A DNA stretch of 63,796 bases from Oscillospiraceae bacterium (GTDB lineage Bacteria > Bacillota > Clostridia > Oscillospirales > Acutalibacteraceae): positions 1 through 63,796 of the forward strand of contig JAISNY010000032.1 in the NCBI GenBank assembly GCA_031275995.1, given 5' to 3'. The notes below the pieces were generated by a model. The model was given only the letters and a program-made list of their open reading frames with translations, did no database searches and had not been told where the DNA came from. Below, piece after piece: positions 1 through 63,796 of the stretch; position 1 is the first letter of the stretch; every line of letters starts with the position of its first letter. Both the position numbers and the translations under genes were made by a program.

Positions 1-2
1 TT

Positions 3-884
3 CTATTGAGTTTGGTTTTTAATATCTTCTATTTCTGCGAGCGATAGGCCAGTTAACCTCGATATTAACGTTGGATCTAATCCCTCTGCATACGATTTTA
101 GGACTATTTCTTTTTTCTCTCTGGCTTCGCCTAACTGGATGCCCTCGGCTTTGCCTTTTACGAAGCCCTTAATGTCGGCTTCTTTGACGGAGCTTTTGTA
201 GTCACGCCAGAATTTTTCGCGCCGTTCTGCGATTTTTCTTTCGTTTTCATTAATGTTTAAGTTTTTTACTATGTTAACTGCTTTTAAAAGTTCTGTGTTT
301 GCTTCCGCCATTGTTGCTATCATATTTAGTTCCTCCTCGGATTTGATTTTCATAAATTCTAGCCATTCAACTAATCCGTTTTCTTTTGCGTTTTCTGGTA
401 TTTTCATTAATTCTAACGTGTTTATTTCGATTTTGTCTGTGAAAATATTTCCTGTTTTATTGACCAATAAAAATTTATTGTGAAACTCTTTGTTTTCTTC
501 GATTAGTATATGCTCCGCGGCGATTGCAATGCATATTACTTTTTGAATTTTATCATATTCTTCGCCGGATTTCATCTGTTCCGAGAGCATTTTTGAGATG
601 TAAAAGAGCACTCGTTCTTCAAAAAAACCTTGCCTGGCCACTTGCATTTCAACATCAATTATTTTATCGGTTTTTGTCCTGATTTTTATGTCAAGAATTC
701 CGATTTTATCTTTGATTAATTCCGATTTCAAAATAGGGTCGCAAATCGTCACTTCATCATAGTCTTCGTGCGGGATGTCGAGCACGGTTTTCAAAAATGC
801 TATCAAAATATCTTTGTTTTTTTCGTCTCCAAAAACAAGTTTGAAAATGTGGTCGTTTGTTGCGTTGTAAATCTTTTTGGCCAT
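3..884 (-). CDS. Rpn-family PD-(D/E)XK nuclease / transposase-like protein
   Basis: A 293-residue protein of the Rpn (recombination-promoting nuclease, PD-(D/E)XK transposase) type. The N-terminal NATNDHIFKLVFGD block and a nuclease core with Asp65 (GILDIKIR) and Glu79/Gln81 (DVEMQV) fit this family. The charged C-terminal third (EKFWRDYKSSVKEADIKGFVKGKAEG) is also typical. Family members are known to stimulate RecA-independent recombination in E. coli, and many occur in multiple copies in host-associated bacteria. The ATG is preceded by AAGGAAG at good spacing. The stop lies at the very edge of the window, but the gene is complete. Whether it is an active nuclease cannot be told from sequence. 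Confidence 0.85.
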   Translation of the reverse strand: MAKKIYNATNDHIFKLVFGDEKNKDILIAFLKTVLDIPHEDYDEVTICDPILKSELIKDKIGILDIKIRTKTDKIIDVEMQVARQGFFEERVLFYISKMLSEQMKSGEEYDKIQKVICIAIAAEHILIEENKEFHNKFLLVNKTGNIFTDKIEINTLELMKIPENAKENGLVEWLEFMKIKSEEELNMIATMAEANTELLKAVNIVKNLNINENERKIAERREKFWRDYKSSVKEADIKGFVKGKAEGIQLGEAREKKEIVLKSYAEGLDPTLISRLTGLSLAEIEDIKNQTQ

Positions 885-1049
885 TTATTTTTCTTCCTTA
901 AAATGTTTTTTCGATTCTTGCGATTTATATTAATATTATACAACAATTCAATGAAAAAGCCAAGTGATATTTTAAATATTTTTTGCCAAAACAACTTCGC
1001 CGCACAACTCTATTGTACCGTATTTTCTTGTGCTTTCAAACCGCATACG

Positions 1050-1463
1050 TTAATCCGCTTCCTTCGAAAATGATGCTTGCTGGAGCAGAAACACAGCGTT
1101 TATCAGGGCTGAGGCCATGTCAACCTTGCTCGAGGACTTCCTTTTGTTGACATATTTGTTCATATTTGTGTCGTAAACACACTTCGCGTTCTCGAAATTG
1201 ATCTCCAGAAGAGTGTTCTTTTCGTAGAGAAACTCCGTGTTCACGATCTTTTCCTGGAGTAGTTTCGTCGGCGCGTGAAGCGTGTCGGAATGCTGCCTGA
1301 TTTCGACCGTTTTGTAGATTTTATCCCATTTTTGAGCCGAACTCATCGCGTTGTATCGATCGAAACCGATCGCTCGAACCGTACATTTGAGCTTTTTTTC
1401 CAAATCGAAAACAAAATCCTCAACAAAGAGGCTGTGAATTTCATGATTCTTACTTGTATTTTT
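1050..1463 (-). pseudogene. Phage terminase large subunit, C-terminal remnant
   Basis: The frame is open from a TAG at 1464-1466 down to 1050 and reads like the C-terminal nuclease end of a phage terminase large subunit. It has a GFDRYNAM block, VEIRQHSDTLHAPTKLL, then NKYVNKRKSSSKVDMASALI, which resembles the family's closing K-S..K-D..AL.NA pattern. Only about 135 residues remain of a protein normally over 400. No ATG or ribosome binding site supports an independent start (a TTG at 1403 is the only candidate). It is best read as a decayed prophage fragment. Confidence 0.6.
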
Positions 1464-1576
1464 CTAAACATTATGTTCGTCCTGACTTCATGGTGATTGT
1501 TGCAGACAATGGTTATGTGGTTACAGCTTATATGTTATCAAGCAGTGGTTATAAAATTTCCGGGAGTAGCTTTTGA
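1415..1576 (+). pseudogene. Gene fragment on the opposite strand, possibly phage-derived
   Basis: On the plus strand, a frame ending at TGA 1574-1576 reads FHDSYLYFSKHYVRPDFM, then VIVADNGYVVTAYML. This looks like a protein C-terminus, perhaps one of the small nuclease-like domains attached to phage structural proteins. There is no start or ribosome binding site. Its upstream part overlaps the terminase remnant antisense, so a break point must lie around 1440-1460. Assignment to a family is a guess. From 1577 to the ppk promoter I see nothing coding. Confidence 0.3.
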
Positions 1577-1633
1577 AACTATTATTCTAATACATTTGTC
1601 ATACGCAAAGTGGCAAATGGTGATTTTTGATCC

Positions 1634-1662
1634 TTGACTTGGTTTTTGATATAGAATATAAT
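1634..1662 (+). promoter_or_regulatory. Sigma-A-type promoter for ppk
   Basis: TTGACT at 1634-1639 and TATAAT at 1657-1662 are separated by 17 bases, about 65 bases upstream of the ppk start. No other gene lies between. Confidence 0.65.
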
Positions 1663-1725
1663 AATATAGTGATTATTATTTTAAATTGATACAATTAGCA
1701 CAAATTAAAAATATAATATAGCGGG

Positions 1726-3828
1726 GTGGAGGCTGTGGGGAAGAAAAAATTTTCGTATGCTAACCGTGAACTTAGTTGGCTTGCATTTAATAGTCGGGTT
1801 CTGGAAGAAGCAATGGAAAAGAAGTATCCAGTCATAGAACGTGCGAAATTTTTAGGTATCACGGCTTCTAATCTCGATGAATTTTTCATGGTACGCATCT
1901 CCGGAGTACGCGAAAAGATGGAAAAAAAACCGAAAAGGAGGGATTTTTCCGGTCTTAAACCTAAAAAACTTTATGAAGTGTTGACCGAACATCTTAATAA
2001 ATTTTCTAAAAAACAATATAAATGCATGAAAGATTCAATAATTCCTTCGTTGGAAAATGAAAAAATAAATTTTTTAAAATGGAAAGAACTTAACGAAAAT
2101 CAAAAATCTTTTGTTCAAGGCTGCTTCGAACGTTCAATTCTTCCCATTATCACCCCTATGGCTATCGACCCAGGGAGGCCTTTCCCGTTCCTTACTGGAC
2201 GCGGACTCAATATTGCTGTAGAAATGAAAAATTCAAATGACAAAACACTTTTTGGAATAGTACAAGTCCCCTCGGTACTTCCTCGCTATATAGAAATCCC
2301 GGTTACTCAAAATTTGAGCAAAAATTTTATAATGCTCGAAGATGTTATGGTGGGTATGATCTCCAATATATTTCAGCTACATCAGGTTAAGTCGACCAGA
2401 ATTTTTAGGATTACGCGTAATACTGATTCGGAAATAAACGAGGAAGCGGAAAGTATTCTGGCAGAAATTAAAAAAAACATAAAAAAGAGAAAACGTGGCG
2501 ATGTGGTAAGGCTCGAGCTTGCTGAAGATGGAAGCTCTAAGATAAAAAAATTCTTAATTAAGTCTCTTGAAGTTTCTAAAGATGAAATTTACAAGGTAAA
2601 GGGACCCATTGATCTAACTTTTTGGCTTAAGTTTTCACAAGAAGATTGGCCCGAAAATATGAGGTTTAAAAAACAAATTCCAGCTACTCCAGCTCCGGAT
2701 TTTTATGGACATCAAGATGTATTCGAAGCAATTCGTTCCGGAGATAAAATGGTTTGCAATCCGTTTGAAAGTTTTCAAGAAGTAATCGATTTTGTGAAAC
2801 AAGCATCTGAAGATGAAAATGTTTTAGCAATAAAGCAAGTTCTTTACCGGGTCAGCAGTAATTCTCCGATTGTTGACGCTCTCATTAGAGCCTCTGAAAA
2901 CGGAAAGGAAGTCACCGCTTTTGTAGAACTCAAAGCTAGGTTTGACGAAGAAAACAACATCCTTTGGGCGCAAAAACTTGAAAAATCAGGCTGCCACGTC
3001 GTCTACGGCTTGCCGGGTTTGAAGACGCACTGCAAAGTTACGCTGGTAGTTAGAAAAGAAGGTGCCTCCATGAGACTTTACGCCCACTTGGGTACCGGCA
3101 ATTATAACGATTTGACGGCTAAATTTTACACCGATATAGGAATGTTTACTTGCAAAAATAAAATATGCATGGATGTATCTTCTTTGTTTAACATGCTTAC
3201 GGGTTATGCTACCAACTTAAATTACCAAAAGTTAATTGTTTCACCTAACGGAACTCGTTTTTTCTTTGAAAAGATGATTAAAAACGAAATTAAAAACGCG
3301 AAGGCGGGCTTGCCTAGTAAGATCATTTTCAAAGTTAATTCGGTAGTCGACAAAAAAATTATAAATCTTCTTTACAACGCTTCAAACGCCGGAGTCAAAA
3401 TCAGAATGATAGTCAGAGGAGTTAGTTGCTTGATTCCAGGTGTAAAAAAGATGAGCGAAAATATCAGGGTTATAAGCATCGTTGGAAAACTTCTTGAGCA
3501 TAGCCGTATATTTTATTTTGAAAATGGTGGGATACCAAAGATTTATATGGGCAGCGCAGATCTAATGCGTCGGAACCTCGATAGAAGAATAGAAGTGATA
3601 TTCCCGGTGGAAGATGAAAAGTTGAAAAATCGCGCCGTAAATATGCTTAAGGTTATGCTTGCGGATAATATTAACGCACGTGAAGAAAATTCTGACGGAA
3701 AATACGATAGAGTCACCCGAAAGGGGAAAGTTGTAAATAGTCAGCAGGAGTTTTTTGATACCGCACATAAATCTTTAGAGGAAAAACAAAATAAGCAAGG
3801 GAAACTGTTGGTTTCAGCTCGTGCTTGA
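1726..3828 (+). CDS. ppk: Polyphosphate kinase 1
   Basis: This 700-residue PPK1 makes inorganic polyphosphate from ATP, reversibly, at the membrane. The N-terminal block (ANRELSWLAFNSRVLEEA) and the middle head domain are intact. In the phospholipase-D-like catalytic half, His435 (LKTHCKV) and His592 (EHSRIFYFENGG) fall at the same numbers as the phospho-accepting and second catalytic histidines of the E. coli enzyme. The start is uncertain: GTG 1726 gives the longest frame, while GTG 1735 follows GGAGG by only two bases. No ppx partner lies next to it; it is a single-gene unit with its own promoter. Polyphosphate may serve as an energy or phosphate store. Confidence 0.95.
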   Translation: MEAVGKKKFSYANRELSWLAFNSRVLEEAMEKKYPVIERAKFLGITASNLDEFFMVRISGVREKMEKKPKRRDFSGLKPKKLYEVLTEHLNKFSKKQYKCMKDSIIPSLENEKINFLKWKELNENQKSFVQGCFERSILPIITPMAIDPGRPFPFLTGRGLNIAVEMKNSNDKTLFGIVQVPSVLPRYIEIPVTQNLSKNFIMLEDVMVGMISNIFQLHQVKSTRIFRITRNTDSEINEEAESILAEIKKNIKKRKRGDVVRLELAEDGSSKIKKFLIKSLEVSKDEIYKVKGPIDLTFWLKFSQEDWPENMRFKKQIPATPAPDFYGHQDVFEAIRSGDKMVCNPFESFQEVIDFVKQASEDENVLAIKQVLYRVSSNSPIVDALIRASENGKEVTAFVELKARFDEENNILWAQKLEKSGCHVVYGLPGLKTHCKVTLVVRKEGASMRLYAHLGTGNYNDLTAKFYTDIGMFTCKNKICMDVSSLFNMLTGYATNLNYQKLIVSPNGTRFFFEKMIKNEIKNAKAGLPSKIIFKVNSVVDKKIINLLYNASNAGVKIRMIVRGVSCLIPGVKKMSENIRVISIVGKLLEHSRIFYFENGGIPKIYMGSADLMRRNLDRRIEVIFPVEDEKLKNRAVNMLKVMLADNINAREENSDGKYDRVTRKGKVVNSQQEFFDTAHKSLEEKQNKQGKLLVSARA

Positions 3829-3959
3829 CGTTTCACTTCATAATAACGCAGTAATCATTTCAATTAGATATAATGTTTCGAAGAAAGCAAAGCTATTTTC
3901 ACCAGAGGAAAAACAAGATAAACGACAACAATCGGCAGAAATGGCATTGTTAAAACGAA

Positions 3960-4205
3960 TAAAATTGCTAAAATATTTTCATGAATAATGAAATTAAATG
4001 TACCAAAATGCGTAAAAATTGAAAAGTGAGCGATACTTATGAAGCGCAAATTATAATTGATTGTGTAAAAATATCGTTGGCAAAATTCACACTTACTCAT
4101 TCGATCAAATAAATCGACTTTTAAGACTATCTCGTTGGTCGAAAAGTTTGGAGATAATTTTTAACCCCAGTTTTTTTATTTATGCATAGATGTATCTACT
4201 TTTTA
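3960..4205 (+). mobile_element. Decayed IS1-like remnant (internally deleted)
   Basis: The segment at 3966-4000 resembles 51703-51740. The segment at 4130-4200 resembles the reverse complement of 57419-57485, where the frame reads like the C-terminus of an IS1-type transposase. Here the equivalent reads WSKSLEIIFNPSFFIYA and is followed by a stop. The two ends are brought together with most of the transposase missing. The rest of the gap after ppk (3829-3959 and 4206-4283) shows no gene. Confidence 0.4.
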
Positions 4206-4283
4206 GCGATGCCTTCTCAATTAGCAATGCCACACTGCTAAGAAGGTTGACAAGTTAAATTGCTTGGAATACAATGATGCTCC

Positions 4284-4369
4284 GGGAGATTTCCAGAGCG
4301 GCCAAATGGAGCAGACTGTAAATCTGTTGTCTCTTGACTTCGGTGGTTCGAATCCACCATCTCCCACCA
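4284..4369 (+). tRNA. tRNA-Tyr (GTA)
   Basis: A class II tRNA with acceptor GGGAGAT pairing ATCTCCC. The anticodon arm GCAGA-CTGTAAA-TCTGT carries GTA. It has a long variable arm, a T arm GTGGTTCGAATCCACC, and an encoded CCA at 4367-4369. Tyrosyl-tRNA synthetase is also in this window, at 14.6 kb. The stretch from 4370 to the glmU promoter has no recognisable gene. Confidence 0.96.
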
Positions 4370-4562
4370 TTGATGCACCAGAGCAGCTTATATTGTTTTA
4401 AGATTGACTTCGGAACTCGATAGATGTTAAGACACTCTCGCAAAGCCGATAGCTTTTTATTATTTTTAAGTATGGTTTTGTGATGTTACAACAGCGCTGA
4501 TTACTATCAAAAGCTTTTTTACACCTTTAAATTAAATACATAATTTCAACCGAATGTAACCA

Positions 4563-4590
4563 TTGATTTTTTTTTTGAATACTTTATAAT
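4563..4590 (+). promoter_or_regulatory. Possible promoter for glmU
   Basis: TTGATT (4563-4568) and TATAAT (4585-4590) are separated by 16 bases, about 110 bases upstream of the glmU TTG. The -35 is weak and the region is AT-rich, so chance is possible. Confidence 0.4.
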
Positions 4591-4700
4591 TATAATCGAA
4601 GTTTTTTCAAGATCTTTGATGTGATTTTATTTAGAATCTTTTAGAATCTTTGTAGAAAAAACGCTGCATCGGTTTACTGTTCTTTTTTGGGGGGATTGTA

Positions 4701-5687
4701 TTGGCAAAAATTGGGTGTGTTATACTTGCTGCCGGAGAGGGCACAAGGATGAGGTCTGAAAAACCCAAAGTGCTTTCCGAAGTTTTGTTCGACCCAATGC
4801 TCGAATGGGTTTTGGGTTCGGTCACTTCTTGCAATATAAAAAAAATCTGCGTGGTAGTTGGATTTGGTCATGAAACTGTTAAAAATTTTTTGGCAGATTC
4901 GGGCTATTCTTATGAGTTAGCCGTTCAGGATCACCGTAAGGGTACGGCTCATGCTGTTTTGATGGCGTCTAACTTTCTTGAGGAAAATTCTATAGAATCA
5001 GTTTTAGTTCTTAACGGAGATTCACCCTTTATGGAGTCTGGAACCATAATGGAAGCGTACGGTGAACACTTGAGATCTGAAAATTCTGCAACTATAATTT
5101 CAGCTAATTTAGAAAATTCTTCAGGATACGGACGGATCGTTCGTAACTCGGCGGGGCGCATTTGCTCTGTTATTGAAGAGGCTGACGCTGATGAACATGA
5201 AAAACAAATCAAAGAGGTTAATTCAGGTGCTTATTGGTTCAAAACTAAAGATTTACTCGAATGTCTTTCTGTCGTACCACTGAGCGCTTGCGGTGAATAT
5301 TATTTAACCTCGGTAATCGAGCTTCTTCTTAAAAATAACCACAAAGTCGGCGCTTTTTTGGCTCAGGACCCCGTCGTCGTCCTTGGAGCGAATAACTCCG
5401 AACAGCTTGAAGTTCTTAATAAGATTGCAAAGACAAGAGTTGTTGAAAAATTCAAAAACCAAGGCATTCGCATTCCGTACGATGAAGATGTTATCATAGG
5501 AAGAGATGTTGAGATTGGCGAAGGAACTACCATTCTTTCGGATGTTACTCTGCTCAAAAAAACAAGAATTGGTAAAAATTGCATAATTGGGCCTGGAACA
5601 AACATAGTTGGAATTTCGATTGAAGACAATGCGAACATAATATTTAGAGATTTGTCCGTTCAGAAAAATCGTGTGGCAATAGGTTAG
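4701..5687 (+). CDS. glmU: UDP-GlcNAc pyrophosphorylase, GlmU lacking most of the acetyltransferase domain
   Basis: The N-terminal 230 residues are a classical GlmU uridyltransferase: ILAAGEGTRMRSEKPKVL nucleotide-binding loop, then QDHRKGTAHAVL, LNGDSPF and SGAYWF. This part forms UDP-GlcNAc from GlcNAc-1-P and UTP for wall synthesis. Only about 75 residues of left-handed beta-helix follow (VIIGRDVEIGEGTTIL, IGKNCIIGPGT), and the protein ends at 328 instead of about 455 residues. The acetyl-CoA site and catalytic residues of the GlcN-1-P acetyltransferase half are therefore absent. The TTG start at 4701 follows a strong GGGGGGA. GlmM, which makes the upstream substrate, is at 50.3 kb. I see no continuation after the stop in any frame. 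Confidence 0.9.
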   Translation: MAKIGCVILAAGEGTRMRSEKPKVLSEVLFDPMLEWVLGSVTSCNIKKICVVVGFGHETVKNFLADSGYSYELAVQDHRKGTAHAVLMASNFLEENSIESVLVLNGDSPFMESGTIMEAYGEHLRSENSATIISANLENSSGYGRIVRNSAGRICSVIEEADADEHEKQIKEVNSGAYWFKTKDLLECLSVVPLSACGEYYLTSVIELLLKNNHKVGAFLAQDPVVVLGANNSEQLEVLNKIAKTRVVEKFKNQGIRIPYDEDVIIGRDVEIGEGTTILSDVTLLKKTRIGKNCIIGPGTNIVGISIEDNANIIFRDLSVQKNRVAIG

Positions 5688-5739
5688 CAGCTTCCCGGCA
5701 AAATTGTGAAACTTGTTCGTTAGCATACTTAAAAATTAG

Positions 5740-5769
5740 TTGCAAAATCAGGCGAGCTTCTTATATAAT
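5740..5769 (+). promoter_or_regulatory. Promoter for tsaB-rpiB
   Basis: TTGCAA (5740-5745) and TATAAT (5764-5769) are separated by 18 bases and lie about 50 bases before the tsaB ATG, in the 130-base gap after glmU. Confidence 0.55.
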
Positions 5770-5820
5770 TATCGTAAGTCAAACGTAAAGGAAATTTATG
5801 TCTTGGGAATAATGTAACGT

Positions 5821-6501
5821 ATGAAACTTTTGGCTTTAGATTCAAGTGGAACTTCAGTTTCTTTAGCTCTCTTGGAAGGTGAGACCCTTCTTGGGGAGTT
5901 TTTTTTAAATGCAGGTTTAACTCACAGCCAAACACTCGCACCTATGGTTAAATCTCTAATTGAATTTTCTGGAATCAAAACTTCTTCACTCGAATGTATA
6001 GCGGTCACGATAGGACCGGGTTCCTTCACGGGAATTCGCATAGGCGTTGCTCTCGCGAAAGGAATGGCGCTGGCTTTAAGTCTGCCTTGCATAGGCGTTA
6101 CATGCTGCGAAGCTCTGTGCGCCGGAGTTAAAAATTTTGAAGGAACTATCTGCACGTGCATTCACGCCCGTGAAAACGAGGTTTATTTTGCAATTTTTAA
6201 TTCCGAATCCGATAAAATATTAAAAACTTATGACGAAAGAGCGGCAAATGTTAGTGAAATCAAAAAAATCTTTAAAAAAAATGAGCATGTAATGTTTGTT
6301 GGTAACGCTGCAGAAATGTGTTATAATGAAACATTAGGTCATTGCATAGGTATTTACGAAAATACTCTAATAAAAGCCTCCAACATCGTCAGGGCGGCAT
6401 TTGAACTAAATTTCAGACAAGCCTCCTCGGCTCAAGATTTGGAAATTAAATATTTGAAGCTCCCTAAGGCGGAGCGGGAGCTTCTGGATAAAGATAGGTG
6501 A
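5821..6501 (+). CDS. tsaB: tRNA threonylcarbamoyladenosine biosynthesis protein TsaB
   Basis: A 226-residue ASKHA-fold protein of the TsaB/YeaZ family. It scaffolds the TsaD-TsaB-TsaE complex that puts threonylcarbamoyl on A37 of ANN-decoding tRNAs. Hallmarks are the start MKLLALDSSGTSVSLAL, HSQTLAPMV and the IGPGSFTGIRIGVALAKGMA block around residues 66-85. No TsaD or TsaE is adjacent. The gene ends five bases before the rpiB start, and the rpiB ribosome binding site lies in its last codons, so the two are cotranscribed. A short leader frame (ATG TCT TGG GAA TAA) just upstream of the ATG may be chance. Confidence 0.93.
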   Translation: MKLLALDSSGTSVSLALLEGETLLGEFFLNAGLTHSQTLAPMVKSLIEFSGIKTSSLECIAVTIGPGSFTGIRIGVALAKGMALALSLPCIGVTCCEALCAGVKNFEGTICTCIHARENEVYFAIFNSESDKILKTYDERAANVSEIKKIFKKNEHVMFVGNAAEMCYNETLGHCIGIYENTLIKASNIVRAAFELNFRQASSAQDLEIKYLKLPKAERELLDKDR

Positions 6502-6505
6502 TTTT

Positions 6506-6946
6506 TTGGTTTTTCTCGGTTCCGACCACGGCGGATTTGAGCTCAAAGAAGGAATTAAAAAGCATCTGTTAAAAATAGAAGTATCTCATGTTGATTGCGG
6601 TATTTTTGAAAAAACAGTTTCTGATTATCCTGAAATCGCAAGGTTAGTTGCAAAAAATGTAGCTCAAAACGATGAAAATTTTGGAATTATTTGTTGTGGT
6701 TCAGGAATTGGTGTGAACATTGCCGCTAATAAAGTCTACGGTATTAGAGCGGCGCTGTGTGTCGATAAATGCTATGCGAAAATGGCACGCTTACATAACG
6801 ATGCCAACATAATCTGTCTTGGAGGCAGATTTTTGTCTCTTGACGGGTCGATAGAAATTGTCGACGTTTTTTTAACGACTAAATTTGAGGGCGGCCGTCA
6901 CAAAACGAGAGTTAAAAAAATTGAGGTAAAAAATGGTCGTGTATAA
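6506..6946 (+). CDS. rpiB: Ribose-5-phosphate isomerase B
   Basis: A 146-residue RpiB/LacAB-family sugar isomerase that interconverts ribose-5-P and ribulose-5-P in the pentose phosphate pathway. It starts at TTG with AGGTGA overlapping the tsaB stop. Visible motifs are SDHGGFELK at the N-terminus and the active-site region IICCGSGIGVNIAANKV with the catalytic Cys, followed by GIRAALC. C-terminal GGRHKTRVKKIE is the usual phosphate-binding HxxR end. The last 60 bases of the gene are repeated about 170 bases downstream, directly in front of the next gene. Confidence 0.94.
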   Translation: MVFLGSDHGGFELKEGIKKHLLKIEVSHVDCGIFEKTVSDYPEIARLVAKNVAQNDENFGIICCGSGIGVNIAANKVYGIRAALCVDKCYAKMARLHNDANIICLGGRFLSLDGSIEIVDVFLTTKFEGGRHKTRVKKIEVKNGRV

Positions 6947-7100
6947 ACAAGTAAAAATACACAAAATAACGCGCCTTACGTAACTATGTAAATGTGATGG
7001 AGGTAGTTCTTTTTGAATTAATAGAAATGATCAACCTTCTTTAACAACCAAATTTGAGGGCGGCCGTCACAAAACGAGAGTTAAAAAAATTGAGGTAAAA
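6870..7100 (+). repeat. Direct repeat of the rpiB 3' end (about 60 bp, two copies)
   Basis: Copy 1 (6870-6931) is the end of rpiB. Copy 2 (7040-7100) is nearly identical and ends at the ATG of the following gene, so its AATTGAGG segment serves as the ribosome binding site. The 110 bases between the copies hold an orphan GGAGG and no gene. Confidence 0.9.
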
Positions 7101-8966
7101 ATGTTCGATATGTATGAACAAATAAAGAAATATAAAAAATACATGTTATTTTTGTTAGATTTAATTATATGGAACATCTCATTCTATCTTTCTTTTGCTA
7201 TCAACAAAAGTAGTTTTTCACTTATTGGTTTTGAGGATTTGTTCATTAAATACCTACTGCTTGTTAATTTTTGTTTTTCATTTGTTTCTATCGTTTTTAA
7301 AATTTATGATAAAATTTGGCGCTATGCCGATATAGAAGATTTTTTTTATTCTGGATTATCAACTTTTTGTGCTAATTTTTTGTTTTTTATAATCACGTTT
7401 ATGTGGAATATGAACATTGGAATAAGAACTTATGTTTTGTTTCTATTAGTTTCCGAGTTCCTTAATTTAATTATAAGGTTAATATACAGAGTAAACATAA
7501 TTTTAGATTGTTACACATCACGATCGCAGAAACACCGCAGACGATTGTTGGTTGTAGGCGCGGGAGAAGCTTCCGCCATGGTTTTGCGTGAGCTTTCAAA
7601 ACATTCTGACAGTGAATATTTGCCAATTTGTATCGTAGACGACGACCGCAGTAAAATCAGACGCAGTATTGCAGGAGTCAGAGTTCGTGGCTCAACATAC
7701 GAAATTACACAAATTTGTAAAGATGAAAATATAGAAATTATTTTATTTGCAATCTTGAACATTGAAAATACCGAAAAACGCAGAATTCTTGACACATGTG
7801 CACGAACCGGACTTGAAACCAGAATGATTCCAAGCATTTATGAAACCGTTTCTTCACAAACCAATATCGTTCCGGCTATACGTCACGTTGAAATTGAAGA
7901 TCTGCTGGGACGTGAGCCGGTTACGTTTGAAAAACATTACGGTAATTACGTTATCGGTAAAAATATACTCATAACCGGCGGCGGAGGCTCTATAGGCTCT
8001 GAGCTTTGCCGCCAAATCGCCGAAATAAAACCCAAAAACTTGATTATTCTAGATATCTGTGAAAATGGAGCTTATCAAATACAACAGGAATTATGCAGAA
8101 TTTATAGAAAAAATAAGGAATTTAACTTTGAGATCCAAATTGCCTCGGTAAGAGATAAAGCTAAAATAGAAAAAATCTTCAGCAAAAAAAATATAGACGT
8201 AGTTTTCCACGCCGCAGCACATAAGCATGTCCCGCTTATGGAAAATAACCCAGAAGAAGCCGTTAAAAACAACGTCTTCGGAACTCTGATTCTGGCTAAC
8301 GCGGCAAAAAAATATAAAATAAAAAAATTTGTGTTAATTTCTACCGACAAAGCCGTTAACCCGACCAGCGTGATGGGCGCTACTAAAAGAATCTGTGAAA
8401 TGATAATCCAATTTATGTCAGAAGAATCAAAATCAACAGAATTTGTCGCCGTAAGATTCGGAAACGTCCTAGGTTCAAGCGGTTCGGTAATCCCCTTATT
8501 CGAAGAACAAATTAAACATAAAGGACCCGTTACAGTAACTCATCCTGAGATAATAAGATATTTCATGACCATTACCGAAGCAGTTTCTTTAGTCCTAACC
8601 GCAGGCGCGATCGCTAAAGGGGGCGAAATTTTTATTCTTGATATGGGCGCCCCCGTGAAAATAAAAGATCTGGCAGAAAATTTAATAAGACTTTCCGGGT
8701 TTGTTCCAAATGAAAATATCAAAATTGAATACACCGGATTGCGCCCCGGCGAAAAACTTTATGAAGAACTCTTAATGGAAGAAGAGGGAATAACTAAAAC
8801 AGAAAATGAAAAAATTTATATAGGGAACCCCATAAAATTTAACACCAAAAAATTCCAAAGCGACCTAGACCGTCTTAAAGAAGCCTGTGATATTAATGAA
8901 ACTGATTTAGTGCGCAAAATAGTCGCTCAAATTGTTCCTTTTGGAGTGTGTTCTAACGAAAATTAA
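7101..8966 (+). CDS. Membrane-anchored nucleotide-sugar 4,6-dehydratase/epimerase (CapD/WbpM/PglF type)
   Basis: 621 residues. About four N-terminal membrane helices (residues 15-130) are followed by a first Rossmann-like domain (RLLVVGAGEASAMVLRELS) and a C-terminal extended SDR domain. In the SDR part TGGGGSIGSELCRQ binds NAD(P). The catalytic triad region reads STDKAVNPTSVMGATKR: a Met replaces the usual Tyr, as in the WbpM/FlaA1 dehydratases. GLRPGEKLYEELLM is the typical family end. It probably converts UDP-GlcNAc to a 4-keto-6-deoxy sugar for surface glycans. The gene borrows its ribosome binding site from a duplicated rpiB tail. No glycosyltransferases are adjacent. The AT-rich gap 8967-9400 shows no gene. 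Confidence 0.92.
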   Translation: MFDMYEQIKKYKKYMLFLLDLIIWNISFYLSFAINKSSFSLIGFEDLFIKYLLLVNFCFSFVSIVFKIYDKIWRYADIEDFFYSGLSTFCANFLFFIITFMWNMNIGIRTYVLFLLVSEFLNLIIRLIYRVNIILDCYTSRSQKHRRRLLVVGAGEASAMVLRELSKHSDSEYLPICIVDDDRSKIRRSIAGVRVRGSTYEITQICKDENIEIILFAILNIENTEKRRILDTCARTGLETRMIPSIYETVSSQTNIVPAIRHVEIEDLLGREPVTFEKHYGNYVIGKNILITGGGGSIGSELCRQIAEIKPKNLIILDICENGAYQIQQELCRIYRKNKEFNFEIQIASVRDKAKIEKIFSKKNIDVVFHAAAHKHVPLMENNPEEAVKNNVFGTLILANAAKKYKIKKFVLISTDKAVNPTSVMGATKRICEMIIQFMSEESKSTEFVAVRFGNVLGSSGSVIPLFEEQIKHKGPVTVTHPEIIRYFMTITEAVSLVLTAGAIAKGGEIFILDMGAPVKIKDLAENLIRLSGFVPNENIKIEYTGLRPGEKLYEELLMEEEGITKTENEKIYIGNPIKFNTKKFQSDLDRLKEACDINETDLVRKIVAQIVPFGVCSNEN

Positions 8967-9402
8967 TTAAAAAAGCTCAGTTTTCACCCTTCTTAAATTA
9001 AAAAAGGACTGCAGCGCTCAAGTACTCTAAAACATATACCACCTGGCAGCTCGTTTTAAAGCCATTGCGCGCGTAAAGCTTTAATTTTATTTTGGCACCA
9101 ACTTCAAACGAAATGGTATGAAAACGTATTCATCTCTTTTCGTAAGGTAATTCAGATTTATAATAGGAATGTCCTATGAATATTTCATTTCAATTCGATA
9201 TAATAACCAATTTTGTAACCACTTAAATTATCTTTACATTTGGTAAAAAAACTAGCAAAAAAAATAATAAATTTACAAAATTTAATTAATTAAAAATGCA
9301 GCATCTTATTACTTAAATTTTAAATCAAATGTTTTTATAATTAACTTTTTATTATAAATTTATTTTTACTAATATATTATTTTGGTTAAAAAAAATATAA
9401 AT

Positions 9403-9432
9403 TTGACATTTCAAAATAGAAAAATATACAAT
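9403..9432 (+). promoter_or_regulatory. Promoter of the NHLM export operon
   Basis: A consensus TTGACA (9403-9408) and TACAAT (9427-9432) are separated by 18 bases, giving an untranslated leader of about 75 bases before the first gene. Confidence 0.7.
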
Positions 9433-9514
9433 AAATACAATATTACACTACTACTGAGCATAAAAGACATTGATTTTATTTGGTTTTTAAAATGCTCTCA
9501 AGGAGGGGATGCAA

Positions 9515-10099
9515 ATGGCTGGCACAGGAATATTCAGAAAAAACTCATTGGAAAGGGTTTCTTCGCCCGAAAGGCTTAACGAGTATATAAAAGTTGCGAA
9601 CCCCAGCTTGTTTTTAATTTTTGCAGCTATGTTCGCAATTGTTCTGGCCGGAGCCGCTTGGATTTTTACCGGGAATATACCTAAATATTCCGAGTTCAAG
9701 GGAGTTGTGGTTTCACAGACTTATCCGACGCTAAAAAATGAAAAAGAAGTTTATGCCTTTCTTGAAATAGGAAATGCTCAGGAAATAAAAGAAGGAATGG
9801 AAGTTAGGATCTCACCGCAATACGCTCCACCCACCGAATACGGATACATTTCTGGGAGTGTGAAAAACGTTGGAAGCCAGATAATAACAGAAAGATATTT
9901 AGTTAATAAATTTCCGAACCCGAATATTGTTTCACCGGTACTAAGCCAAAGCAACGTAAATCTAGTAGAAATCGAGATAACACTTGGTTCATGGACCAAC
10001 GAAAAAGGGAAATCGATTGAAGTTGCAGACGGATCTATCTGCAATATCTCGGTAACCATCGACAAGCAGCCGGCATATAAGCTTATTCTTAACATCTAG
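9515..10099 (+). CDS. NHLM peptide-export system HlyD-like adaptor, short form
   Basis: 194 residues from the ATG at 9515, chosen because AAGGAGGGG sits 7-8 bases ahead of it; the earlier ATG at 9509 is too close. One membrane helix (about residues 30-55) is followed by barrel-sandwich/beta-barrel segments (EGMEVRISPQYAPPTEYGYI, VEIEITLGSW). This fits the NHLM bacteriocin secretion proteins related to HlyD. It lacks the long coiled-coil hairpin found in many adaptors, consistent with export across a single membrane. It is first in a three-gene operon with two ABC transporters and probably links or gates them. Confidence 0.82.
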   Translation: MAGTGIFRKNSLERVSSPERLNEYIKVANPSLFLIFAAMFAIVLAGAAWIFTGNIPKYSEFKGVVVSQTYPTLKNEKEVYAFLEIGNAQEIKEGMEVRISPQYAPPTEYGYISGSVKNVGSQIITERYLVNKFPNPNIVSPVLSQSNVNLVEIEITLGSWTNEKGKSIEVADGSICNISVTIDKQPAYKLILNI

Positions 10100-10126
10100 T
10101 GAAGTGCACAGGAGGCGGTACTCGTT

Positions 10127-12289
10127 ATGATAAAGCGAAAGGTTCCAGTAGTAATTCAGCTTGAAGCTCTTGAGTGCGGTGCTGCTTGCCTGTGCATGAT
10201 TTCAGCATATTACAAAAAGTGGATTCCGCTTTCTCAAGTAAGGAAAGACTGCGGAGTTTCCCGCGACGGGAGCGTTGCAAAAAATATTCTCAACGCCGGA
10301 AGATCTTACGGATTCGAAGCAAGCGGGTATCGGCTCGAGCCAAACGACCTTGATGAAATTAAACTACCTGCAATTCTTCACTGGGATTTCAATCACTTTG
10401 TAGTCTTGACTGGAATCGACCGAAAAAAAGGAAGATATTTTATAAACGACCCTGCCAGAGGACGAGTAACGGTTTCTTCTAAGGAATTTGATAAATCTTT
10501 TACGGGGATTCTTCTTCAGTTTAATCCTTCTGAAAAGTTCAAACCTGAAGGAAAACCGAAAAGTGTTGTCGCGTTTGCGAAGCGTTGTCTTAAAGGCTCG
10601 TTGTTCCCTTTTATTTTGATGTTTGTAATAAGCCTTGTGGGTTCGATGATCAACCTGACTGGGCCGATGTTTAATAAAATATTCATTGATAACATTCTTT
10701 CCGGCGCAAAACCTTCATGGCTTCGCCCCTTTATCTTTGTAACTCTTTTAGTTTTGGTCGTTAAAGTTTTAATCGAAATTTTAAAAGCTGTTTACTGGCT
10801 CAAGATAGAAGGCAAGTTTGCGGTTGTTTCAAGTGCAAAATTCATGTGGCATGTTTTGCGGCTACCGCTTGATTTTTTTTCTCAGCGTTATATAGGCGAT
10901 ATAGTCGAAAGGCAAGAATCAACAGCCAGAATAGCGCTTACACTCATTAAAAAGGTTGCGCCGCTCGCAGTCGACATTGCTTCGCTTGTTTTTTACATGT
11001 TAATAATGATCAACTACAGCTGGCAGCTCACGCTAATAGGAATTTTAGCTACCGTGATTAATATGCTGGTTATTAATTATTCATCTAAAAAAATTGAAGA
11101 ACATCAAAGAGCCGCGGCTTCAAACAGCGGAAAACTTGTAAGTGTTACCTACTCGGCAATCGAGATGATTGAGACGGTTAAATCAACCGGTGCGGAAAGC
11201 GGTTTTTTTGAACGTTGGGCAGGGTATTATACAAAACAAAACAATGCGAACGTTCAAATAAGCAAGTTCGTTCAATTTTTTGGTGTAATTCCAAGAATCA
11301 TTGATTCGTTGGCAAATATTATTCTTCAGATCTCCGGATTTTATCTTATCATGCGAGGGCAGTTCACCGCAGGTATGCTTATGGCTTTTCAAGGGTTTCT
11401 GGCAGGATTTTTCAGTCCCGTTAATGAATTCATGGACGCTTATCAGAGTTTTGTAAGCGCGAAAAGCGAAATGGAACGAGTTGATGATGTATTTGAAAAT
11501 AAAATCGACGTTTATTTCAACGACAGAAAAACTAATGGAAAAAAAGAGGACCCTAAGCATCTTAATTTTATTACAGGACATCTTGAAATAAAAAACATAA
11601 CTTTTGGTTACAGCAGACTTGCTAAACCTATAATTGAAAATTTCTCTTTAACTCTTGAGCCTGGGAACTGGGTGGCGTTGGTCGGCGGCAGCGGCAGCGG
11701 AAAATCGACGATTTCAAAACTGATTATGGGGCTATATACGCCCTGGAGCGGAGAAATTCTGTTCGATGGCAAACCGCGCAGCCAGATAGAACCTTATGAA
11801 TTCCATAACCACGTTTCTATGGTCGACCAGGAAAAAATTATGTTCCAAGATACGGTCAGAAACAATATCAAAATGTGGGATGATTCAATTGAAGATTTTT
11901 CAATGATTCTTTCCGCTCGGGATTCAGACATACACAAAGTGATAGTCAGCAGAAAAGAAGGATACAACCATGTGATTCGTGAAGGAGGTAAGGATTTCTC
12001 GGGAGGGCAATGTCAAAGAATAGAAATTGCAAGAGCTCTTGCGTCCGAGCCCACTCTTCTGGTACTTGATGAAGCTACTTCCGCTCTTGATGCGAAAACC
12101 GAAAGCATCGTAATGGAAAACATAAGAAATCTCGGATGCTCCTGCGTTGTGGTAGCGCACAGGCTTTCCACTGTGAGAGATTGTGATGAAATAATAGTAC
12201 TTAGCAACGGCAGAGTTTCTGAACGCGGAACACACGAAAAGCTGATGGAAAAGGGTCAATATTATAAAAAACTGGTGACTACGGAATGA
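10127..12289 (+). CDS. NHLM-type C39 peptidase-ABC exporter (PCAT)
   Basis: 720 residues in three parts. Residues 1-140 are a C39 cysteine peptidase with Cys in LECGAACLCMI, His in HWDFNHFVVL and Asp in INDPARG. Then comes a six-helix membrane domain (about 155-430). The C-terminal ATPase has Walker A GGSGSGKSTI, signature FSGGQCQRIE, Walker B LLVLDEATSALD and H-loop VVAHRLST. PCATs cut double-glycine leaders from peptides and export the product. GGAGG lies 10 bases before the ATG, and the gene follows the HlyD-like adaptor by 27 bases. No substrate gene is in the operon; candidate double-glycine peptides occur at 20.1, 53.2 and 58.4 kb. Confidence 0.95.
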   Translation: MIKRKVPVVIQLEALECGAACLCMISAYYKKWIPLSQVRKDCGVSRDGSVAKNILNAGRSYGFEASGYRLEPNDLDEIKLPAILHWDFNHFVVLTGIDRKKGRYFINDPARGRVTVSSKEFDKSFTGILLQFNPSEKFKPEGKPKSVVAFAKRCLKGSLFPFILMFVISLVGSMINLTGPMFNKIFIDNILSGAKPSWLRPFIFVTLLVLVVKVLIEILKAVYWLKIEGKFAVVSSAKFMWHVLRLPLDFFSQRYIGDIVERQESTARIALTLIKKVAPLAVDIASLVFYMLIMINYSWQLTLIGILATVINMLVINYSSKKIEEHQRAAASNSGKLVSVTYSAIEMIETVKSTGAESGFFERWAGYYTKQNNANVQISKFVQFFGVIPRIIDSLANIILQISGFYLIMRGQFTAGMLMAFQGFLAGFFSPVNEFMDAYQSFVSAKSEMERVDDVFENKIDVYFNDRKTNGKKEDPKHLNFITGHLEIKNITFGYSRLAKPIIENFSLTLEPGNWVALVGGSGSGKSTISKLIMGLYTPWSGEILFDGKPRSQIEPYEFHNHVSMVDQEKIMFQDTVRNNIKMWDDSIEDFSMILSARDSDIHKVIVSRKEGYNHVIREGGKDFSGGQCQRIEIARALASEPTLLVLDEATSALDAKTESIVMENIRNLGCSCVVVAHRLSTVRDCDEIIVLSNGRVSERGTHEKLMEKGQYYKKLVTTE

Positions 12290-12343
12290 TGTAACACCAG
12301 GCTTTAAGGTAAAGGTAGTTCGTCCTTGAAAGGGGTGGTTGTT

Positions 12344-14512
12344 GTGGGGGGAATTTTCGAAGATACCATCAAATTAAGAAAAGAGCATGATGAAAATATG
12401 TACAAGGAGGCTTACAACGACCTTCTTTCAATTCTTGGAGTAAAATCGTCTAACCCTTCTCATGAATTTAAGGGCGCCGTGGCAACAATTTTAAAATTTC
12501 TCGGAAAAGAAATACCAGAAATCCCGGAAAAGATCACAGAACCAGACGCACAGCTCGAATATATGATTAAGCCTTCGGGTACCATGAGACGACGCGTTGA
12601 GCTTGTAGGTCAATGGTGGAAAGACGGAAGCGGCTGCCTCCTAACAAGCAAAAAAAGCGGTGAAGTCCTTGCAATTTTGCCTCGAAAATGGGGCGGTTAT
12701 GAATATTCCGATAGCAAAACAGGACAAACTATCAGAATAAATAAAGATACCGCAAAAGACATAAACATAAACGCCTTTTGCTTTTACGAGGCCTTTCCGC
12801 TCGGCTCTTTAAAAATAAAAGATTTACTAACCTTTATGTTAAAAAACATCTCAAAATTCGATATTGTCTTCATACTTCTTGCTATGGCTGGCGCACAAAT
12901 TCTTGGAATGGCCCTTACTAACCTTACCAGCATTATCTACGGAATTTTAATTCCTTCAGGTTCGTTACCACTTCTCTTCCCCATCGCCTCGGTGATGATA
13001 GGTATTTCAATAAGTACGTCTCTTATTTCGATTACTCAATCGATTATAAAATCAAAGATTCAGAGCAAATTAAGCCTTTCAGTTAACAGCGCCATTATGA
13101 TAAGAATGTTCAGCATGCCGGCAGCTTTCTTTAAAGATTACTCTTCAGGCGAACTCGCGAGCCGTGTCGGTTACCTGGCCACTCTTTGCCAACTTATTTC
13201 AGATTCCATTTTTTCAACGTTTTTTTCCTTGGTATTTTCGCTGGCTTACATCCCTCAAATGTGGTTTTATGCTCCTGCTATGGTTGTTCCCGGAGTCCTA
13301 ACGATTTCTATTTCAATACTATTTTCAACAATAATAACATTTGTTCGGCAGAGTATTGATTCACGTAAAATCGATCTTTCACCCAAGCTACAGGCTCTTG
13401 TTTTTTCCCTTTTCGGCGGGATGCAAAAAATTAAAATTTCAGGCGCTGAAAAGCGTGCATTCTCAAAATGGGCAAAAAATTACTCAGAAGTACAGAAGTT
13501 AGATTATTCTCCCCCTTGGTTTTTAAAAATTTCCGGCGTGGTAAGCACAGTAATTACGGCTCTTGGTACTGTCGCGCTCTATTATGCAGCAACAAAAAAT
13601 AAGGTCCCCACACATAATTACTTTGCGTTCAATCAAGCATACGGAGCCGTAAGCGGATCCGTAATGGCGCTGAGTGGGATCGCTTTCAAGGCGGCAAATT
13701 TAAAGCCTATAATCAATTTGATAAAACCTTTTATGAACGCGAAACCGGAAAGCGTAGCCGGTGGAAAGATTTTGACTTCACTTTCAGGTAACATAGAAAT
13801 CGACAATTTGACGTTCAGATATTCCAAGGGCTCTCCGACAATTTTGAATAATTTATCTTTAAAAATAAATAAAGGTGAATATGTCGCGATCGTAGGTAAA
13901 TCAGGGTGCGGAAAATCAACGCTGTTAAGGCTTTTACTCGGGTTCGAAAAGCCTGAAGTTGGAGCTATATATTACGACGGTGAGGACGTAAATAATTTAG
14001 ATTTGGGAACTTTGCGCCAAAAAATTGGAGTCGTTATGCAAAACGGGTCTATTTTTCCGGGTGATATTTTTTCCAATATTGTAGTGACGGCACCATGGAA
14101 GACTATGGAAGACGCTTGGCAGGCTGCTGAAATGGCAGGGATTGACCAGGATATAAAAAACATGCCGATGGGGATGCATACTTTAATTTCTGAAGGTACC
14201 GGCGGAATTTCGGGCGGACAAAAACAAAGATTGATGATTGCCAGAGCAGTTATAGGAAGGCCTTCGATTTTATTCTTGGACGAGGCAACATCCGCACTGG
14301 ATAATATAACTCAGAGCCACGTAACAAGTGGTCTAGCTAAACTCGAATGCACTCGTTTTACAATTGCGCACAGACTTTCCACAGTGAAAAACTGCGACCG
14401 AATTATAGTTCTTGATGGCGGGAAAATAGCAGAAGATGGGACCTATGACGAATTGATGCAAAAAAAGGGGAAATTTTATAGCTTAGCTATACGCCAAGTT
14501 GCGGTTGAATAA
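12344..14512 (+). CDS. NHLM-type second ABC exporter subunit (ABC2)
   Basis: 722 residues from GTG 12344, chosen because AAAGGGGTGG is 7 bases upstream; TTG 12326 gives six extra residues. An N-terminal 150-residue non-peptidase domain precedes six membrane helices and an ATPase with GKSGCGKSTLL, ISGGQKQRLMIARAV, ILFLDEATSALD and IAHRLST. This is the partner transporter typical of NHLM clusters, likely working with the upstream peptidase-containing protein. The usual NHLM neighbours (nitrile-hydratase-like leader peptides, modifying enzymes) are missing. Gene order with the HlyD-like protein is the standard one. Confidence 0.93.
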   Translation: MGGIFEDTIKLRKEHDENMYKEAYNDLLSILGVKSSNPSHEFKGAVATILKFLGKEIPEIPEKITEPDAQLEYMIKPSGTMRRRVELVGQWWKDGSGCLLTSKKSGEVLAILPRKWGGYEYSDSKTGQTIRINKDTAKDININAFCFYEAFPLGSLKIKDLLTFMLKNISKFDIVFILLAMAGAQILGMALTNLTSIIYGILIPSGSLPLLFPIASVMIGISISTSLISITQSIIKSKIQSKLSLSVNSAIMIRMFSMPAAFFKDYSSGELASRVGYLATLCQLISDSIFSTFFSLVFSLAYIPQMWFYAPAMVVPGVLTISISILFSTIITFVRQSIDSRKIDLSPKLQALVFSLFGGMQKIKISGAEKRAFSKWAKNYSEVQKLDYSPPWFLKISGVVSTVITALGTVALYYAATKNKVPTHNYFAFNQAYGAVSGSVMALSGIAFKAANLKPIINLIKPFMNAKPESVAGGKILTSLSGNIEIDNLTFRYSKGSPTILNNLSLKINKGEYVAIVGKSGCGKSTLLRLLLGFEKPEVGAIYYDGEDVNNLDLGTLRQKIGVVMQNGSIFPGDIFSNIVVTAPWKTMEDAWQAAEMAGIDQDIKNMPMGMHTLISEGTGGISGGQKQRLMIARAVIGRPSILFLDEATSALDNITQSHVTSGLAKLECTRFTIAHRLSTVKNCDRIIVLDGGKIAEDGTYDELMQKKGKFYSLAIRQVAVE

Positions 14513-14653
14513 AAGGAAGCTTCACGCTTGAGAAAAATAAAGAGAAGAACGAAAAGTAAGTTTTTAACCATCTAAAATTGACTATTCTCATCTGCAAAGA
14601 TTCATCTCTGCTTAACTGATAGCAAAGAGAATGGCAAAACAAGATGCATCTAA

Positions 14654-15874
14654 TTATTCGATCAACAAAACTTTTGAAAACTTCTTCTTGCCTTTTTTCA
14701 ACAAAACTCCTTTCTTAAGGTCGTTAACCGAAACGTTTGAAAGAACATTTTCAACTGCTCCACCATTGACGCTCACCCCTCCTTGCTCGATTAAGCGCCG
14801 CGCCTCACTCTTTGTACTTGCAAAATTAGCCAAATTGAGTAAATCAACTACACTAATACTTCCATTTTTTAAATCGTTTTTCTTCAAAAAAACAGTCGGA
14901 ACATTCGCAAACTGCGTTCCACTTTTAAAAAACGCCTCAGAGGATTCACGCGCATTTTTAGCTTCTTGCTCCCCGTGGACCAGACTCGTAATTTCAAAAG
15001 CGAGAACCTCCTTAACATAGTTTAGTTCCGCTCCCTTGCATTTCTCATATTCGGAAATTTCTTCAAGTCTCTTGAACGTAAGCATTTTAAAACAAGTAAT
15101 AACATCCGAATCGGCGACATTCCTCCAATATTGATAAAAATCATAGGGCGAAGTTTTTTGTGAATCAAGCCAAAGAGTACCGCGCTCGGTCTTCCCCATC
15201 TTTTTCCCTTCGCTGGTAGTTAAAAGATTAGAAGTCAAGCCATATACCTCACTCCCGCGCTTCTTCTTTATAAGGTCTACGCCGGAAATGATGTTACTCC
15301 ATTGGTCATTTCCTCCAATTTGCAAATTACACCCAAATCTATCATTCAAAACAAGAAAATCATAACTTTGCATAATCATATAATTTAATTCAAAGAACGT
15401 TAGCCCCGAACCTAACCGCTGCTTATAACATTCGGCGGCAAGCATTTTGTTGATTGAAAAATGGATTCCAACCTCGCGCAAAAACTCAATGTAATTAAGA
15501 TTGCACAACCATTGAGCATTGTTAACGATATTTACTTGGGAAATATTAATAAATTTGGAAGCTTGCGCTATGAAACAACTTATATTTCTTTCTATTTCTT
15601 CGGTTGTCATCATTCGACGCATATTATTTTTACCGGTAGGGTCACCAATCATTCCAGTACCGCCACCAAAAAGACACACAGCTCTGTTGCCCAATTGCTG
15701 AATACGCGAAATAAGCAAAAGCTGGACAAGACTCCCCACATGCAAGCTATCTGCAGTTGGGTCAATTCCTAAATAAAATACGGCTGAACCTGAATTAAGT
15801 AAATAACTAACTTTTTCGGAATTAGTACACTGCGCCACCAAGCCTCTAGCTAACAATTCGTTATAAAAATCCAT
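14654..15874 (-). CDS. tyrS: Tyrosyl-tRNA synthetase
   Basis: A 406-residue class I synthetase that charges tRNA-Tyr. The ATP site HIGH-type motif appears as SLHVGSL near residue 40, tyrosine-binding MIMQSYDF and GGNDQWSNI are present, and the KMSKS loop reads GKKMGKTERGT. A C-terminal S4 RNA-binding domain (TKSEARRLIEQGGVSVNG) is complete. The 93-base gap to ligA is too short for a T-box leader, and none is visible. The cognate tRNA gene is at 4.3 kb. Confidence 0.96.
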   Translation of the reverse strand: MDFYNELLARGLVAQCTNSEKVSYLLNSGSAVFYLGIDPTADSLHVGSLVQLLLISRIQQLGNRAVCLFGGGTGMIGDPTGKNNMRRMMTTEEIERNISCFIAQASKFINISQVNIVNNAQWLCNLNYIEFLREVGIHFSINKMLAAECYKQRLGSGLTFFELNYMIMQSYDFLVLNDRFGCNLQIGGNDQWSNIISGVDLIKKKRGSEVYGLTSNLLTTSEGKKMGKTERGTLWLDSQKTSPYDFYQYWRNVADSDVITCFKMLTFKRLEEISEYEKCKGAELNYVKEVLAFEITSLVHGEQEAKNARESSEAFFKSGTQFANVPTVFLKKNDLKNGSISVVDLLNLANFASTKSEARRLIEQGGVSVNGGAVENVLSNVSVNDLKKGVLLKKGKKKFSKVLLIE

Positions 15875-15967
15875 ATCAAAACCTTGCCTTCGATGTATTA
15901 AAAAACACCTAAATATAATTACGATCGAAATGCGTAACTCTCATTGTAGCATCTCTTAAAATTTTTC

Positions 15968-17812
15968 TCAAATTTTCTTATCTCCATCGTGCATTACAAA
16001 ATTCATACTTTTTAAAAGATTTAAATTTTCCTCAGCAAAAAAATCATAGACCGATTTAGCTCCCAATTCTCCGATTCCATCGATTGAAAGTATATCTTCA
16101 ATTTTAGATTCGGCCAAAACCTTGAGGCTACCGAATTTTTTCGCCAGCAGTACGGAAGCCTCCTTACCAATAAAGGGAATACCAAGAGCATAAATTAATT
16201 TATTAAGCGGTCGTTTCTTCGAATTCTTAATTTCTTTGATAATTTTATTTATATCCTTCATCAAATATATGGAATGCCCAAAATTCAAAAATTTGATTTG
16301 GTTACTGTCGACCCTGCTAAACGACTTAATATTTGATTCAGAAATTTTTTCTTCAGTAAGACGGTAAATATCTTCAGGTTCACACAAAAGCCCACATGAA
16401 ACGAACGCTCGAACCCTTTCTTCGCCTAATATTTTTATATTCATTGCATCTCTGGATGCAAAATGTAATATTTTTGCAACTACTTTTTCCTCACACTTCG
16501 AATTTTTGCATTTTAAGGCCGATTCACCTTCTTTTCTTTCAAGCCTGCTTCCACAGCATGGACAAACGTTTGGCATTTTAAATTCCGGAAAATTAAAGTA
16601 ATTTTCATCCTTTACGGCGCGCACTATTTCTGGAATTATATCGCACGACCTGCGTACAACAACGCCACCGCCAATCCGGATACCCTTTTTAGATATATAA
16701 TCTTCATTATGAAGCGAAGCCTTGTGAACGAATGTTCCGGAAAAATTAACCGGCTCAAATATTGCAACCGGAGTAATTACTCCTGTGCGTCCAATTTGAA
16801 ATTCGATTTCAAGCATTTTCGTAGTTTTTTCATCTGGAAGAAATTTAAAAGCCTCAGCCCAGCGCGGGAACCCGGAAGTACTGCCTAGAACCGCTCGCCC
16901 CTCGAGAGGGTTAAACTTTACAACTGCGCCGTCAGCTTGGAAATAAAAATTCGAGCGAGAACTTCCTATTTTGTCCACTATTTTTAAAACTTTTTCAACA
17001 TTTTCACACAAATCAAATTCTACTACCGGAAGTCCTATTCCTTTCATATAATCAAGAGACTCCGCATGAGTGGCGAAAGGGAATCCTTGCCCTACGAACA
17101 TGCCCGGAGATTCAAATTTATTACCATATTCGTCTTGCCATCTTTGCACATTAAAAAACAGGACCTCCAAACAATAGTCGGCAACATCAAATCTGCGCAA
17201 AACACCCGACGCCGCATTCCTAGGATTTTTGAACAAAGTCGAACCGTCTTGATTTGCATGGGCATCATTAAGCTTCTTAAATTCACTTTTGGGCATAAAA
17301 ACTTCGCCACGCAACTCCAAAAACGGTAGATTCCGGCTAATTTTCTTGGGCAAATTTTTAATTTTAAGCGCATTCCTTGTAACATCTTCCCCAGTAAAAC
17401 CATCTCCGCGAGTGGAAATTATCGAAAATTTTCCATCTACATAGGTAACGGAAACAGAAAGACCATCAATTTTAGGTTCAACAACCCAGCTTGCTCCATG
17501 CGAAGCGCGCACGGTACGCTCGCAAAATTCCAAGATTTCTTCGTGTGAAAAAGAATCATGCAGACTTTCCATTTTAATTTTGTGAACCGCCGGAGTTAAA
17601 TGCCCTAAAATACCGCCCCCTACGCTGTGCAAGGGCGAAAAAGATTTATCGAGTTGGGGGAAATTTTTTTCTAAATTTTCAACACGACGTTTAAGAGCGT
17701 CGTATTCATCATCTTCTATTTCAAGTGCATCAAACTCGTGTAGTTGCTTTTTGTGGTAACTTAACTCAGCACAAAGCTCTTTATAAAGCAGATCGGCTTC
17801 TTTTAAATTCAT
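15968..17812 (-). CDS. ligA: NAD-dependent DNA ligase without BRCT domain
   Basis: Start taken at ATG 17812, which follows GGGGAAAT; an in-frame upstream start would add 18 residues unlike the family. The adenylation Lys is in VVEPKIDGLSVSV. The OB fold, a four-Cys zinc site (CPCCGSRLE, CKNSKCEEK) and helix-hairpin-helix repeats (ALGIPFIGKEASVLL, SIDGIGELGAKSVYDFF) are present. The protein stops about 20 residues after the last HhH motif, so the C-terminal BRCT domain of about 75 residues is missing. The enzyme should still seal nicks, since the BRCT mainly helps DNA binding. It lies directly downstream of the PBP gene. Confidence 0.94.
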   Translation of the reverse strand: MNLKEADLLYKELCAELSYHKKQLHEFDALEIEDDEYDALKRRVENLEKNFPQLDKSFSPLHSVGGGILGHLTPAVHKIKMESLHDSFSHEEILEFCERTVRASHGASWVVEPKIDGLSVSVTYVDGKFSIISTRGDGFTGEDVTRNALKIKNLPKKISRNLPFLELRGEVFMPKSEFKKLNDAHANQDGSTLFKNPRNAASGVLRRFDVADYCLEVLFFNVQRWQDEYGNKFESPGMFVGQGFPFATHAESLDYMKGIGLPVVEFDLCENVEKVLKIVDKIGSSRSNFYFQADGAVVKFNPLEGRAVLGSTSGFPRWAEAFKFLPDEKTTKMLEIEFQIGRTGVITPVAIFEPVNFSGTFVHKASLHNEDYISKKGIRIGGGVVVRRSCDIIPEIVRAVKDENYFNFPEFKMPNVCPCCGSRLERKEGESALKCKNSKCEEKVVAKILHFASRDAMNIKILGEERVRAFVSCGLLCEPEDIYRLTEEKISESNIKSFSRVDSNQIKFLNFGHSIYLMKDINKIIKEIKNSKKRPLNKLIYALGIPFIGKEASVLLAKKFGSLKVLAESKIEDILSIDGIGELGAKSVYDFFAEENLNLLKSMNFVMHDGDKKI

Positions 17813-17888
17813 ATTTCCCCATTTTAATCTAGCCAATTCGGCAAAAAGTTTTTTTAAAAGTAACAACCTCTATTGATATTTTCCCGCT

Positions 17889-19874
17889 CTAATCCAGCCC
17901 AAAATAACATTTCATGATATCGCGCGCAACATTCTTAGAGTTCATCCCAAATTTACCATTAGCGATTACAACTGAAATAGCAATCTCCGGTTCGTTGAAA
18001 GGTGCATAACAAATAAACGTGGTATGGTCAGTGCCAGAATTTTGTGCCGTACCGGTTTTCGCGGCAATTTCCACAGGGAAATTCCTGAAATCCGCAGCGG
18101 TACCAGAAAAAACTACCTCACGCATTGCGTTTCGAACTATATTAAGATTCTCTTCGGAAACCATATCGCTTTCAAGAACTTCGGCAATAGGCTCTTCAAC
18201 AACTTTTTCACCGGAGTAATCGGTAATTTGTTTCATCACATGCGTTTTCATGCGTTTACCCGTAGCTATCGAAGCCGCATAAACAGCCAATTGTAACGGA
18301 GTAAAAGAATTATAAGATTGCCCTATCGCAGCTTGAGAAGAGCCGGATTCATACCAATGAGTCCCACTGGCTTTACTTTGTTCCGGACCAGCTAAAACTC
18401 CTGCGCTTTCCGGAAGTTCTAGTCCGGTTTTCACACCCATGCCAAATTTCTTAGCAAGGTTCACAATCGCTTCAATTCCAACTCTACGGCCCAACTCCGC
18501 AAAATAAACGTTGCATGAGCGTGAAATCGCTTTACTTAAATTCGTTTCACCATGATGCCCCATGCAATGCAACGTATACCCGTGGTAATGTCTAAAAGCT
18601 CCGGAACATTTAATCACCTCATCGGGCGTTGCCACTCCATTTTGAAGTGCAGCACACGCAACGAGAGGTTTAAAAACAGAACCAGGTGCAAAAGTTCCGC
18701 TGATAGCCCTGTCAAAAAGCGGAATGCCTGGATCAGCAGCAAGCTCAAGGTAATAATTTCTATCGCTTTCTAATCTTTTTAAATCAAAGGTGGGATAAGT
18801 GGCCGCCGCAATAACAGAGAAATCTCTTACATCGATAACAACCGCCGCACCCGAAACGCAATCTTTCACTCCCTTATTCCGTGCCGATTTTATGTTTGCT
18901 GCAAGAGATTCATTTGCAACTCTTTGGATTTTAGAGGAAATAGTAAGAAAAACATCGTTACCAGGACGAGGCGGAGTATTACTTGAACTTTGAAATTTAT
19001 CTCCCGTACCACGAGAAAATCTAGTAAAATGCTTGCCCGGGATTCCACGCAACTGATTTTCAAAAGCAGCCTCAGCCCCCGTCTTACCTATTAAAGCGCC
19101 CATACTATAGCCCTCGTTTTTGCGGGCTTCATACTCTTTGCTAGTCATCAGACCTGTAAAACCGATGATATGAGGTGCAAGCAGACCGTCTCTACAAGTG
19201 CGCCTTACCGTGTTACCAACCTTCAGCCCGGGCATTTTCGAAGCGAGTTCAGAAATAACAACCATTATTCTTTGATCAATATCCTCCGAAATGAGGATTG
19301 GAAACGACTTTAAACGACTTCCACCATCTTTAAGCATAGGGTACATAACACTACAAATCTTACGCCTTTTAGCGGGCGGGAAACCTTCGCATTCAAACAT
19401 TTCACTCATTTTGTTTATGCATTGCCTAGCGCTTGCTTCATTTTCAAGATTTAGCAGCTCCTTAAGGTGCTTAATCTGAGATTCTTTACCTTCTGAAAAA
19501 TTAAATTCACCGGAAGAATCAAAAAGTATAGGCAAAGTATCACGCCAGGAACCGCCCAGACGCTCGATTAATTCAACTGTTTTATCGATTAGTTTGTTTT
19601 CTTTAGCTTTAGTAACACCAATGCGCTCGATAAAAACGTTATATCCCGAATTATTGACTACCAAAGGAACGCCGTCGCGGTCAAAAATCTCACCACGAAC
19701 GGCATCCACTGTATGAGAAAGAGCTCCTGCACTGGCAGCACGCGCCTTGTAGTATTTTCCGTTAATTATCTGCCAATCCAAGAGCCGAACAGCAAAGGCA
19801 GAAAATACTAAACCAAAGCATACAAAGATACCAGCTAAACGTTTCTTATTATAAAAAACAGGGGCTTGTTTCAT
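17889..19874 (-). CDS. Class B penicillin-binding protein (PBP2 type)
   Basis: 661 residues with one N-terminal membrane anchor (residues 12-32), a PBP dimerisation domain beginning VDAVRGEIFDRDGVPLVV, and a transpeptidase domain. The active-site Ser is in APGSVFKPL, the second motif is SRSCNVYFAELG and the third is AAKTGTAQ. It cross-links peptidoglycan outside the membrane, probably in the elongation machinery. Retention of this gene together with cwlD, ddl, glmM and prkC indicates a living cell wall. It probably shares a transcript with ligA 77 bases downstream. Confidence 0.92.
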   Translation of the reverse strand: MKQAPVFYNKKRLAGIFVCFGLVFSAFAVRLLDWQIINGKYYKARAASAGALSHTVDAVRGEIFDRDGVPLVVNNSGYNVFIERIGVTKAKENKLIDKTVELIERLGGSWRDTLPILFDSSGEFNFSEGKESQIKHLKELLNLENEASARQCINKMSEMFECEGFPPAKRRKICSVMYPMLKDGGSRLKSFPILISEDIDQRIMVVISELASKMPGLKVGNTVRRTCRDGLLAPHIIGFTGLMTSKEYEARKNEGYSMGALIGKTGAEAAFENQLRGIPGKHFTRFSRGTGDKFQSSSNTPPRPGNDVFLTISSKIQRVANESLAANIKSARNKGVKDCVSGAAVVIDVRDFSVIAAATYPTFDLKRLESDRNYYLELAADPGIPLFDRAISGTFAPGSVFKPLVACAALQNGVATPDEVIKCSGAFRHYHGYTLHCMGHHGETNLSKAISRSCNVYFAELGRRVGIEAIVNLAKKFGMGVKTGLELPESAGVLAGPEQSKASGTHWYESGSSQAAIGQSYNSFTPLQLAVYAASIATGKRMKTHVMKQITDYSGEKVVEEPIAEVLESDMVSEENLNIVRNAMREVVFSGTAADFRNFPVEIAAKTGTAQNSGTDHTTFICYAPFNEPEIAISVVIANGKFGMNSKNVARDIMKCYFGLD

Positions 19875-20109
19875 AAATCTACCTTAAAATCTATCCTTAA
19901 AAAATCCCTCGGCATTTTTCATAGCGTTCCTCGCCGATTGTACTATCACTAACATCAAAACAGGAAATCGTCAAATCGGTGCACACGAAAGTACTAGAAA
20001 CATAACAACTCATAAATTCAAAATCAACAACCCATCATCCATACTGAAATCTTTAGTCAAAACTATATCCTTCGTCAATGAACATAATAAATTTATCTAC
20101 CTCCACCCC

Positions 20110-20295
20110 TTACTTGTTCTTACAGTTACACCTTCCATCATGCTTATGACGTCCTTTCTTACTCTTCGCTACGGGCACCGGAGTCGGTGCTAAATCCTCG
20201 AGAGCCTCCCCTGCTTTAGGTTCAACTGCACCTGCACCTTCTCCCCCCGCAACTTTATTTAAATCATCTTTCTTTTCTTTCTTTTTTCCCATCAT
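20110..20295 (-). CDS. Small basic peptide with possible double-glycine leader
   Basis: 61 residues. The start MMGKKKEKKDDLNKVAGG resembles a double-glycine leader (acidic/hydrophobic DDLNKV then AGG), which PCAT peptidases cut after GG. The remainder is Ala/Pro/Glu-rich and ends in a basic, Cys- and His-containing tail (GRHKHDGRCNCKNK). An AGGGAG ribosome binding site and a promoter lie immediately upstream, so the gene is probably real. No homologue is recognised. If the leader reading is right, it could be a substrate of the NHLM exporter at 10-14.5 kb. The alternative is a small intrinsically disordered cytoplasmic protein. Confidence 0.6.
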   Translation of the reverse strand: MMGKKKEKKDDLNKVAGGEGAGAVEPKAGEALEDLAPTPVPVAKSKKGRHKHDGRCNCKNK

Positions 20296-20327
20296 TAATC
20301 AACTCCCTTTTTAGGTCATCAATCTTA

Positions 20328-20355
20328 ATTTTACACGAAATTTATGGCAAGTCAA
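20328..20355 (-). promoter_or_regulatory. Promoter of the small double-glycine peptide gene
   Basis: On the minus strand TTGACT (20355-20350) and TAAAAT (20333-20328) are 16 bases apart, about 35 bases before the ATG at 20295. Confidence 0.5.
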
Positions 20356-20402
20356 ACATTTTATGCGTTATTTTTTTTATTTTTTATATATTTTTCATAT
20401 CA

Positions 20403-20517
20403 TATTGACCCAAACTCTCTTCTCCCGCGCTCTGTTTGATTCAGAATCTCACATTCTTTAATAAAATAAGGGAAATACTGACTCTGATAAGAACCATTCG
20501 TATCTCCTTCCTAATGG
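20403..20517 (-). pseudogene. Duplicated, decayed 3' end of dut
   Basis: About 115 bases parallel the last part of dut at 20551-20665 with many substitutions. The bases encoding the glycine-rich end and the CEILNQTERG segment are recognisable but no longer in a useful gene. It is a tandem duplication of the gene end that has since drifted. Confidence 0.7.
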
Positions 20518-20542
20518 CTCCTGCAAAATTGAATTATAAGCC

Positions 20543-20998
20543 CTACTTACCACTTGCCCCAAACCCGCTTGTCCCGCGCTCCGTTTGATTCAAAATCTCA
20601 CATTCTTTCAAAGAAAAATTACTGACTTTAATAACGACCATTTGCGCTATTCTGTCTCCGGCAGATATCTTGTAAGGTTCGCCCTTGCCAATCCTGCATA
20701 ATCCTACCTGGATTTCCCCTCTATAATCGCTGTCAATAACACCTACCGCATTAGATGGAATAATTCCATGCTTTATTCCAAGTCCACTGCGCGCAAAAAT
20801 AAAAGCCGCAAATCCTTTAGGAAGCTCTATGGCAATCCCGCACGGAACTTTAACTAAATCTCCGTGTTCCAGTGTGATTTCCCTGTCAAGGCAAGCATGT
20901 AAATCCCAACCCGCAGAACCTTCCGTAGCTTTTTTAGGCACAATCGCATTTTCTCTGACCTTAACAAAATTTAAAAAAAAGACGCCTTGACTTTCCAT
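20543..20998 (-). CDS. dut: Deoxyuridine 5'-triphosphate nucleotidohydrolase
   Basis: A 151-residue trimeric dUTPase that keeps uracil out of DNA and supplies dUMP. The five conserved motifs are visible: AGWDLHACLD (I), FARSGLGIKHG (II), GVIDSDYRGEIQVGL (III), GDRIAQMVV (IV) and the glycine-rich C-terminal arm RGTSGFGASGK (V). The ATG is preceded by GGGAGG. A degenerate copy of its 3' end lies just downstream, and iterated AGTTTTC sites lie just upstream. Confidence 0.96.
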   Translation of the reverse strand: MESQGVFFLNFVKVRENAIVPKKATEGSAGWDLHACLDREITLEHGDLVKVPCGIAIELPKGFAAFIFARSGLGIKHGIIPSNAVGVIDSDYRGEIQVGLCRIGKGEPYKISAGDRIAQMVVIKVSNFSLKECEILNQTERGTSGFGASGK

Positions 20999-21045
20999 GA
21001 AAAATTTTCCTCCCTAATTTTTTAATTGAATGTTTAAGAACTCAA

Positions 21046-21127
21046 GTTTTCAACTTACAAATTAATCTTCAATAGTTTTCGGTATTTCAAGAAAAGTTTT
21101 CCACCGTTTCAACATAGTTTTCAACAA
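21046..21127. repeat. Four iterated AGTTTTC sites upstream of dut
   Basis: AGTTTTCAAC at 21046, AGTTTTCGGT at 21075, AGTTTTCCAC at 21096 and AGTTTTCAAC at 21118, all in the same orientation, at steps of 29, 21 and 22 bases. Spacing near two helical turns hints at a protein-binding array in the 260-base gap between dut and zapA, but low-complexity sequence could also give this. Confidence 0.4.
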
Positions 21128-21258
21128 AATATCAATTAAACCAAAAAATATTCAATGCACCTAGCTTTTAAAAAATGGAAATTCCAGGAACTAGTCCACT
21201 GTCATTTCATCAAAATTTCCAAAATTTTATGTTATAAAATTTGTTATTTCGCCGTTAA

Positions 21259-21618
21259 TCAATTTCTTTCTAAAATTTTAATCTTATTTTTAAGTTCACG
21301 GATCTCACCTCTTAATTCGTCGGCAGCTTTTTTAAATTTTTCTGCACAAGATTTAGCGGCCGTTTCACCCTCAATGCATTTTCGACTTCTTTCTTTTAGA
21401 TCCAGCACTAAATCTTCTGCCTTTTTAGCTTTATCACAAAAAGCTATAGCCGTAAGGAACGCTGCCATGAAAGCATTGACCCCTGCTAATGGGTTAACAG
21501 TTTCGGTAATCTTTGCTGAAACCTCATCGGCCAGACTGAGAGTATAATCTTCCGATTCATCGCTTAACAGAACATACTGATTTTCACAAATATTAACTTT
21601 AACCTTCCTTTTGGGCAT
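21259..21618 (-). CDS. zapA: Cell division protein ZapA
   Basis: 119 residues from ATG 21618, which follows AGGAGG by 9 bases. The N-terminal half fits ZapA (VNICENQYVLLSDESEDYT, then a helix beginning LADEVSAKITETV). The C-terminal half is a long coiled coil (KCIEGETAAKSCAEKFKKAA through ELKNKIKILE). ZapA bundles FtsZ filaments at the division ring. Small size and family-level similarity leave some uncertainty. Confidence 0.8.
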   Translation of the reverse strand: MPKRKVKVNICENQYVLLSDESEDYTLSLADEVSAKITETVNPLAGVNAFMAAFLTAIAFCDKAKKAEDLVLDLKERSRKCIEGETAAKSCAEKFKKAADELRGEIRELKNKIKILERN

Positions 21619-21870
21619 CCGATAAATCCTCCTAAGATAAAAATTCCTGCGATTGTAACATAATCCAATTTTAAAACCTAATTTTTCTAAAAAATTCAAA
21701 CAGTTTAAACGCAATTTCGAATTTATTTTATGAATACGTCAATAAGTTACATGATTTTCATGATCAATTGGATAGAAATTGGGTCAAAAAATCCACAATA
21801 GCAATATAAAAATATTCGGATCTATATTTAAACTTGTTGTTGTGGCTTCAATAACAGATAAAAAAGATCT

Positions 21871-21935
21871 TTGGGGAGGCGCACAAAGCGCCGCCGGATT
21901 GCAATTCGATTCATCGTGATACAAAAGTATCTTGA
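21871..21935. other. Two hairpins in a gene-free stretch
   Basis: The 375-base gap between zapA and cwlD contains GGCGC-ACAAA-GCGCC (21878-21892) and GATAC-AAAA-GTATC (21918-21931), in a stretch less AT-rich than its surroundings. It may be a small structured RNA or terminator. No known RNA family is recognised. Confidence 0.3.
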
Positions 21936-21993
21936 TATTTTTCAGCAAAAAGTCCGCGAAGAAATTTTTTATTCAACGACCTTTTAAAATATT

Positions 21994-22728
21994 TTAACCC
22001 TCGCTTTTTTCCTTTAATAAAAAATCGTTAATACCACAAAATATACTCAAAGCCATTTGAGACTGGTACATTTCTGACGTCAACTTTTTGGCTTCTTCTT
22101 CATTAGAGATAAAGCCACATTCAACAATTACTGAAGGTATCTCAATATTTTTCAGCAAGAAAGCTCCGGGAGACTCTTTTATTTCACGTTTGTTTTCATT
22201 CTGTATCATAGAAACAACCCTTAATCTAATGCAATCAGCTAATTCTTCGCTTTTAGGATTATTTGGAGAATAATAAACCTGAGTTCCCGAATATTTAGAA
22301 TCCGGGAATTTGTTTTGATGCACGCTTACAAAAATTGTTTCAGGGGTGGAATTCTCTTTAGTTTTCAAAATTCTGTTACGCAGATCTGAAATCTTTTTTT
22401 GCCTTAATGTTTTGGCGCTAGAATCGTATAACGCTTTATCTTTTTCACGAATCATAATAGAACTTATCCCTAAGAGATGACAAATATCATGAAGGTCTTT
22501 TGAAATTTCTAGGTTTATATGTTTTTCAACAATACCGTCTACTCCTACAGCACCACCATCTTCGCCTCCATGTCCCGCATCAATAATGACATCTACATGT
22601 TTTCTTTCGCCAGAATTATTAAGCTTTCTAACGAGTGCTTTCGACGCAAACGTGATTGACATAACGGCACTGAGCAATACTGCTGTAGCAAGAATCAATG
22701 TCCTTTTGGAAGCTATAACTACTTTCAT
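21994..22728 (-). CDS. cwlD: N-acetylmuramoyl-L-alanine amidase, CwlD type
   Basis: 244 residues: an N-terminal membrane or signal segment (residues 8-30), then an Amidase_3 zinc domain. Zinc and catalytic residues are visible in IDAGHGGEDGGAVG, VEKHINLEIS, VSVHQNKFPD and IVECGFISNEEEA. CwlD is known in Bacillus and Clostridia for making muramic-delta-lactam in spore cortex, but amidases of this size can have vegetative roles. Its neighbour is a YlmC/YmxH-type gene, also from the sporulation-associated set. Whether this organism still sporulates cannot be judged from the window. Confidence 0.88.
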   Translation of the reverse strand: MKVVIASKRTLILATAVLLSAVMSITFASKALVRKLNNSGERKHVDVIIDAGHGGEDGGAVGVDGIVEKHINLEISKDLHDICHLLGISSIMIREKDKALYDSSAKTLRQKKISDLRNRILKTKENSTPETIFVSVHQNKFPDSKYSGTQVYYSPNNPKSEELADCIRLRVVSMIQNENKREIKESPGAFLLKNIEIPSVIVECGFISNEEEAKKLTSEMYQSQMALSIFCGINDFLLKEKSEG

Positions 22729-22792
22729 GTCTAAAACTCCAAAAATAAATTAGGGGAAAAATAAAAAATATGATAAAATGCATAGCGTAAGG

Positions 22793-23077
22793 TCAGTGTC
22801 TTATCAAGTTAAAAATATTTTTGCGGTGACGTTCTTTTGTTTGATAAAAATTTACAAGGATTGTATCTTTACCGATGACTTCAACGTTTTCCCAGCGTAT
22901 TACAATATCGTCTTCACGTCCAAAAATACCAAAAAATTTTAGCTTCCCAAAAATTATAATCGCGATAAGGCGCGCATTGCAGAGATCCACCTCAACGTCG
23001 CTTACAAAACCTATCCTCAGGCCATCGCGTACGTTTATAACCTCCTTTTTTCGTAATTCCGTAATACCGCAATTCAA
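22793..23077 (-). CDS. PRC-barrel protein, YlmC/YmxH family
   Basis: 94 residues starting at TTG (MNCGITELRKKEVINVRDG), with GGAG about 12 bases upstream. The block DGLRIGFVSDVEVDLCNARL and the following GREDDIVIRWENVEVIGKD are typical of the YlmC/YmxH PRC-barrel family of Clostridia and Bacilli. Function is not established, although members are often annotated as sporulation proteins. It is divergent from the P-type ATPase, with about 80 bases between starts. Confidence 0.75.
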   Translation of the reverse strand: MNCGITELRKKEVINVRDGLRIGFVSDVEVDLCNARLIAIIIFGKLKFFGIFGREDDIVIRWENVEVIGKDTILVNFYQTKERHRKNIFNLIRH

Positions 23078-23156
23078 ACCGGAACAACTCCGTTTTTAGA
23101 GAATAGCTTTTTGCATTTTGTTTAAGGCTTAGCATAGATTTAAGAAGGTGAAATTG

Positions 23157-25472
23157 TTGAACAAAAAAATGCAAGAAACAAACATTAAAGGGCTTTCCGA
23201 GTCGGAAGTTTGCAAAAGGGTTTCAGAAGGTCTTTACAATTTTGATTCTTCACCTAAACCAAAGCCAATCGGCGACGTCTTTAAAGATAATTTTTTTACT
23301 CTTTTCAACTTTGTGAACCTAATTTTAGCCGTTATGATAATTTTCACAGGTTCGCTAAGGAATCTTATGTTTATGGCTGTGGTGATATGCAATTCACTAA
23401 TAAGTCTTTTTCAAGAATTAAGGGCCAGAAGCGCAACGGAAAAACTTAAATTAATATCCTCAAAGAGCGTAAAAGTACTGCGTGATTCTAAAATTTTAGA
23501 TATCTTAACTGAAAAAATTGTTTTAGATGATATTGTAATATTTCAAAGCGGCAGCCAAATTATAGCCGATTGCACAGTAGTTCAAGGTTCGTGTGAAATT
23601 GACGAATCACTTTTGACGGGCGAATCTAATTTGATAGAAAAAAACATCGGTGATTCACTTCTTTCAGGAAGTTTTGTTGTTAGCGGCAAAGTTTTGGCAC
23701 GTGCGGTGAAAGTAGGAAGAGATACGTACTCAGCCAAAATTTCCCGAGGATTAAAAAATATAAAAAGTGCGCAATCGGAAATAATGACAGCTGTAAAAAA
23801 AATAGTTAAAATTGTTTCCATAATAATAATTCCCGTGGGTATTCCGCTGTTCATAAACCAGCTAAGGGCAAATAATTTCAACTATTCACCGGCGGCTCTC
23901 ACATCATGCGCGGCATTAATAGGAATGATACCCGAGGGGTTGGCTCTCCTTACAAGTTCGGTCCTGGCTGTTGGAGCCACAAGATTAGCACATAAAAAAG
24001 TGCTAGCAAAAGATATTTACTCAGTTGAGTCTCTGGCAAGAATAGATATAATTTGTCTTGACAAAACCGGAACCATAACCGAAGGAACTTTTGAGTATGA
24101 GGGATTAAAAGAAGTCAAAAGTAACAAAGAAATAGAAAAAGCATTAACCTGGCTTACATCTTCACTAAAAGATGAAAATGAAACTTTTAAAGCTGTTAAA
24201 GCTCAATTTAAGCCCGACCAAAACGCGCCAAAACCGCAATCTATAGTTCCATTTACCTCACAACGCAAGCTCTCAGGAGCTTTCTTTAAAGCTCATGGAA
24301 GCTATATAATGGGTTCTGCGGAACTTATATTCAAAGATAATCAAACCGTTAAGAACATGGTTGAAAAATATTCGAATTTCAGAGTACTGGCTGTCGCGCA
24401 CTCCAAACAAGAAATTAGCAAAGAGCGAGTGCCAAATGACGTTAATCTTTTAGGTTTAGTTTTATTAAAAGATAAAATTCGTACCAACGCTTCGGAGACT
24501 ATAAAATTTTTTCAAGAAAACAATGTTGAAGTTAAAATAATTTCGGGAGACAGCACTCCAACAATTTCTAAAATAGGAAAAATGATAGGAATCAAGAATT
24601 CGGACTGCGCTATAGATGCACGTGAATTAAACAGTTTTTCGGAGGTTATAAATCACGCTAAAACTCATACAATTTTTGGAAGGGCAACGCCGGAAAAGAA
24701 ACGTGAAATAATCAAGGCACTCAAAGTGAAAGGACACACGGTAGCAATGACAGGAGACGGAGTCAACGACGTTCTTGCACTGAAGGAAGCCGACTGTTCG
24801 GTAGCGATGGCTTCCGGTAGCACAGCAGCAAGAGAGATTTCACATTTGATTCTCATGAATTCGGATTTTTCATCGATTCCTTCCGCAGTTTCGGAAGGAA
24901 GGCGTGCTATTAATAACATAAAAATAACTTCGAGCTTATTTTTATCCAAAACGATTTATTCGGTAATCCTTGCTGCGATGATGCTAATTTTCGCCATTCC
25001 CTACCCATTTTTACCAATTCAGATGAGCCTAATAAACACGCTTACGGTTGGAATTCCCTCTTTCCTGCTAGCATTTGAAAGAAACAAAAACAAGCTAAAA
25101 GGATCAATTTTTTCCGACATCGTAGTCATTTCGCTTCCGTCGGCAATTTCGGTTTGCATCAACCTGGTTCTCTGTTTCCTTGTAAAAAAATGTTTTAAAA
25201 TTCCGAGGGAAATTTATTCGAGCATAGCGGTTGTAACAACCGCAGCTTTAGGAATAGCATTACTCCGTAAGATTTGTACACCAATGAATAAATTCCGCTA
25301 CACAATATTTTACGGAGTAATTTTAAGCTCCGCAGCGGCGGTACTTTTATTCGGAAACACATTTCTAATGAAAACTCCTTTCGAGTGGGGCTTAAAAAAC
25401 ACTTTAATCGCCATACTTTTGGGGGCGGTTTCGATATCTTTTTATAAGGTCATAGCGCATTCTCAAAAATAA
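23157..25472 (+). CDS. P-type cation-transporting ATPase (CtpE-like)
   Basis: About 770 residues; start taken at TTG 23157, six bases after AAGGTG, although TTG 23154 and GTG 23148 are in frame. The protein has actuator TGES (LLTGESNLIEKN), a phosphorylated Asp in LDKTGTITEG, hinge TGDGVNDVLALKEADC, and about ten membrane helices. The ion site in helix 4 is IPEGLALLTSS, the PEGL form found in CtpE and Ca2+/Mg2+-type pumps rather than the CPC of heavy-metal pumps. It probably exports Ca2+ or a related divalent cation. It stands alone with an ordinary gap behind it. Confidence 0.9.
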   Translation: MNKKMQETNIKGLSESEVCKRVSEGLYNFDSSPKPKPIGDVFKDNFFTLFNFVNLILAVMIIFTGSLRNLMFMAVVICNSLISLFQELRARSATEKLKLISSKSVKVLRDSKILDILTEKIVLDDIVIFQSGSQIIADCTVVQGSCEIDESLLTGESNLIEKNIGDSLLSGSFVVSGKVLARAVKVGRDTYSAKISRGLKNIKSAQSEIMTAVKKIVKIVSIIIIPVGIPLFINQLRANNFNYSPAALTSCAALIGMIPEGLALLTSSVLAVGATRLAHKKVLAKDIYSVESLARIDIICLDKTGTITEGTFEYEGLKEVKSNKEIEKALTWLTSSLKDENETFKAVKAQFKPDQNAPKPQSIVPFTSQRKLSGAFFKAHGSYIMGSAELIFKDNQTVKNMVEKYSNFRVLAVAHSKQEISKERVPNDVNLLGLVLLKDKIRTNASETIKFFQENNVEVKIISGDSTPTISKIGKMIGIKNSDCAIDARELNSFSEVINHAKTHTIFGRATPEKKREIIKALKVKGHTVAMTGDGVNDVLALKEADCSVAMASGSTAAREISHLILMNSDFSSIPSAVSEGRRAINNIKITSSLFLSKTIYSVILAAMMLIFAIPYPFLPIQMSLINTLTVGIPSFLLAFERNKNKLKGSIFSDIVVISLPSAISVCINLVLCFLVKKCFKIPREIYSSIAVVTTAALGIALLRKICTPMNKFRYTIFYGVILSSAAAVLLFGNTFLMKTPFEWGLKNTLIAILLGAVSISFYKVIAHSQK

Positions 25473-25829
25473 AAAATATTGACACACCGTGAATCGATCG
25501 GCGTTGAAACAAAGTTGATTTTTACGACAATTTTAAAATTTATAGATTCTGCAGTGAGGCGGCATTAACCAAACGATCACCAAACAATAATTTGATTTTG
25601 CAATTATCAATTATTGATATAGAATGTTATTTATATTAGTCATATTCTTAAAATTCAGGATACAACATTACTGTACCCAGGATATTACCAGCAGAATACA
25701 TCGACTCACTTGAGCCGAAATCTATTATTTTAACTAAATTAAAGACATTAGACATTTTATGTATATATTTAATTTTAATAGTAATAATAAATATTCATTT
25801 TAACATTTTATCAAAAAAGTTGATATGAT

Positions 25830-25858
25830 TTGACAGATAAATAATTTTGTTTTATAAT
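25830..25858 (+). promoter_or_regulatory. Consensus promoter for the secreted hairpin protein
   Basis: TTGACA (25830-25835) and TATAAT (25853-25858) match both consensus hexamers with an ideal 17-base spacer, about 45 bases upstream of the ATG at 25903. It is the strongest promoter seen in the window. The rest of the gap 25473-25829 shows no gene. Confidence 0.8.
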
Positions 25859-25902
25859 TTACATCAGTACATCATAATTTAAATTTTTTAGGAGATGCAT
25901 TA

Positions 25903-26367
25903 ATGATTTCAAGTATATCATTGAAGGTAAGTTCTGGTTTTTTAGCTTTTATAATGTTTAGCTTCATTTTTTTGAATCTAAGTCTTAAAGTAAATGCGGA
26001 TTTGGCAATGCCGGAGGTGTTGCAGGAAAATAACCCGGAAGGACCCGATTTAGCTTCGAATTCAGAAGAAAACAAGCTGCCCGAAGATAAAGTAAAGAAC
26101 GGAAAATTTGGAGTATGCATAGATATTAAAGAAAATGGTACGCAAAAAGAAAAAGAAAAAGTCAAATATTCATTATTACATGGAGAAGAAGAAATCAATT
26201 TTTTAGGAGCAAAAGCAACAGGTGCGTGTGCGGTAATCTTGGCAGTTGGGGTAGCAGTTTTTTTGGGGAGTTTGAGTTTGAGTTTGGGTTCGGGAGTAGC
26301 GCTGGCAGTGGGTTTTGGTTTGGGAATAGCGGCGAGAAGCACAATATTGAGTACTTATAATTTCTAA
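25903..26367 (+). CDS. Secreted protein with C-terminal hydrophobic glycine-rich hairpin (unknown, effector-like)
   Basis: 154 residues behind an AGGAGA site and a consensus promoter. Residues 1-32 form a signal peptide (LAFIMFSFIFLNLSLKVNA, cleavage probable after VNA). Residues 33-105 are charged and hydrophilic (Glu/Lys-rich). Residues 106-148 are a bilobed hydrophobic stretch rich in Gly and Ala (TGACAVILAVGVAVFLG, then SLSLGSGVALAVGFGLGIAA). This layout resembles inclusion-membrane proteins of intracellular bacteria or glycine-zipper pore proteins. No homologue is recognised. It is isolated between the ATPase and ddl. A role at the host interface is inference only. Confidence 0.7.
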   Translation: MISSISLKVSSGFLAFIMFSFIFLNLSLKVNADLAMPEVLQENNPEGPDLASNSEENKLPEDKVKNGKFGVCIDIKENGTQKEKEKVKYSLLHGEEEINFLGAKATGACAVILAVGVAVFLGSLSLSLGSGVALAVGFGLGIAARSTILSTYNF

Positions 26368-26432
26368 CATTCATGATAATCATTAAATTATTACAGTATA
26401 TAGATAGAAGGTTTGTAAAAATTTGTTCAAAA

Positions 26433-28757
26433 TTAATTAATTAAAAACTCAAGTAACTTAGCTGGTTTAATAGGCGGTCTTTCATTGGCTGCCTGCTGGA
26501 AAAGAACCGTAGAAGGAGTTAAACCAGGAAGCGTATTAATCTCTATTACTATAATTTCTCCTGTTAGATTGTTTGCAAACAAGTCCATGCGGCAGTACCC
26601 ATTAATTTTTATATATTGGCTAATCTTTTCTGCGGATTCCTTTATTTTTTTAAGAAGTTCTACGTTTATTATATTTTCTGGTGGCGGAGTTATATTAACA
26701 CCAGTTCCGCCTTGGAACTTTTCTTCAACACTGAGAATAGCGCCAGAGTCAGCAACAGTAAGGCTTGGGTTGAAAGAATGAAAAATCCCATTTTTTTCAA
26801 GCACCCCAACGGTAAGCTCAACCCAGCCTGTTTCAAATTTAGAGCAAATTTCACCTGAAAAAATTCTGATTTCATCAGTTTTAATAAATTCTTCAATTAA
26901 AAACTCCCGGCAATCTCCAAGCGCAATTTTTTCCGTTTGATATGCAAATGTACCCTTTGGAATAATTTTTTCGTTTTTTGAAACCAATTTCAAATAAGTA
27001 TCAAGTTCTTTACGGCTACCTATCACGACAACTCCTGTAGAACATCCATCTCCATTAGGTTTTATTACTACTTGTCTGCCAATTTTCTGTACGATTTCAT
27101 CCCAATCTATTTTTTCTTTCATTTTTAAAAAAGTTTTTTTAGCACTTCTTACATGCGGAATATTCAAAGAATCGATGATTTTACCGGTTTCAAATTTATT
27201 CATGCAAATTTTTGAAGATTCCGAACCGGAGCCGTTAAATCGAATCCCATGACGCTCCATAATTTTTTGAATATCCCCATTTTCGCCGAATCCGCCATGT
27301 AGAGCTATAAAAACGAATGCTTTGCTTTCTTTTGAAAATTTCAAAAATTCTTCCAAGGTCATGGACTTAGCTTTTTCAAAGGTCATAGGTTCAAGACCCA
27401 ACACTTCGCGAACCTCTGCAATCAATTCGCTGCATCCGATATTTGATTGAGCTTTAAATTGGTATAGAATTTCTTCAACAGTATGATAAAGCACCATCGA
27501 ATACGGAAGCTCAATAACCGAATATTTGCGGTTTTCAAAATACAGAAGAAAAGGTTTGGGAAGATATTTTTTTGATTTTGTTAATTTTAACCACACGTTC
27601 GACCCACTAAGAAGCGAAACTTGACGTTCTGTGGTAACTCCTCCGAGCAAAACGTTAACATTATGTTTTATCTCCGATTTAACCTTTAATTCAGGCTCAA
27701 ATTCAATTCCATACCTGTTGGCAGCAGAACTCAGTATATATCTAATCATTTCATGATGAGAAATACCAACCTTTGACCCTTGCTGAAAAATAAAACTATT
27801 TTGTTCCATTCCGCTTATAGGATTAAAATCTGAAAAACATATATTGTCTCCGATTAACCAGCCGTCTATCCTTAAAAAATCACGCGCATCACAAGTTTTA
27901 AAAAGTTTTTGCGCTTTGGTTCTGATTCTTTCAATAACTTTTTCCGGAAATCTTGGCGGGCAATGATAATGAGTTTCATTGGTAGCAAGATATTTTCTGC
28001 GAGTATCAAAAATTATGTTTTCGGAATCTTTGACTTCAATTTCTGTTGGAATTAAAGCAACAGCCTTACCTTCAGAATTTTGTAATACAATTACAGTGAA
28101 CTCCTTTCCCATGCACCGTTTTTCAATCAATATATCCTTTTTTTCATTTTCAAACATTTCTAATACAATCTTTTTCGCATGCTCTACACTACGAGCATGC
28201 TTAACTCCGAAAGAGGAACCTCCCTCAACCGGTTTAATTATAGACTCCGTCAAACTATTAGAAATAAAAAATTCAAAAATTTGATTTTCTATTATTTTAG
28301 AATCCTCATTGAATTCTAAAAATAGCTTAGGAACATTAAAAAAACCATATTTTTTTAGAATTTCCCGGTCGGCATTCCGTTTGTTATACATCTTATTACA
28401 AGCTTGTGACGAAGAACCAACGTACTTGATCTTTTCTCTTTCAAAAATTGCTTGGATTTGACCATCTTCAGCATAGATTCCATGCATAACCGGAAATACT
28501 AAATCCGATTCTTTTAAAACCTTTAAAAATTCATCCTCACTTAAAGGTTCATTTTTATTTTTCAACTTAAAATCAAAATCCAAAGTGGTGTTCGAATATA
28601 AAAACTCACCGCTTATGAGATATCCTTGTTTTTCTTTGTTTATAAATATTATTTTTACATCGTGTTCATTTTCAACATTGTCATAAACCGAGCGCGCAGA
28701 ATTAAGAGAGATGTTACGCTCATGCGAAATACCGCCACAAATAATGGTTAAGTTCAA
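26433..28757 (-). CDS. ddl: Tandem D-alanine-D-alanine ligase (two Ddl modules fused)
   Basis: 774 residues, about twice the normal Ddl length. Module 1 (1 to about 360) has GGISHERNISLNSA, VMHGIYAEDGQIQ, KPVEGGSSFGV and RIDGWLI..DFNPISGM. Module 2 (about 365-774) has LLGGVTTERQVSLLSG, ALHGGFGENGDIQ, KPNGDGCSTGVVV and EINTLPGLTPST. Both have the ATP-grasp layout. The metal-binding E-x-N is EIN in module 2 but DFN in module 1, so module 1 may be altered. Ddl makes the D-Ala-D-Ala end of the peptidoglycan stem peptide. The ATG follows a GGAGGAAA site. No frameshift joins the halves; it is a genuine fusion frame. Confidence 0.88.
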   Translation of the reverse strand: MNLTIICGGISHERNISLNSARSVYDNVENEHDVKIIFINKEKQGYLISGEFLYSNTTLDFDFKLKNKNEPLSEDEFLKVLKESDLVFPVMHGIYAEDGQIQAIFEREKIKYVGSSSQACNKMYNKRNADREILKKYGFFNVPKLFLEFNEDSKIIENQIFEFFISNSLTESIIKPVEGGSSFGVKHARSVEHAKKIVLEMFENEKKDILIEKRCMGKEFTVIVLQNSEGKAVALIPTEIEVKDSENIIFDTRRKYLATNETHYHCPPRFPEKVIERIRTKAQKLFKTCDARDFLRIDGWLIGDNICFSDFNPISGMEQNSFIFQQGSKVGISHHEMIRYILSSAANRYGIEFEPELKVKSEIKHNVNVLLGGVTTERQVSLLSGSNVWLKLTKSKKYLPKPFLLYFENRKYSVIELPYSMVLYHTVEEILYQFKAQSNIGCSELIAEVREVLGLEPMTFEKAKSMTLEEFLKFSKESKAFVFIALHGGFGENGDIQKIMERHGIRFNGSGSESSKICMNKFETGKIIDSLNIPHVRSAKKTFLKMKEKIDWDEIVQKIGRQVVIKPNGDGCSTGVVVIGSRKELDTYLKLVSKNEKIIPKGTFAYQTEKIALGDCREFLIEEFIKTDEIRIFSGEICSKFETGWVELTVGVLEKNGIFHSFNPSLTVADSGAILSVEEKFQGGTGVNITPPPENIINVELLKKIKESAEKISQYIKINGYCRMDLFANNLTGEIIVIEINTLPGLTPSTVLFQQAANERPPIKPAKLLEFLIN

Positions 28758-28948
28758 AAATTTCCTCCTTTTAGTATAGCTTAAGTAATTTTATGAAACT
28801 TCCCGGTTCCTTATTTTAATGTTTTTCAAAATATTTTTTCAACTTTTGATACTTCTTAATAAGATATTAAAGAAAATATTTAATCCACACAAAAAATCTA
28901 ATTATAAAACTATTTTTTGATATAATATCCGAGACATTGCTAAAAATA

Positions 28949-29068
28949 GACGCATTTGCCAGAAAAATATATTGTCGGTCAAAAAGTCTTGAAATGATTT
29001 CTAATTTTATTTTGCTGTTTATGAAAAAATGCACCTATTTTTGCGATGCCTTTATTTACTTTATTTAA
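28949..29068 (+). mobile_element. IS1-like transposase C-terminal remnant
   Basis: One open frame reads DAFARKIYCRSKSLEMI followed by a hydrophobic SNFILLFM end and a stop at 29066-29068. This is like the C-terminus of IS1-family InsB proteins (A-R-K..C-x-S-K-S.EM pattern). The sequence is homologous to 57419-57490 (inverted) and 4130-4200. Nothing else of the element remains in the 500-base gap 28758-29231. Confidence 0.5.
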
Positions 29069-29231
29069 CTACAGCCCTAAAACTGTAATTTGAAAATTCT
29101 CGATACTGGGTCGATTTTAACCAAACTTTCAGCGCAGAAAAAGGAATTATTACTAGAATAGTGCCGTCCTCAGATTACTTAATTATGGTTTTTATATTAT
29201 CTTCTTAAGAACTTTACAAAAAAATATTTAT

Positions 29232-29259
29232 TTGACATACAAATTTAAAAACATAAAAT
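29232..29259 (+). promoter_or_regulatory. Promoter immediately upstream of rlmN
   Basis: TTGACA (29232-29237) and TAAAAT (29254-29259) are separated by 16 bases and end only seven bases before the rlmN ATG. Transcription would then begin at or next to the start codon. Confidence 0.5.
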
Positions 29260-29266
29260 ATATTTT

Positions 29267-30295
29267 ATGTCGGCACTTTTAGATATAAAATCAATGTTAC
29301 TTAATGAAATCGAAGATAAATTCGTCGATTTAGGACTTAAAAAGTACAAAGCGTTACAAGTTTTCAGGTGGCTCGCTGCAGGTGCGGAATCGTTTTCTGA
29401 GATGAGCGACATCGCCAAGGAAACACGCGCAATGCTTGAGAGCCAATACATTATTCTGAAGGCAGAACCGGTGGAGCAACATAAATCTGCGGATGGAACA
29501 TTTAAGTATTTACTTAGATTTAGCGACGGAAATTGTGTAGAATCTGTTTTGATGAAATATAAGTACGGTTTCGCGTTATGTATCTCAACGCAGGTAGGAT
29601 GCAGGATGCGCTGCAGATTTTGTGCCAATTCAAAAGGGACTTTTGTCCGAAATTTGACGCCCTCCGAAATGCTTTCTCAAGTGCAGTCAGTTCAAAAAAT
29701 TTTAGGAATAAGAGTTTCAAATATAACCCTTATGGGAATTGGAGAACCATTTGATAATTATCAAAACGTTTTGAAATTTTTAAAGATAGTTTGCAGCGAT
29801 AAGGGATTTGCAATCGGGATGCGCCATGTCTCCGTTTCCACTTGCGGGTTACCTGAAAAAATCAGATTATTTGCAAAAGAAAGACTTGGAGTCACACTTT
29901 CAGTTTCTCTCCACGCGGTTGAAGACGAAATAAGAAATAAAATAATGCCAATAAACAACAAAATAGGCCTTGATAAACTTATTGATTCGTGTAAATATTA
30001 CACCTCAAGAACGGGTCGTCGCGTCTCTTTTGAATATGCAATGGTAGATGGCGTTAATGATTCCGAAAGAGATTCAGAAAGGCTGGCACGATTAATGCGG
30101 GGAATTATTTCCCATGTTAACCTTATCCCCATCAATAATACTGGCAGCGAATTTAGGCCAAGTTCTAAAGAGAAGATTGAAAGATTTGCTAAAATTCTTC
30201 TCAGTTCAGGAGTGAAAGTGACCGTAAGAAGAGTTTTAGGCGCCGACATCAATGCTTCGTGCGGGCAGCTCAGGGTCACATCGCTGAACAAATGA
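29267..30295 (+). CDS. rlmN: 23S rRNA (adenine2503-C2)-methyltransferase
   Basis: A 342-residue radical SAM enzyme that methylates A2503 of 23S rRNA and A37 of some tRNAs. The N-terminal domain starts with DIKSMLLNEI. The cluster-binding Cys motif is GCRMRCRFCANSKGTF, followed by LMGIGEPFDNY. The mechanistic C-terminal Cys is in DINASCGQLRV. No ribosome binding site precedes ATG 29267, and a promoter ends seven bases upstream, suggesting a leaderless message. It heads the conserved rlmN-prpC-prkC group. Confidence 0.95.
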   Translation: MSALLDIKSMLLNEIEDKFVDLGLKKYKALQVFRWLAAGAESFSEMSDIAKETRAMLESQYIILKAEPVEQHKSADGTFKYLLRFSDGNCVESVLMKYKYGFALCISTQVGCRMRCRFCANSKGTFVRNLTPSEMLSQVQSVQKILGIRVSNITLMGIGEPFDNYQNVLKFLKIVCSDKGFAIGMRHVSVSTCGLPEKIRLFAKERLGVTLSVSLHAVEDEIRNKIMPINNKIGLDKLIDSCKYYTSRTGRRVSFEYAMVDGVNDSERDSERLARLMRGIISHVNLIPINNTGSEFRPSSKEKIERFAKILLSSGVKVTVRRVLGADINASCGQLRVTSLNK

Positions 30296-30312
30296 AAGGA
30301 GGTATGTATAAT

Positions 30313-31068
30313 TTGGAAATTTATAAGCGAAGTGAAACCGGACGCGTTCGTAAAATCAATCAGGATTTCGCGATTGAAAAGGTTTTTGGTGAGTACTGCG
30401 CTTTTATAGGAGTTTTTGACGGCGTGGGCGGAATTCAAGGCGGAGAAACAGCAAGCCACACCGCGGGCTTTACGATTTGTAGTTACATTGAAAAAAATTC
30501 AGAAGCACTTTGCAAAGATAATTTAGAGATTCTTCTTAAACAGGCATTCAACGAAGCAAATGAAAAAATAATAGAAAAAGGCCGGGAAACCGACCTTATC
30601 GGATTGAGTACTACAGCCGTCGCGGCGCTTATCTTCGGTAGCACCGTCTGTGTCGCGCACATCGGCGACAGTAGGGCTTATTTGCTAGATGAAACCAAAT
30701 TCAAACAAATTACTGTGGATCACTCCGTGGTTCAAAAAATGATCGAATCGGGCGGTATAAGCGAGAACGAAGCAATGTCTCACCCTAACAAAAATTTGAT
30801 CACCCGGGCACTAGGCATGGAAAACAGCGACCCTGAAATCAATTTTTTTATAATGTCGCAAAAAGACAAGCTTCTGCTTTGCACCGACGGCCTTACAAAC
30901 TATGCCGAAAACGAAAAGATAGAAAGCATCATGCGTCAAAATTCAACCCTTAAAGAAACCGCTGAAAATTTGATAAATTTTGCAAACGAAAGCGGAGGAA
31001 GCGATAACATCACCGTTGCATTAATCAGGTTGAACGGCGGTATGGATTTTGGACAGGAAATTACATAG
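30313..31068 (+). CDS. prpC: PP2C-type protein phosphatase (PrpC/Stp)
   Basis: About 251 residues. TTG 30313 is preferred because AAAGGAGG lies about ten bases upstream; ATG 30304 lies only one or two bases after it. PPM motifs are RVRKINQDF, VFDGVGGIQGGETASH, HIGDSRAYLL, TRALGMENSDPE and LLCTDGLTNYAEN, with the metal-binding aspartates present; the usual DGMGGH has become DGVGGI. It reverses phosphorylation by the adjacent PASTA kinase, as in other Firmicutes. It follows rlmN directly. Confidence 0.93.
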   Translation: MEIYKRSETGRVRKINQDFAIEKVFGEYCAFIGVFDGVGGIQGGETASHTAGFTICSYIEKNSEALCKDNLEILLKQAFNEANEKIIEKGRETDLIGLSTTAVAALIFGSTVCVAHIGDSRAYLLDETKFKQITVDHSVVQKMIESGGISENEAMSHPNKNLITRALGMENSDPEINFFIMSQKDKLLLCTDGLTNYAENEKIESIMRQNSTLKETAENLINFANESGGSDNITVALIRLNGGMDFGQEIT

Positions 31069-31205
31069 TTAAAACATAAAAATTTTGTATTTTTTAAAAA
31101 ATAGCTCCTGCCTAATTAAGCAATGGTATTCTTTATAATTTAAATTTATGTTATAAAAGCAGCTAGCTGATTAATGATATGTAAATTTAGTCAAGGGAGA
31201 TTAAT

Positions 31206-33146
31206 TTGGACAGATATATAGGCAAACGGCTCGACGCCAGGTATGAAATTCATGACTTGGTTGGAATCGGGGGAATGTCTTTGGTTTACAAAGCCTTCGA
31301 CGTTATAGAAAAAAAAGTTGTGGTAGTAAAAATTTTAAAAGATGAATTCCATGGTAACGTAGAATTTTTAAGGAGATTTAAAACCGAATCAAAAGCAGTT
31401 GCAGTTCTTTCTCACCCAAATATTGTTAAGATTTTTAATGTAAGTTTTGGGAACAAACTTCAATACATAGTCATGGAATACGTAGAGGGTCTGACTTTAA
31501 AACAATTTTTTGAATCGAATGGAAGAAAAATAAATATATCTCAAGCTATCTTGCTTGTAAAACAAATTCTCAGCGCCGTCGGCCACGCACATGCGAACGG
31601 AATAATTCATCGTGACGTAAAACCTCAAAACATCATGATCCTAGAAGATGGAACCGTTAAGGTTACCGACTTCGGAATAGCTCGTTTTTTAAAAAATGAG
31701 ACCCAAACAATGACCGATCGTACTATAGGTTCGGTCCATTACATTTCGCCCGAACAGGTCAAAGGGAACGCAATTGATACTAAATCGGATATATATTCTA
31801 TCGGTATAATAATCTATGAGATGCTCACGGGGCAACTTCCTTTTGAAGCTGAAAATGCAGTTTCAGTTGCAATCATGCAAATGCAAATGAATCCAAAATT
31901 TCCGCGTGAGGTCAACGCTTCTATTCCGGAAGCTCTCGAAGAAATTATTCTCAAAGCAATGAAGAAAAATGTTTCCGAAAGATATCAAAGTACGGGCGAA
32001 ATGTTAGCCGATCTGGAAGCGTTCGAAAAAAATTCAAATATAAAGTTTAATTATAAGTATTTTGTCGATAAAAATCCGACCAAAATAATTGAAATGCCAA
32101 ATTTAGAAAAGACTGTAAAAAAACCAGAAGACCAAAATAAAAAAAAAGCAGTTTTAATTGCGAGCAGCATTGCAGCCGTCGTGGTCCTTTTTTCGTTAAC
32201 TTTTATGTTCATGACCGTATTTACATCCTTTGGTTCGGCCGCACTTAGGGATGTGGAAGTCCCAAATTTACTCGGACTTAGGCTGATCGATATCGAATTC
32301 GACAAAAAATACAAATTTCATTGGAATATAGACCACGTATACGACCCTTCCAAACCTGAAGGTATCGTTCTAGATCAAGATCCCGTTCCCGGTTCGAAAA
32401 AAATTAAATCAAGTTCGACAATAACTTTAAAAGTAAACAGTTCCGGGGTCCTCGTAGATGTCCCGGCGCTTGCTGGATTAACTGTGGAAGCAGCTAAGAA
32501 TCAGCTTTCAAACGCCGGATTAAAATGCGAAATTTTGCAAGTTCATGATGAAAACATTCCCGCAGGAATAGTAAAAGGATCCGACCCTGTTGAAGGAATC
32601 AAAACAATGGTAGAATCCACAATTGCGCTTTATGTTAGCAAAGGGCCTCTCGACCCAACAGTAGCTGTTCCAAATGTTATAGGCATGAATATAAGCGACG
32701 CTAAGCAAGAGATTTTAAAAAACGGATTAAAATTTTCAAACGATATTACTTATGAAAAAAGCGAAAATCCAAAAGATACAATTATATCAACAGATCCGTT
32801 GCCGGGGGTCAGCCTTGATCTTGGAGGGACTGTAAAAGCAACGGTCAGTTCAGGCGTACGTAAAGAAAAAACCTTGGATGTTGTTGTAGATCTTCCAAAA
32901 ATTGATAAGGATATAGACCTTAACTTTTATATCGACGGAACATTCGAGAAAAAATTTAAGGTCGACCCAGGAGCTATTCGGGAAAAAGTATATCAAATCA
33001 AAGGAACACAAGGTACCAAAGAAGTAAGAGTAAAGATTGGAGAATATTTGTACAGAACGTACAGAGTCGATTTTGAAGGCACGGGTTCCGTCATTGTCAC
33101 CGGAAGGTATGGTTATCCGCCTAACCCGTTGGGTTTCTTCAATTGA
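31206..33146 (+). CDS. prkC: PASTA-domain Ser/Thr kinase (PrkC/Stk)
   Basis: 646 residues from TTG 31206 behind AAGGGAGA. Residues 1-270 are a Hanks-type kinase (GIGGMSLVYKA, VVVKIL, HRDVKPQNIMI, VTDFGIARF, SDIYSIGIIIYEM). One membrane helix (about 316-340) follows. Outside are three PASTA repeats (DVEVPNLLGLRLIDI, VDVPALAGLTVEAA, VAVPNVIGMNISDA), then a C-terminal beta-rich domain. Such kinases sense muropeptides or lipid II and tune wall synthesis and division. In most Firmicutes rsgA follows; here a secreted Rab-like GTPase does. Confidence 0.95.
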   Translation: MDRYIGKRLDARYEIHDLVGIGGMSLVYKAFDVIEKKVVVVKILKDEFHGNVEFLRRFKTESKAVAVLSHPNIVKIFNVSFGNKLQYIVMEYVEGLTLKQFFESNGRKINISQAILLVKQILSAVGHAHANGIIHRDVKPQNIMILEDGTVKVTDFGIARFLKNETQTMTDRTIGSVHYISPEQVKGNAIDTKSDIYSIGIIIYEMLTGQLPFEAENAVSVAIMQMQMNPKFPREVNASIPEALEEIILKAMKKNVSERYQSTGEMLADLEAFEKNSNIKFNYKYFVDKNPTKIIEMPNLEKTVKKPEDQNKKKAVLIASSIAAVVVLFSLTFMFMTVFTSFGSAALRDVEVPNLLGLRLIDIEFDKKYKFHWNIDHVYDPSKPEGIVLDQDPVPGSKKIKSSSTITLKVNSSGVLVDVPALAGLTVEAAKNQLSNAGLKCEILQVHDENIPAGIVKGSDPVEGIKTMVESTIALYVSKGPLDPTVAVPNVIGMNISDAKQEILKNGLKFSNDITYEKSENPKDTIISTDPLPGVSLDLGGTVKATVSSGVRKEKTLDVVVDLPKIDKDIDLNFYIDGTFEKKFKVDPGAIREKVYQIKGTQGTKEVRVKIGEYLYRTYRVDFEGTGSVIVTGRYGYPPNPLGFFN

Positions 33147-33257
33147 ATCAAAATCATCCATGTTTTTACAGTTAAATCATCAAGATTTATTTTACATATC
33201 AATGATCATCTGTTAATTTTAGTTTAGTTCAGAAAATTAAGAGGCGAGGGATACAAA

Positions 33258-33887
33258 ATGAACATTAAAAATTTAATATTTTCGATGTTTATAGTGGTAG
33301 TATTGATGATTAATTGTGTTTCCGTAAGCGCATACACAATTAATGTGGTGACTATAGGAGGAGTTGGCTGCGGTAAAACGTCATTATTGTCGGTATTGTC
33401 AGGTGAAGGGTTTTGTAATAGTGGCCATGATACAACAGTAGGCCGTGGTTGTTTTATTTTTTGCTTAGAGAATCCCGAAAAAGAAGAAGTAAATATAAAA
33501 GCTTTTGATACTGCAGGAAGGTATAATCGTTCACTTACAAATAATTATTTGAGAGAAGCTGATGTAGTGTTTTTCTGCATTGATGCTAGTAACCAAGAAG
33601 AATCAATGAATTGGAGTTTGGCAATGTTAAAGCCTGTTCTTTGCAAAAATATCTTTGTGATAATAACTAAAAATGATTTAGCTAGAGAACCTATTATCCT
33701 GGACGTTAACAAGATTGGGGAAAAATTTAAATATTGCGGTATAAAAAAATGCACAGTTTTATCTACTTCGTCGCTTACGGGGAAAGGAATTGATGATTTA
33801 AAGAAAGAATTAGCTGATATAAAGCCGAGTGACAGAAGTGGAGGGGTAACTATAATTCAACAAACACAAAATGATGGTTGCTGTTAG
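33258..33887 (+). CDS. Secreted Ras/Rab-like small GTPase with C-terminal Cys-Cys (copy 1, divergent)
   Basis: 209 residues. A signal peptide (residues 1-25, MNIKNLIFSMFIVVVLMINC then VSVSA) precedes a complete small GTPase fold: P-loop TIGGVGCGKTSLL, switch I Thr in DTTVGR, switch II FDTAGRYNR, base motif ITKNDL and a final SLTGKGIDDL. The catalytic Gln of DTAGQ is Arg88, which in Ras/Rab proteins blocks GTP hydrolysis. The end NDGCC is a Rab-type geranylgeranylation signal. The gene has its own GAGGCGAGGG site, between prkC and metK. It is the most divergent copy and the only one outside the 52-63 kb region. The effector role is inferred. Confidence 0.85.
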   Translation: MNIKNLIFSMFIVVVLMINCVSVSAYTINVVTIGGVGCGKTSLLSVLSGEGFCNSGHDTTVGRGCFIFCLENPEKEEVNIKAFDTAGRYNRSLTNNYLREADVVFFCIDASNQEESMNWSLAMLKPVLCKNIFVIITKNDLAREPIILDVNKIGEKFKYCGIKKCTVLSTSSLTGKGIDDLKKELADIKPSDRSGGVTIIQQTQNDGCC

Positions 33888-33977
33888 GAAAATCAGGATC
33901 GATTCAGAAGTGTTGAAAACTTATTTAAATTCACGACAAATTTTGTCAAAGGTTTTATTTTTAAGAAAGGAGAAAAA

Positions 33978-35150
33978 ATGAAAACATATTTTACTTCAGA
34001 ATCAGTTACCGAAGGTCACCCGGATAAAATTTGTGACCAAATAGCAGATGCAATTCTCGACGCAATCCTTGCAAAGGACCCCAACGCCCGGGTAGCTTGC
34101 GAAGTCGCTGTGACGACGGGACTGGTGCATATATTCGGTGAAATAACAACCAGCTGTTATGTAGAGATTGACAAAATCGCACGCCGCGTTATTGCTGAAA
34201 TAGGATACGACAACCCTTCATACGGTTTCGATGGAAATTCTTGCGGGTTGATTCTTTCTTTAGGTTCTCAATCGAAGGACATAGCCGCCGGGGTCGACCC
34301 GAAAGAAAACGGCGAACTGGGAGCCGGCGACCAAGGTTTGATTTTCGGATACGCTTGCGATGAAACGAAAGAATATATGCCACTTCCGATTTCGATAGCT
34401 CATAAACTAGCAAAACGGTTGGCTCAAGTAAGAAAAGAAGGGATTATAAAATATCTCAGGCCCGACGGAAAAACGCAGGTTACTGTTGAATATGAAGACG
34501 GCAAACCATGCTGCGTCTCCGACGTTGTTCTATCAGCGCAGCATGAACCAGGAATTTCACAAGATCAGATAAAAAAAGATTTAATTGAGCATGTTGTGGA
34601 TCGCATAATTTCTAATGAATTTTCCGTAAGTCCGGTAGTGTTAATAAACCCTAGCGGCAGATTTGTATTAGGCGGTCCAGCGAGCGACAGCGGCCTGACC
34701 GGACGTAAAATCATCGTGGATACATACGGAGGATTTTCCCGCCACGGAGGTGGAGCTTTCTCTGGTAAGGACGCTACTAAAGTAGATCGCTCTGCGGCCT
34801 ATATGGCGCGTTATGCAGCTAAAAATATTGTGGCGGCGGAAATTGCAAAGCGTTGTGAAATTCAAGTTTCTTACGCTATAGGAATCTCTAATCCGATTTC
34901 TTTGAGGGTAGAAAGCTTTGGTACCTCTGAATTTAGTGATGAAGCCCTTGCAGAAGCGGTTTTGAAGGTTTTTGATTTCCGTCCTGCATCTATAATTGAA
35001 ATCTTGGGTCTGCGCCGGCCAATTTTTGCCAGGTTTGCTTCGTATGGTGCCATGGGCCGTGAAGATTTAAATGCTCCTTGGGAAGCTCTTGACAAAACGT
35101 TTGAATTAAAACAGGCTTTAACGGAAGCGAGATTATGCGCCCCCAAATAA
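33978..35150 (+). CDS. metK: S-adenosylmethionine synthetase
   Basis: A 390-residue MetK makes SAM from methionine and ATP, the methyl source for RlmN and the radical SAM enzymes here. Signatures are [16 protein letters not shown] near the N-terminus, [12 protein letters not shown] and [19 protein letters not shown]. Length and order are standard. AGAAAGGAG precedes the ATG. The 90-base gap upstream is too short for a SAM riboswitch, and none is visible. Confidence 0.97.
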
Positions 35151-35213
35151 GAAATAATTACAGGAAATTAAGTGAAGGGGCAGTGAATTTTAAGAATTTC
35201 GAGGTGAAGAAGG

Positions 35214-36230
35214 ATGCCCCAAAACGAGAATGAAAACAAAGAGCTTACTGATAAATTCAAAAAACTTATGAAAGAATTATTAGTCTCCGAAGGCTCTGAA
35301 AGACAAAGAGTTTCTTCGGAGATAAAAGGATTCATAAAGAATTGCCTTCTTGAAGTTAAATCCGTTTCTAAGTCCGACGTAAAAAAGAAGCTTGGCAAAG
35401 TTATTAACAATTTTAAAGAAGAGTTTGATGAATCAATTAAAGAGCTAAGAAAAAATGAAACTCAAGATGGTAAATCGGATTTCGACCCGACAATTTTTAA
35501 ACAAAGTATAAAACTCGGTGCCAGTCATCCGTTAATAAATCTTTATAAGATTATAGAAAAAATTTTTATCAACATGGGTTTCAATACTGTTCAGGGTCCT
35601 GAAATCGAACTCGATAGATATAATTTCGAAAAACTTAATATGCCGCAACATCATCCAGCTCGAGACATGCAGGATACCTTCTATGTGAGGCAGCCTTCTG
35701 TTTTGCTTCGATCTCATACCTCTTCAGTTCAAATCCGAACTATGGAATCTCAAAGCGCTCCAGTTCAAATAATCTCTCCTGGTACGGTCTACAGAGTTGA
35801 TGATATTGACCCGCAGCATACGCCGATGTTCTTCCAAATAGAAGGTTTGATGATGGGGGAAGGAATTTCTTTCGCCAATTTGAAGGCTATCCTTATAAAA
35901 CTTTTAAAAGAAGTTTTTGGGTACGAAACAGAAGTTCGGTTTCGTCCTTCCTATTATCCCTACACAGAACCAAGCGCCGCGGTTGATATGTCTTGCATTA
36001 AGTGCGGAAAACGCGGATGCCCTGTCTGTGCTGGCTCCGGTTGGATAACTATCCTTGGTTCAGGGATGGTTCACCCTAAAGTCGTCGAAGGAGTGGGTTA
36101 TGACAGCGAAAATGTAATAGGGTTTGCATTTGGCATCGGTCTTGATAGACTTGCTTTGTTGTATTATGATTTAGGAGAAATAAAAAAATTGTATGAAAAT
36201 GACGTGAGCTTATGGCGTCAGTTGTGCTAA
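35214..36230 (+). CDS. pheS: Phenylalanyl-tRNA synthetase alpha chain
   Basis: 338 residues. An N-terminal coiled-coil tRNA-binding region (residues 1-90, highly charged) precedes the class II catalytic core: HPLINLYKIIEKIF, MGFNTVQGPEIE, RDMQDTFYV, LLRSHTSSVQIR, FFQIEGLMM, FRPSYYPYTEPSAAVDM and GIGLDRLALL. It pairs with PheT, encoded 315 bases downstream. The gap to pheT contains a duplication of the pheT start region and no gene. Confidence 0.96.
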   Translation: MPQNENENKELTDKFKKLMKELLVSEGSERQRVSSEIKGFIKNCLLEVKSVSKSDVKKKLGKVINNFKEEFDESIKELRKNETQDGKSDFDPTIFKQSIKLGASHPLINLYKIIEKIFINMGFNTVQGPEIELDRYNFEKLNMPQHHPARDMQDTFYVRQPSVLLRSHTSSVQIRTMESQSAPVQIISPGTVYRVDDIDPQHTPMFFQIEGLMMGEGISFANLKAILIKLLKEVFGYETEVRFRPSYYPYTEPSAAVDMSCIKCGKRGCPVCAGSGWITILGSGMVHPKVVEGVGYDSENVIGFAFGIGLDRLALLYYDLGEIKKLYENDVSLWRQLC

Positions 36231-36450
36231 GCGTTAATGAAGTGTATCTTGAATTTTTGGTCTGTTTCAATTCACAAAGAACAATTGGTATATTAGTTTG
36301 CAGCAACAAAGTTAATCTAAACTAAACAGTAGCACCATGTTTAAGTTCCATTTTTAGAAGCGTTTGTGGTAAACTCGATAATATTAGTACTTAATCTTGT
36401 TTCCTTGTCGTGTTCTTTGAACAAAAAAATTATAAAATAAAAATGTAAGT

Positions 36451-36561
36451 TAAATTTATTTTGTTTCAAGAACATTGAAGTGCTTAGAGTATCTTAGTAG
36501 TAGTTTGCGGTAAAAATAAATTTATTTTGTTCCAGGAGTATTAAAGTGTTTAAAGTATCTT
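36451..36561 (+). repeat. Tandem duplication of the pheT translation-start region
   Basis: 36451-36495 and 36517-36561 are diverged copies (45 bases, offset 66) covering TAAATTTATTTTGTT, the ribosome binding site and the first codons of pheT. The first copy is degenerate and cannot start pheT (in-frame stop TAG). The second holds the working GGAG and GTG. Confidence 0.75.
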
Positions 36562-38624
36562 ATGAATGGCTTAAAGAAATCGTTAAAAATTGCGTTGGGA
36601 GAGAGGTTTCCCTTAATGAAGTCTTAGACCTTTTGAATTTGCAGGGCTTTGAAGTCAAATCGGTTCAAGATTCTGAATCGGATAGCATAATAACCATTGA
36701 AGTAAAAGCTAACAGGCCCGATATGCTATGCCATTTTGGTGTGGCCCGTGAAGTAGTTTCCTTTTTGGGTTCGGAATTAGAAGAACTAAAACCTGAAAAA
36801 CCTGCTGAAAAAAGTTTGGGAAATTTTCCGGTTGATGTAAAAATCGAAGAAGGAACCTGCGAACGTTTTACTGGAATAGCAATTTTTGGAATTGATAATG
36901 AAGTTAAAACTCCAGATATTATAAAAAAGCGCCTAGAAATTCTTGGAGTTCCGTGCATAAACGCAGCCGTAGATCTTTCAAATTATCTTTTGCTTTGGCT
37001 AGGACAACCGACCCATATTTATGATATCGATAAACTTTCAGGATCACTTTTACGTGTCGAAAGAGCAAAGGAAACATGCGAATTTACAACGCTGGGTGAT
37101 AAAAAACTTGAAATTCAGAAAGGAGATATCACAATTTCAGACAAAAATGGAGTGGCTTGTCTTGCCGGAATAGTAGGCTCCAAACGTGTAGAAGTTGATG
37201 AAAATTCTAAAAACATAATGATAGAATCCGCTGTTTTTAAAAAGGTCGCAATAAGAATTACATCTAAAAGGCTGCGCACGTCAACTCTTTCCTCCTTTAG
37301 GTTTGAGCGCGGAGTCAACCAATGCAGTTCGCTTGACTTTGGAAAGATTCTTGCAGAGGAAATTAAGAAACTTTGCGGAGGAGCTATTTCGAAAGATATT
37401 TTAGATTATTTCCCTTCAAAAAGTTCAGAAAAGATTTTGCTTCGAACATCGCGCGTAAATCTTTATCTTGGCACAGAACTAACTACAAGGAATGTGGCTG
37501 ATTTACTAAGAAAATACGGGTTTGTTTGCAGCGAAGAAAACGAAAACGTCATTGTTGAGGTTCCGGATTACAGGCTCGACGTAACACAGGAAGTTGATTT
37601 AATTGAAGAAACGGCTCGCAGTTTGGGTTATGATAACATAGTCCCCACAATGCCAAAAGCTCAAATCGATTATCTAAATAATGCCTCTCTATCTGCAAGC
37701 GAGAAGGTTCGAAGTACCTTGCTGGGTTTAGGATTCGATGAGGTTGTCACCTACTCCTTCATTCCAAAAGATACTTTGAAAATTTTAAATATAGAACCCT
37801 CAAGCCCGTTTTACTCTGATATATTTTTGCAGAATCCAATTTCAAACGCTTACTCGCTTATGCGCCCCACCATGGTATATTCAGTACTTTCGTGCCTTGC
37901 GTATAACTATTCTGTGAATAACCAAAATCTCGCTCTCTTCGAGCTCGGGAGAGTTTATCTCCGAAATGAATCATGTGACACCGGATGTAAAGAATTCAAC
38001 ACACTTTCACTCATAATTTGTGGAAATCGCATTGACAAAGGCTGGGGGATTTCTCAGGAAATAAAATATGATTTTTATGACCTTTCCAGCGTAGTCAAGA
38101 AACTCTTCAATTGTTTCGGCCAAGAAATGGAACTCAGAAGCGCTGTCTGTCCGTTTTTGGAGGGTGAGGTCGGGTTTGAAATAATTATAAACGGAACCCG
38201 CGCAGGAATTGTTGGGAAAATAAACAAAAATATGTTCCTGGAGCTAATTCCTAATGTCAAACTCTTAAGAGACTCCGTGTTCTACTGCGAAATCTTTATG
38301 GATTCCTTCAAAGATATAAAAAAGACTCTAATTTTTGAATCGAAATTTCCGCCTATCTTAAGACTTTACAACTTTGTTTGTCCCAAAAACGTTCGTGCTT
38401 CGGAAATCTTAAATACGATCAAGAACTCGGGAGAAGCTGTACAAGAGTGTGTCATCAAAGATTTATACAATGACAAAAAAATGGAAAAAACTGAACATTC
38501 GTTGCTTTTTGAGGTTGTCTATCGCTTAAAGGAACGAACCTTAGTGTCAGAAGATGTAGAGGCTATTGAAAGATTATTTTTGCAGAAGTTAAAAGAGAAA
38601 TTTGATGTTTATTTGAAAAACTAA
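36546..38624 (+). CDS. pheT: Phenylalanyl-tRNA synthetase beta chain lacking the EMAP-II domain
   Basis: 692 residues; bacterial PheT is usually about 790-800. The N-terminus (FKVSYEWLKEIVKN) runs to GFEVKSVQD and then directly into ITIEVKANRPDMLCHFGVAREV. The tRNA-binding EMAP-II/OB domain normally inserted after residue 40 is absent. The B3/B4 editing domain, B5 (VEVPDYRLDVTQEVDLIEE), the core and the C-terminal anticodon-binding FDX-ACB domain are present. GTG follows GGAG at seven bases. The enzyme charges tRNA-Phe with PheS. The missing domain looks like a clean deletion in a reduced genome. Confidence 0.93.
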   Translation: MFKVSYEWLKEIVKNCVGREVSLNEVLDLLNLQGFEVKSVQDSESDSIITIEVKANRPDMLCHFGVAREVVSFLGSELEELKPEKPAEKSLGNFPVDVKIEEGTCERFTGIAIFGIDNEVKTPDIIKKRLEILGVPCINAAVDLSNYLLLWLGQPTHIYDIDKLSGSLLRVERAKETCEFTTLGDKKLEIQKGDITISDKNGVACLAGIVGSKRVEVDENSKNIMIESAVFKKVAIRITSKRLRTSTLSSFRFERGVNQCSSLDFGKILAEEIKKLCGGAISKDILDYFPSKSSEKILLRTSRVNLYLGTELTTRNVADLLRKYGFVCSEENENVIVEVPDYRLDVTQEVDLIEETARSLGYDNIVPTMPKAQIDYLNNASLSASEKVRSTLLGLGFDEVVTYSFIPKDTLKILNIEPSSPFYSDIFLQNPISNAYSLMRPTMVYSVLSCLAYNYSVNNQNLALFELGRVYLRNESCDTGCKEFNTLSLIICGNRIDKGWGISQEIKYDFYDLSSVVKKLFNCFGQEMELRSAVCPFLEGEVGFEIIINGTRAGIVGKINKNMFLELIPNVKLLRDSVFYCEIFMDSFKDIKKTLIFESKFPPILRLYNFVCPKNVRASEILNTIKNSGEAVQECVIKDLYNDKKMEKTEHSLLFEVVYRLKERTLVSEDVEAIERLFLQKLKEKFDVYLKN

Positions 38625-38630
38625 GCGTTT

Positions 38631-38660
38631 CATAGGTTCGTAAACCTGTGTTTATCTTTT
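38631..38660 (+). terminator. Terminator after pheT
   Basis: CATAGGTT-CGTA-AACCTGTG forms an 8-bp stem (one T-G pair) with a 4-base loop, followed by TTTATCTTTT, starting 7 bases after the pheT stop. Confidence 0.55.
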
Positions 38661-38804
38661 AGAAAGCCATCTTAATTCCAGGAACACAGGATTCTGCATC
38701 TTCCAGAAAAGAAAATCGGCTCTCGAGGTTTCGTTATCTCTTTCATAGCGTACCCTTTTTTCTTCATCTGAATAATATTTGTGATAACAAATAAGGAGTA
38801 TCTA

Positions 38805-38845
38805 AATGGAGTTTGATTAATATGTAATTAATCTTTATCTCCATT
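38805..38845. promoter_or_regulatory. Interrupted inverted repeat upstream of ptsH
   Basis: AATGGAG and CTCCATT flank GATTAAT/ATTAATC, giving a 41-base two-part palindrome about 120 bases before ptsH. There is no T-run, so an operator or mRNA structure is more likely than a terminator. The rest of the pheT-ptsH gap shows nothing coding. Confidence 0.4.
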
Positions 38846-38962
38846 CAGATAGCATATCAGATATTCAAAACAAAATATAAAGTGCAGATTGACTTATTAA
38901 ATATTTTGATGAATAATCTGACAAGGTAGGTTGTCTGTGTTAATTTTTGAGAGGTTGATTCT

Positions 38963-39217
38963 TTGGCGTCATTTGAATATACGATTAAACGCCTCATGCA
39001 TGCGCGTCCGGCTGCAAGATTGGTTGATTTTGCCAACAAAAATAAAGAAGCCGTCATATGGTTTACCAAGGATGGCACAAAAACAAAATGTGAAGGCATT
39101 ATGAATTTGATGTACAGCGGCTGGAAGGAAGGAGACAGTTTAACAATTGAAATTAAAGGTTCAGGAGATACACAAATTGCGGATGAGCTTAAACAGTTGC
39201 TGGAAGAAATTTTGTAG
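38963..39217 (+). CDS. ptsH: Phosphocarrier protein HPr, without the regulatory Ser
   Basis: 84 residues. HARPAARL carries phosphorylated His13 (His15 in other HPr proteins). At the position of Ser46, which HPr kinase phosphorylates for catabolite control in Firmicutes, the sequence reads CEGIMNLM, with Gly in place of Ser. HPr passes phosphate from enzyme I to sugar permeases. It starts at TTG behind GAGAGGTTGA, and ptsI follows after 30 bases. No EII genes are in the window. Confidence 0.88.
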   Translation: MASFEYTIKRLMHARPAARLVDFANKNKEAVIWFTKDGTKTKCEGIMNLMYSGWKEGDSLTIEIKGSGDTQIADELKQLLEEIL

Positions 39218-39247
39218 AAAGAATAAAACTTTCGGGGGCGGTAGATT

Positions 39248-40915
39248 ATGACTGTTCTGAAGGGCAGGGGTGTTTTCGGCGGTATCGCCTTTGGAGTTCT
39301 TAAGGCCTTCAAAAGAGATTATTTCGGTATTAATTCAGAAAAAATCTATGTGTCTGATCACCAAAATGAAATTGAAAAATTTAAGTACGCAAAAGATTTG
39401 GCTATCAAACAACTTGACAACCTTTATAACGAAGCTTTAGAAGAAGTAGGCGAAGAACATGCCATGATTTTTCAGGTTCATCGTATGATGATAGAGGATA
39501 TAGAGTACGCTAATTCAATTATAAGCATAATAATCAATGAAAATGCTAATGCCGAATACGCAATATGGCTGACTTCGCGCAATTTCGAACGTTCATTTGA
39601 AGCTATGGAAAGCGATTATATGCAACAACGCGCAGTCGATGTCAGAGATGTTTCCAAAAGGATCGTTTCGTGCATTAATAATCTTTCTGATGAACATGGA
39701 TTCAGCGGCAGAAGAAGCATAATTATTGGCGCAGATGACCTTACTCCAAGTGAGGTTCTTGAACTTAACAGGAAGGTTGTTAAGGGTTTTGTGACGATGC
39801 TTGGATCAGAAAACTCACACACATCAATTTTAGCTCGCGCTATGGGAATACCCTGTGTGATTGGCCTTGGCGAGCAACTTCGGCCTGAATTTGAAAAATG
39901 CGAAGCAATAATAGATAGTTTTGCTGGGGCAGTTTACATATCGCCGGACAGAGTAACAGTTAAAAGGTTGAAAAAGAAAAAAGAACTTTGCGAACAACGC
40001 GCGGAGTTCCTTAATAATTTCAAGGGTAAAGAAGATGTGACTCTCGACGGCCAAAAAATTGAGCTCTGTGCAAACATAGGTAATGTTACAGATCTGGGAG
40101 GGATTATTGAAAGTGACGCACGTGGAGTCGGACTCTTTAGGAGTGAATTCATATTCATGGGACGTTCTGATTACCCAACAGAAGATGAACAATTCAAAAT
40201 CTATAAAAAACTCGCACAAAAACTTGAAGGTAAGCATGCTATAATCCGGACTTTGGATGTAGGAGCAGATAAGAAAATTGATTATTTTAACCTCCCCTAC
40301 GAAGTTAATCCCGCAATAGGTTACCGTGCAATAAGGATTTGCCTTGACAGAATTGCCATTTTTAAAACTCAGATCAGAGCCATACTTCGTGCTTCGGCTT
40401 TCGGAAACATAAAAATTCTTTTCCCTATGATTATTTCTCTTGATGAAGTTTTGAAAATAAAACAAATACTTAATGAAGTTAAGCATAATTTAATACAAGA
40501 AGAAATTGAATTTGATAAAAACATAAAAATAGGAATAATGATAGAAACTCCTGCGGCCGTCATGATAAGCGATATTTTGGCCAAAGAAGTTGATTTTTTT
40601 AACATAGGCACAAACGATCTTATTCAGTATACTTTAGCCGTCGATAGACAAAACGACAAAATAAATTTTCTTTATAATCCACGTCATATAGCAATTTTAA
40701 GGATGATAAAAATCGTTTGCGACAATGCTAAAAAAAATAACGTAAGAGTAGGAATATGCGGCGAAATTGCCGCTGATGAAACGCTTATCGAAACTTTTTT
40801 AGCCATGGGCATAGACGAACTTTCTATGTCCAGTGCGTTCATTTTAAGCATTAGAAAACGAGTGAGAGAAATAGACGTAAAAACAATTAAAGACAAAATT
40901 CTTAAAGAACTTTGA
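39248..40915 (+). CDS. ptsI: Phosphoenolpyruvate-protein phosphotransferase (PTS enzyme I)
   Basis: A 555-residue EI takes phosphate from PEP and gives it to HPr. The order is an HPr-binding helical domain, a phospho-His domain with His in GSENSHTSILARAMGIPCVI, then the PEP-binding TIM barrel: GVGLFRSEFIFMG, GYRAIRICL, GIMIETPAAVM, NIGTNDLIQYTLAVDR and GICGEIAAD. It is translated from ATG behind GGGGGCGG and coupled to ptsH. A complete EI/HPr pair implies either PTS sugar import encoded elsewhere or a regulatory use. Confidence 0.96.
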   Translation: MTVLKGRGVFGGIAFGVLKAFKRDYFGINSEKIYVSDHQNEIEKFKYAKDLAIKQLDNLYNEALEEVGEEHAMIFQVHRMMIEDIEYANSIISIIINENANAEYAIWLTSRNFERSFEAMESDYMQQRAVDVRDVSKRIVSCINNLSDEHGFSGRRSIIIGADDLTPSEVLELNRKVVKGFVTMLGSENSHTSILARAMGIPCVIGLGEQLRPEFEKCEAIIDSFAGAVYISPDRVTVKRLKKKKELCEQRAEFLNNFKGKEDVTLDGQKIELCANIGNVTDLGGIIESDARGVGLFRSEFIFMGRSDYPTEDEQFKIYKKLAQKLEGKHAIIRTLDVGADKKIDYFNLPYEVNPAIGYRAIRICLDRIAIFKTQIRAILRASAFGNIKILFPMIISLDEVLKIKQILNEVKHNLIQEEIEFDKNIKIGIMIETPAAVMISDILAKEVDFFNIGTNDLIQYTLAVDRQNDKINFLYNPRHIAILRMIKIVCDNAKKNNVRVGICGEIAADETLIETFLAMGIDELSMSSAFILSIRKRVREIDVKTIKDKILKEL

Positions 40916-41093
40916 GCATAGAATTATAAACAACCATTTGGATTTTTTATATAATTATAATAAAATTAGGATGAACTTCTTAAACCGGCTTACGGGAAAA
41001 ATGCTGACGCTTCGTCTTCACAGACATAACCGAAGACAACATAAATATATTTCAATAATTATGGTTTCATTCTCGTTTACTCTCCTAAGAAAG

Positions 41094-43064
41094 TCAACTC
41101 ACATCGACTTGATTCAAATAAAGTTTACCAAACTCAGCTATGAAACGCTTTCTGCCATCCAAATTTTCACCTAAAAGAACGTCGAATATCTCACAAGTTT
41201 TTTGCATTTCTGCAGGGATTATCTTAATAAGTCTTCGGGTCAATGGGTTCATAGTCGTAAAATTCATCATTTCAGGTTCGTTCTCGCCTAGGCCCTTGGA
41301 ACGCTGGATTGTGAACTTTTCGTCGCCTATTTTGCGTAAAAATTCTTCTTTTTCTGACTCGCTATATGCAAAAAATGTTTTGGATCTAGCAGTCACTTCA
41401 TACAAAGGAGTCTGTGCTATAAAAACCTTTCCTGCACTAATGAGATCCGGAGTAAGGCAGTAGATCATAGTTAAAATAAGCGTTCTTATTTGAAATCCGT
41501 CAACATCGGCGTCAGTGCACAAAATAACTTTGTTCCAACGTAAAGAATTTAAATTAAATGAAGAAATCTTTTTTTCAGATTTATTCAAAACAGCACCGCA
41601 TCCAAGCACTTTTATAAGATCAATTATTATTTCACTTTTTAAAATTTTACTGTAATTTGCTTTAAGACAATTAAGAATTTTGCCTCTTATAGGAATGATC
41701 GCTTGAAAATTAGCATCACGCGCCTGTTTACACGCTCCAAGCGCTGAATCTCCTTCCACTATAAAAAGTTCACGTAAATTGAGATCTTTAGTTCGGCAAT
41801 CTACAAACTTAGCTACGCGTGATGAAATGTCCATATTGCTACTTAGATTTTTTTTAAGATTTATCCGTGTTTTTTCAGCATCCTCCCTACTTCGTTTGTT
41901 AATAAGTATTTGAAGCGCAATTTTTTCCGCTTCAGCAGGATTTTCTAAAAAATAAACCTCCAAACTATGTTTAAAGAAATTCAACATAGAATCATATATT
42001 CCCTTATTTGTAATCGATTTTTTTGTTTGATTTTCATATGAAGTAATATTTGAAAATGATGAAACAATTAAAACGAGGTTATCTTTGATGTCATTGAAGC
42101 TGATTTTACTTTCATTTCTGACGTATTTTCCCATCTGCCTTATTAAAGAGTCAAACTGCGTTACAAAAGAAGCTTTAACAGCTTTTTCAGGCGCTCCTCC
42201 GTGCTCAAGAAAGCTGGAATTATGATAATATTCTATTTGACTTAAATTATCAGAAAAACCCATCGCGACATCAATTTTGAGTTTGTATTCAGGCTTATCT
42301 GAGCGATCTTGAGACGTTGTTTCAATTTTAAAACTTTGCGGCGGCACAATTAAAGTTTCACCTGATATTTCAATAAGGTAATCATGAATGCCATTTTCAT
42401 ATTTAAAATTAAACTCTTCTATAGATTTTTGAGACTGAATTTTAAGATTAAAAGTAAGGTTTGAATTAATAACTGCCTGACGTTTTACCATTTCTTTAAG
42501 ACGTTCATCCGGAATTTCAATTTCGGTAAACACACGGCTGTCTGGCTTCCATCTTATTTTAGTACCAGTTTGATTGTTTTTTAAACGTTCTTTAACTAAT
42601 CCGCCGATATTTTCTCCTTCCTTAAAATTTAAGCGATAAAGATAGCCATCCCGCTTTATCCAAGCTTCCATAAATTCCGAAGCATATTGAGTTGCACAGA
42701 GCCCTAAACCATTCATGCCGAGTGAATATTCATAATTTGAGTCTTCATTATTCTCATATTTCCCACCAGCATAAAGCTCCAAAAATAATAATTCCCAATT
42801 AAATTTATTTTCTTTTTTGTTGAAGTCCACTGGAATGCCTCGACCAAAATCTTCAATTTCAATTGATCCATCTTGAAATTTGGTAACAAAAATCTTAGTT
42901 CCATATCCCTCGCGAGCCTCGTCAATTGAATTTGAAAGAATTTCAAAAACGCAATGAATACAACCCTCTACTCCATCCGAACCAAAAATAACCGCAGGGC
43001 GCTTGCGAACACGCTCAGCTCCTTTGAGTGAAAAAATACTATCGTTTCCGTAATTATTTTTCAG
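41094..43064 (-). CDS. parE: Type IIA topoisomerase B subunit (ParE/GyrB family) with a non-standard start codon
   Basis: 656 residues if translation starts at CTG 43064; ATT 43067 is the alternative. No in-frame ATG/GTG/TTG exists before GTG 42830, although the frame upstream clearly encodes the conserved N-terminus (GAERVRKRPAVIFGSDG, EILSNSIDEAREG, IEDFGRGIPVD). A TAA lies just above, and GAGGT lies six bases before CTG. Later motifs are GMNGLGLCATQYAS, toprim ELFIVEGDSALG, CTDADVDGFQIRTL and QRSKGLGENEPE. The subunit binds ATP and, with an A subunit not in this window, relaxes or decatenates DNA. ParE or a second GyrB cannot be separated here. Confidence 0.85.
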   Translation of the reverse strand: MKNNYGNDSIFSLKGAERVRKRPAVIFGSDGVEGCIHCVFEILSNSIDEAREGYGTKIFVTKFQDGSIEIEDFGRGIPVDFNKKENKFNWELLFLELYAGGKYENNEDSNYEYSLGMNGLGLCATQYASEFMEAWIKRDGYLYRLNFKEGENIGGLVKERLKNNQTGTKIRWKPDSRVFTEIEIPDERLKEMVKRQAVINSNLTFNLKIQSQKSIEEFNFKYENGIHDYLIEISGETLIVPPQSFKIETTSQDRSDKPEYKLKIDVAMGFSDNLSQIEYYHNSSFLEHGGAPEKAVKASFVTQFDSLIRQMGKYVRNESKISFNDIKDNLVLIVSSFSNITSYENQTKKSITNKGIYDSMLNFFKHSLEVYFLENPAEAEKIALQILINKRSREDAEKTRINLKKNLSSNMDISSRVAKFVDCRTKDLNLRELFIVEGDSALGACKQARDANFQAIIPIRGKILNCLKANYSKILKSEIIIDLIKVLGCGAVLNKSEKKISSFNLNSLRWNKVILCTDADVDGFQIRTLILTMIYCLTPDLISAGKVFIAQTPLYEVTARSKTFFAYSESEKEEFLRKIGDEKFTIQRSKGLGENEPEMMNFTTMNPLTRRLIKIIPAEMQKTCEIFDVLLGENLDGRKRFIAEFGKLYLNQVDVS

Positions 43065-43089
43065 AATACTACCTCGAAATTATAAAAAA

Positions 43090-43146
43090 ATAAAAATAAA
43101 AATAAAAATAAAAATAAAAATAAAAATAAAAATAAAAATAAAAATA
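43090..43146. repeat. Hexanucleotide microsatellite (TAAAAA) of about 9 units
   Basis: T residues recur exactly every six bases from 43091 to 43145 with pure A between. The tract sits between divergent parE and pgeF, about 25 bases upstream of the parE start and next to the possible pgeF promoter (TATAAT at 43171-43176). Copy number could vary by slippage. Confidence 0.92.
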
Positions 43147-43215
43147 CGTATCCAAAACCTCATCATGAAGTATAATAACCTAGCGTAGAAAATTTCAAAA
43201 GTAGGAGGGCTTTTT

Positions 43216-44073
43216 TTGATCTTTCATAGCCAAGTTATGAATTTACATTTTAAAAATAAAGTCGGTTTTCTTAAATTTAAAAAACTGGAAGAGCTTGACT
43301 TCATAGACCACTCTTTTTCAACGCGACTCGGAGGCGTAAGTAAAGACAACTTTCGAAGCCTAAATCTTGGCAGAAAAAATAAAGACTCGGAAGCAAATGT
43401 TAATACAAATTATGAATACTTTTGCCAAGCAATCGGGGTCAAAAAAGAAAATATGGTATTCACAAAACAATCTCATTCTGTTAATATAAAAGTTGTTGGA
43501 AAAAATGGGATTGAAAACCTATCCCCAGAGGAAAATTTCGATGCTTTGGTTACGAATCAACCAGGGGTAGTTTTGGTAAGTGCTCATGCGGATTGCTGTC
43601 CAATTTTCATGATAGACACTGTGAGAAAAGCGGTAGGATTAGCCCACGCAGGTTGGAAAGGCACCTCGGCAGGAATAGCAATAAAATTAGTAAAAATGAT
43701 GAAAAAACTTTATAATAGTTCTGACATTGATTTGGTGGCAGCGATAGGTCCTGCTATTGGTGGATGTTGTTTTGAGATAGATTCAAAAACCGCCGCTGAA
43801 ATAGAAAAATCCTTAGACCTAGGTAACTCAAACGACATAAAAAAACTTATTAAGATCATCAAAATGGACGTAAACGGCGAACATATTAAAACTAACAAAT
43901 ATAAAGCGGACCTATTGGGGATAAATAAACACCAGCTTATTTCAGTGGGAATATGCCCAAAAAGTATGTTTGTTTCTGACATCTGCACTAGGTGCTCCAG
44001 CGATCTTCTTTTTTCAAGAAGAGCTTTGGGTTCGGATTACGGAATTATGCTCGCCACACTTAGTCTTAGATGA
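43216..44073 (+). CDS. pgeF: Peptidoglycan editing factor PgeF (YfiH/laccase-domain family)
   Basis: 285 residues from TTG 43216 behind AGGAGGG. The metal-site motifs of the DUF152/PgeF family are visible: FTKQSHSVNI, SAHADCCPIFMID, GLAHAGWKGTSAG and GPAIGGCCFEID. In E. coli this protein removes L-Ser wrongly built into UDP-MurNAc-peptide; other members are reported as purine nucleoside phosphorylases. It adds to the wall-maintenance genes of the window. The gap 44074-44305 holds nothing clear. Confidence 0.88.
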   Translation: MIFHSQVMNLHFKNKVGFLKFKKLEELDFIDHSFSTRLGGVSKDNFRSLNLGRKNKDSEANVNTNYEYFCQAIGVKKENMVFTKQSHSVNIKVVGKNGIENLSPEENFDALVTNQPGVVLVSAHADCCPIFMIDTVRKAVGLAHAGWKGTSAGIAIKLVKMMKKLYNSSDIDLVAAIGPAIGGCCFEIDSKTAAEIEKSLDLGNSNDIKKLIKIIKMDVNGEHIKTNKYKADLLGINKHQLISVGICPKSMFVSDICTRCSSDLLFSRRALGSDYGIMLATLSLR

Positions 44074-44305
44074 TATCAAGTTTTTCAAAGTAGAAATAAC
44101 CCTTTTGCAAACAGTAAAGTTTCAATTTAAGGCAAGGAATATGTAAATTAATTAAACGTTTTGAAATTTCGTAAATTAAAGCAGCCTATGTGAATGTTTA
44201 ATAATTCGATTTTAAATTTGACTAGAATTATTCAAAAAAAACTCAACGAGGACAACTTTAGAGACAAACCGCCGAAACCTAAAAATAACAATCACATTTT
44301 CTACA

Positions 44306-45022
44306 TTACTTAACATGTAACTGACTCGGTAACTTTTTAGTATTTTTTCTAGATGCTTCAAATACCTTTAATGCAGCTTCCGCAGCGTGCTGTTCTGCCT
44401 CTTTCTTGTTTTTACCTCTTCCGACTCCTAATTTTTTACCGTTAAACATTAACGAAACAACGAAAACTTTATCATGATCAGGTCCCGTAGCACTTACTAA
44501 CTCATAATTAATTGAATTTTCAGGATTCACTTGAACAAGCTCCTGTATCTCAGTCTTATAATCTCTGAAGCAGCTATTTTTTAAATTGTCAGTTTCAGGA
44601 ACAATAAAACGCAAAACAAAATTTTTCGTATTTTCAATCCCGCTGTCAAGGTAAAGAGCCGCTACTAAAGCTTCAAATACATCTGCTAAAATGGAAGATC
44701 GATTTCTACCTCCGCTCCGTTGTTCTCCATGGCTAAGTCTTAAAAAATTGCCAATCCCTAAATTTGCTGAAAAATTTTTCAGAGTCTTTTCACACACAAG
44801 GCAGGAACGCATACGCGTAAGCTCGCCTTCAGGCAAATTTTGAAACCTAGAAAATAAATATTCGGATGTAATAAACCCTAAAATTGAATCGCCCAAAAAT
44901 TCAAGCCGCTCATAACTTTCGCTTTTACCTAGTTCATTAGCAAAGGAAGAATGCGTAATAGCAATCTTTAATAATTTTTCATTTTTAAAATTATGTCCAA
45001 TAATTCTTTCAAGCTCTTTCAC
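44306..45022 (-). CDS. rnc: Ribonuclease III
   Basis: 238 residues from GTG 45022, which follows GGAGG by 8 bases. The frame is open further upstream, but that extension would be hydrophobic and overlap pcrA. The nuclease domain shows ITHSSFANE, YERLEFLGDSILG and ADVFEALVAALYLDSG, with the metal-binding Glu/Asp. The C-terminal dsRNA-binding domain has YKTEIQELVQ and GRGKNKKEAEQHAAEAAL. It processes rRNA and other double-stranded RNA. It probably shares a message with pcrA. Confidence 0.94.
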   Translation of the reverse strand: MKELERIIGHNFKNEKLLKIAITHSSFANELGKSESYERLEFLGDSILGFITSEYLFSRFQNLPEGELTRMRSCLVCEKTLKNFSANLGIGNFLRLSHGEQRSGGRNRSSILADVFEALVAALYLDSGIENTKNFVLRFIVPETDNLKNSCFRDYKTEIQELVQVNPENSINYELVSATGPDHDKVFVVSLMFNGKKLGVGRGKNKKEAEQHAAEAALKVFEASRKNTKKLPSQLHVK

Positions 45023-45149
45023 AATTGAAACCTCCAAAACCGCTTGAATCATATAAAACTTTAATAAGCTTAATAATCCGCCAGCAAAAAAATATGCTAA
45101 AGTTAAAGTCCAATTGAAAAGCATAATCTTAAAAATACGACCTTGTATA

Positions 45150-47555
45150 CTAACATAAATCAAGCTCCCTCTTTAATTTCGCAAACTGAGACATCATTTT
45201 TTTATTCCCTATTCCACTAAAATTTATCTCAAGCAAGGCATCATCTCCCATTGAAACTGAAGAAACTACCTTGCCTCTACCAAAAACACTGTGGCTAACC
45301 AAATCCCCCGGAACAAACCTTTCTGTCTCTCCAGTTTTTTCTTCAATAACAGATACGGGGCTTTGCCCAAAATTCCGCGCAGAAACTACCGATTTTACTC
45401 TTAGATCGTACGCGGAACTTACTGTTCCACCTTCTGCCGGGATTTTCGCCCAGTCTCTAGATTTAGTTCTTTCAAGGAGTTCTTCGGGGATCTCGCTAAG
45501 AAAACGCGAGGCTTTATTATGAGACGTACTCCCGTAAATCATCCGGCTTGTAGAATTAATAATAAAAAGCTCTTCCTTGGCACGAGTTATGGCGACATAC
45601 GCAAGCCTACGCTCTTCCTCCACTTCCTCCGGATTGAAAATACACTGAATCCCAGGGAAAATCCCTTCTTCGAATCCCGGCAAAAAAACGACTGGAAATT
45701 CCAACCCTTTGGACGCATGAACCGTCATTAAATTAATTGCCCCATCCGAATTTGAAGTTTCAGCTTCTGAAATTAATGAAACATCTTCTAAAAACGAAGA
45801 AAGGTTAATGGCTCCAGAATTTTCCTCTTCAAATCTTTTAATCGCATTCCCAAGTTCTTGAACGTTAGCAATTCGAGAATCTGCATCCTCTTCCTTGGAT
45901 TTTAAAAAGTCTATATAACCAGTTTTTTCAAGAATTTCCTTATAAAGCTCAGAAAGCTTAACCCCACTTTTATGAAAAGAAATAAAATGCTCGATGGTTT
46001 GAGCAAAATCCATGAGCTTAACTGCGGAACGACGAAGATCTTCATAAAAATTAGCGTTTCTCATAACCTCGAACAATGGTTTACCTTCGTCAGAGGCAAT
46101 CGAAATAACTTGATTAATAGTACGTTCACCTATAGTACGCTTAGGCTGATTTATAATTCGTTTCAGACGAACCTCATCAAGCGGATTATTGACAACACTA
46201 AGGTAAGAAATCAAATCTTTAACTTCGCGGTGATCATAGAACCTTATTCCTCCAACAACACGATAAGGCAACCCGGCACGAGCAAGAAGGCGCTCGATAA
46301 CACCGGATTGTGAACTCGCACGGTAAAGCACCGCAAAATCGGAAGCTGAACAGCCCGCACCGATTCTTGATTTAAGTTCATCTGAAATGAACACGGCTTC
46401 ATTATGCTCGCTGTAAGCGGTGTGAACTCTTATGCGCTTGCCTTCCAAATTGTTTGTCCATAAACGCTTCCCCTTACGATTAGCATTATGTTCAATAATA
46501 GAATTTGCTGCCGATAAAATATTTTTAGTGGACCTATAATTCTGCTCTAGCCGTATGATTTTTGCTTTTTTATAAACTTTATCAAACCCCAAAATATTTT
46601 CTACCGTCGCACCTCTGAATTTATAGATGCTCTGATCGTCGTCGCCCACAATACAAAGATTGCCATCTTTTTTGTCAACGAGTTTTTGAATAAATAAATG
46701 TTGAGCCATATTTGTGTCTTGATACTCGTCCACTAAAACATAATGAAATCTCTCGGAGTAGCTCTGCCTAACTTCAGGATATTTTGAAAACAATTCCAGC
46801 GTATTAAAGATCAAATCGTCAAAATCCATTGCACCGGCAGCTTTCAAACGCTTTTGATATAAATCATAAATTTCTCCAACACTAGAAAGCCTAAAATCAT
46901 TTTCATGTCTCATCTTGAACTCGTTAGGAGTTAAAATTTCATCTTTAGCTTTTGAAATCGAAGAGGCAGTACTCTTGACTGAAAAAACTTTCTCATCGAC
47001 GCTAAGCATCTTTTGGCAATCTTTTATAAGCCTTTTCGTATCGTCAATGTCGTAAATAACAAAATCCTCGGGGTAGCCCAATCTTTCAGCATTTTCACGC
47101 AAAATTTTGGCACAAAGGGAGTGGAAGGTAGAAGCAAAAACCCAGCTAGATTTTTCTTCGCCTAACCTAGAAACAAGCCTTTCCTTCATTTCGCGAGCCG
47201 CTTTATTTGTAAAAGTTATCGCTAAAATATTTTGTGGATTAACTCCATTAAAATTTAAAACATCTTTGAAATAACTCAAATTCTTACCTTCACTAAAGGC
47301 ACTTTCAAGTCTTAAAATGAGATCTTCAGAAAGATTTGAGGGAACAAAATCTGAATGGTAAAGATCTCCATAATCAATTAGGTTCGCAACCCTATTGACT
47401 AACATTGCGGTCTTGCCGCTGCCAGCGCCCGCAAGAACCATTAGCTGACCTTCGGTATAAAACACCGCCTCCAGCTGACGCTCATTCATTTCAGAAAATT
47501 CCCTTTCTAAAAATGCTTTCTTAATCGATTTAAATTTTTCAACCATCGACTTCAA
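45150..47555 (-). CDS. pcrA: ATP-dependent DNA helicase PcrA/UvrD
   Basis: About 800 residues; TTG 47555 fits a GGTGG site, ATG 47546 is nearly as good, and longer frames look artificial. UvrD/Rep superfamily I motifs: NERQLEAVFYTEGQLMVLAG, Walker A AGAGSGKTAML, FHSLCAKIL, LVDEYQDTN, VGDDDQSIYKFRGA, RLEQNYRST, MTVHASKGLEFPVVFL and EERRLAYVAITRAKEEL. The C-terminus has a small PcrA-type RNA-polymerase-binding domain (GDLVSHSVFGRGKVVS). It unwinds DNA in repair and clears protein from DNA. A 58-base internal segment (46770-46827) is duplicated at 51.7 kb. Confidence 0.95.
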   Translation of the reverse strand: MKSMVEKFKSIKKAFLEREFSEMNERQLEAVFYTEGQLMVLAGAGSGKTAMLVNRVANLIDYGDLYHSDFVPSNLSEDLILRLESAFSEGKNLSYFKDVLNFNGVNPQNILAITFTNKAAREMKERLVSRLGEEKSSWVFASTFHSLCAKILRENAERLGYPEDFVIYDIDDTKRLIKDCQKMLSVDEKVFSVKSTASSISKAKDEILTPNEFKMRHENDFRLSSVGEIYDLYQKRLKAAGAMDFDDLIFNTLELFSKYPEVRQSYSERFHYVLVDEYQDTNMAQHLFIQKLVDKKDGNLCIVGDDDQSIYKFRGATVENILGFDKVYKKAKIIRLEQNYRSTKNILSAANSIIEHNANRKGKRLWTNNLEGKRIRVHTAYSEHNEAVFISDELKSRIGAGCSASDFAVLYRASSQSGVIERLLARAGLPYRVVGGIRFYDHREVKDLISYLSVVNNPLDEVRLKRIINQPKRTIGERTINQVISIASDEGKPLFEVMRNANFYEDLRRSAVKLMDFAQTIEHFISFHKSGVKLSELYKEILEKTGYIDFLKSKEEDADSRIANVQELGNAIKRFEEENSGAINLSSFLEDVSLISEAETSNSDGAINLMTVHASKGLEFPVVFLPGFEEGIFPGIQCIFNPEEVEEERRLAYVAITRAKEELFIINSTSRMIYGSTSHNKASRFLSEIPEELLERTKSRDWAKIPAEGGTVSSAYDLRVKSVVSARNFGQSPVSVIEEKTGETERFVPGDLVSHSVFGRGKVVSSVSMGDDALLEINFSGIGNKKMMSQFAKLKRELDLC

Positions 47556-47843
47556 AAATACCACCAAACCCCTAAAGCAAAACTTTATACACAACCAGCT
47601 TCGAATACGATTCAAAAAGATATCCGGACGAAATTACAAAACGCCTATTTCAATTCTAACATATTTTCTCCCTAAAAAGTCAATAAATTTTCGTCGCTTT
47701 AACATTTTGTTTTTATTTAAAACATATAAATTATATTCCGCACTTCTATCAGAAACGAGACAAGCATTTTAAAAATATTATTTTTCACACTAGTACATTA
47801 GTTAAAATAAAATTTCACCAATTTGATTCAAAATTGTTATAGT

Positions 47844-48578
47844 TTAAACAACAATACCTCCATTCGGACTTATAACTTGACCCGTTATATAATCGGATTC
47901 CGGGCCGGCAAGAAACAGAACCATTCTGGCTATCTCGCGTGGAGTTCCTAACCGACCCAAAGGAATTTCTGAAGATAAAACTGAAATTTCATTTGGCGTT
48001 AAATCTGCGATCATTTCGGTATTAATCACTCCAGGGGCGACACAATTAACCTGGATTCCTGAAGGCGCAAGTTCTTTGGCGAGCGCTTTTGTGAATCCTA
48101 TCAAAGCGGCTTTGGAAGCAGAATAATGAACTTCAAGCGAGGCTCCCGTTAAGCCCCATACAGAAGAAATGTTAATTATCTTACCCTTTTTATTTTTAAC
48201 CATATGTTCAACTGCAAATTTTGAAAGATTAAACACACCTCCTACGTTTAAATTAAAAAGATCTTTCCATTCCGACTCAGTAACATCCTGAAAGAGTTTC
48301 CTTAAAGGTGTTCCTGCATTATTGACAAGCACTTCTACTTTACCAAATATCTCAATTGACCTTTTAAACAAGTTCCTGCATCCTTCAAAAGAAGCGACAT
48401 CAGCTTTAATAATTTCGGCGCTGCCGCCAGAATCTCTTATTTTTTCAAAAATTTTTTCCGCCTCTGCTTGAGATTTATTAAAATTAATTATAACGTTATA
48501 TCCGGCGTTTGCGAACTCCAAAGAACAAGCCTTGCCAATACCTCGAGAAGCACCTGTGATTATTACCGTATTTTTCAA
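47844..48578 (-). CDS. fabG: 3-oxoacyl-ACP reductase FabG-like SDR
   Basis: 244 residues from TTG 48578 behind GGGAG. Classical short-chain dehydrogenase: TGASRGIGKA coenzyme site, NNAG (LVNNAGTPL), catalytic Ser and YxxxK (NISSVWGL then VHYSASKAALIGF), and a C-terminal DYITGQVISPNGGIVV. The last step is typical of FabG in fatty acid elongation, but no other fab genes are nearby. Its start is only 14 bases from the start of divergent ispE. Confidence 0.85.
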   Translation of the reverse strand: MKNTVIITGASRGIGKACSLEFANAGYNVIINFNKSQAEAEKIFEKIRDSGGSAEIIKADVASFEGCRNLFKRSIEIFGKVEVLVNNAGTPLRKLFQDVTESEWKDLFNLNVGGVFNLSKFAVEHMVKNKKGKIINISSVWGLTGASLEVHYSASKAALIGFTKALAKELAPSGIQVNCVAPGVINTEMIADLTPNEISVLSSEIPLGRLGTPREIARMVLFLAGPESDYITGQVISPNGGIVV

Positions 48579-48592
48579 ATAAGAACTCCCTG

Positions 48593-49444
48593 GTGAATAT
48601 TTTGATTGTTAAAGCACTCGCGTATGCAAAAATTAATTTGGGCCTTCAAATTTGCGACAAACGTCCCGACGGATTCCATAATCTGAGGATGGTCACGCAA
48701 TCTATCAGTATTGCAGATCGTATTATAGTGAAGAAAGCAAAACATTTCGATATTAACGTCATTGGAACGAAAACTATAACAAAAAAAAAGAATATTGTCT
48801 TGAAAGGAGCAGAAAATTTTTTTGCCAAGACGGGAACTCGTTTTGGGGTTGAAATTTTTATAAAAAAGAACATTCCGATAGGTGCGGGGCTCGGTGGTGG
48901 AAGTGCTGATGCGGCCGCTGTCATCCTTGCGATGAAAAAAATTTCTAAAATTAAACTCAGTGATGAATCGCTCTTTGAAATCGCTTTAAATACAGGCTCA
49001 GATGTACCTCTGTGTATTGTAGGAGGAACTCTCTCAGTAGAAGGTACCGGCGAAAAAATAGAACCCCTAAAACCGCTTAAAAATTGCAAGATAATTATTG
49101 CGGTTCCAGATTTAAGATGCGAAACAAAAAAAATATATGCGATGTACGACTTGTATAAAAAATCAAATCCTTCAATTGCCACAAATGGAAACGAGCGCAT
49201 GGAAAATTTGAAAAAATGCATTAAACTTGAAAAAATAGAGGACATTCTTGTAAACACTTTCAATGATTTTGAAAAGGTAATAAAATGTAACGCTAAGGGA
49301 TTTCGGATTACGGGAAGCGGGTCTGCTTCTTATTTTTTTGCGGATAAAAAATCCTATCTCGAAGAAATTATTGAGCACACGAAATCACAAGGATTCAAGA
49401 CGTTTGTTTGTGAGCCGGTACGCTTTGGAGTTAAATTAAGTTGA
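48593..49444 (+). CDS. ispE: 4-diphosphocytidyl-2-C-methyl-D-erythritol kinase
   Basis: A 283-residue GHMP kinase of the MEP isoprenoid pathway. Motifs: AYAKINLGLQI with the catalytic Lys, RPDGFHNLRMV, ATP loop PIGAGLGGGSADAAAVIL and C-terminal RITGSGSASYFF. GTG 48593 is the longest start; TTG 48602 is possible. Ribosome binding signals are poor because fabG begins 14 bases upstream on the other strand. The stop overlaps the ruvC start (TTGA), so the two are translationally coupled. Confidence 0.94.
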   Translation: MNILIVKALAYAKINLGLQICDKRPDGFHNLRMVTQSISIADRIIVKKAKHFDINVIGTKTITKKKNIVLKGAENFFAKTGTRFGVEIFIKKNIPIGAGLGGGSADAAAVILAMKKISKIKLSDESLFEIALNTGSDVPLCIVGGTLSVEGTGEKIEPLKPLKNCKIIIAVPDLRCETKKIYAMYDLYKKSNPSIATNGNERMENLKKCIKLEKIEDILVNTFNDFEKVIKCNAKGFRITGSGSASYFFADKKSYLEEIIEHTKSQGFKTFVCEPVRFGVKLS

Positions 49445-49932
49445 TAATTTTAGGAATTGATCCGGGTTATGCTACAATAGGCTACGCTGTGCTGGAGCAT
49501 GAAAAAGCAAAAAATTTGCTCGTTACTTGCGGCGTTTTAAAAACCGAATCAAACGTTGAGTTCCCAAAGAGACTTGAAAAAATTTTTAAAGATTCCGCTG
49601 ACCTGTTTTTAATTCATAATCCGGATGTAACCGCTGTTGAGAGTCTTTATTTTCAAAACAATCAAAAAACTGCCATGGCCGTCGCTCACGCGCGGGGAGT
49701 TCTGGTTTTGGCGGCACAGGTAGCAAAAGTACCCATTTTTGAGTATACTCCACTTCAGGTCAAGGTAGCAATGACCGGCTGTGGTAGAGCAAAAAAAAAT
49801 CAAGTTATGGAGATGGCTCAAAAAAGCTTGAACCTTGATTTTCTGCCGAAACCCGATGATGCAGCCGACGCAATTGCGATAGCAGTTTGTCATGCTGGCA
49901 GGTTAACTACGGAATATCAATCTCATGATTAA
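49441..49932 (+). CDS. ruvC: Holliday junction resolvase RuvC
   Basis: 163 residues beginning at a TTG inside the ispE stop. Catalytic acidic residues are visible in ILGIDPGYATIGYAV (Asp), VTAVESLYF (Glu) and PDDAADAIAIAVCHA (two Asp). RuvC cuts four-way junctions during recombination. The usual ruvA and ruvB do not follow. The gap 49933-50321 holds no gene that I can see. Confidence 0.95.
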   Translation: MIILGIDPGYATIGYAVLEHEKAKNLLVTCGVLKTESNVEFPKRLEKIFKDSADLFLIHNPDVTAVESLYFQNNQKTAMAVAHARGVLVLAAQVAKVPIFEYTPLQVKVAMTGCGRAKKNQVMEMAQKSLNLDFLPKPDDAADAIAIAVCHAGRLTTEYQSHD

Positions 49933-50321
49933 TAAAAAGGTCTTGTAAAACGGTAAAGTTTGATACAAAAATCTTTTGTTCGGCAGATTCATATTTAACC
50001 ATGGCATAAAAAATGGAAATTTGTTATCCTAAAAGTGGTTTTCCTAATAAAGTAAAGTTTATAATCTGGGTAGGTTTGCCAAAAGTAGAAAAATTTTGGT
50101 ACGGAAATAAATTGCGTCATGATTGATGTTACTCGTTTTTTTATGATGTAAAATAGGTGTTCATTTTAAAAATTAATAAGAAATTTTCTTGTTAATCAAT
50201 GCTTCAAATTTAAATTAAAGATTACTTAGGCACTTTGGAAAGTGTGGTTATATTTTATGTTTGAAGTCTACAAAATTATTTAAGAACCATGCTTTGACAA
50301 ACAAGGAGTTGATATTTAAGA

Positions 50322-51647
50322 ATGGCTAAAATTTTTGGAACCGACGGTGTACGAGGGGTAGCGAATTCTGAACTTACTTGTGAGTTAGTTATTAAGCTAG
50401 TTCGCGAGGCAGCTTTTGTTTTAAAAGACAAATTTAAAAATAAAAAAATAATAATATTGCGTGACACAAGAATTTCTTCCGAAATGTTTGAGCACGCAGT
50501 GGCTGCCGGCGTTTGCTCATCCGGAATGAACGCTTTGATTCTTGGCATTATGCCGACACCCGCAGCTTCTTTTTTGGTAAAAAAAATGCAGGCAGCTGCA
50601 GCGGTGGTGATTTCCGCTTCGCACAATCCATTTGAATTCAATGGAATTAAATTTTTTGATGGAGACGGATATAAATTAAATGATGAAACCGAAAGACAAA
50701 TTGAGGAAAATGTAAATGAGCCTAAAAATTCAAATTTACCTGTTGGAGGTGAATTAGGCAAAGTTTTTTATGAAGATGCAGCCATTGAAAGTTACACAGA
50801 ACATTTAGCGCAGAAATTTACAGAAGATTTATGTAATTTGAAAGTCGCCGTAGATTGTGCTAACGGGGCGGCGTCTGTTTGCGCTCGAAGTCTTTTCAGA
50901 AAGTTGGGCATTGAATATGAGTTGTTATTCGATTCGCCGGACGGAACTAACATAAACAGAAATTGTGGTTCCACAAATTTGAATGCCTTAGCTCAAAGAG
51001 TCGTCGATGGAGGCTTTGATTTGGGCGTTGCGTTTGACGGCGACGCCGATCGCTGTTTAGCAGTTGACGAAAAGGGGCGCATACTTGACGGCGATCATAT
51101 TATGGCCGCGTGTGGTTTAGATCTTTTCAAATCAGGAAAACTCATGAAAAATTCAATTGTTGGAACCCCGATGTCAAATCTTGGGTTTGTAAACTTTTTA
51201 GAAAAAAGTGGCATTAGATTTGTTGAAACTAAAATAGGCGATAAACATATTTCGAAGAAAATTCTAGAAAACGGTTACAATTTTGGAGGGGAACAATCGG
51301 GTCATATGATCTTTAATGACGTTTCATCAACGGGAGATGGACTTTTAACGGCTATCCTTTTTATTAATACACTTATAAAAAATAATTTTAAAGCCTCTGA
51401 AGTGTTTGAGATGTTCATAAAATTTCCACAATTTATTAAAAATATTACAGTTAAAAAAGAAGACGATTTTTTTGAAAATTCAAAAATAAAAGAAGTGATT
51501 AACCAGAGCGAAAAGATATTGGGAGGAAGCGGCCGAGTTTTTGTAAGAAAATCCGGAACAGAGCCAATGGTGCGCATAATGGTGCAATCCGGAGAAAAAG
51601 ATTTATTTGAAGAAGTACGACGACTTTATGAACAACCATGGAATTAA
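50322..51647 (+). CDS. glmM: Phosphoglucosamine mutase
   Basis: A 441-residue GlmM converts glucosamine-6-P to glucosamine-1-P, the step before GlmU. Motifs: GTDGVRGVAN at the N-terminus, active Ser in VISASHNPFEFNGIKFF, metal loop AFDGDADRCLAVD, GGEQSGHMIF and phosphate-binding RKSGTEPMVRIM. AAGGAG precedes the ATG. Length is typical. Its product must be acetylated before GlmU's uridyltransferase can use it, yet the local GlmU lacks that domain. Confidence 0.96.
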   Translation: MAKIFGTDGVRGVANSELTCELVIKLVREAAFVLKDKFKNKKIIILRDTRISSEMFEHAVAAGVCSSGMNALILGIMPTPAASFLVKKMQAAAAVVISASHNPFEFNGIKFFDGDGYKLNDETERQIEENVNEPKNSNLPVGGELGKVFYEDAAIESYTEHLAQKFTEDLCNLKVAVDCANGAASVCARSLFRKLGIEYELLFDSPDGTNINRNCGSTNLNALAQRVVDGGFDLGVAFDGDADRCLAVDEKGRILDGDHIMAACGLDLFKSGKLMKNSIVGTPMSNLGFVNFLEKSGIRFVETKIGDKHISKKILENGYNFGGEQSGHMIFNDVSSTGDGLLTAILFINTLIKNNFKASEVFEMFIKFPQFIKNITVKKEDDFFENSKIKEVINQSEKILGGSGRVFVRKSGTEPMVRIMVQSGEKDLFEEVRRLYEQPWN

Positions 51648-51738
51648 TATAAAATAGGATCGGAAGCAATTTTTACAGCTGGATAAAAGGCATAGGAACT
51701 TAGCATTGCCAAAATATTTTTATGAACAACAAAATTAA

Positions 51739-51801
51739 AACTTCAGGATGTTTTGAAAACAATTCCAGCGTATTAAATTAAAGATCAAATCGTCAAAATC
51801 C
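51739..51801 (+). repeat. Duplicated 58-bp piece of pcrA with a 5-bp insertion
   Basis: The segment from AACTTCAGGATG to AAAATCC matches 46770-46827 inside pcrA almost exactly, except one substitution (ATA to ATG) and a repeated ATTAA. It is sandwiched between left-end and coding remnants of an IS1-like element. Confidence 0.9.
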
Positions 51802-51981
51802 TTACTAAAATGCGGGAGAATTGGCAAGGTAAAATGCGGCTTTTATATTAAAAACAAAATAAGATATTTGTGCGAAAATTGCAAACGCAGATGGCTCCAG
51901 ACTAACAAAGCAAAATTCATCAGTCTAGAGCCTTTGCGGAATCGAGGCCTCATTTTTAAATTAATTGATGAAAGCGGATGA
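51800..51981 (+). mobile_element. IS1-like InsA zinc-ribbon remnant
   Basis: An open frame ending at TGA 51979-51981 reads LLKCGRIGKVKCGFYIKN, then IRYLCENCKRRWLQTNKAKF. It resembles the CxxCG..G....Y.C..C.R.. zinc ribbon at the N-terminus of IS1 InsA proteins. The first Cys pair is broken (only KCG remains) and there is no start codon, so it is decayed. The rest of the gap from glmM to the GTPase gene has no other gene. Confidence 0.5.
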
Positions 51982-52031
51982 GCCTACCTGCCACGACCGC
52001 TCACCCCCTCAATACTAAAGCATCGAATTGA

Positions 52032-52685
52032 TTAACAACATTTCTCACGTTCACGTTGTGTTCTTATCTGTAATGAACGTTCCGCTTCTTCTCTGAGATC
52101 CAAAATACACCCTGCAATCTTAACTATACTATCATCTAAGACTGCTACACCATCACCGGCCAAAGCGGAGCAAAAGTACACTGGCAATCCTAATTCTCTC
52201 GCTTTTTGTTCGATACCTTCTTTGGTGATATCCGAACCAAAAGCTAAATCCATCTTACTTGCGACTAAAATCACTTTAATCGAAACGGGAGCAGAGTCAC
52301 ATAATGTCGACAACCAAAAGTCAATAGCTTTAAATGAGTCTGAACTATCAACGCTAAAAACTATGACAGCAATTTCAGCATTTCTAAGGTACATCGGCAT
52401 AAGTGATTTATACACTTCCTGCCCAGCGGTGTCCCAAATCGCTAAATTGAAACATCTTCCACCATCTTCTCTAGGTAAACTAACGTGAGAAGCTCCCAGC
52501 GTAGGAAGAACTCCTGGATTAAAATTGCCATAAACCATACGCGACACAAGAGATGTCTTTCCTACTGCGGTATTACCTAACAATACGACTTTTACGTCTA
52601 CCCCTCCCTTTACACTTTTCGCCACTGGAATCGACATAACAAAAATAGAGGCTAATGCCCCGAATATCATGTTTTTAAATTTCAT
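52032..52685 (-). CDS. Secreted Rab-like small GTPase with C-terminal Cys-Cys (copy 2)
   Basis: 217 residues. Signal peptide residues 1-24 (MKFKNMIFGALASIFVMSIP then VAKS), then a textbook Rab fold: P-loop LLGNTAVGKTSLV (37-44), switch I Thr in LPTLGASHV, switch II WDTAGQEVY with the catalytic Gln89, base-binding ASKMDL and CSALAGDGV. The end EREKCC is a Rab-type double-Cys prenylation site, with no known use in a bacterium itself. GAGGAG precedes the ATG. Short copies of TTCGATGCTTTAGT flank both sides. Export followed by host geranylgeranylation is inferred. The upstream gap 52686-53109 holds no gene. Confidence 0.88.
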   Translation of the reverse strand: MKFKNMIFGALASIFVMSIPVAKSVKGGVDVKVVLLGNTAVGKTSLVSRMVYGNFNPGVLPTLGASHVSLPREDGGRCFNLAIWDTAGQEVYKSLMPMYLRNAEIAVIVFSVDSSDSFKAIDFWLSTLCDSAPVSIKVILVASKMDLAFGSDITKEGIEQKARELGLPVYFCSALAGDGVAVLDDSIVKIAGCILDLREEAERSLQIRTQREREKCC

Positions 52686-53109
52686 TTTTTCTCCTCAATT
52701 TTTTTAAAATTTTTATCATAACTAAAGCATCGAAGACTTACCAAATCTGTTCTCTCAAAGAACGATTACTTAGTTTTAATTTTATCACTCCACCCCTTTG
52801 TGCGATACTTTAAACACTTAGATAAATTTTAAAATGAACTTCTATTTAACTAAATATTTTAAATCATCACTTCATCATTATAGTTTAATTATATGTTAAC
52901 TCAAATAATTAACTCAAATAATTTGTAAAGAGTTACTTCGAGCTGTAACAGATAACAGAAATAATTAATTTGCGCTTAATATAAAGACGTAAAACCGATT
53001 ACTTCCAAATTTTCCGAATATGGCAGAAAACGAATAAAAATGGTTTTAAAATTTTGAGCAATTAATTAAGCTTGCAAAAACAAACGTTCGATATTAGACT
53101 TGGGTTCAA

Positions 53110-53185
53110 GGGGGTATAGCTCAGTTGGTAGAGCGCTTGAATGGCATTCAAGAGGTCAGCGGTTCGAACCCGCTTATCTCCACCA
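53110..53185 (+). tRNA. tRNA-Ala (GGC)
   Basis: Acceptor GGGGGTA pairs TATCTCC through two G-T pairs. The D arm is GCTC-AGTTGGTA-GAGC, the anticodon arm CTTGA-ATGGCAT-TCAAG carries GGC, the T arm is GCGGTTCGAACCCGC, and CCA is encoded. All parts are present. Confidence 0.96.
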
Positions 53186-53210
53186 ATAAAATAAAGATTG
53201 GGTGATATTT

Positions 53211-53432
53211 ATGTCTGAATTTGATTCTTTTGATGAAAATGGAGACTCAAACGAAAAGAAGAAGAAACCCAAGAAAAATGATGGAATTGGAGCTATATCT
53301 GGAGGTGTTGTAACTCTTCCGGATTCGACTATGGAGTGCAAATGGTGTGGGAATAGGTTTGCTTTCAACAGTAAGAATAAGAAACCCATATGCACATTTT
53401 GCGGTAGGGTACAAAACATAATGATTTTGTGA
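53211..53432 (+). CDS. Small zinc-ribbon peptide with possible double-glycine leader
   Basis: 73 residues from ATG 53211 (site TTGGGTGA). The N-terminal 33 residues are acidic then basic (SEFDSFDENGDSNEKKKKP) and end DGIGAISGG, resembling a double-glycine processing site. The rest has two Cys pairs (CKWCGNRF and CTFCGRV), a small zinc ribbon. It could be a PCAT substrate or simply a cytoplasmic zinc-ribbon protein; the leader is less typical than in the 58.4-kb gene. It lies between tRNA-Ala and an ABC exporter operon, 18 bases before the ATPase gene, so it may be the first gene of that operon. Confidence 0.55.
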   Translation: MSEFDSFDENGDSNEKKKKPKKNDGIGAISGGVVTLPDSTMECKWCGNRFAFNSKNKKPICTFCGRVQNIMIL

Positions 53433-53450
53433 TTTTGGTGAAACTGAAAC

Positions 53451-54185
53451 ATGGTTAAAGTAGAAAATATTTCTAAATTTTTTGGTAAGGTGCATGCTGT
53501 GAAAGGCGTGAGCTTTGAGGTTTCTGATGGTGAAATTGTGGGATTAATTGGCGAAAATGGAGCCGGGAAATCGACTTTGTTGCGGATTCTGAGTGGTGCG
53601 CTTTGCCCCTCCGATGGGACTGTGCATGTTGACGGTTTCGACTTGCTTACTCAACGCCAAGACGTTCGAAAGAACATTGGAATTTTATTTGGAAACGAAG
53701 TAGGCCTTTATGAAAGACTTACCGCTCGGGAGAACCTCGAATATTTTGCGTTGCTCAGCGGAATGAATAAACGTAACGTTCAGAAACGTATCTCAGTTTT
53801 GGCGGAGTGCTTCGAATTTAAAAAGTTTCAAAACAAAATGGCCCACACTCTTTCCAAGGGTATGAGGCAGAAAGTTGCGATAGCAAGATGCATCGTACAC
53901 GACCCTAAAATTATGCTTTTTGACGAACCGGATGCCGGACTCGACTTTGGGGCTTCCAAGATTTTTTTTGAATTTTTGGAATTATGCAAAGAGCAAAAAA
54001 AAAGTGTGATATTTTCAAGTCACTCCATGGAAAATGTCAAGATGTACACTGATAAAATTGTAGTGATGCGCGCAGGCAATGTGGTTAAAGTCTTAAATTC
54101 CGCGGAATATCGTGAATCTCACAGCAATCGCGAGTTTAACCAGTTTTTGTTTCAACTCATATGCGAGGAGACCGTCAGTGCTTAA
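53451..54185 (+). CDS. ABC transporter ATP-binding protein (NatA type)
   Basis: A 244-residue ATPase: Walker A GLIGENGAGKSTLLRIL, signature TLSKGMRQKVAIARCIV (LSKGM instead of LSGGQ, usual in NatA-like subunits), Walker B IMLFDEPDAGLD and H-loop IFSSHSM. The stop overlaps the permease start by 8 bases. With the downstream ABC-2 membrane protein it forms an efflux system of the Na+/drug-export type; the substrate is unknown. Confidence 0.92.
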   Translation: MVKVENISKFFGKVHAVKGVSFEVSDGEIVGLIGENGAGKSTLLRILSGALCPSDGTVHVDGFDLLTQRQDVRKNIGILFGNEVGLYERLTARENLEYFALLSGMNKRNVQKRISVLAECFEFKKFQNKMAHTLSKGMRQKVAIARCIVHDPKIMLFDEPDAGLDFGASKIFFEFLELCKEQKKSVIFSSHSMENVKMYTDKIVVMRAGNVVKVLNSAEYRESHSNREFNQFLFQLICEETVSA

Positions 54186-55359
54186 GGAAATATCTATAAT
54201 TTTCAAAAAAGAACTAAAAACTATGATGAGAGACCGTCGCACTTTTATCTTCAGCGTGATAATGCCCTTTGTGCTTGTGCCGCTCATGCTCTTTGTTATT
54301 AGTTACTCGATGAGTAATTTTCGGCATCAAATTTCTGAAAACATTAGTTTATCGTTCAAAAATAAGGATGATTTATTTTATAAGTTTTGTGCACTTCAAG
54401 AAAACATAAAAATTATGGAAGGTGGCAAAGAGCTTTTAGAGCGTGGTTTAGTTTCGGCATATATAGAAACTGATGAAGATTTGGATTATAAAATTTTGCA
54501 CGGCGAGAAGGTAAATATATCAATTGAATATGGTAATTCATCTATAAATTCCATAATGACGACGCCTTTTTTAAATGTTTATGAGCAAAGCTTCCTGGAA
54601 ATATGCTCAAGTTTTGCAGATTTAGCCGCTAAAAATAAAATAACATACGAACAGGCCGAAAAAATTTTAAATTATTATAAAGTTCCCGCCACAGAGGCTC
54701 CTAAAGTGAGTTCAGATGTTAATGAAGGTTTAATTTATGTGAGTATGCTCGCTCCTATGATGATGCTTCTCTACTCTTGCGTAGGCTCCGCAGGATGCGC
54801 CAGCGAAATAACTGCCGGCGAAAAAGAACACGGAACTCTGGAGCCGTTGATTTCAACCGGCGTTTCACGTGATGCAATTGTTTTGGGTAAGCTTCTCACT
54901 GCAGCAGCGATAGGATTAATAAGTTCTGTTAGTGCTGCCGCCGGGCTCTTTGGGTATGCAATCTTACAATCCATAACGATTCCCAACATGAGCTTGACGG
55001 CCTTTAGTTATATTTTATGGATTTCTATTTTCACGTCGTTGTTTTTTGCGACGGTCAACATGGCTATAGGAGTATTCTCTAAGTCATATAAAGAAGCTCA
55101 GACCTACATGATGCCTGTCTCACTTATGGTGCTATTCCCATCCTATTACGCATATTTTTCCAGCGTAAATAACATCCCCATTCAATTCTTTTCAATTCCT
55201 ATTTTGAACATTGTTTATGTCATCAAAGAACTATTTGCAGGTATTGTTAATTTTAATCATTTGGGTATCGTTTCTGGTTGGCTTGTGATTTATTCTGTTG
55301 CTGTGTATCTTATTATAAGGCATATGTTCAAAAAAGAGAGCGTTATTTTTAGAATTTAA
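54178..55359 (+). CDS. ABC-2 type permease (NatB-like)
   Basis: 393 residues from GTG 54178, behind GAGGAG; the longer frame from 54112 would overlap natA coding sequence. One N-terminal helix (RTFIFSVIMPFVLVPLMLFV), a large outside loop (about residues 40-190), then five helices. The ABC-2 signature reads SEITAGEKEHGTLEPLISTG. This matches NatB, the membrane half of the Na+-extruding NatAB exporter of Bacillus, though related proteins move other substrates. Confidence 0.88.
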   Translation: MLKEISIIFKKELKTMMRDRRTFIFSVIMPFVLVPLMLFVISYSMSNFRHQISENISLSFKNKDDLFYKFCALQENIKIMEGGKELLERGLVSAYIETDEDLDYKILHGEKVNISIEYGNSSINSIMTTPFLNVYEQSFLEICSSFADLAAKNKITYEQAEKILNYYKVPATEAPKVSSDVNEGLIYVSMLAPMMMLLYSCVGSAGCASEITAGEKEHGTLEPLISTGVSRDAIVLGKLLTAAAIGLISSVSAAAGLFGYAILQSITIPNMSLTAFSYILWISIFTSLFFATVNMAIGVFSKSYKEAQTYMMPVSLMVLFPSYYAYFSSVNNIPIQFFSIPILNIVYVIKELFAGIVNFNHLGIVSGWLVIYSVAVYLIIRHMFKKESVIFRI

Positions 55360-55373
55360 AGGAAGTGCCTGAT

Positions 55374-57407
55374 TTGGGGCTTAGAGATTGGGTTTTGCCT
55401 AAAATCGATAAAGAGTTATCTGAAGCGATTTCTCACAAATGGCAGTTGCCTGAGTTTTTGGTTTATATGCTTCTTGGACGTGGCTTCAAAACAGAAGAAG
55501 ATGCAAACGAATTTCTAAACGGATCAAACAAATTTCCAGATCCTTTCCATTTTGAAAATATGAAAATTTTAGTAGAAAATTTACAGGAATCAATTGAAAA
55601 ATTTGAAAAGATTTGCATATACGGAGATTATGATGCCGATGGAATTACTTCCACGGTCATGATGTACGAATATCTTCAAGAACGTGGAGCTGACGTCATA
55701 TATCAGATTCCGTCGCGTTACAGCGAGGGTTATGGGCTTACCATATCGGCAATAGACAAGATGCATGATTATGGAGTTAAAACAATATTAACAGTTGACA
55801 ATGGAATGTCTGCTCACGAAGAAGTTAATTATGCGAATTCATTAGGAATCAAAGTTTTGGTAACCGACCATCACCTGCCAGGTGAAATTCCTCCTGCGGC
55901 ACGTTCTATTGTGAATCCGCATTTTAATAAAGGCAAGAGCTTTAAGTTTTATGCGGGAGTGGGCGTAGCTTTTAAAGTGATAGAAGCTATGGAAAAAGGG
56001 GAAAAAACCTGGGAAGAACTAATGGATCGTTTCGGAGATCTTGTCGCCATAGGGACCATCGGAGATGCCGTTCCTTTGCTCAAGGAAAATCGTGAGTTCG
56101 TACGTAAAGGGATTGAAATACTAAAAAATTCAAAACGTATTGGTTTGAGGGAAATTCTTAAGAATGTTGATAAAATAGACGAATTATTTATCACTTGTAA
56201 CATCGTTCCAAAAATTAATGCATGTGGACGCATAGGCAACCCTGAATTAGCTGCAAAGCTTTTACTTTGTGAAAATGAATCTGAAACAAGCGAAATTTAT
56301 GAGTTTATAACTAATGAAAATGAAAAACGTAAAATTATATGCAAAGAGACAAATGAAGATGTTCAAAAAAAAATCAGAGATAATCCGGAGATGTATTTTA
56401 AGCGTGTAATTTTTGCACAGAGCGAATCTTGGAATCACGGAGTTCTGGGTATCGTTGCTTCCAGGATAATTTCTAAATTTGGCAAACCTGTAATTTTATT
56501 TTCCATTGAGGAAGGTGAGGCCCGAGGTTCTGCAAGAAGCACCCAAGGGTTTTCGATTTTTGATGCGATAGAACAGTGTTCAGAATTTTTAGAACGTTAC
56601 GGCGGCCATAAGATGGCTGTAGGTATGAACCTTAAAAGTGAAAATATCGAACCTTTTAAGAAACGCTTTTTTGAGTATATTGAAAAAATTCAAATACCTC
56701 ACCCCGTGATTAATATAGAGCGTGTTCTGGAACCGGAAGAAATCACGGCTGACAACGTTGAAAATCTAGAGAGAATTAGACCCTTTGGTACGGAAAATTT
56801 TGAGCCTATGTTTGGAATTTTCGAAGTTAAGCTTATAAATATTGTTCCGATCGGCGGTGGAAAACATTTAAAACTTATGTTTTCAAAAAAAGGTCGAAAT
56901 TTTAGCGCGGTTTACTTTGGAGTTTCGGCCCAAAAATTTTTCTATGTTGTCGGAGACATCCTGGATTTGGCTGTAAAAATAAGGTTTAATTTTTACGCTG
57001 GAAATCGTGATATTGGAATATATATAAGCAAAATTAAATTTTCTTCTTTTGACGCAGGAAAAGCGGTACTTGAAAAACAAATTTTTGAAGATTTTATGAA
57101 TGGCTCTGAAATTGACGATGAATCGCGCCATAATATGCGTCCTACGCGCGAAGAAATAGCGTCAGTTTATAAGTTTTTAAAGAAGAATTGTATAACAGTC
57201 TCTAAATTAGAGGTCCTCATAAAAAGGATAAACAAAGAAAATATAAATTTTTCAAAATTATGTATAGTTTTCGAAATTATAAACGAATTAGGTTTGGTAG
57301 ATATAACAAAAAATGCTGATGTATACGAATTTTCGATAAATAATGTCTCATCCAAGGTAGATTTAGAAAGATCTTCGATCTTGCGAAAGCTCGGCGATAA
57401 ACCATAG
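55374..57407 (+). CDS. recJ: Single-stranded-DNA-specific exonuclease RecJ
   Basis: About 677 residues. TTG 55374 is preferred over GTG 55365, which touches the AAAGGA site. DHH-family motifs: IYGDYDADGITSTVM, TVDNGMSAHEEV, VLVTDHHLPGE, ATIGDAVPL-type (AIGTIGDAVPLL), and DHHA1 end SARSTQGFSIFDAIEQC plus GGHKMAVGMNL. An OB domain and a C-terminal extension (about 560-680) follow. RecJ degrades single strands 5' to 3' in recombination and mismatch repair. Together with RuvC, PcrA and LigA, a repair capacity is retained. Confidence 0.94.
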   Translation: MGLRDWVLPKIDKELSEAISHKWQLPEFLVYMLLGRGFKTEEDANEFLNGSNKFPDPFHFENMKILVENLQESIEKFEKICIYGDYDADGITSTVMMYEYLQERGADVIYQIPSRYSEGYGLTISAIDKMHDYGVKTILTVDNGMSAHEEVNYANSLGIKVLVTDHHLPGEIPPAARSIVNPHFNKGKSFKFYAGVGVAFKVIEAMEKGEKTWEELMDRFGDLVAIGTIGDAVPLLKENREFVRKGIEILKNSKRIGLREILKNVDKIDELFITCNIVPKINACGRIGNPELAAKLLLCENESETSEIYEFITNENEKRKIICKETNEDVQKKIRDNPEMYFKRVIFAQSESWNHGVLGIVASRIISKFGKPVILFSIEEGEARGSARSTQGFSIFDAIEQCSEFLERYGGHKMAVGMNLKSENIEPFKKRFFEYIEKIQIPHPVINIERVLEPEEITADNVENLERIRPFGTENFEPMFGIFEVKLINIVPIGGGKHLKLMFSKKGRNFSAVYFGVSAQKFFYVVGDILDLAVKIRFNFYAGNRDIGIYISKIKFSSFDAGKAVLEKQIFEDFMNGSEIDDESRHNMRPTREEIASVYKFLKKNCITVSKLEVLIKRINKENINFSKLCIVFEIINELGLVDITKNADVYEFSINNVSSKVDLERSSILRKLGDKP

Positions 57408-57409
57408 GC

Positions 57410-57720
57410 ATATAGAAAAAGATACATCTGTGCATAAATTAAGAAAACTGAGTTAAAAATTATCTCCAGATTTTTCGACCGACAATATATTTTTTAAAAA
57501 ATCTTGCGGGATATCCTTAAAAACCGATTCATTCGTTCAACGATGTACGTTTTTCCAACAATATGGTTGGCTGGGTCAATCGATTGTACGATTTCCAACA
57601 TCGCTTTACATATATTTTGGCATCGATATGAACGATTTTTTGTGAATGTTTCTTAAAGTATTTTGTGTCCTAGAGTATCGACTTGAAATCCGACAATCTT
57701 TTGTGTTTTAAGTTATATCA
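57410..57720 (-). mobile_element. Decayed IS1-like transposase remnant
   Basis: On the minus strand pieces in different frames resemble the catalytic end of IS1-type transposases: SIDPANHIVGKTYIVERMNR, FLRISRKIF, and after a shift YCRSKNLEIIFNSVFLIY. Parts are homologous to 28949-29068 and 4130-4200. Frameshifts and a missing N-terminal half show that it is dead. The remaining gap up to tRNA-Glu has nothing else. Confidence 0.5.
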
Positions 57721-57992
57721 CAATCCAAATCCAGATCTTTTTAAAAACTAACACTACAATAGCTCTTTAAGAAAACATAAAACTCAATGACTTATTGATT
57801 TTATGTTTGCTGCACAAAAAACAAAATATTTTATATTATCTTGGAAAATTTCATATTATGCAAAAATCGATCCCGCTGGCACACCATCCAAAACCCATGC
57901 CTACACGACTCGATATTTGCGAAATTGTTTGAATCGTTTCGAAAAAATATATCTCAACACAAAATTCATGAGATAATTTGGAATTCGACTTC

Positions 57993-58067
57993 TGGTGACT
58001 CGTGCGGGAATCGAACCCGCGATACCGGCGTGAGAGGCCAGTGTCTTAACCGCTTGACCAACGAGCC
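57993..58067 (-). tRNA. tRNA-Glu (CTC)
   Basis: Acceptor GGCTCGT pairs ACGAGTC. The anticodon arm CTGGC-CTCTCAC-GCCGG carries CTC, the T arm is GCGGGTTCGATTCCCGC, and CCA is encoded at 57995-57993. A TATAAT (58077-58072 on the minus strand) sits just before the 5' end, suitable as a -10. The 310 bases from 58068 to 58377 have no gene. Confidence 0.95.
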
Positions 58068-58377
58068 TAAAATTATAACCCACCTAACAATTTTTTCTTC
58101 AAAACTAACGCCACCCATAAAGCTTTGGGTAATAAGTAAACCCTATTTCATTAACCAAAATACATCCCTAATTATCATGTCCGCAATTCTTAGATAACCA
58201 TATTATTAAAGCTATCGTTGAATCTTTTATATTTAACCACAAAAACATCTGTAGTTGGCCTTAACTTGACATACCTTACCGAATTATTTCCTTACATGAC
58301 TGTCATCTGTTCAAAATGAAGATAAATACTGTCGAAATAAGCTTTAAAATCGAAAAACGAACCGACTCAAAATACCA

Positions 58378-58647
58378 TTATCCTTCCTCCAACCATTGAT
58401 CTATTTTTGATTTATTTTCTCTATATATATCACTATCCTTGTTTTTTATGAGCCAAACTTTAACCAATTCGGAAACACTGCAATACCAACCTACCCTCTT
58501 TTTACTTTTACCAGATTCGACAAATCTCCTGGTCTTGTCCACCAAAGATTCTAATTGACAATAATCAACACCCCATATCGTCTCCGGGTTAGGTAACCCG
58601 CCCGATACATCCCCTATAATGTTATCGTCAACCTCTTTTCCTTTCAT
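58378..58647 (-). CDS. Small peptide with double-glycine leader (candidate NHLM/PCAT substrate)
   Basis: 89 residues from ATG 58647, which follows a perfect AAAGGAGG by five bases. The N-terminus MKGKEVDDNIIGDVSGG matches the classical double-glycine leader shape (acidic DD, hydrophobic at spaced positions, V-S-GG). Cleavage would leave a 72-residue product beginning LPNPETIWGVDYCQ, with two Cys, a helical charged C-terminal part and several Trp. No bacteriocin family or immunity gene is recognised. The PCAT exporter at 10-12 kb is the obvious processing enzyme, but it is unlinked. Function could be antibacterial or host-directed. Confidence 0.72.
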   Translation of the reverse strand: MKGKEVDDNIIGDVSGGLPNPETIWGVDYCQLESLVDKTRRFVESGKSKKRVGWYCSVSELVKVWLIKNKDSDIYRENKSKIDQWLEEG

Positions 58648-58677
58648 AAAAACCTCCTTTGACCAGCAATAAAAACC

Positions 58678-58852
58678 ATTTCCCACTTCTTAATTAAAAA
58701 ACACACCGCTCAAAAAAATTCTATACAAAACTCGCTCTTATTGTATCATTTCAAAACTTAAAAAACTATTTCCCGCTTCTTAATTACAAAATACACCGCC
58801 CAAAAACAAAATTCTACACAAAACCCGTTTTTACTGTATCACTTCGAAACCT
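58678..58852 (-). repeat. Imperfect tandem duplication upstream of the double-glycine peptide gene
   Basis: 58678-58762 and 58768-58852 are diverged copies of an 83-85 base segment (both contain TTCTTAATTA, ACACCGC and TTCTA.ACAAAAC). The distal copy keeps a promoter; the proximal copy keeps the -10-like TACAAT but has lost the -35. Confidence 0.75.
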
Positions 58853-58861
58853 AAGTGTCAA
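58833..58861 (-). promoter_or_regulatory. Promoter of the 58.4-kb double-glycine peptide gene
   Basis: On the minus strand TTGACA (58861-58856), a 17-base spacer and TACAGT (58838-58833). It would give a leader of about 180 bases containing the duplicated segment. Confidence 0.6.
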
Positions 58862-58882
58862 TGTTTCGCATGCTTAGAAATT

Positions 58883-58935
58883 TCTAAAAACATATACACC
58901 TATGCATAAATACAAAACTGAGTTAAAAATCATCG
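58883..58935 (-). mobile_element. Small fragment of the IS1-like C-terminal end
   Basis: About 50 bases match the 57419-57470 segment (TATGCATAAATACAAAACTGAGTTAAAAATCAT-like text, in the same orientation). No coding capacity remains. Confidence 0.45.
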
Positions 58936-59075
58936 TAGTGTGCATTATAAAATACGCTTCTCAAAATCACACGCCACGCCTCCAGCTGTCAGTTACTAAA
59001 TCTCTTACATCAACTAGCTAACTGTAGCTGGGTTTCGGCAACACCTGTGATCGCTATACTGTAACAAACGTTTAC

Positions 59076-59168
59076 TTATAATTCTCTTAATAACCTCAAA
59101 ACAACAATAAATCCTTCAAAAGGTGGCATTAATAAAAATGTTCCGAATATCATGTTTTTAAATTTCAT
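59076..59168 (-). pseudogene. Broken secreted-GTPase gene (signal-peptide start only)
   Basis: A ribosome binding region and the codons MKFKNMIFG of the GTPase family are intact, then the frame departs (TFLLMPPFEGFIVV) and stops after 30 residues. The upstream 60 bases are the same boundary sequence as between the intact GTPase genes. It marks a deleted tandem copy downstream of copy 3. Confidence 0.7.
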
Positions 59169-59208
59169 CTTTCACCTCAATTTTATCATAATTAAAGAAT
59201 CGAGTTGA

Positions 59209-59850
59209 TTAACAACATTTCTTATCTTCATTTTCATGTAATTCTTCTGTTTCTAATGAACATGTCACTTTTTGGGGAATCTCTTTTGCAAGATTAAACA
59301 TACATCCCTTTAACTCATCGACACCCTCGCCGGTCTTAGCGGAGCAAAAGTACACTGGCATTCCTAAACTTTCCGCTTTTTGTTGGATCTCTCCTTCGGC
59401 AACCAAACGTTCCTTCAAATCTGTCTTATTTGCGACTAAAATAAATTTAATATTTTCAATATCAACATATCCTCTTAATAAAGAAAGCCAAGTGACAATA
59501 GCTCCAAATGAATTAGTATCATCAACACTAAAAACTATGACAACAATTTTAGAATTCCTAACGAAAGACAACGCAATTGATCGATATCTTTCCTGCCCAG
59601 CGGTGTCCCAAATATCTAAGGCGGTATCTTCTTCGGTTAATCTGACGTAGTTAACTCCTACCGTAGGATGATGATCACCACTGAGAGGCTTACCCACAAT
59701 TTTGTTTAAAAGAGTTGTCTTCCCCACTCCAGCATTACCTAAAAATATGACTTTTACAAATGCAATACCTTTCGCCGCACCTTTCGCCGCTGGAGTCGGC
59801 ACCATAAAAATAAAAGCCAATGCCCCGAGTATCATGTTTTTAAATTTCAT
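59209..59850 (-). CDS. Secreted Rab-like small GTPase with C-terminal Cys-Cys (copy 3)
   Basis: 213 residues. Signal peptide (MKFKNMILGALAFIFMVPTP then AAKG), P-loop FLGNAGVGKTTLL, switch I HPTVGVNYV, switch II WDTAGQERYRS (the canonical Rab sequence; catalytic Gln86), NKTDL, CSAKTGEGVDEL, and end NEDKKCC. It is the copy closest to eukaryotic Rabs in its motifs. GGAGGAAAAA precedes the ATG. The 53-base spacer to copy 4 repeats around other members. All invariant nucleotide-binding residues are present, so it should be an active GTPase. Host-directed function is inferred from signal peptide plus prenylation motif. Confidence 0.9.
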   Translation of the reverse strand: MKFKNMILGALAFIFMVPTPAAKGAAKGIAFVKVIFLGNAGVGKTTLLNKIVGKPLSGDHHPTVGVNYVRLTEEDTALDIWDTAGQERYRSIALSFVRNSKIVVIVFSVDDTNSFGAIVTWLSLLRGYVDIENIKFILVANKTDLKERLVAEGEIQQKAESLGMPVYFCSAKTGEGVDELKGCMFNLAKEIPQKVTCSLETEELHENEDKKCC

Positions 59851-59903
59851 TTTTTCCTCCTCACATTTTTTAAAATTTTATCATAATTAAAGAATCGAGT
59901 TGA

Positions 59904-60590
59904 TTAACAACATTCCTTATTTTCACGTAGTTCTTCTGCTTCAAATGAAGGTATCACTTGAAGATCATTTGCAAGACAAAACATATTTATCTTTAAATCA
60001 TCGACACCCGCGCCGTCCTTAGCGGAGCAAAAGTACACTGGGAATTCTAATGCTAATGTTCCCAATTCTTTTCGGATCCCTTCTTCGTTGGCAAACCAAT
60101 TCTCGCGCGGCAAATCTGTCTTATTTGCGACTAAAATCAATCCAATATCTTCATGTTCTCTTAAGAAATTAATCCAATATTCAACAGCTTCAAATGAACC
60201 CTTATCAACAATGCTAAAAACTATGATAGCAATTTTAGAACCTCTAATGTAGTTCACCGTTGTTGCCCGATATTCTTCCTGCCCAGCTGTGTCAAACAAT
60301 CTTAAACACATACTATTATTATCTTCCAAACACATCTCTTCAGGTAAATCATTCCAATAACGTCCTATATGTAAATTCTTACAATCAAGTCCTATCGTAG
60401 CAGAATAATCACCACTGAAACACTCACCCACAATTCTTTTTAAAAGAGCTGTCTTCCCGACTGCAGTATTACCCAAAAATATGACTTTTACACACCTCTG
60501 CGGAGTCAGCATACTTTTCGTCACTGGAGTCAACATAACAAAAACAAAGGCTAAGGCTAATGCCCCGAATATCATGTTTTTAAACTTCAT
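59904..60590 (-). CDS. Secreted Rab-like small GTPase with C-terminal Cys-Cys (copy 4)
   Basis: 228 residues, the longest member. Signal peptide (MKFKNMIFGALALAFVFVML then TPVTKS), P-loop FLGNTAVGKTALL, switch I SATIGLDC, an insertion of about 15 residues between switch I and II (NLHIGRYWNDLPEEMCLEDN), switch II FDTAGQEEYRA with Gln104, ANKTDL, CSAKDGAGVDDL and end ENKECC. GAGGAG-type site before the ATG. The insertion lies in the effector-facing region and may set target choice. It is first of the tandem pair with copy 3 and about 100 bases after the SCIFF maturase. Confidence 0.88.
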   Translation of the reverse strand: MKFKNMIFGALALAFVFVMLTPVTKSMLTPQRCVKVIFLGNTAVGKTALLKRIVGECFSGDYSATIGLDCKNLHIGRYWNDLPEEMCLEDNNSMCLRLFDTAGQEEYRATTVNYIRGSKIAIIVFSIVDKGSFEAVEYWINFLREHEDIGLILVANKTDLPRENWFANEEGIRKELGTLALEFPVYFCSAKDGAGVDDLKINMFCLANDLQVIPSFEAEELRENKECC

Positions 60591-60689
60591 TGTTTCTCCT
60601 CACATTTTTTTAAATTTTATGATATTATGATATATTGCTAAAAATCATAACTCACGCAAATAAACCTGAGACACCAACTATCCTGCTAA

Positions 60690-62054
60690 TTAAATGCTTA
60701 TTGAAGCAGAAAGCCTGAAGGCACATTCTAAACGTTTCTTTTCTAATTTGCAAGAAAGTTTATGCGGAGAATCTAAATAATTATTGAAATTCCAATTATT
60801 AGCCCGGCAAAGGCCGCCGCAATAAAATTTTGCCCAACAGCCCCCACATTCGGGATTAGTAAAAATACTAGGGTTCCCAAAATTATGAAGTTTTATCGAC
60901 GAACTTTTATCAAACTTTTCTTTTATGTTGCCCATCTTAAATTCAGAAATTCCTACGAACTGATGGCACGGATAAACATCGCCTTCAGGAGTAATTGCAA
61001 CATACTCGTTTGCACAACCGCAGCCTTTTACACGTTTAATCGCGCACGGCCCCCCATTAATGCTTACCATAAAATGGAAAAAATCAATTTTCGAACCCCT
61101 TTTCCTAAGAGCAATGATAGTTTCTGTTAATTTTTCATATTCCGAACAAATCTGATCTGCATCCAATTCGGTTATAGCATACTCAAGATCTTTTGAAATA
61201 ACAGGTTCAAGAGAAATTCGATCAAAACCTAAGTTATATATTTCCATGAAGTCTTTGGTGAAGTCAAGGTTGTTTCTAGTAAAAGTCCCACGGACAAAAT
61301 AATTTTTCCCTCCGCGTTTTTCAACAAGACGCTTGAACTTGGGAACAACAATATCAAAACTTCCCGCTCCTGTCTTTGTAAAACGCATTGCATCATGCAC
61401 CGACTTTCTACCGTCAAGTGAAAGAATTACATTAGACATCTCTCGATTTATAAAATCAATTTTCTTTTCATCAAGAGCTAAACCGTTTGTGGTTATAGTA
61501 AATCGAAATAACTTTCCATGCTTAATAGATTCTTTCTTGGCATACTCCACCGTTTTTTCAATGATTCCAAAATTAATCAAAGGCTCTCCGCCGAAAAAAT
61601 CTACCTCCAAATTGCGACGAGACCCGCTATTTTTTATCAAGAAATCAATAGCAGACTTAGTTGTTTTTTCGTCCATTAGCGAGCATTCGCCCCCAAACGC
61701 TCCCCAAGATGCGAAACAATACTTGCAAACAAGATTACAATCATGAGCAATGTTAAGACACATCGCCTTGATTGGAGACTCCAATTTTTCACAAATTCTT
61801 GTGAGATCAGGTTCTTTAGAAAATAAACGACCTTCTGAAATCAGTGCACGAACCTCAGAAAGAGCGCTCTCAACATTTTCTTCCCCATACTTTTGATAAA
61901 ATCTAAAGAGAGACGAAGCATCGCTTTCAAAATCTAGCATCCCACGTTCATGGCACTCTAAGAGTTCATAAACTATTTCATCGATTTCATAAACAGAACC
62001 ACTACCAACGTCTACCACGATGTTAGCATCCTGCATCTTAAATTTATGTATCAT
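60690..62054 (-). CDS. SCIFF peptide maturase (radical SAM, thioether-forming)
   Basis: 454 residues. An N-terminal peptide-recognition domain (IVVDVGSGSVYEIDEIVYEL) precedes the radical SAM core with CNLVCKYCFASWG, FFGGEPLINF and TTNGL. The C-terminal SPASM/twitch Cys set (GCGCANEYVAITPEGDVYPC, NPECGGCWAKFYCGGLC) binds auxiliary clusters. The enzyme links Cys sulfur to neighbouring carbons in the six-Cys peptide SCIFF, a system almost confined to Clostridia. Its ATG abuts the SCIFF stop codon. Why it sits inside a cluster of secreted GTPases is unknown; the region may simply have been invaded. Confidence 0.95.
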   Translation of the reverse strand: MIHKFKMQDANIVVDVGSGSVYEIDEIVYELLECHERGMLDFESDASSLFRFYQKYGEENVESALSEVRALISEGRLFSKEPDLTRICEKLESPIKAMCLNIAHDCNLVCKYCFASWGAFGGECSLMDEKTTKSAIDFLIKNSGSRRNLEVDFFGGEPLINFGIIEKTVEYAKKESIKHGKLFRFTITTNGLALDEKKIDFINREMSNVILSLDGRKSVHDAMRFTKTGAGSFDIVVPKFKRLVEKRGGKNYFVRGTFTRNNLDFTKDFMEIYNLGFDRISLEPVISKDLEYAITELDADQICSEYEKLTETIIALRKRGSKIDFFHFMVSINGGPCAIKRVKGCGCANEYVAITPEGDVYPCHQFVGISEFKMGNIKEKFDKSSSIKLHNFGNPSIFTNPECGGCWAKFYCGGLCRANNWNFNNYLDSPHKLSCKLEKKRLECAFRLSASISI

Positions 62055-62198
62055 TTATTTATTTTTTTCACACTCTTGGTTAGCAACAGTACATGACGTT
62101 TTACATGCCGATTGACAAGATGCCTGACACTCCCCGCACCCTCCGTCACAAACGCTCTGTGAAAGATCAAAACTACCTATAATTTTAATGTGATCCAT
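62055..62198 (-). CDS. SCIFF ribosomal peptide precursor (seven Cys)
   Basis: 47 residues, too short for usual gene callers. It starts MDHIKIIGSFDLSQSVCDGG and continues CGECQASCQSACKTSCTVAN before QECEKNK. The CGEC-x3-C-x3-C-x3-C spacing and the TVANQ tail define SCIFF. Canonical members have six Cys; here Cys17 in SVCDGG is an extra one. The stop is immediately followed by the maturase ATG. The precursor is known to be thioether-cross-linked in Clostridia; its biological role is not established. Confidence 0.95.
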   Translation of the reverse strand: MDHIKIIGSFDLSQSVCDGGCGECQASCQSACKTSCTVANQECEKNK

Positions 62199-62258
62199 TG
62201 TTAATCATCCCCAACCTGTATTGTGCTTTAATTATCAGAAAAATGCAAGACCGGGCTG

Positions 62259-62882
62259 TCAATCAAATAGCTTTGGCTTTTTTGCAAGACGAAACATATA
62301 TTGCCTTAAAACATCGACACCAATGCCGGTCTTAGCGGAGCAAAAGTACACTGGTATTTTTAATTCGTCTGCTTTTCGTACGATATCTTCTCTGGAGATC
62401 ACCCAATCCAAATCTATCTTATTTGCGACCAAAATCAATCCAATAAGTCCATGATTAAATACACGTTTAATTTCACGATTTCTTACCCTTGATAACTTAA
62501 TCCAATCTTCAATAGCTTCAAATGAACCAATATCATCGACGCTAAAAAATATGACAAAAATTTCAGAACAATCAGTATAAACCGGCAACCGTTTTCGATA
62601 TTTTTCCTCCCCAGGGGTGTCACGAAATAATAATTCTAAGCCTAAGTTGTCGTCTTTTAAAAGGTAGCTGCTTACAGGTGGTAAAAGGTAGTCTTCAGGT
62701 GCTAACGACATTCTAACTTCAGGTAAACCCATCAACCGTTCTACAAAAGTTGTTTTCCCCACTCCAGCATTACCTACAAATGCGACTGATATCCGCAGCA
62801 ACGGTAGTAAGCTTTTCGCCGCTGGAGTCGGCACCATAAAAATAAAAGCTAATGCCCCGAATATCACGTTTTTAAATTTCAT
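62259..62882 (-). CDS. Secreted Rab-like small GTPase lacking the catalytic Gln and the Cys-Cys tail (copy 5)
   Basis: 207 residues. Signal peptide nearly identical to copy 3 (MKFKNVIFGALAFIFMVPTP then AAKS), P-loop FVGNAGVGKTTFV. Switch I has no clear Thr (LLPPVSSYLL). Switch II is RDTPGEEKYRK, with Glu92 in place of the catalytic Gln and Pro for Ala. ANKIDL and CSAKTGIGVDVL are intact. It ends RLAKKPKLFD, without the lipidation Cys pair, about where the hypervariable tail should begin; the SCIFF gene starts 60 bases on. It is either a variant that stays soluble and GTP-locked, or an early pseudogene. Confidence 0.8.
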   Translation of the reverse strand: MKFKNVIFGALAFIFMVPTPAAKSLLPLLRISVAFVGNAGVGKTTFVERLMGLPEVRMSLAPEDYLLPPVSSYLLKDDNLGLELLFRDTPGEEKYRKRLPVYTDCSEIFVIFFSVDDIGSFEAIEDWIKLSRVRNREIKRVFNHGLIGLILVANKIDLDWVISREDIVRKADELKIPVYFCSAKTGIGVDVLRQYMFRLAKKPKLFD

Positions 62883-62933
62883 TTTTTCTCCTCACATTTT
62901 TTAAATTTTATCATAATTTAAGAATCGAGTTGA

Positions 62934-62972
62934 TTAACAACATTTCTCATCTTCATGTCGCGCTTCTGTTTC
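62934..62972 (-). pseudogene. 3' tail remnant of another secreted GTPase
   Basis: Twelve codons reading ETEARHEDEKCC and stop, followed by the same boundary sequence that trails the other copies (TCAACTCGATTCTTAAA). An in-frame TAA just upstream (62975-62973) shows that the body of the gene is gone. The stretch 62976-63120 has no recognisable gene. Confidence 0.7.
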
Positions 62973-63130
62973 TTAACTCTTTGAATTTGTACACCACTTC
63001 CATCCACATTCCTTCATGGGTGCAAATGCTAATACCATTGGATATGTGATCGGGTTTTGATACAGTGAAAAACCAGCGCTGTTGCGGGGTTTGGCTTTTT
63101 GGCTCTCAATTTTATCATCATTTTTGCTTA

Positions 63131-63316
63131 CTAATTATAACCCATGGTCGACGCTTCATTTCCAAAAGGATCACGTGCAAGCCCTTTAACAAGACGTGTT
63201 TTATCAACTCCCACATCTCCCAAAATTACAACCCTAGCTGATTTTTCTGTAAAGACCGTAACAGTGAACACCCCAAAAACCAATAAAGCGAAAACCAAAA
63301 AACAAACTTTTTTCAC
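63131..63316 (-). pseudogene. Truncated secreted GTPase (signal peptide and P-loop only)
   Basis: 61 residues from GTG 63316 (site GAGGAAAC). A signal peptide (KKVCFLVFALLVFGVFTVTV) and P-loop VVILGDVGVDKTRLVKGL are recognisable. The invariant P-loop Gly before Lys is Asp (GVDKT), and the frame stops at the switch I position (ASTMGYN). It cannot bind GTP normally. It differs from copies 2-5 in its signal peptide, so it represents another lineage of the family. Confidence 0.7.
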
Positions 63317-63462
63317 CAGTTTCCTCTATCCTTTCTATAGCAATGAATTTGATTTGACTGAGAATACCACATAAGCTGTATGAAATTTGCATATTTGTCA
63401 ACAACAACTTTAATTTTTCGAAAATGCTCATTATTTGGCGGTATTGCTAAATTTTTCTCTGT

Positions 63463-63492
63463 TTGACAATTTTTTAAGCTTTTTGATACAAT
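63463..63492 (+). promoter_or_regulatory. Promoter for tRNA-Pro
   Basis: TTGACA (63463-63468), an 18-base spacer and TACAAT (63487-63492), about 100 bases upstream of the tRNA. Confidence 0.6.
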
Positions 63493-63590
63493 GATCGCAT
63501 TTGTTAATATTTCTGGTTTGTTGAAGCCTCCATTCTATGTTGTTGATTTCAGTTCCATGAATTCCAGTCACATCATATTCGTTAAATTAA

Positions 63591-63667
63591 CGAGGTGTTG
63601 CACAGCCCGGTAGTGCGCTACGTTCGGGACGTAGATGTCGCAGGTTCAAATCCTGTCACCTCGACCA
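63591..63667 (+). tRNA. tRNA-Pro (CGG)
   Basis: Acceptor CGAGGTG pairs CACCTCG. The anticodon arm CTACG-TTCGGGA-CGTAG carries CGG, the T arm is GCAGGTTCAAATCCTGT, and CCA is encoded. The fold is complete. Confidence 0.94.
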
Positions 63668-63688
63668 TATTTACTGTACACTTACACT

Positions 63689-63718
63689 GGCGTAAACTCA
63701 AGGGTTCACGCCTTTTTT
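63689..63718 (+). terminator. Rho-independent terminator after tRNA-Pro
   Basis: GGCGT pairs ACGCC, extended by AAC/GTT around an A-C mismatch, followed by six T, 22 bases after the CCA. Confidence 0.75.
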
Positions 63719-63796
63719 CATGCCGAAAGCCAGGTTACGATAATATTGTTAATGTTTAGACATAAAAAAAGTAAAACTTATGTTTAAGCTTTTTAA

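Follow-up and report, generated by a model that had tools for sequence, protein, structure and literature searches.

Rab-like GTPases with predicted export tags and prenylation-type ends in a reduced clostridial genome: a bacterium that may supply its host with fake Rab switches

Five intact small-GTPase genes, each opening with a predicted Sec leader and all scoring above the Pfam Ras cut-off, lie in a 63,796-nucleotide stretch of DNA from an Oscillospiraceae bacterium (contig JAISNY010000032.1, assembly GCA_031275995.1; hereafter the window). The original prediction had described such a set with Cys-Cys ends on four of the five, and the four are confirmed, the fifth protein (P0005) ending in KPKLFD. 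We put at roughly 65% the probability, judged from sequence, that these are captured Rabs exported as counterfeits onto host membranes, with export and lipidation both predicted and the prenyl group likely added by the host. The bacterium may thus be providing its host with fake Rab switches.

Across the whole genome there are eight intact genes of this exported type, and the three outside the window (two on contig C41, one on C4) all end in Cys-Cys. A ninth candidate, at C16:88, was set aside as probably a copy at a contig edge, all 35 residues being shared with a C41 gene. With the small-genome clade of clostridial endosymbionts this bacterium shares a reduced genome (904 kb at 89% completeness) and an ATP/ADP translocase (TLC match, 426 bits). 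Contamination by a eukaryotic contig was rejected: a scan of 19 neighbours in the window, plus a single protein from outside that set, picked up numerous housekeeping families of bacteria, and the GTPase genes are preceded by Shine-Dalgarno-like sites (37 of 41 exported-type genes). The GTPase frames run uninterrupted.

Table 1. GTPase genes, their parts and related relics in the window.
Feature	Position	Strand	Basis or remark
P0001, exported-type small GTPase, divergent	33258..33887	+	Pfam Ras weak; ends NDGCC
P0001, two terminal Cys codons	33879..33884	+	translation
P0002, exported-type Rab-like GTPase	52032..52685	-	IWDTAGQE; ends REREKCC; Pfam Ras
P0002, predicted Sec leader	52614..52685	-	simple leader rule
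P0002, two terminal Cys codons	52035..52040	-	translation
Decayed copy	59076..59168	-	common leader start, then short frame; 30 codons in total
Repeated tail-end and spacer DNA	59172..59247	-	other copies at 59867-59942 and 62897-62972
P0003, exported-type Rab-like GTPase	59209..59850	-	IWDTAGQERYRS, NKTD, SAK; ends NEDKKCC; structure modelled
P0003, predicted Sec leader	59779..59850	-	simple leader rule; pLDDT <50 in model
P0003, two terminal Cys codons	59212..59217	-	translation
P0004, exported-type Rab-like GTPase	59904..60590	-	tandem duplicate of P0003; ends ENKECC
P0004, two terminal Cys codons	59907..59912	-	translation
P0005, exported-type GTPase, divergent	62259..62882	-	switch II DTPGE; RabF1 unmatched; no Cys end
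Probably a single decayed copy	62934..63316	-	leader and G-domain start, orphan tail, frame broken between

The window also preserves traces of how the set grew (Table 1). Repeats of tail-end and spacer DNA show tandem duplication, and the tail and spacer of P0003 and P0004 are still similar, so that the copies are not all independent. In the larger relic, the leader and G-domain start occupy 63316-63131 and the orphan tail reads EDEKCC before its stop, as judged by eye. Because the copies are related through duplication, every count of them given here overstates their independence.

A Ras-superfamily G-domain with motifs G1 to G5 characterizes the set and is weakest in P0001 and P0005. Seven of the eight score 52-136 bits against Pfam Ras, and the best solved relatives of P0003 are Ypt6, Rab9 and Ypt1 (from E 3e-26). 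The structure check proposed with the original prediction agrees: a fold search with the P0003 model ranks Rab1a and Ypt1:GDI highest, and KRAS follows closely. Switch II carries an exact WDTAGQE in four proteins (P0002, P0003 and both C41 copies) and FDTAGQE in P0004; it deviates in the C4 copy, P0001 and P0005. Assignment to the Rab family holds by sequence for most copies, whereas P0001 is weakly Rab-like, reaching 36 bits against Pfam Ras and having Rab12 (E 1e-6) as the best of its solved relatives. Its leader (about residues 1-25) is unlike those of the other four in the window, and its P-loop GGVGCGKT stands at 34. PduV-EutP is its top Pfam match, which favors reading these proteins as ordinary bacterial small GTPases of the MglA or EutP-like kind that serve inside the cell and use their N-terminus as a membrane anchor. 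We regard that reading as very improbable for the set, given the Ras scores, the Rab relatives of P0003 and the distribution described below; for seven of the eight proteins it was rejected on the strength of Pfam and genome searches, and for P0003 also of the solved-structure search.

At E 1e-12, Rab-like genes occur in 8 of 398 genomes of the family, all of them reduced (0.9-1.8 Mb), and in 0 of 397 other genomes in the phylum sample, counts that may be too low because only nine candidates were scored per genome. Homologues in free-living bacteria with the same CC tail and a known internal role, named beforehand as evidence that would speak against host-directed Rabs, did not appear in this sample. 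The eight genomes yielded 44 exported-type hits, reduced to 42 in seven genomes after we dropped L091, which has a stop within its frame, and L103, which lies at a contig edge with an incomplete N-terminus. G033_C29 was kept although it has no start codon ahead of its leader and was read from the preceding stop; start codons of the exported-type genes were picked by the analyst. A scan of genome contigs for the leader pattern alone gave no match, and one with the domain returned two archaeal loci and two loci of Nc350_bin131, an Oscillospiraceae MAG of the same family as this genome (G005 below). A viral source for two leader-bearing database proteins (P0178 and P0057) was considered and rejected, since scans of viral contigs yielded no relative.

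The predicted leader distinguishes these proteins from their homologues. A simple rule (charged n-region, hydrophobic core and small-residue cleavage site, with an extension required before the P-loop) is passed by 40 of the 42 copies as against 5 of 230 listed homologues, in line with the predicted signal peptides. The P-loop sits at residues 31-46 in the exported-type GTPases of this genome, compared with a median of residue 21 in the 230 listed homologues. Eukaryotic Rabs such as Rab1, Rab6, Rab9, Rab11 and Ypt1 are alike in G-domain, switch motifs and Cys end, but lack the N-terminal export leader.

The C-termini are equally distinctive. Rab geranylgeranyl transferase acts on proteins ending in CC, CXC or CCX. 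In this genome, seven of eight exported-type GTPases end in CC compared with 0 of 286 other ORFs (Fisher p 2e-13), and in G005 a CC or CXC end is found on 6 of 23 exported-type GTPases compared with 0 of 47 other ORFs; the background ORFs were called mechanically, at ≥100 aa, from 384 kb of this genome and 77 kb of G005. Cys-Cys ends of this kind would likely be lipidated by the host Rab geranylgeranyl transferase. This genome has no match to PF01239; PF00432 also gave no match in it, in a search whose control likewise matched nowhere. Other prenylation-type ends appear in relatives, with CSC and CAC in G005, TCCKK in G099 and CSIL in G181.

Could the terminal cysteines instead be functionless leftovers of captured host genes, on proteins acting elsewhere, for example in the vacuole lumen or at the bacterial surface? 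Such ends occur on 97 of 113 and 96 of 120 of the closest listed homologues, the second list including a G005 gene fragment, and the starting gene therefore probably had a Cys end; P0005 and G005_C7b, which lack one, also fit relic ends. We nevertheless hold this to be unlikely. The 20 residues ahead of CC share only 0-7 identities between copies (close C41 pair excluded), so tail identity is almost gone, yet both cysteines are kept in seven of eight proteins. Two sister proteins from different genera, G129_C27 and G181_C10 (support 100/99), end in RGCC and GWCSIL, respectively, a switch between CC and CSIL that a mere leftover would not favor. DTAGQ is present in 13 of 18 Cys-ended proteins (absent from 5) compared with 2 of the 24 others (p 4e-5), so copies without a Cys end mostly lack this motif as well (22 of 24).

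A different alternative accepts that the cysteines are used to anchor the protein, but by way of CaaX enzymes, S-acylation in the host or a link through metal or disulfide rather than by Rab geranylgeranyl transferase. The CaaX-type CSIL end of G181_C10 points this way, as do two database proteins (P0178 and P0179) that are almost alike in leader and G-domain and of which one ends in a Cys-rich cluster, the other in CXC; that pattern would be expected were lipid attachment in general under selection. Against it, CC, CXC or CCX stands at the extreme C-terminus of Rab domains, most of them with Rab switch motifs, and two proteins with a like leader that lack a Pfam match also lack a Cys end. We consider this route quite unlikely.

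Among the 42 exported-type GTPases, 18 carry a Cys motif (CC, CXC, CCXX or CaaX), 13 a C-terminal transmembrane stretch (19-residue mean hydropathy >1.5, with G005_C25 and G005_C96a borderline) and 11 neither. The two kinds of end never coincide (0 of 42; p 1e-4 without correction for kinship). In relatives, the transmembrane stretch takes the place of the Cys end in part of the family and is predicted to keep the protein at the surface of the bacterium itself. A two-format system, run by one lineage of Gram-positive endosymbionts with captured host Rabs, is conceivable, and we offer it tentatively, as somewhat doubtful: one set would be released for host lipidation (CC, CXC, CCXX or CaaX), and the other, in relatives, displayed at the surface by a C-terminal stop-transfer helix. 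Both would be fast-evolving weapons of an arms race, giving false Rab identities to host organelles and to the bacterium itself. The missing Cys end of P0005, the weak Rab likeness of P0001, the five Cys-ended proteins without DTAGQ and the 11 of 42 proteins with neither type of end are observations that count against the counterfeit reading.

Amino-acid change has been rapid. Across nine disjoint paralogue pairs dN/dS ranges from 1.16 to 2.62 and exceeds 1 in all nine (summed p 8e-15), the pairs being near neighbors of low synonymous divergence chosen by hand from 74 pairs with pS <0.45. G005_C62/C7b (dN/dS 1.88) was excluded from the nine because C7b looks degenerate. Over all 74 pairs, dN/dS falls below 1.00 in eight (plain site count, counted by eye); the sole non-GTPase control pair gives 0.28, a saturated value.

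The original prediction had also proposed a phylogeny as a check on origin in the host lineage. In a tree that omits 13 of the 42 proteins for size, all from G005, two sets from G005 and a single G093 copy on a long branch lie among eukaryotic Rabs, whereas the core seven of this genome form a separate group with weak support (85/79) and join no one host lineage. None of three AU tests rejects its hypothesis, with p 0.245 for a single origin of all bacterial copies.

Taken together, we favor the following course of events. Rab genes would have been captured from a eukaryote, as their homology suggests, and joined to a leader and a ribosome-binding site of bacterial type; copy number rose by tandem duplication accompanied by decay, as the repeats and relics show. 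The product is predicted to be exported and its leader cleaved, leaving a normal Rab, with about 13 residues ahead of the P-loop in P0003. Both cysteines would receive lipids in the host cytosol from Rab geranylgeranyl transferase acting with Rab escort protein, and the GTP-bound form on host membranes could compete for, or recruit, host Rab partners. The domain would meanwhile evolve fast by positive selection, a cause suggested by dN/dS above 1 in the nine chosen pairs. Counting against this course, electron microscopy shows a host membrane surrounding the bacteria in two of three published relatives (PMC10579323). Where such a membrane is present, a Sec-exported protein would land in the lumen unless a further membrane were crossed. 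To our knowledge, host prenyl transferases are not expected in that lumen.

If the counterfeit reading is correct, these bacteria make their own Rabs, in many copies, and the host adds the lipid, while host Rabs are not modified. A Gram-positive intracellular parasite could then reach host membranes without type III or IV injection, since the general Sec pathway would suffice. The alternation of Cys with transmembrane ends, and of CC with CaaX in sisters, offers a natural experiment on the requirements of a counterfeit Rab, and the excess of amino-acid change could mark the domain faces in contact with host partners. How often captured host genes turn into effectors in protist symbioses is another question on which these genes bear.

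Several known systems are comparable. GtgE of Salmonella has a CaaX box and is not a Rab. Rab-like proteins of Legionella, likened here by description, are injected by a type IV system, in contrast to Sec export from a Gram-positive cell. Those Legionella proteins have eukaryotic Rab domains and are thought to subvert host traffic, their function being described as unknown (PMC7542358). GtgE (PMC13423502) and LseA (PMC7542358) are bacterial proteins that reach host membranes via host prenylation enzymes; LseA is SNARE-like, not a Rab, and has a CaaX box, whereas the ends here are mainly CC and CXC on Rab domains. The main text of Takahashi 2023 (PMC10579323) describes, for clostridial endosymbionts living in termite-gut protists, both Rab genes and Sec signal peptides. 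One genome there has 18 small GTPases, most of them Rab, and of 42 eukaryotic-like genes at least 20 carry a signal peptide. A multi-copy set of secreted Rabs had been thought unusual in the original prediction, a claim overtaken by that publication of the same kind of system. That main text contains nothing we could find on cysteine ends, prenylation, lipid or the C-terminus, and prenylation ends, a transmembrane-ended class and a dN/dS excess are apparently not discussed there. The split between Cys and transmembrane ends, the sister pair ending in RGCC and CSIL, the association of DTAGQ with Cys ends, the dN/dS excess and the restricted distribution are newly described here. In other respects the present genome resembles Candidatus Improbicoccus and its relatives, which likewise combine a reduced genome, an ATP/ADP translocase and many Rab-family GTPases with predicted Sec signals, and for which interference with the host has been proposed (PMC10579323).

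The window's five small GTPase genes, put forward in the original prediction, are real and complete, and all five encode a short basic N-terminus followed by a hydrophobic core and a Ras-superfamily G-domain (see table). The leader is almost identical among P0002–P0005 (MKFKN..IFGALA..F) and differs in P0001. The window is contig C11 of the study genome G000 (903,703 bases, 42 contigs, 89.1% completeness), which elsewhere holds three further such genes, two on contig C41 and one on C4, each with a leader and each ending KCC. This brings the total to eight intact exported-type GTPases (predicted Sec leader plus small-GTPase domain), seven of which end in Cys-Cys. Duplication and decay are directly visible in the array, where P0003, P0004 and one relic share tail and spacer DNA, and the G000 copies are therefore not independent. 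We favor a reading in which captured Rabs are exported as counterfeits and likely prenylated by the host, with a probability of roughly 0.65.

Coordinates of the GTPase genes and of other features observed
Feature	Location	Strand	Pfam Ras (bits)	Switch II
P0001	window 33258-33887	+	36	DTAGR
P0002	window 52032-52685	-	120	WDTAGQE
P0003	window 59209-59850	-	122	WDTAGQE
P0004	window 59904-60590	-	104	FDTAGQE
P0005	window 62259-62882	-	54	DTPGE
D-Ala-D-Ala ligase ORF	window 26433-28757	-		
102-residue ORF	window 58378-58864	-		
Radical SAM/SPASM maturase	window 60690-62054	-		
Short Cys-rich peptide	window ~62198-62055	-		
Putative SCIFF-type system	window 60690-62200	-		
L006 leader protein	L006:685-1362	-		
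L107 leader protein	L107:13654-14337	+		

P0001 directly follows genes for an RlmN-like protein, a PP2C phosphatase and a PASTA kinase, a position usually taken by rsgA in Firmicutes. The maturase and the Cys-rich peptide, which we take to be a SCIFF-type system, lie amid the GTPase array. Elsewhere in the window, the 102-residue ORF has no Pfam match and is preceded by two ~90-base tandem repeat units, and a single 774-residue ORF holds D-Ala-D-Ala ligase twice (N- and C-terminal Pfam domains, two stretches each).

Leaders were scored by a rule demanding a positive n-region, a hydrophobic core before the domain, small −3/−1 residues and an extension ahead of the P-loop. The rule was passed by 40/42 exported-type proteins versus 5/230 listed homologues, a comparison in which starts were picked to show the leader and the demanded extension is mostly missing in eukaryotic Rabs. 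A Shine–Dalgarno-like site stands at 37/41 chosen starts, and P0003 minus its leader would retain ~13 residues before the P-loop, like ordinary Rabs. The leaders are read directly from the sequence; Sec export is predicted. The L006 and L107 proteins of G000 lack a Pfam match and a Cys end and carry a GTPase-like leader (MKFKFRNITFAA..AFI). Their middles are divergent and their ends basic and possibly amphipathic; we regard them as candidate further exported effectors.

The closest solved relatives of P0003 by sequence are Ypt6, Rab9, Ypt1, Rab6 and Rab7. An AlphaFold model of P0003 (8 sequences; mean pLDDT 69.5) is mostly confident across the G-domain and falls below 50 at the leader (1–27) and tail (195–213). 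Foldseek with this model placed Rab1a at the top, with Ypt1:GDI and KRAS near behind. Rab-type switch II (WDTAGQE) also occurs in both C41 copies, and the C4 copy has the variant WDTAGLE. A weak sequence match to Rab12 (E 1e-6) may link P0001 to Rabs.

We compared 42 intact exported-type GTPases, leaving out 2 of 44 matches. Eighteen end in a prenylation-type motif (CC, CXC, CCXX or CaaX): seven CC in G000; one CC, four CSC and one CAC in G005; one CC in G093; two CC in G129; TCCKK in G099; and CSIL in G181. In another 13 the C-terminus carries a stretch whose hydrophobicity would allow a membrane span, in most cases followed by basic residues (G005 L070, L074, L076, L078, L080, L082, L084, L085, L086, L088 and L089; G033 L062 and L065). 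The remaining 11 have neither, and none of the 42 combines the two. DTAGQ, with its catalytic Gln, is present in 13/18 Cys-ended proteins versus 2/24 others (p 4e-5). Almost all of the membrane-spanning-ended GTPases, for which display at the surface of the bacterium is predicted, lack it, the sole exception being G005_C25. In G005_C7b the P-loop is altered (GNGGVRKI), and only one cysteine is left where its sister G005_C62 has two. G129_C27 (ending RGCC) and G181_C10 (ending GWCSIL) belong to different genera and pair as sisters in the tree (support 100/99); if they are orthologous, one prenylation-end class has replaced the other.

The Cys-Cys ends exceed chance expectation. A CC or CXC end is found in none of 286 other G000 ORFs (>=100 aa, 384 kb), where CCX/CCXX and CaaX-like ends occur once each; 47 other ORFs of the relative G005 include no prenylation-type end of any kind. 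With the close C41 pair excluded, G000 copies share 29–71 of ~130 G-domain positions and 0–7 of the 20 residues ahead of CC. Both cysteines thus persist in otherwise changed tails.

Domain dN/dS is 1.16–2.62 in nine disjoint paralogue pairs (2 G000, 7 G005), with summed changes at 144/923 synonymous and 890/3220 non-synonymous sites (p 8e-15); these ratios come from site counts, and choosing low-pS pairs somewhat favors high values. Across 74 pairs with pS <0.45, the overall excess stays under three site-count models, with 8 pairs below 1 by plain count. The cross-genus sisters G129_C27 and G181_C10 give a domain ratio of 0.34, and the single non-GTPase paralogue pair found gives 0.28 with saturated dS.

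Rab-like genes at E 1e-12 occur in 8/398 family genomes, each 0.9–1.8 Mb, and in 1/398 genomes of a phylum-wide sample, solely G000. The ATP/ADP translocase PF03219 is present in 18/299 family genomes, G000 among them. Our first search for relatives covered the 17 remaining translocase-bearing genomes, a genome of the same genus lacking PF03219, and the MAG Oscillospiraceae Nc350_bin131 (G005), which has 24 Rab-like genes; 14 of the 18 relatives besides this MAG have none. Two reduced genomes absent from the PF03219 listing, G093 (1.1 Mb) and G129 (1.4 Mb), encode CC-ended exported-type Rabs. Among database proteins, the leader-bearing Rab P0057 ends SCCK and lies on a 97.5 kb contig. P0077, P0144, P0168, P0178 and P0179 form a separate leader-bearing group; P0178 and P0179 are almost identical in leader and domain and end in a Cys-rich cluster and NCGC (CXC), respectively.

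On the counterfeit reading, an intracellular bacterium would have captured Rab genes from a eukaryote, and the GTPases would be lipidated by host RabGGTase and act on host membranes. PF01239 had no match in the G000 bacterium; PF00432 also had none, but that search is uninformative because its control likewise gave nothing. The gravest problem for this mechanism is topology, given that a host membrane encloses the cells in two of three published relatives, according to the accessible text of PMC10579323. The same text gives 18 small GTPases in the genome of CfP3-15, for whose cells electron microscopy gave a putative identification. Were CfP3-15-like cells to lie unenclosed in the cytosol, export by Sec would be enough by itself.

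Bacteria of this kind, with their Rab genes and signal peptides, were already described by Takahashi et al. 2023 (PMC10579323, accessible text). Among the titles and abstract openings listed from open-licence literature, none concerns a Rab encoded by a bacterium and ending in a prenylation motif of the Rab type. Legionella has Rab-like proteins, with function not established in the available portion of PMC7542358, and prenylation of bacterial effectors by the host is known, in the portions available, for CaaX proteins (PMC7542358, PMC13423502).
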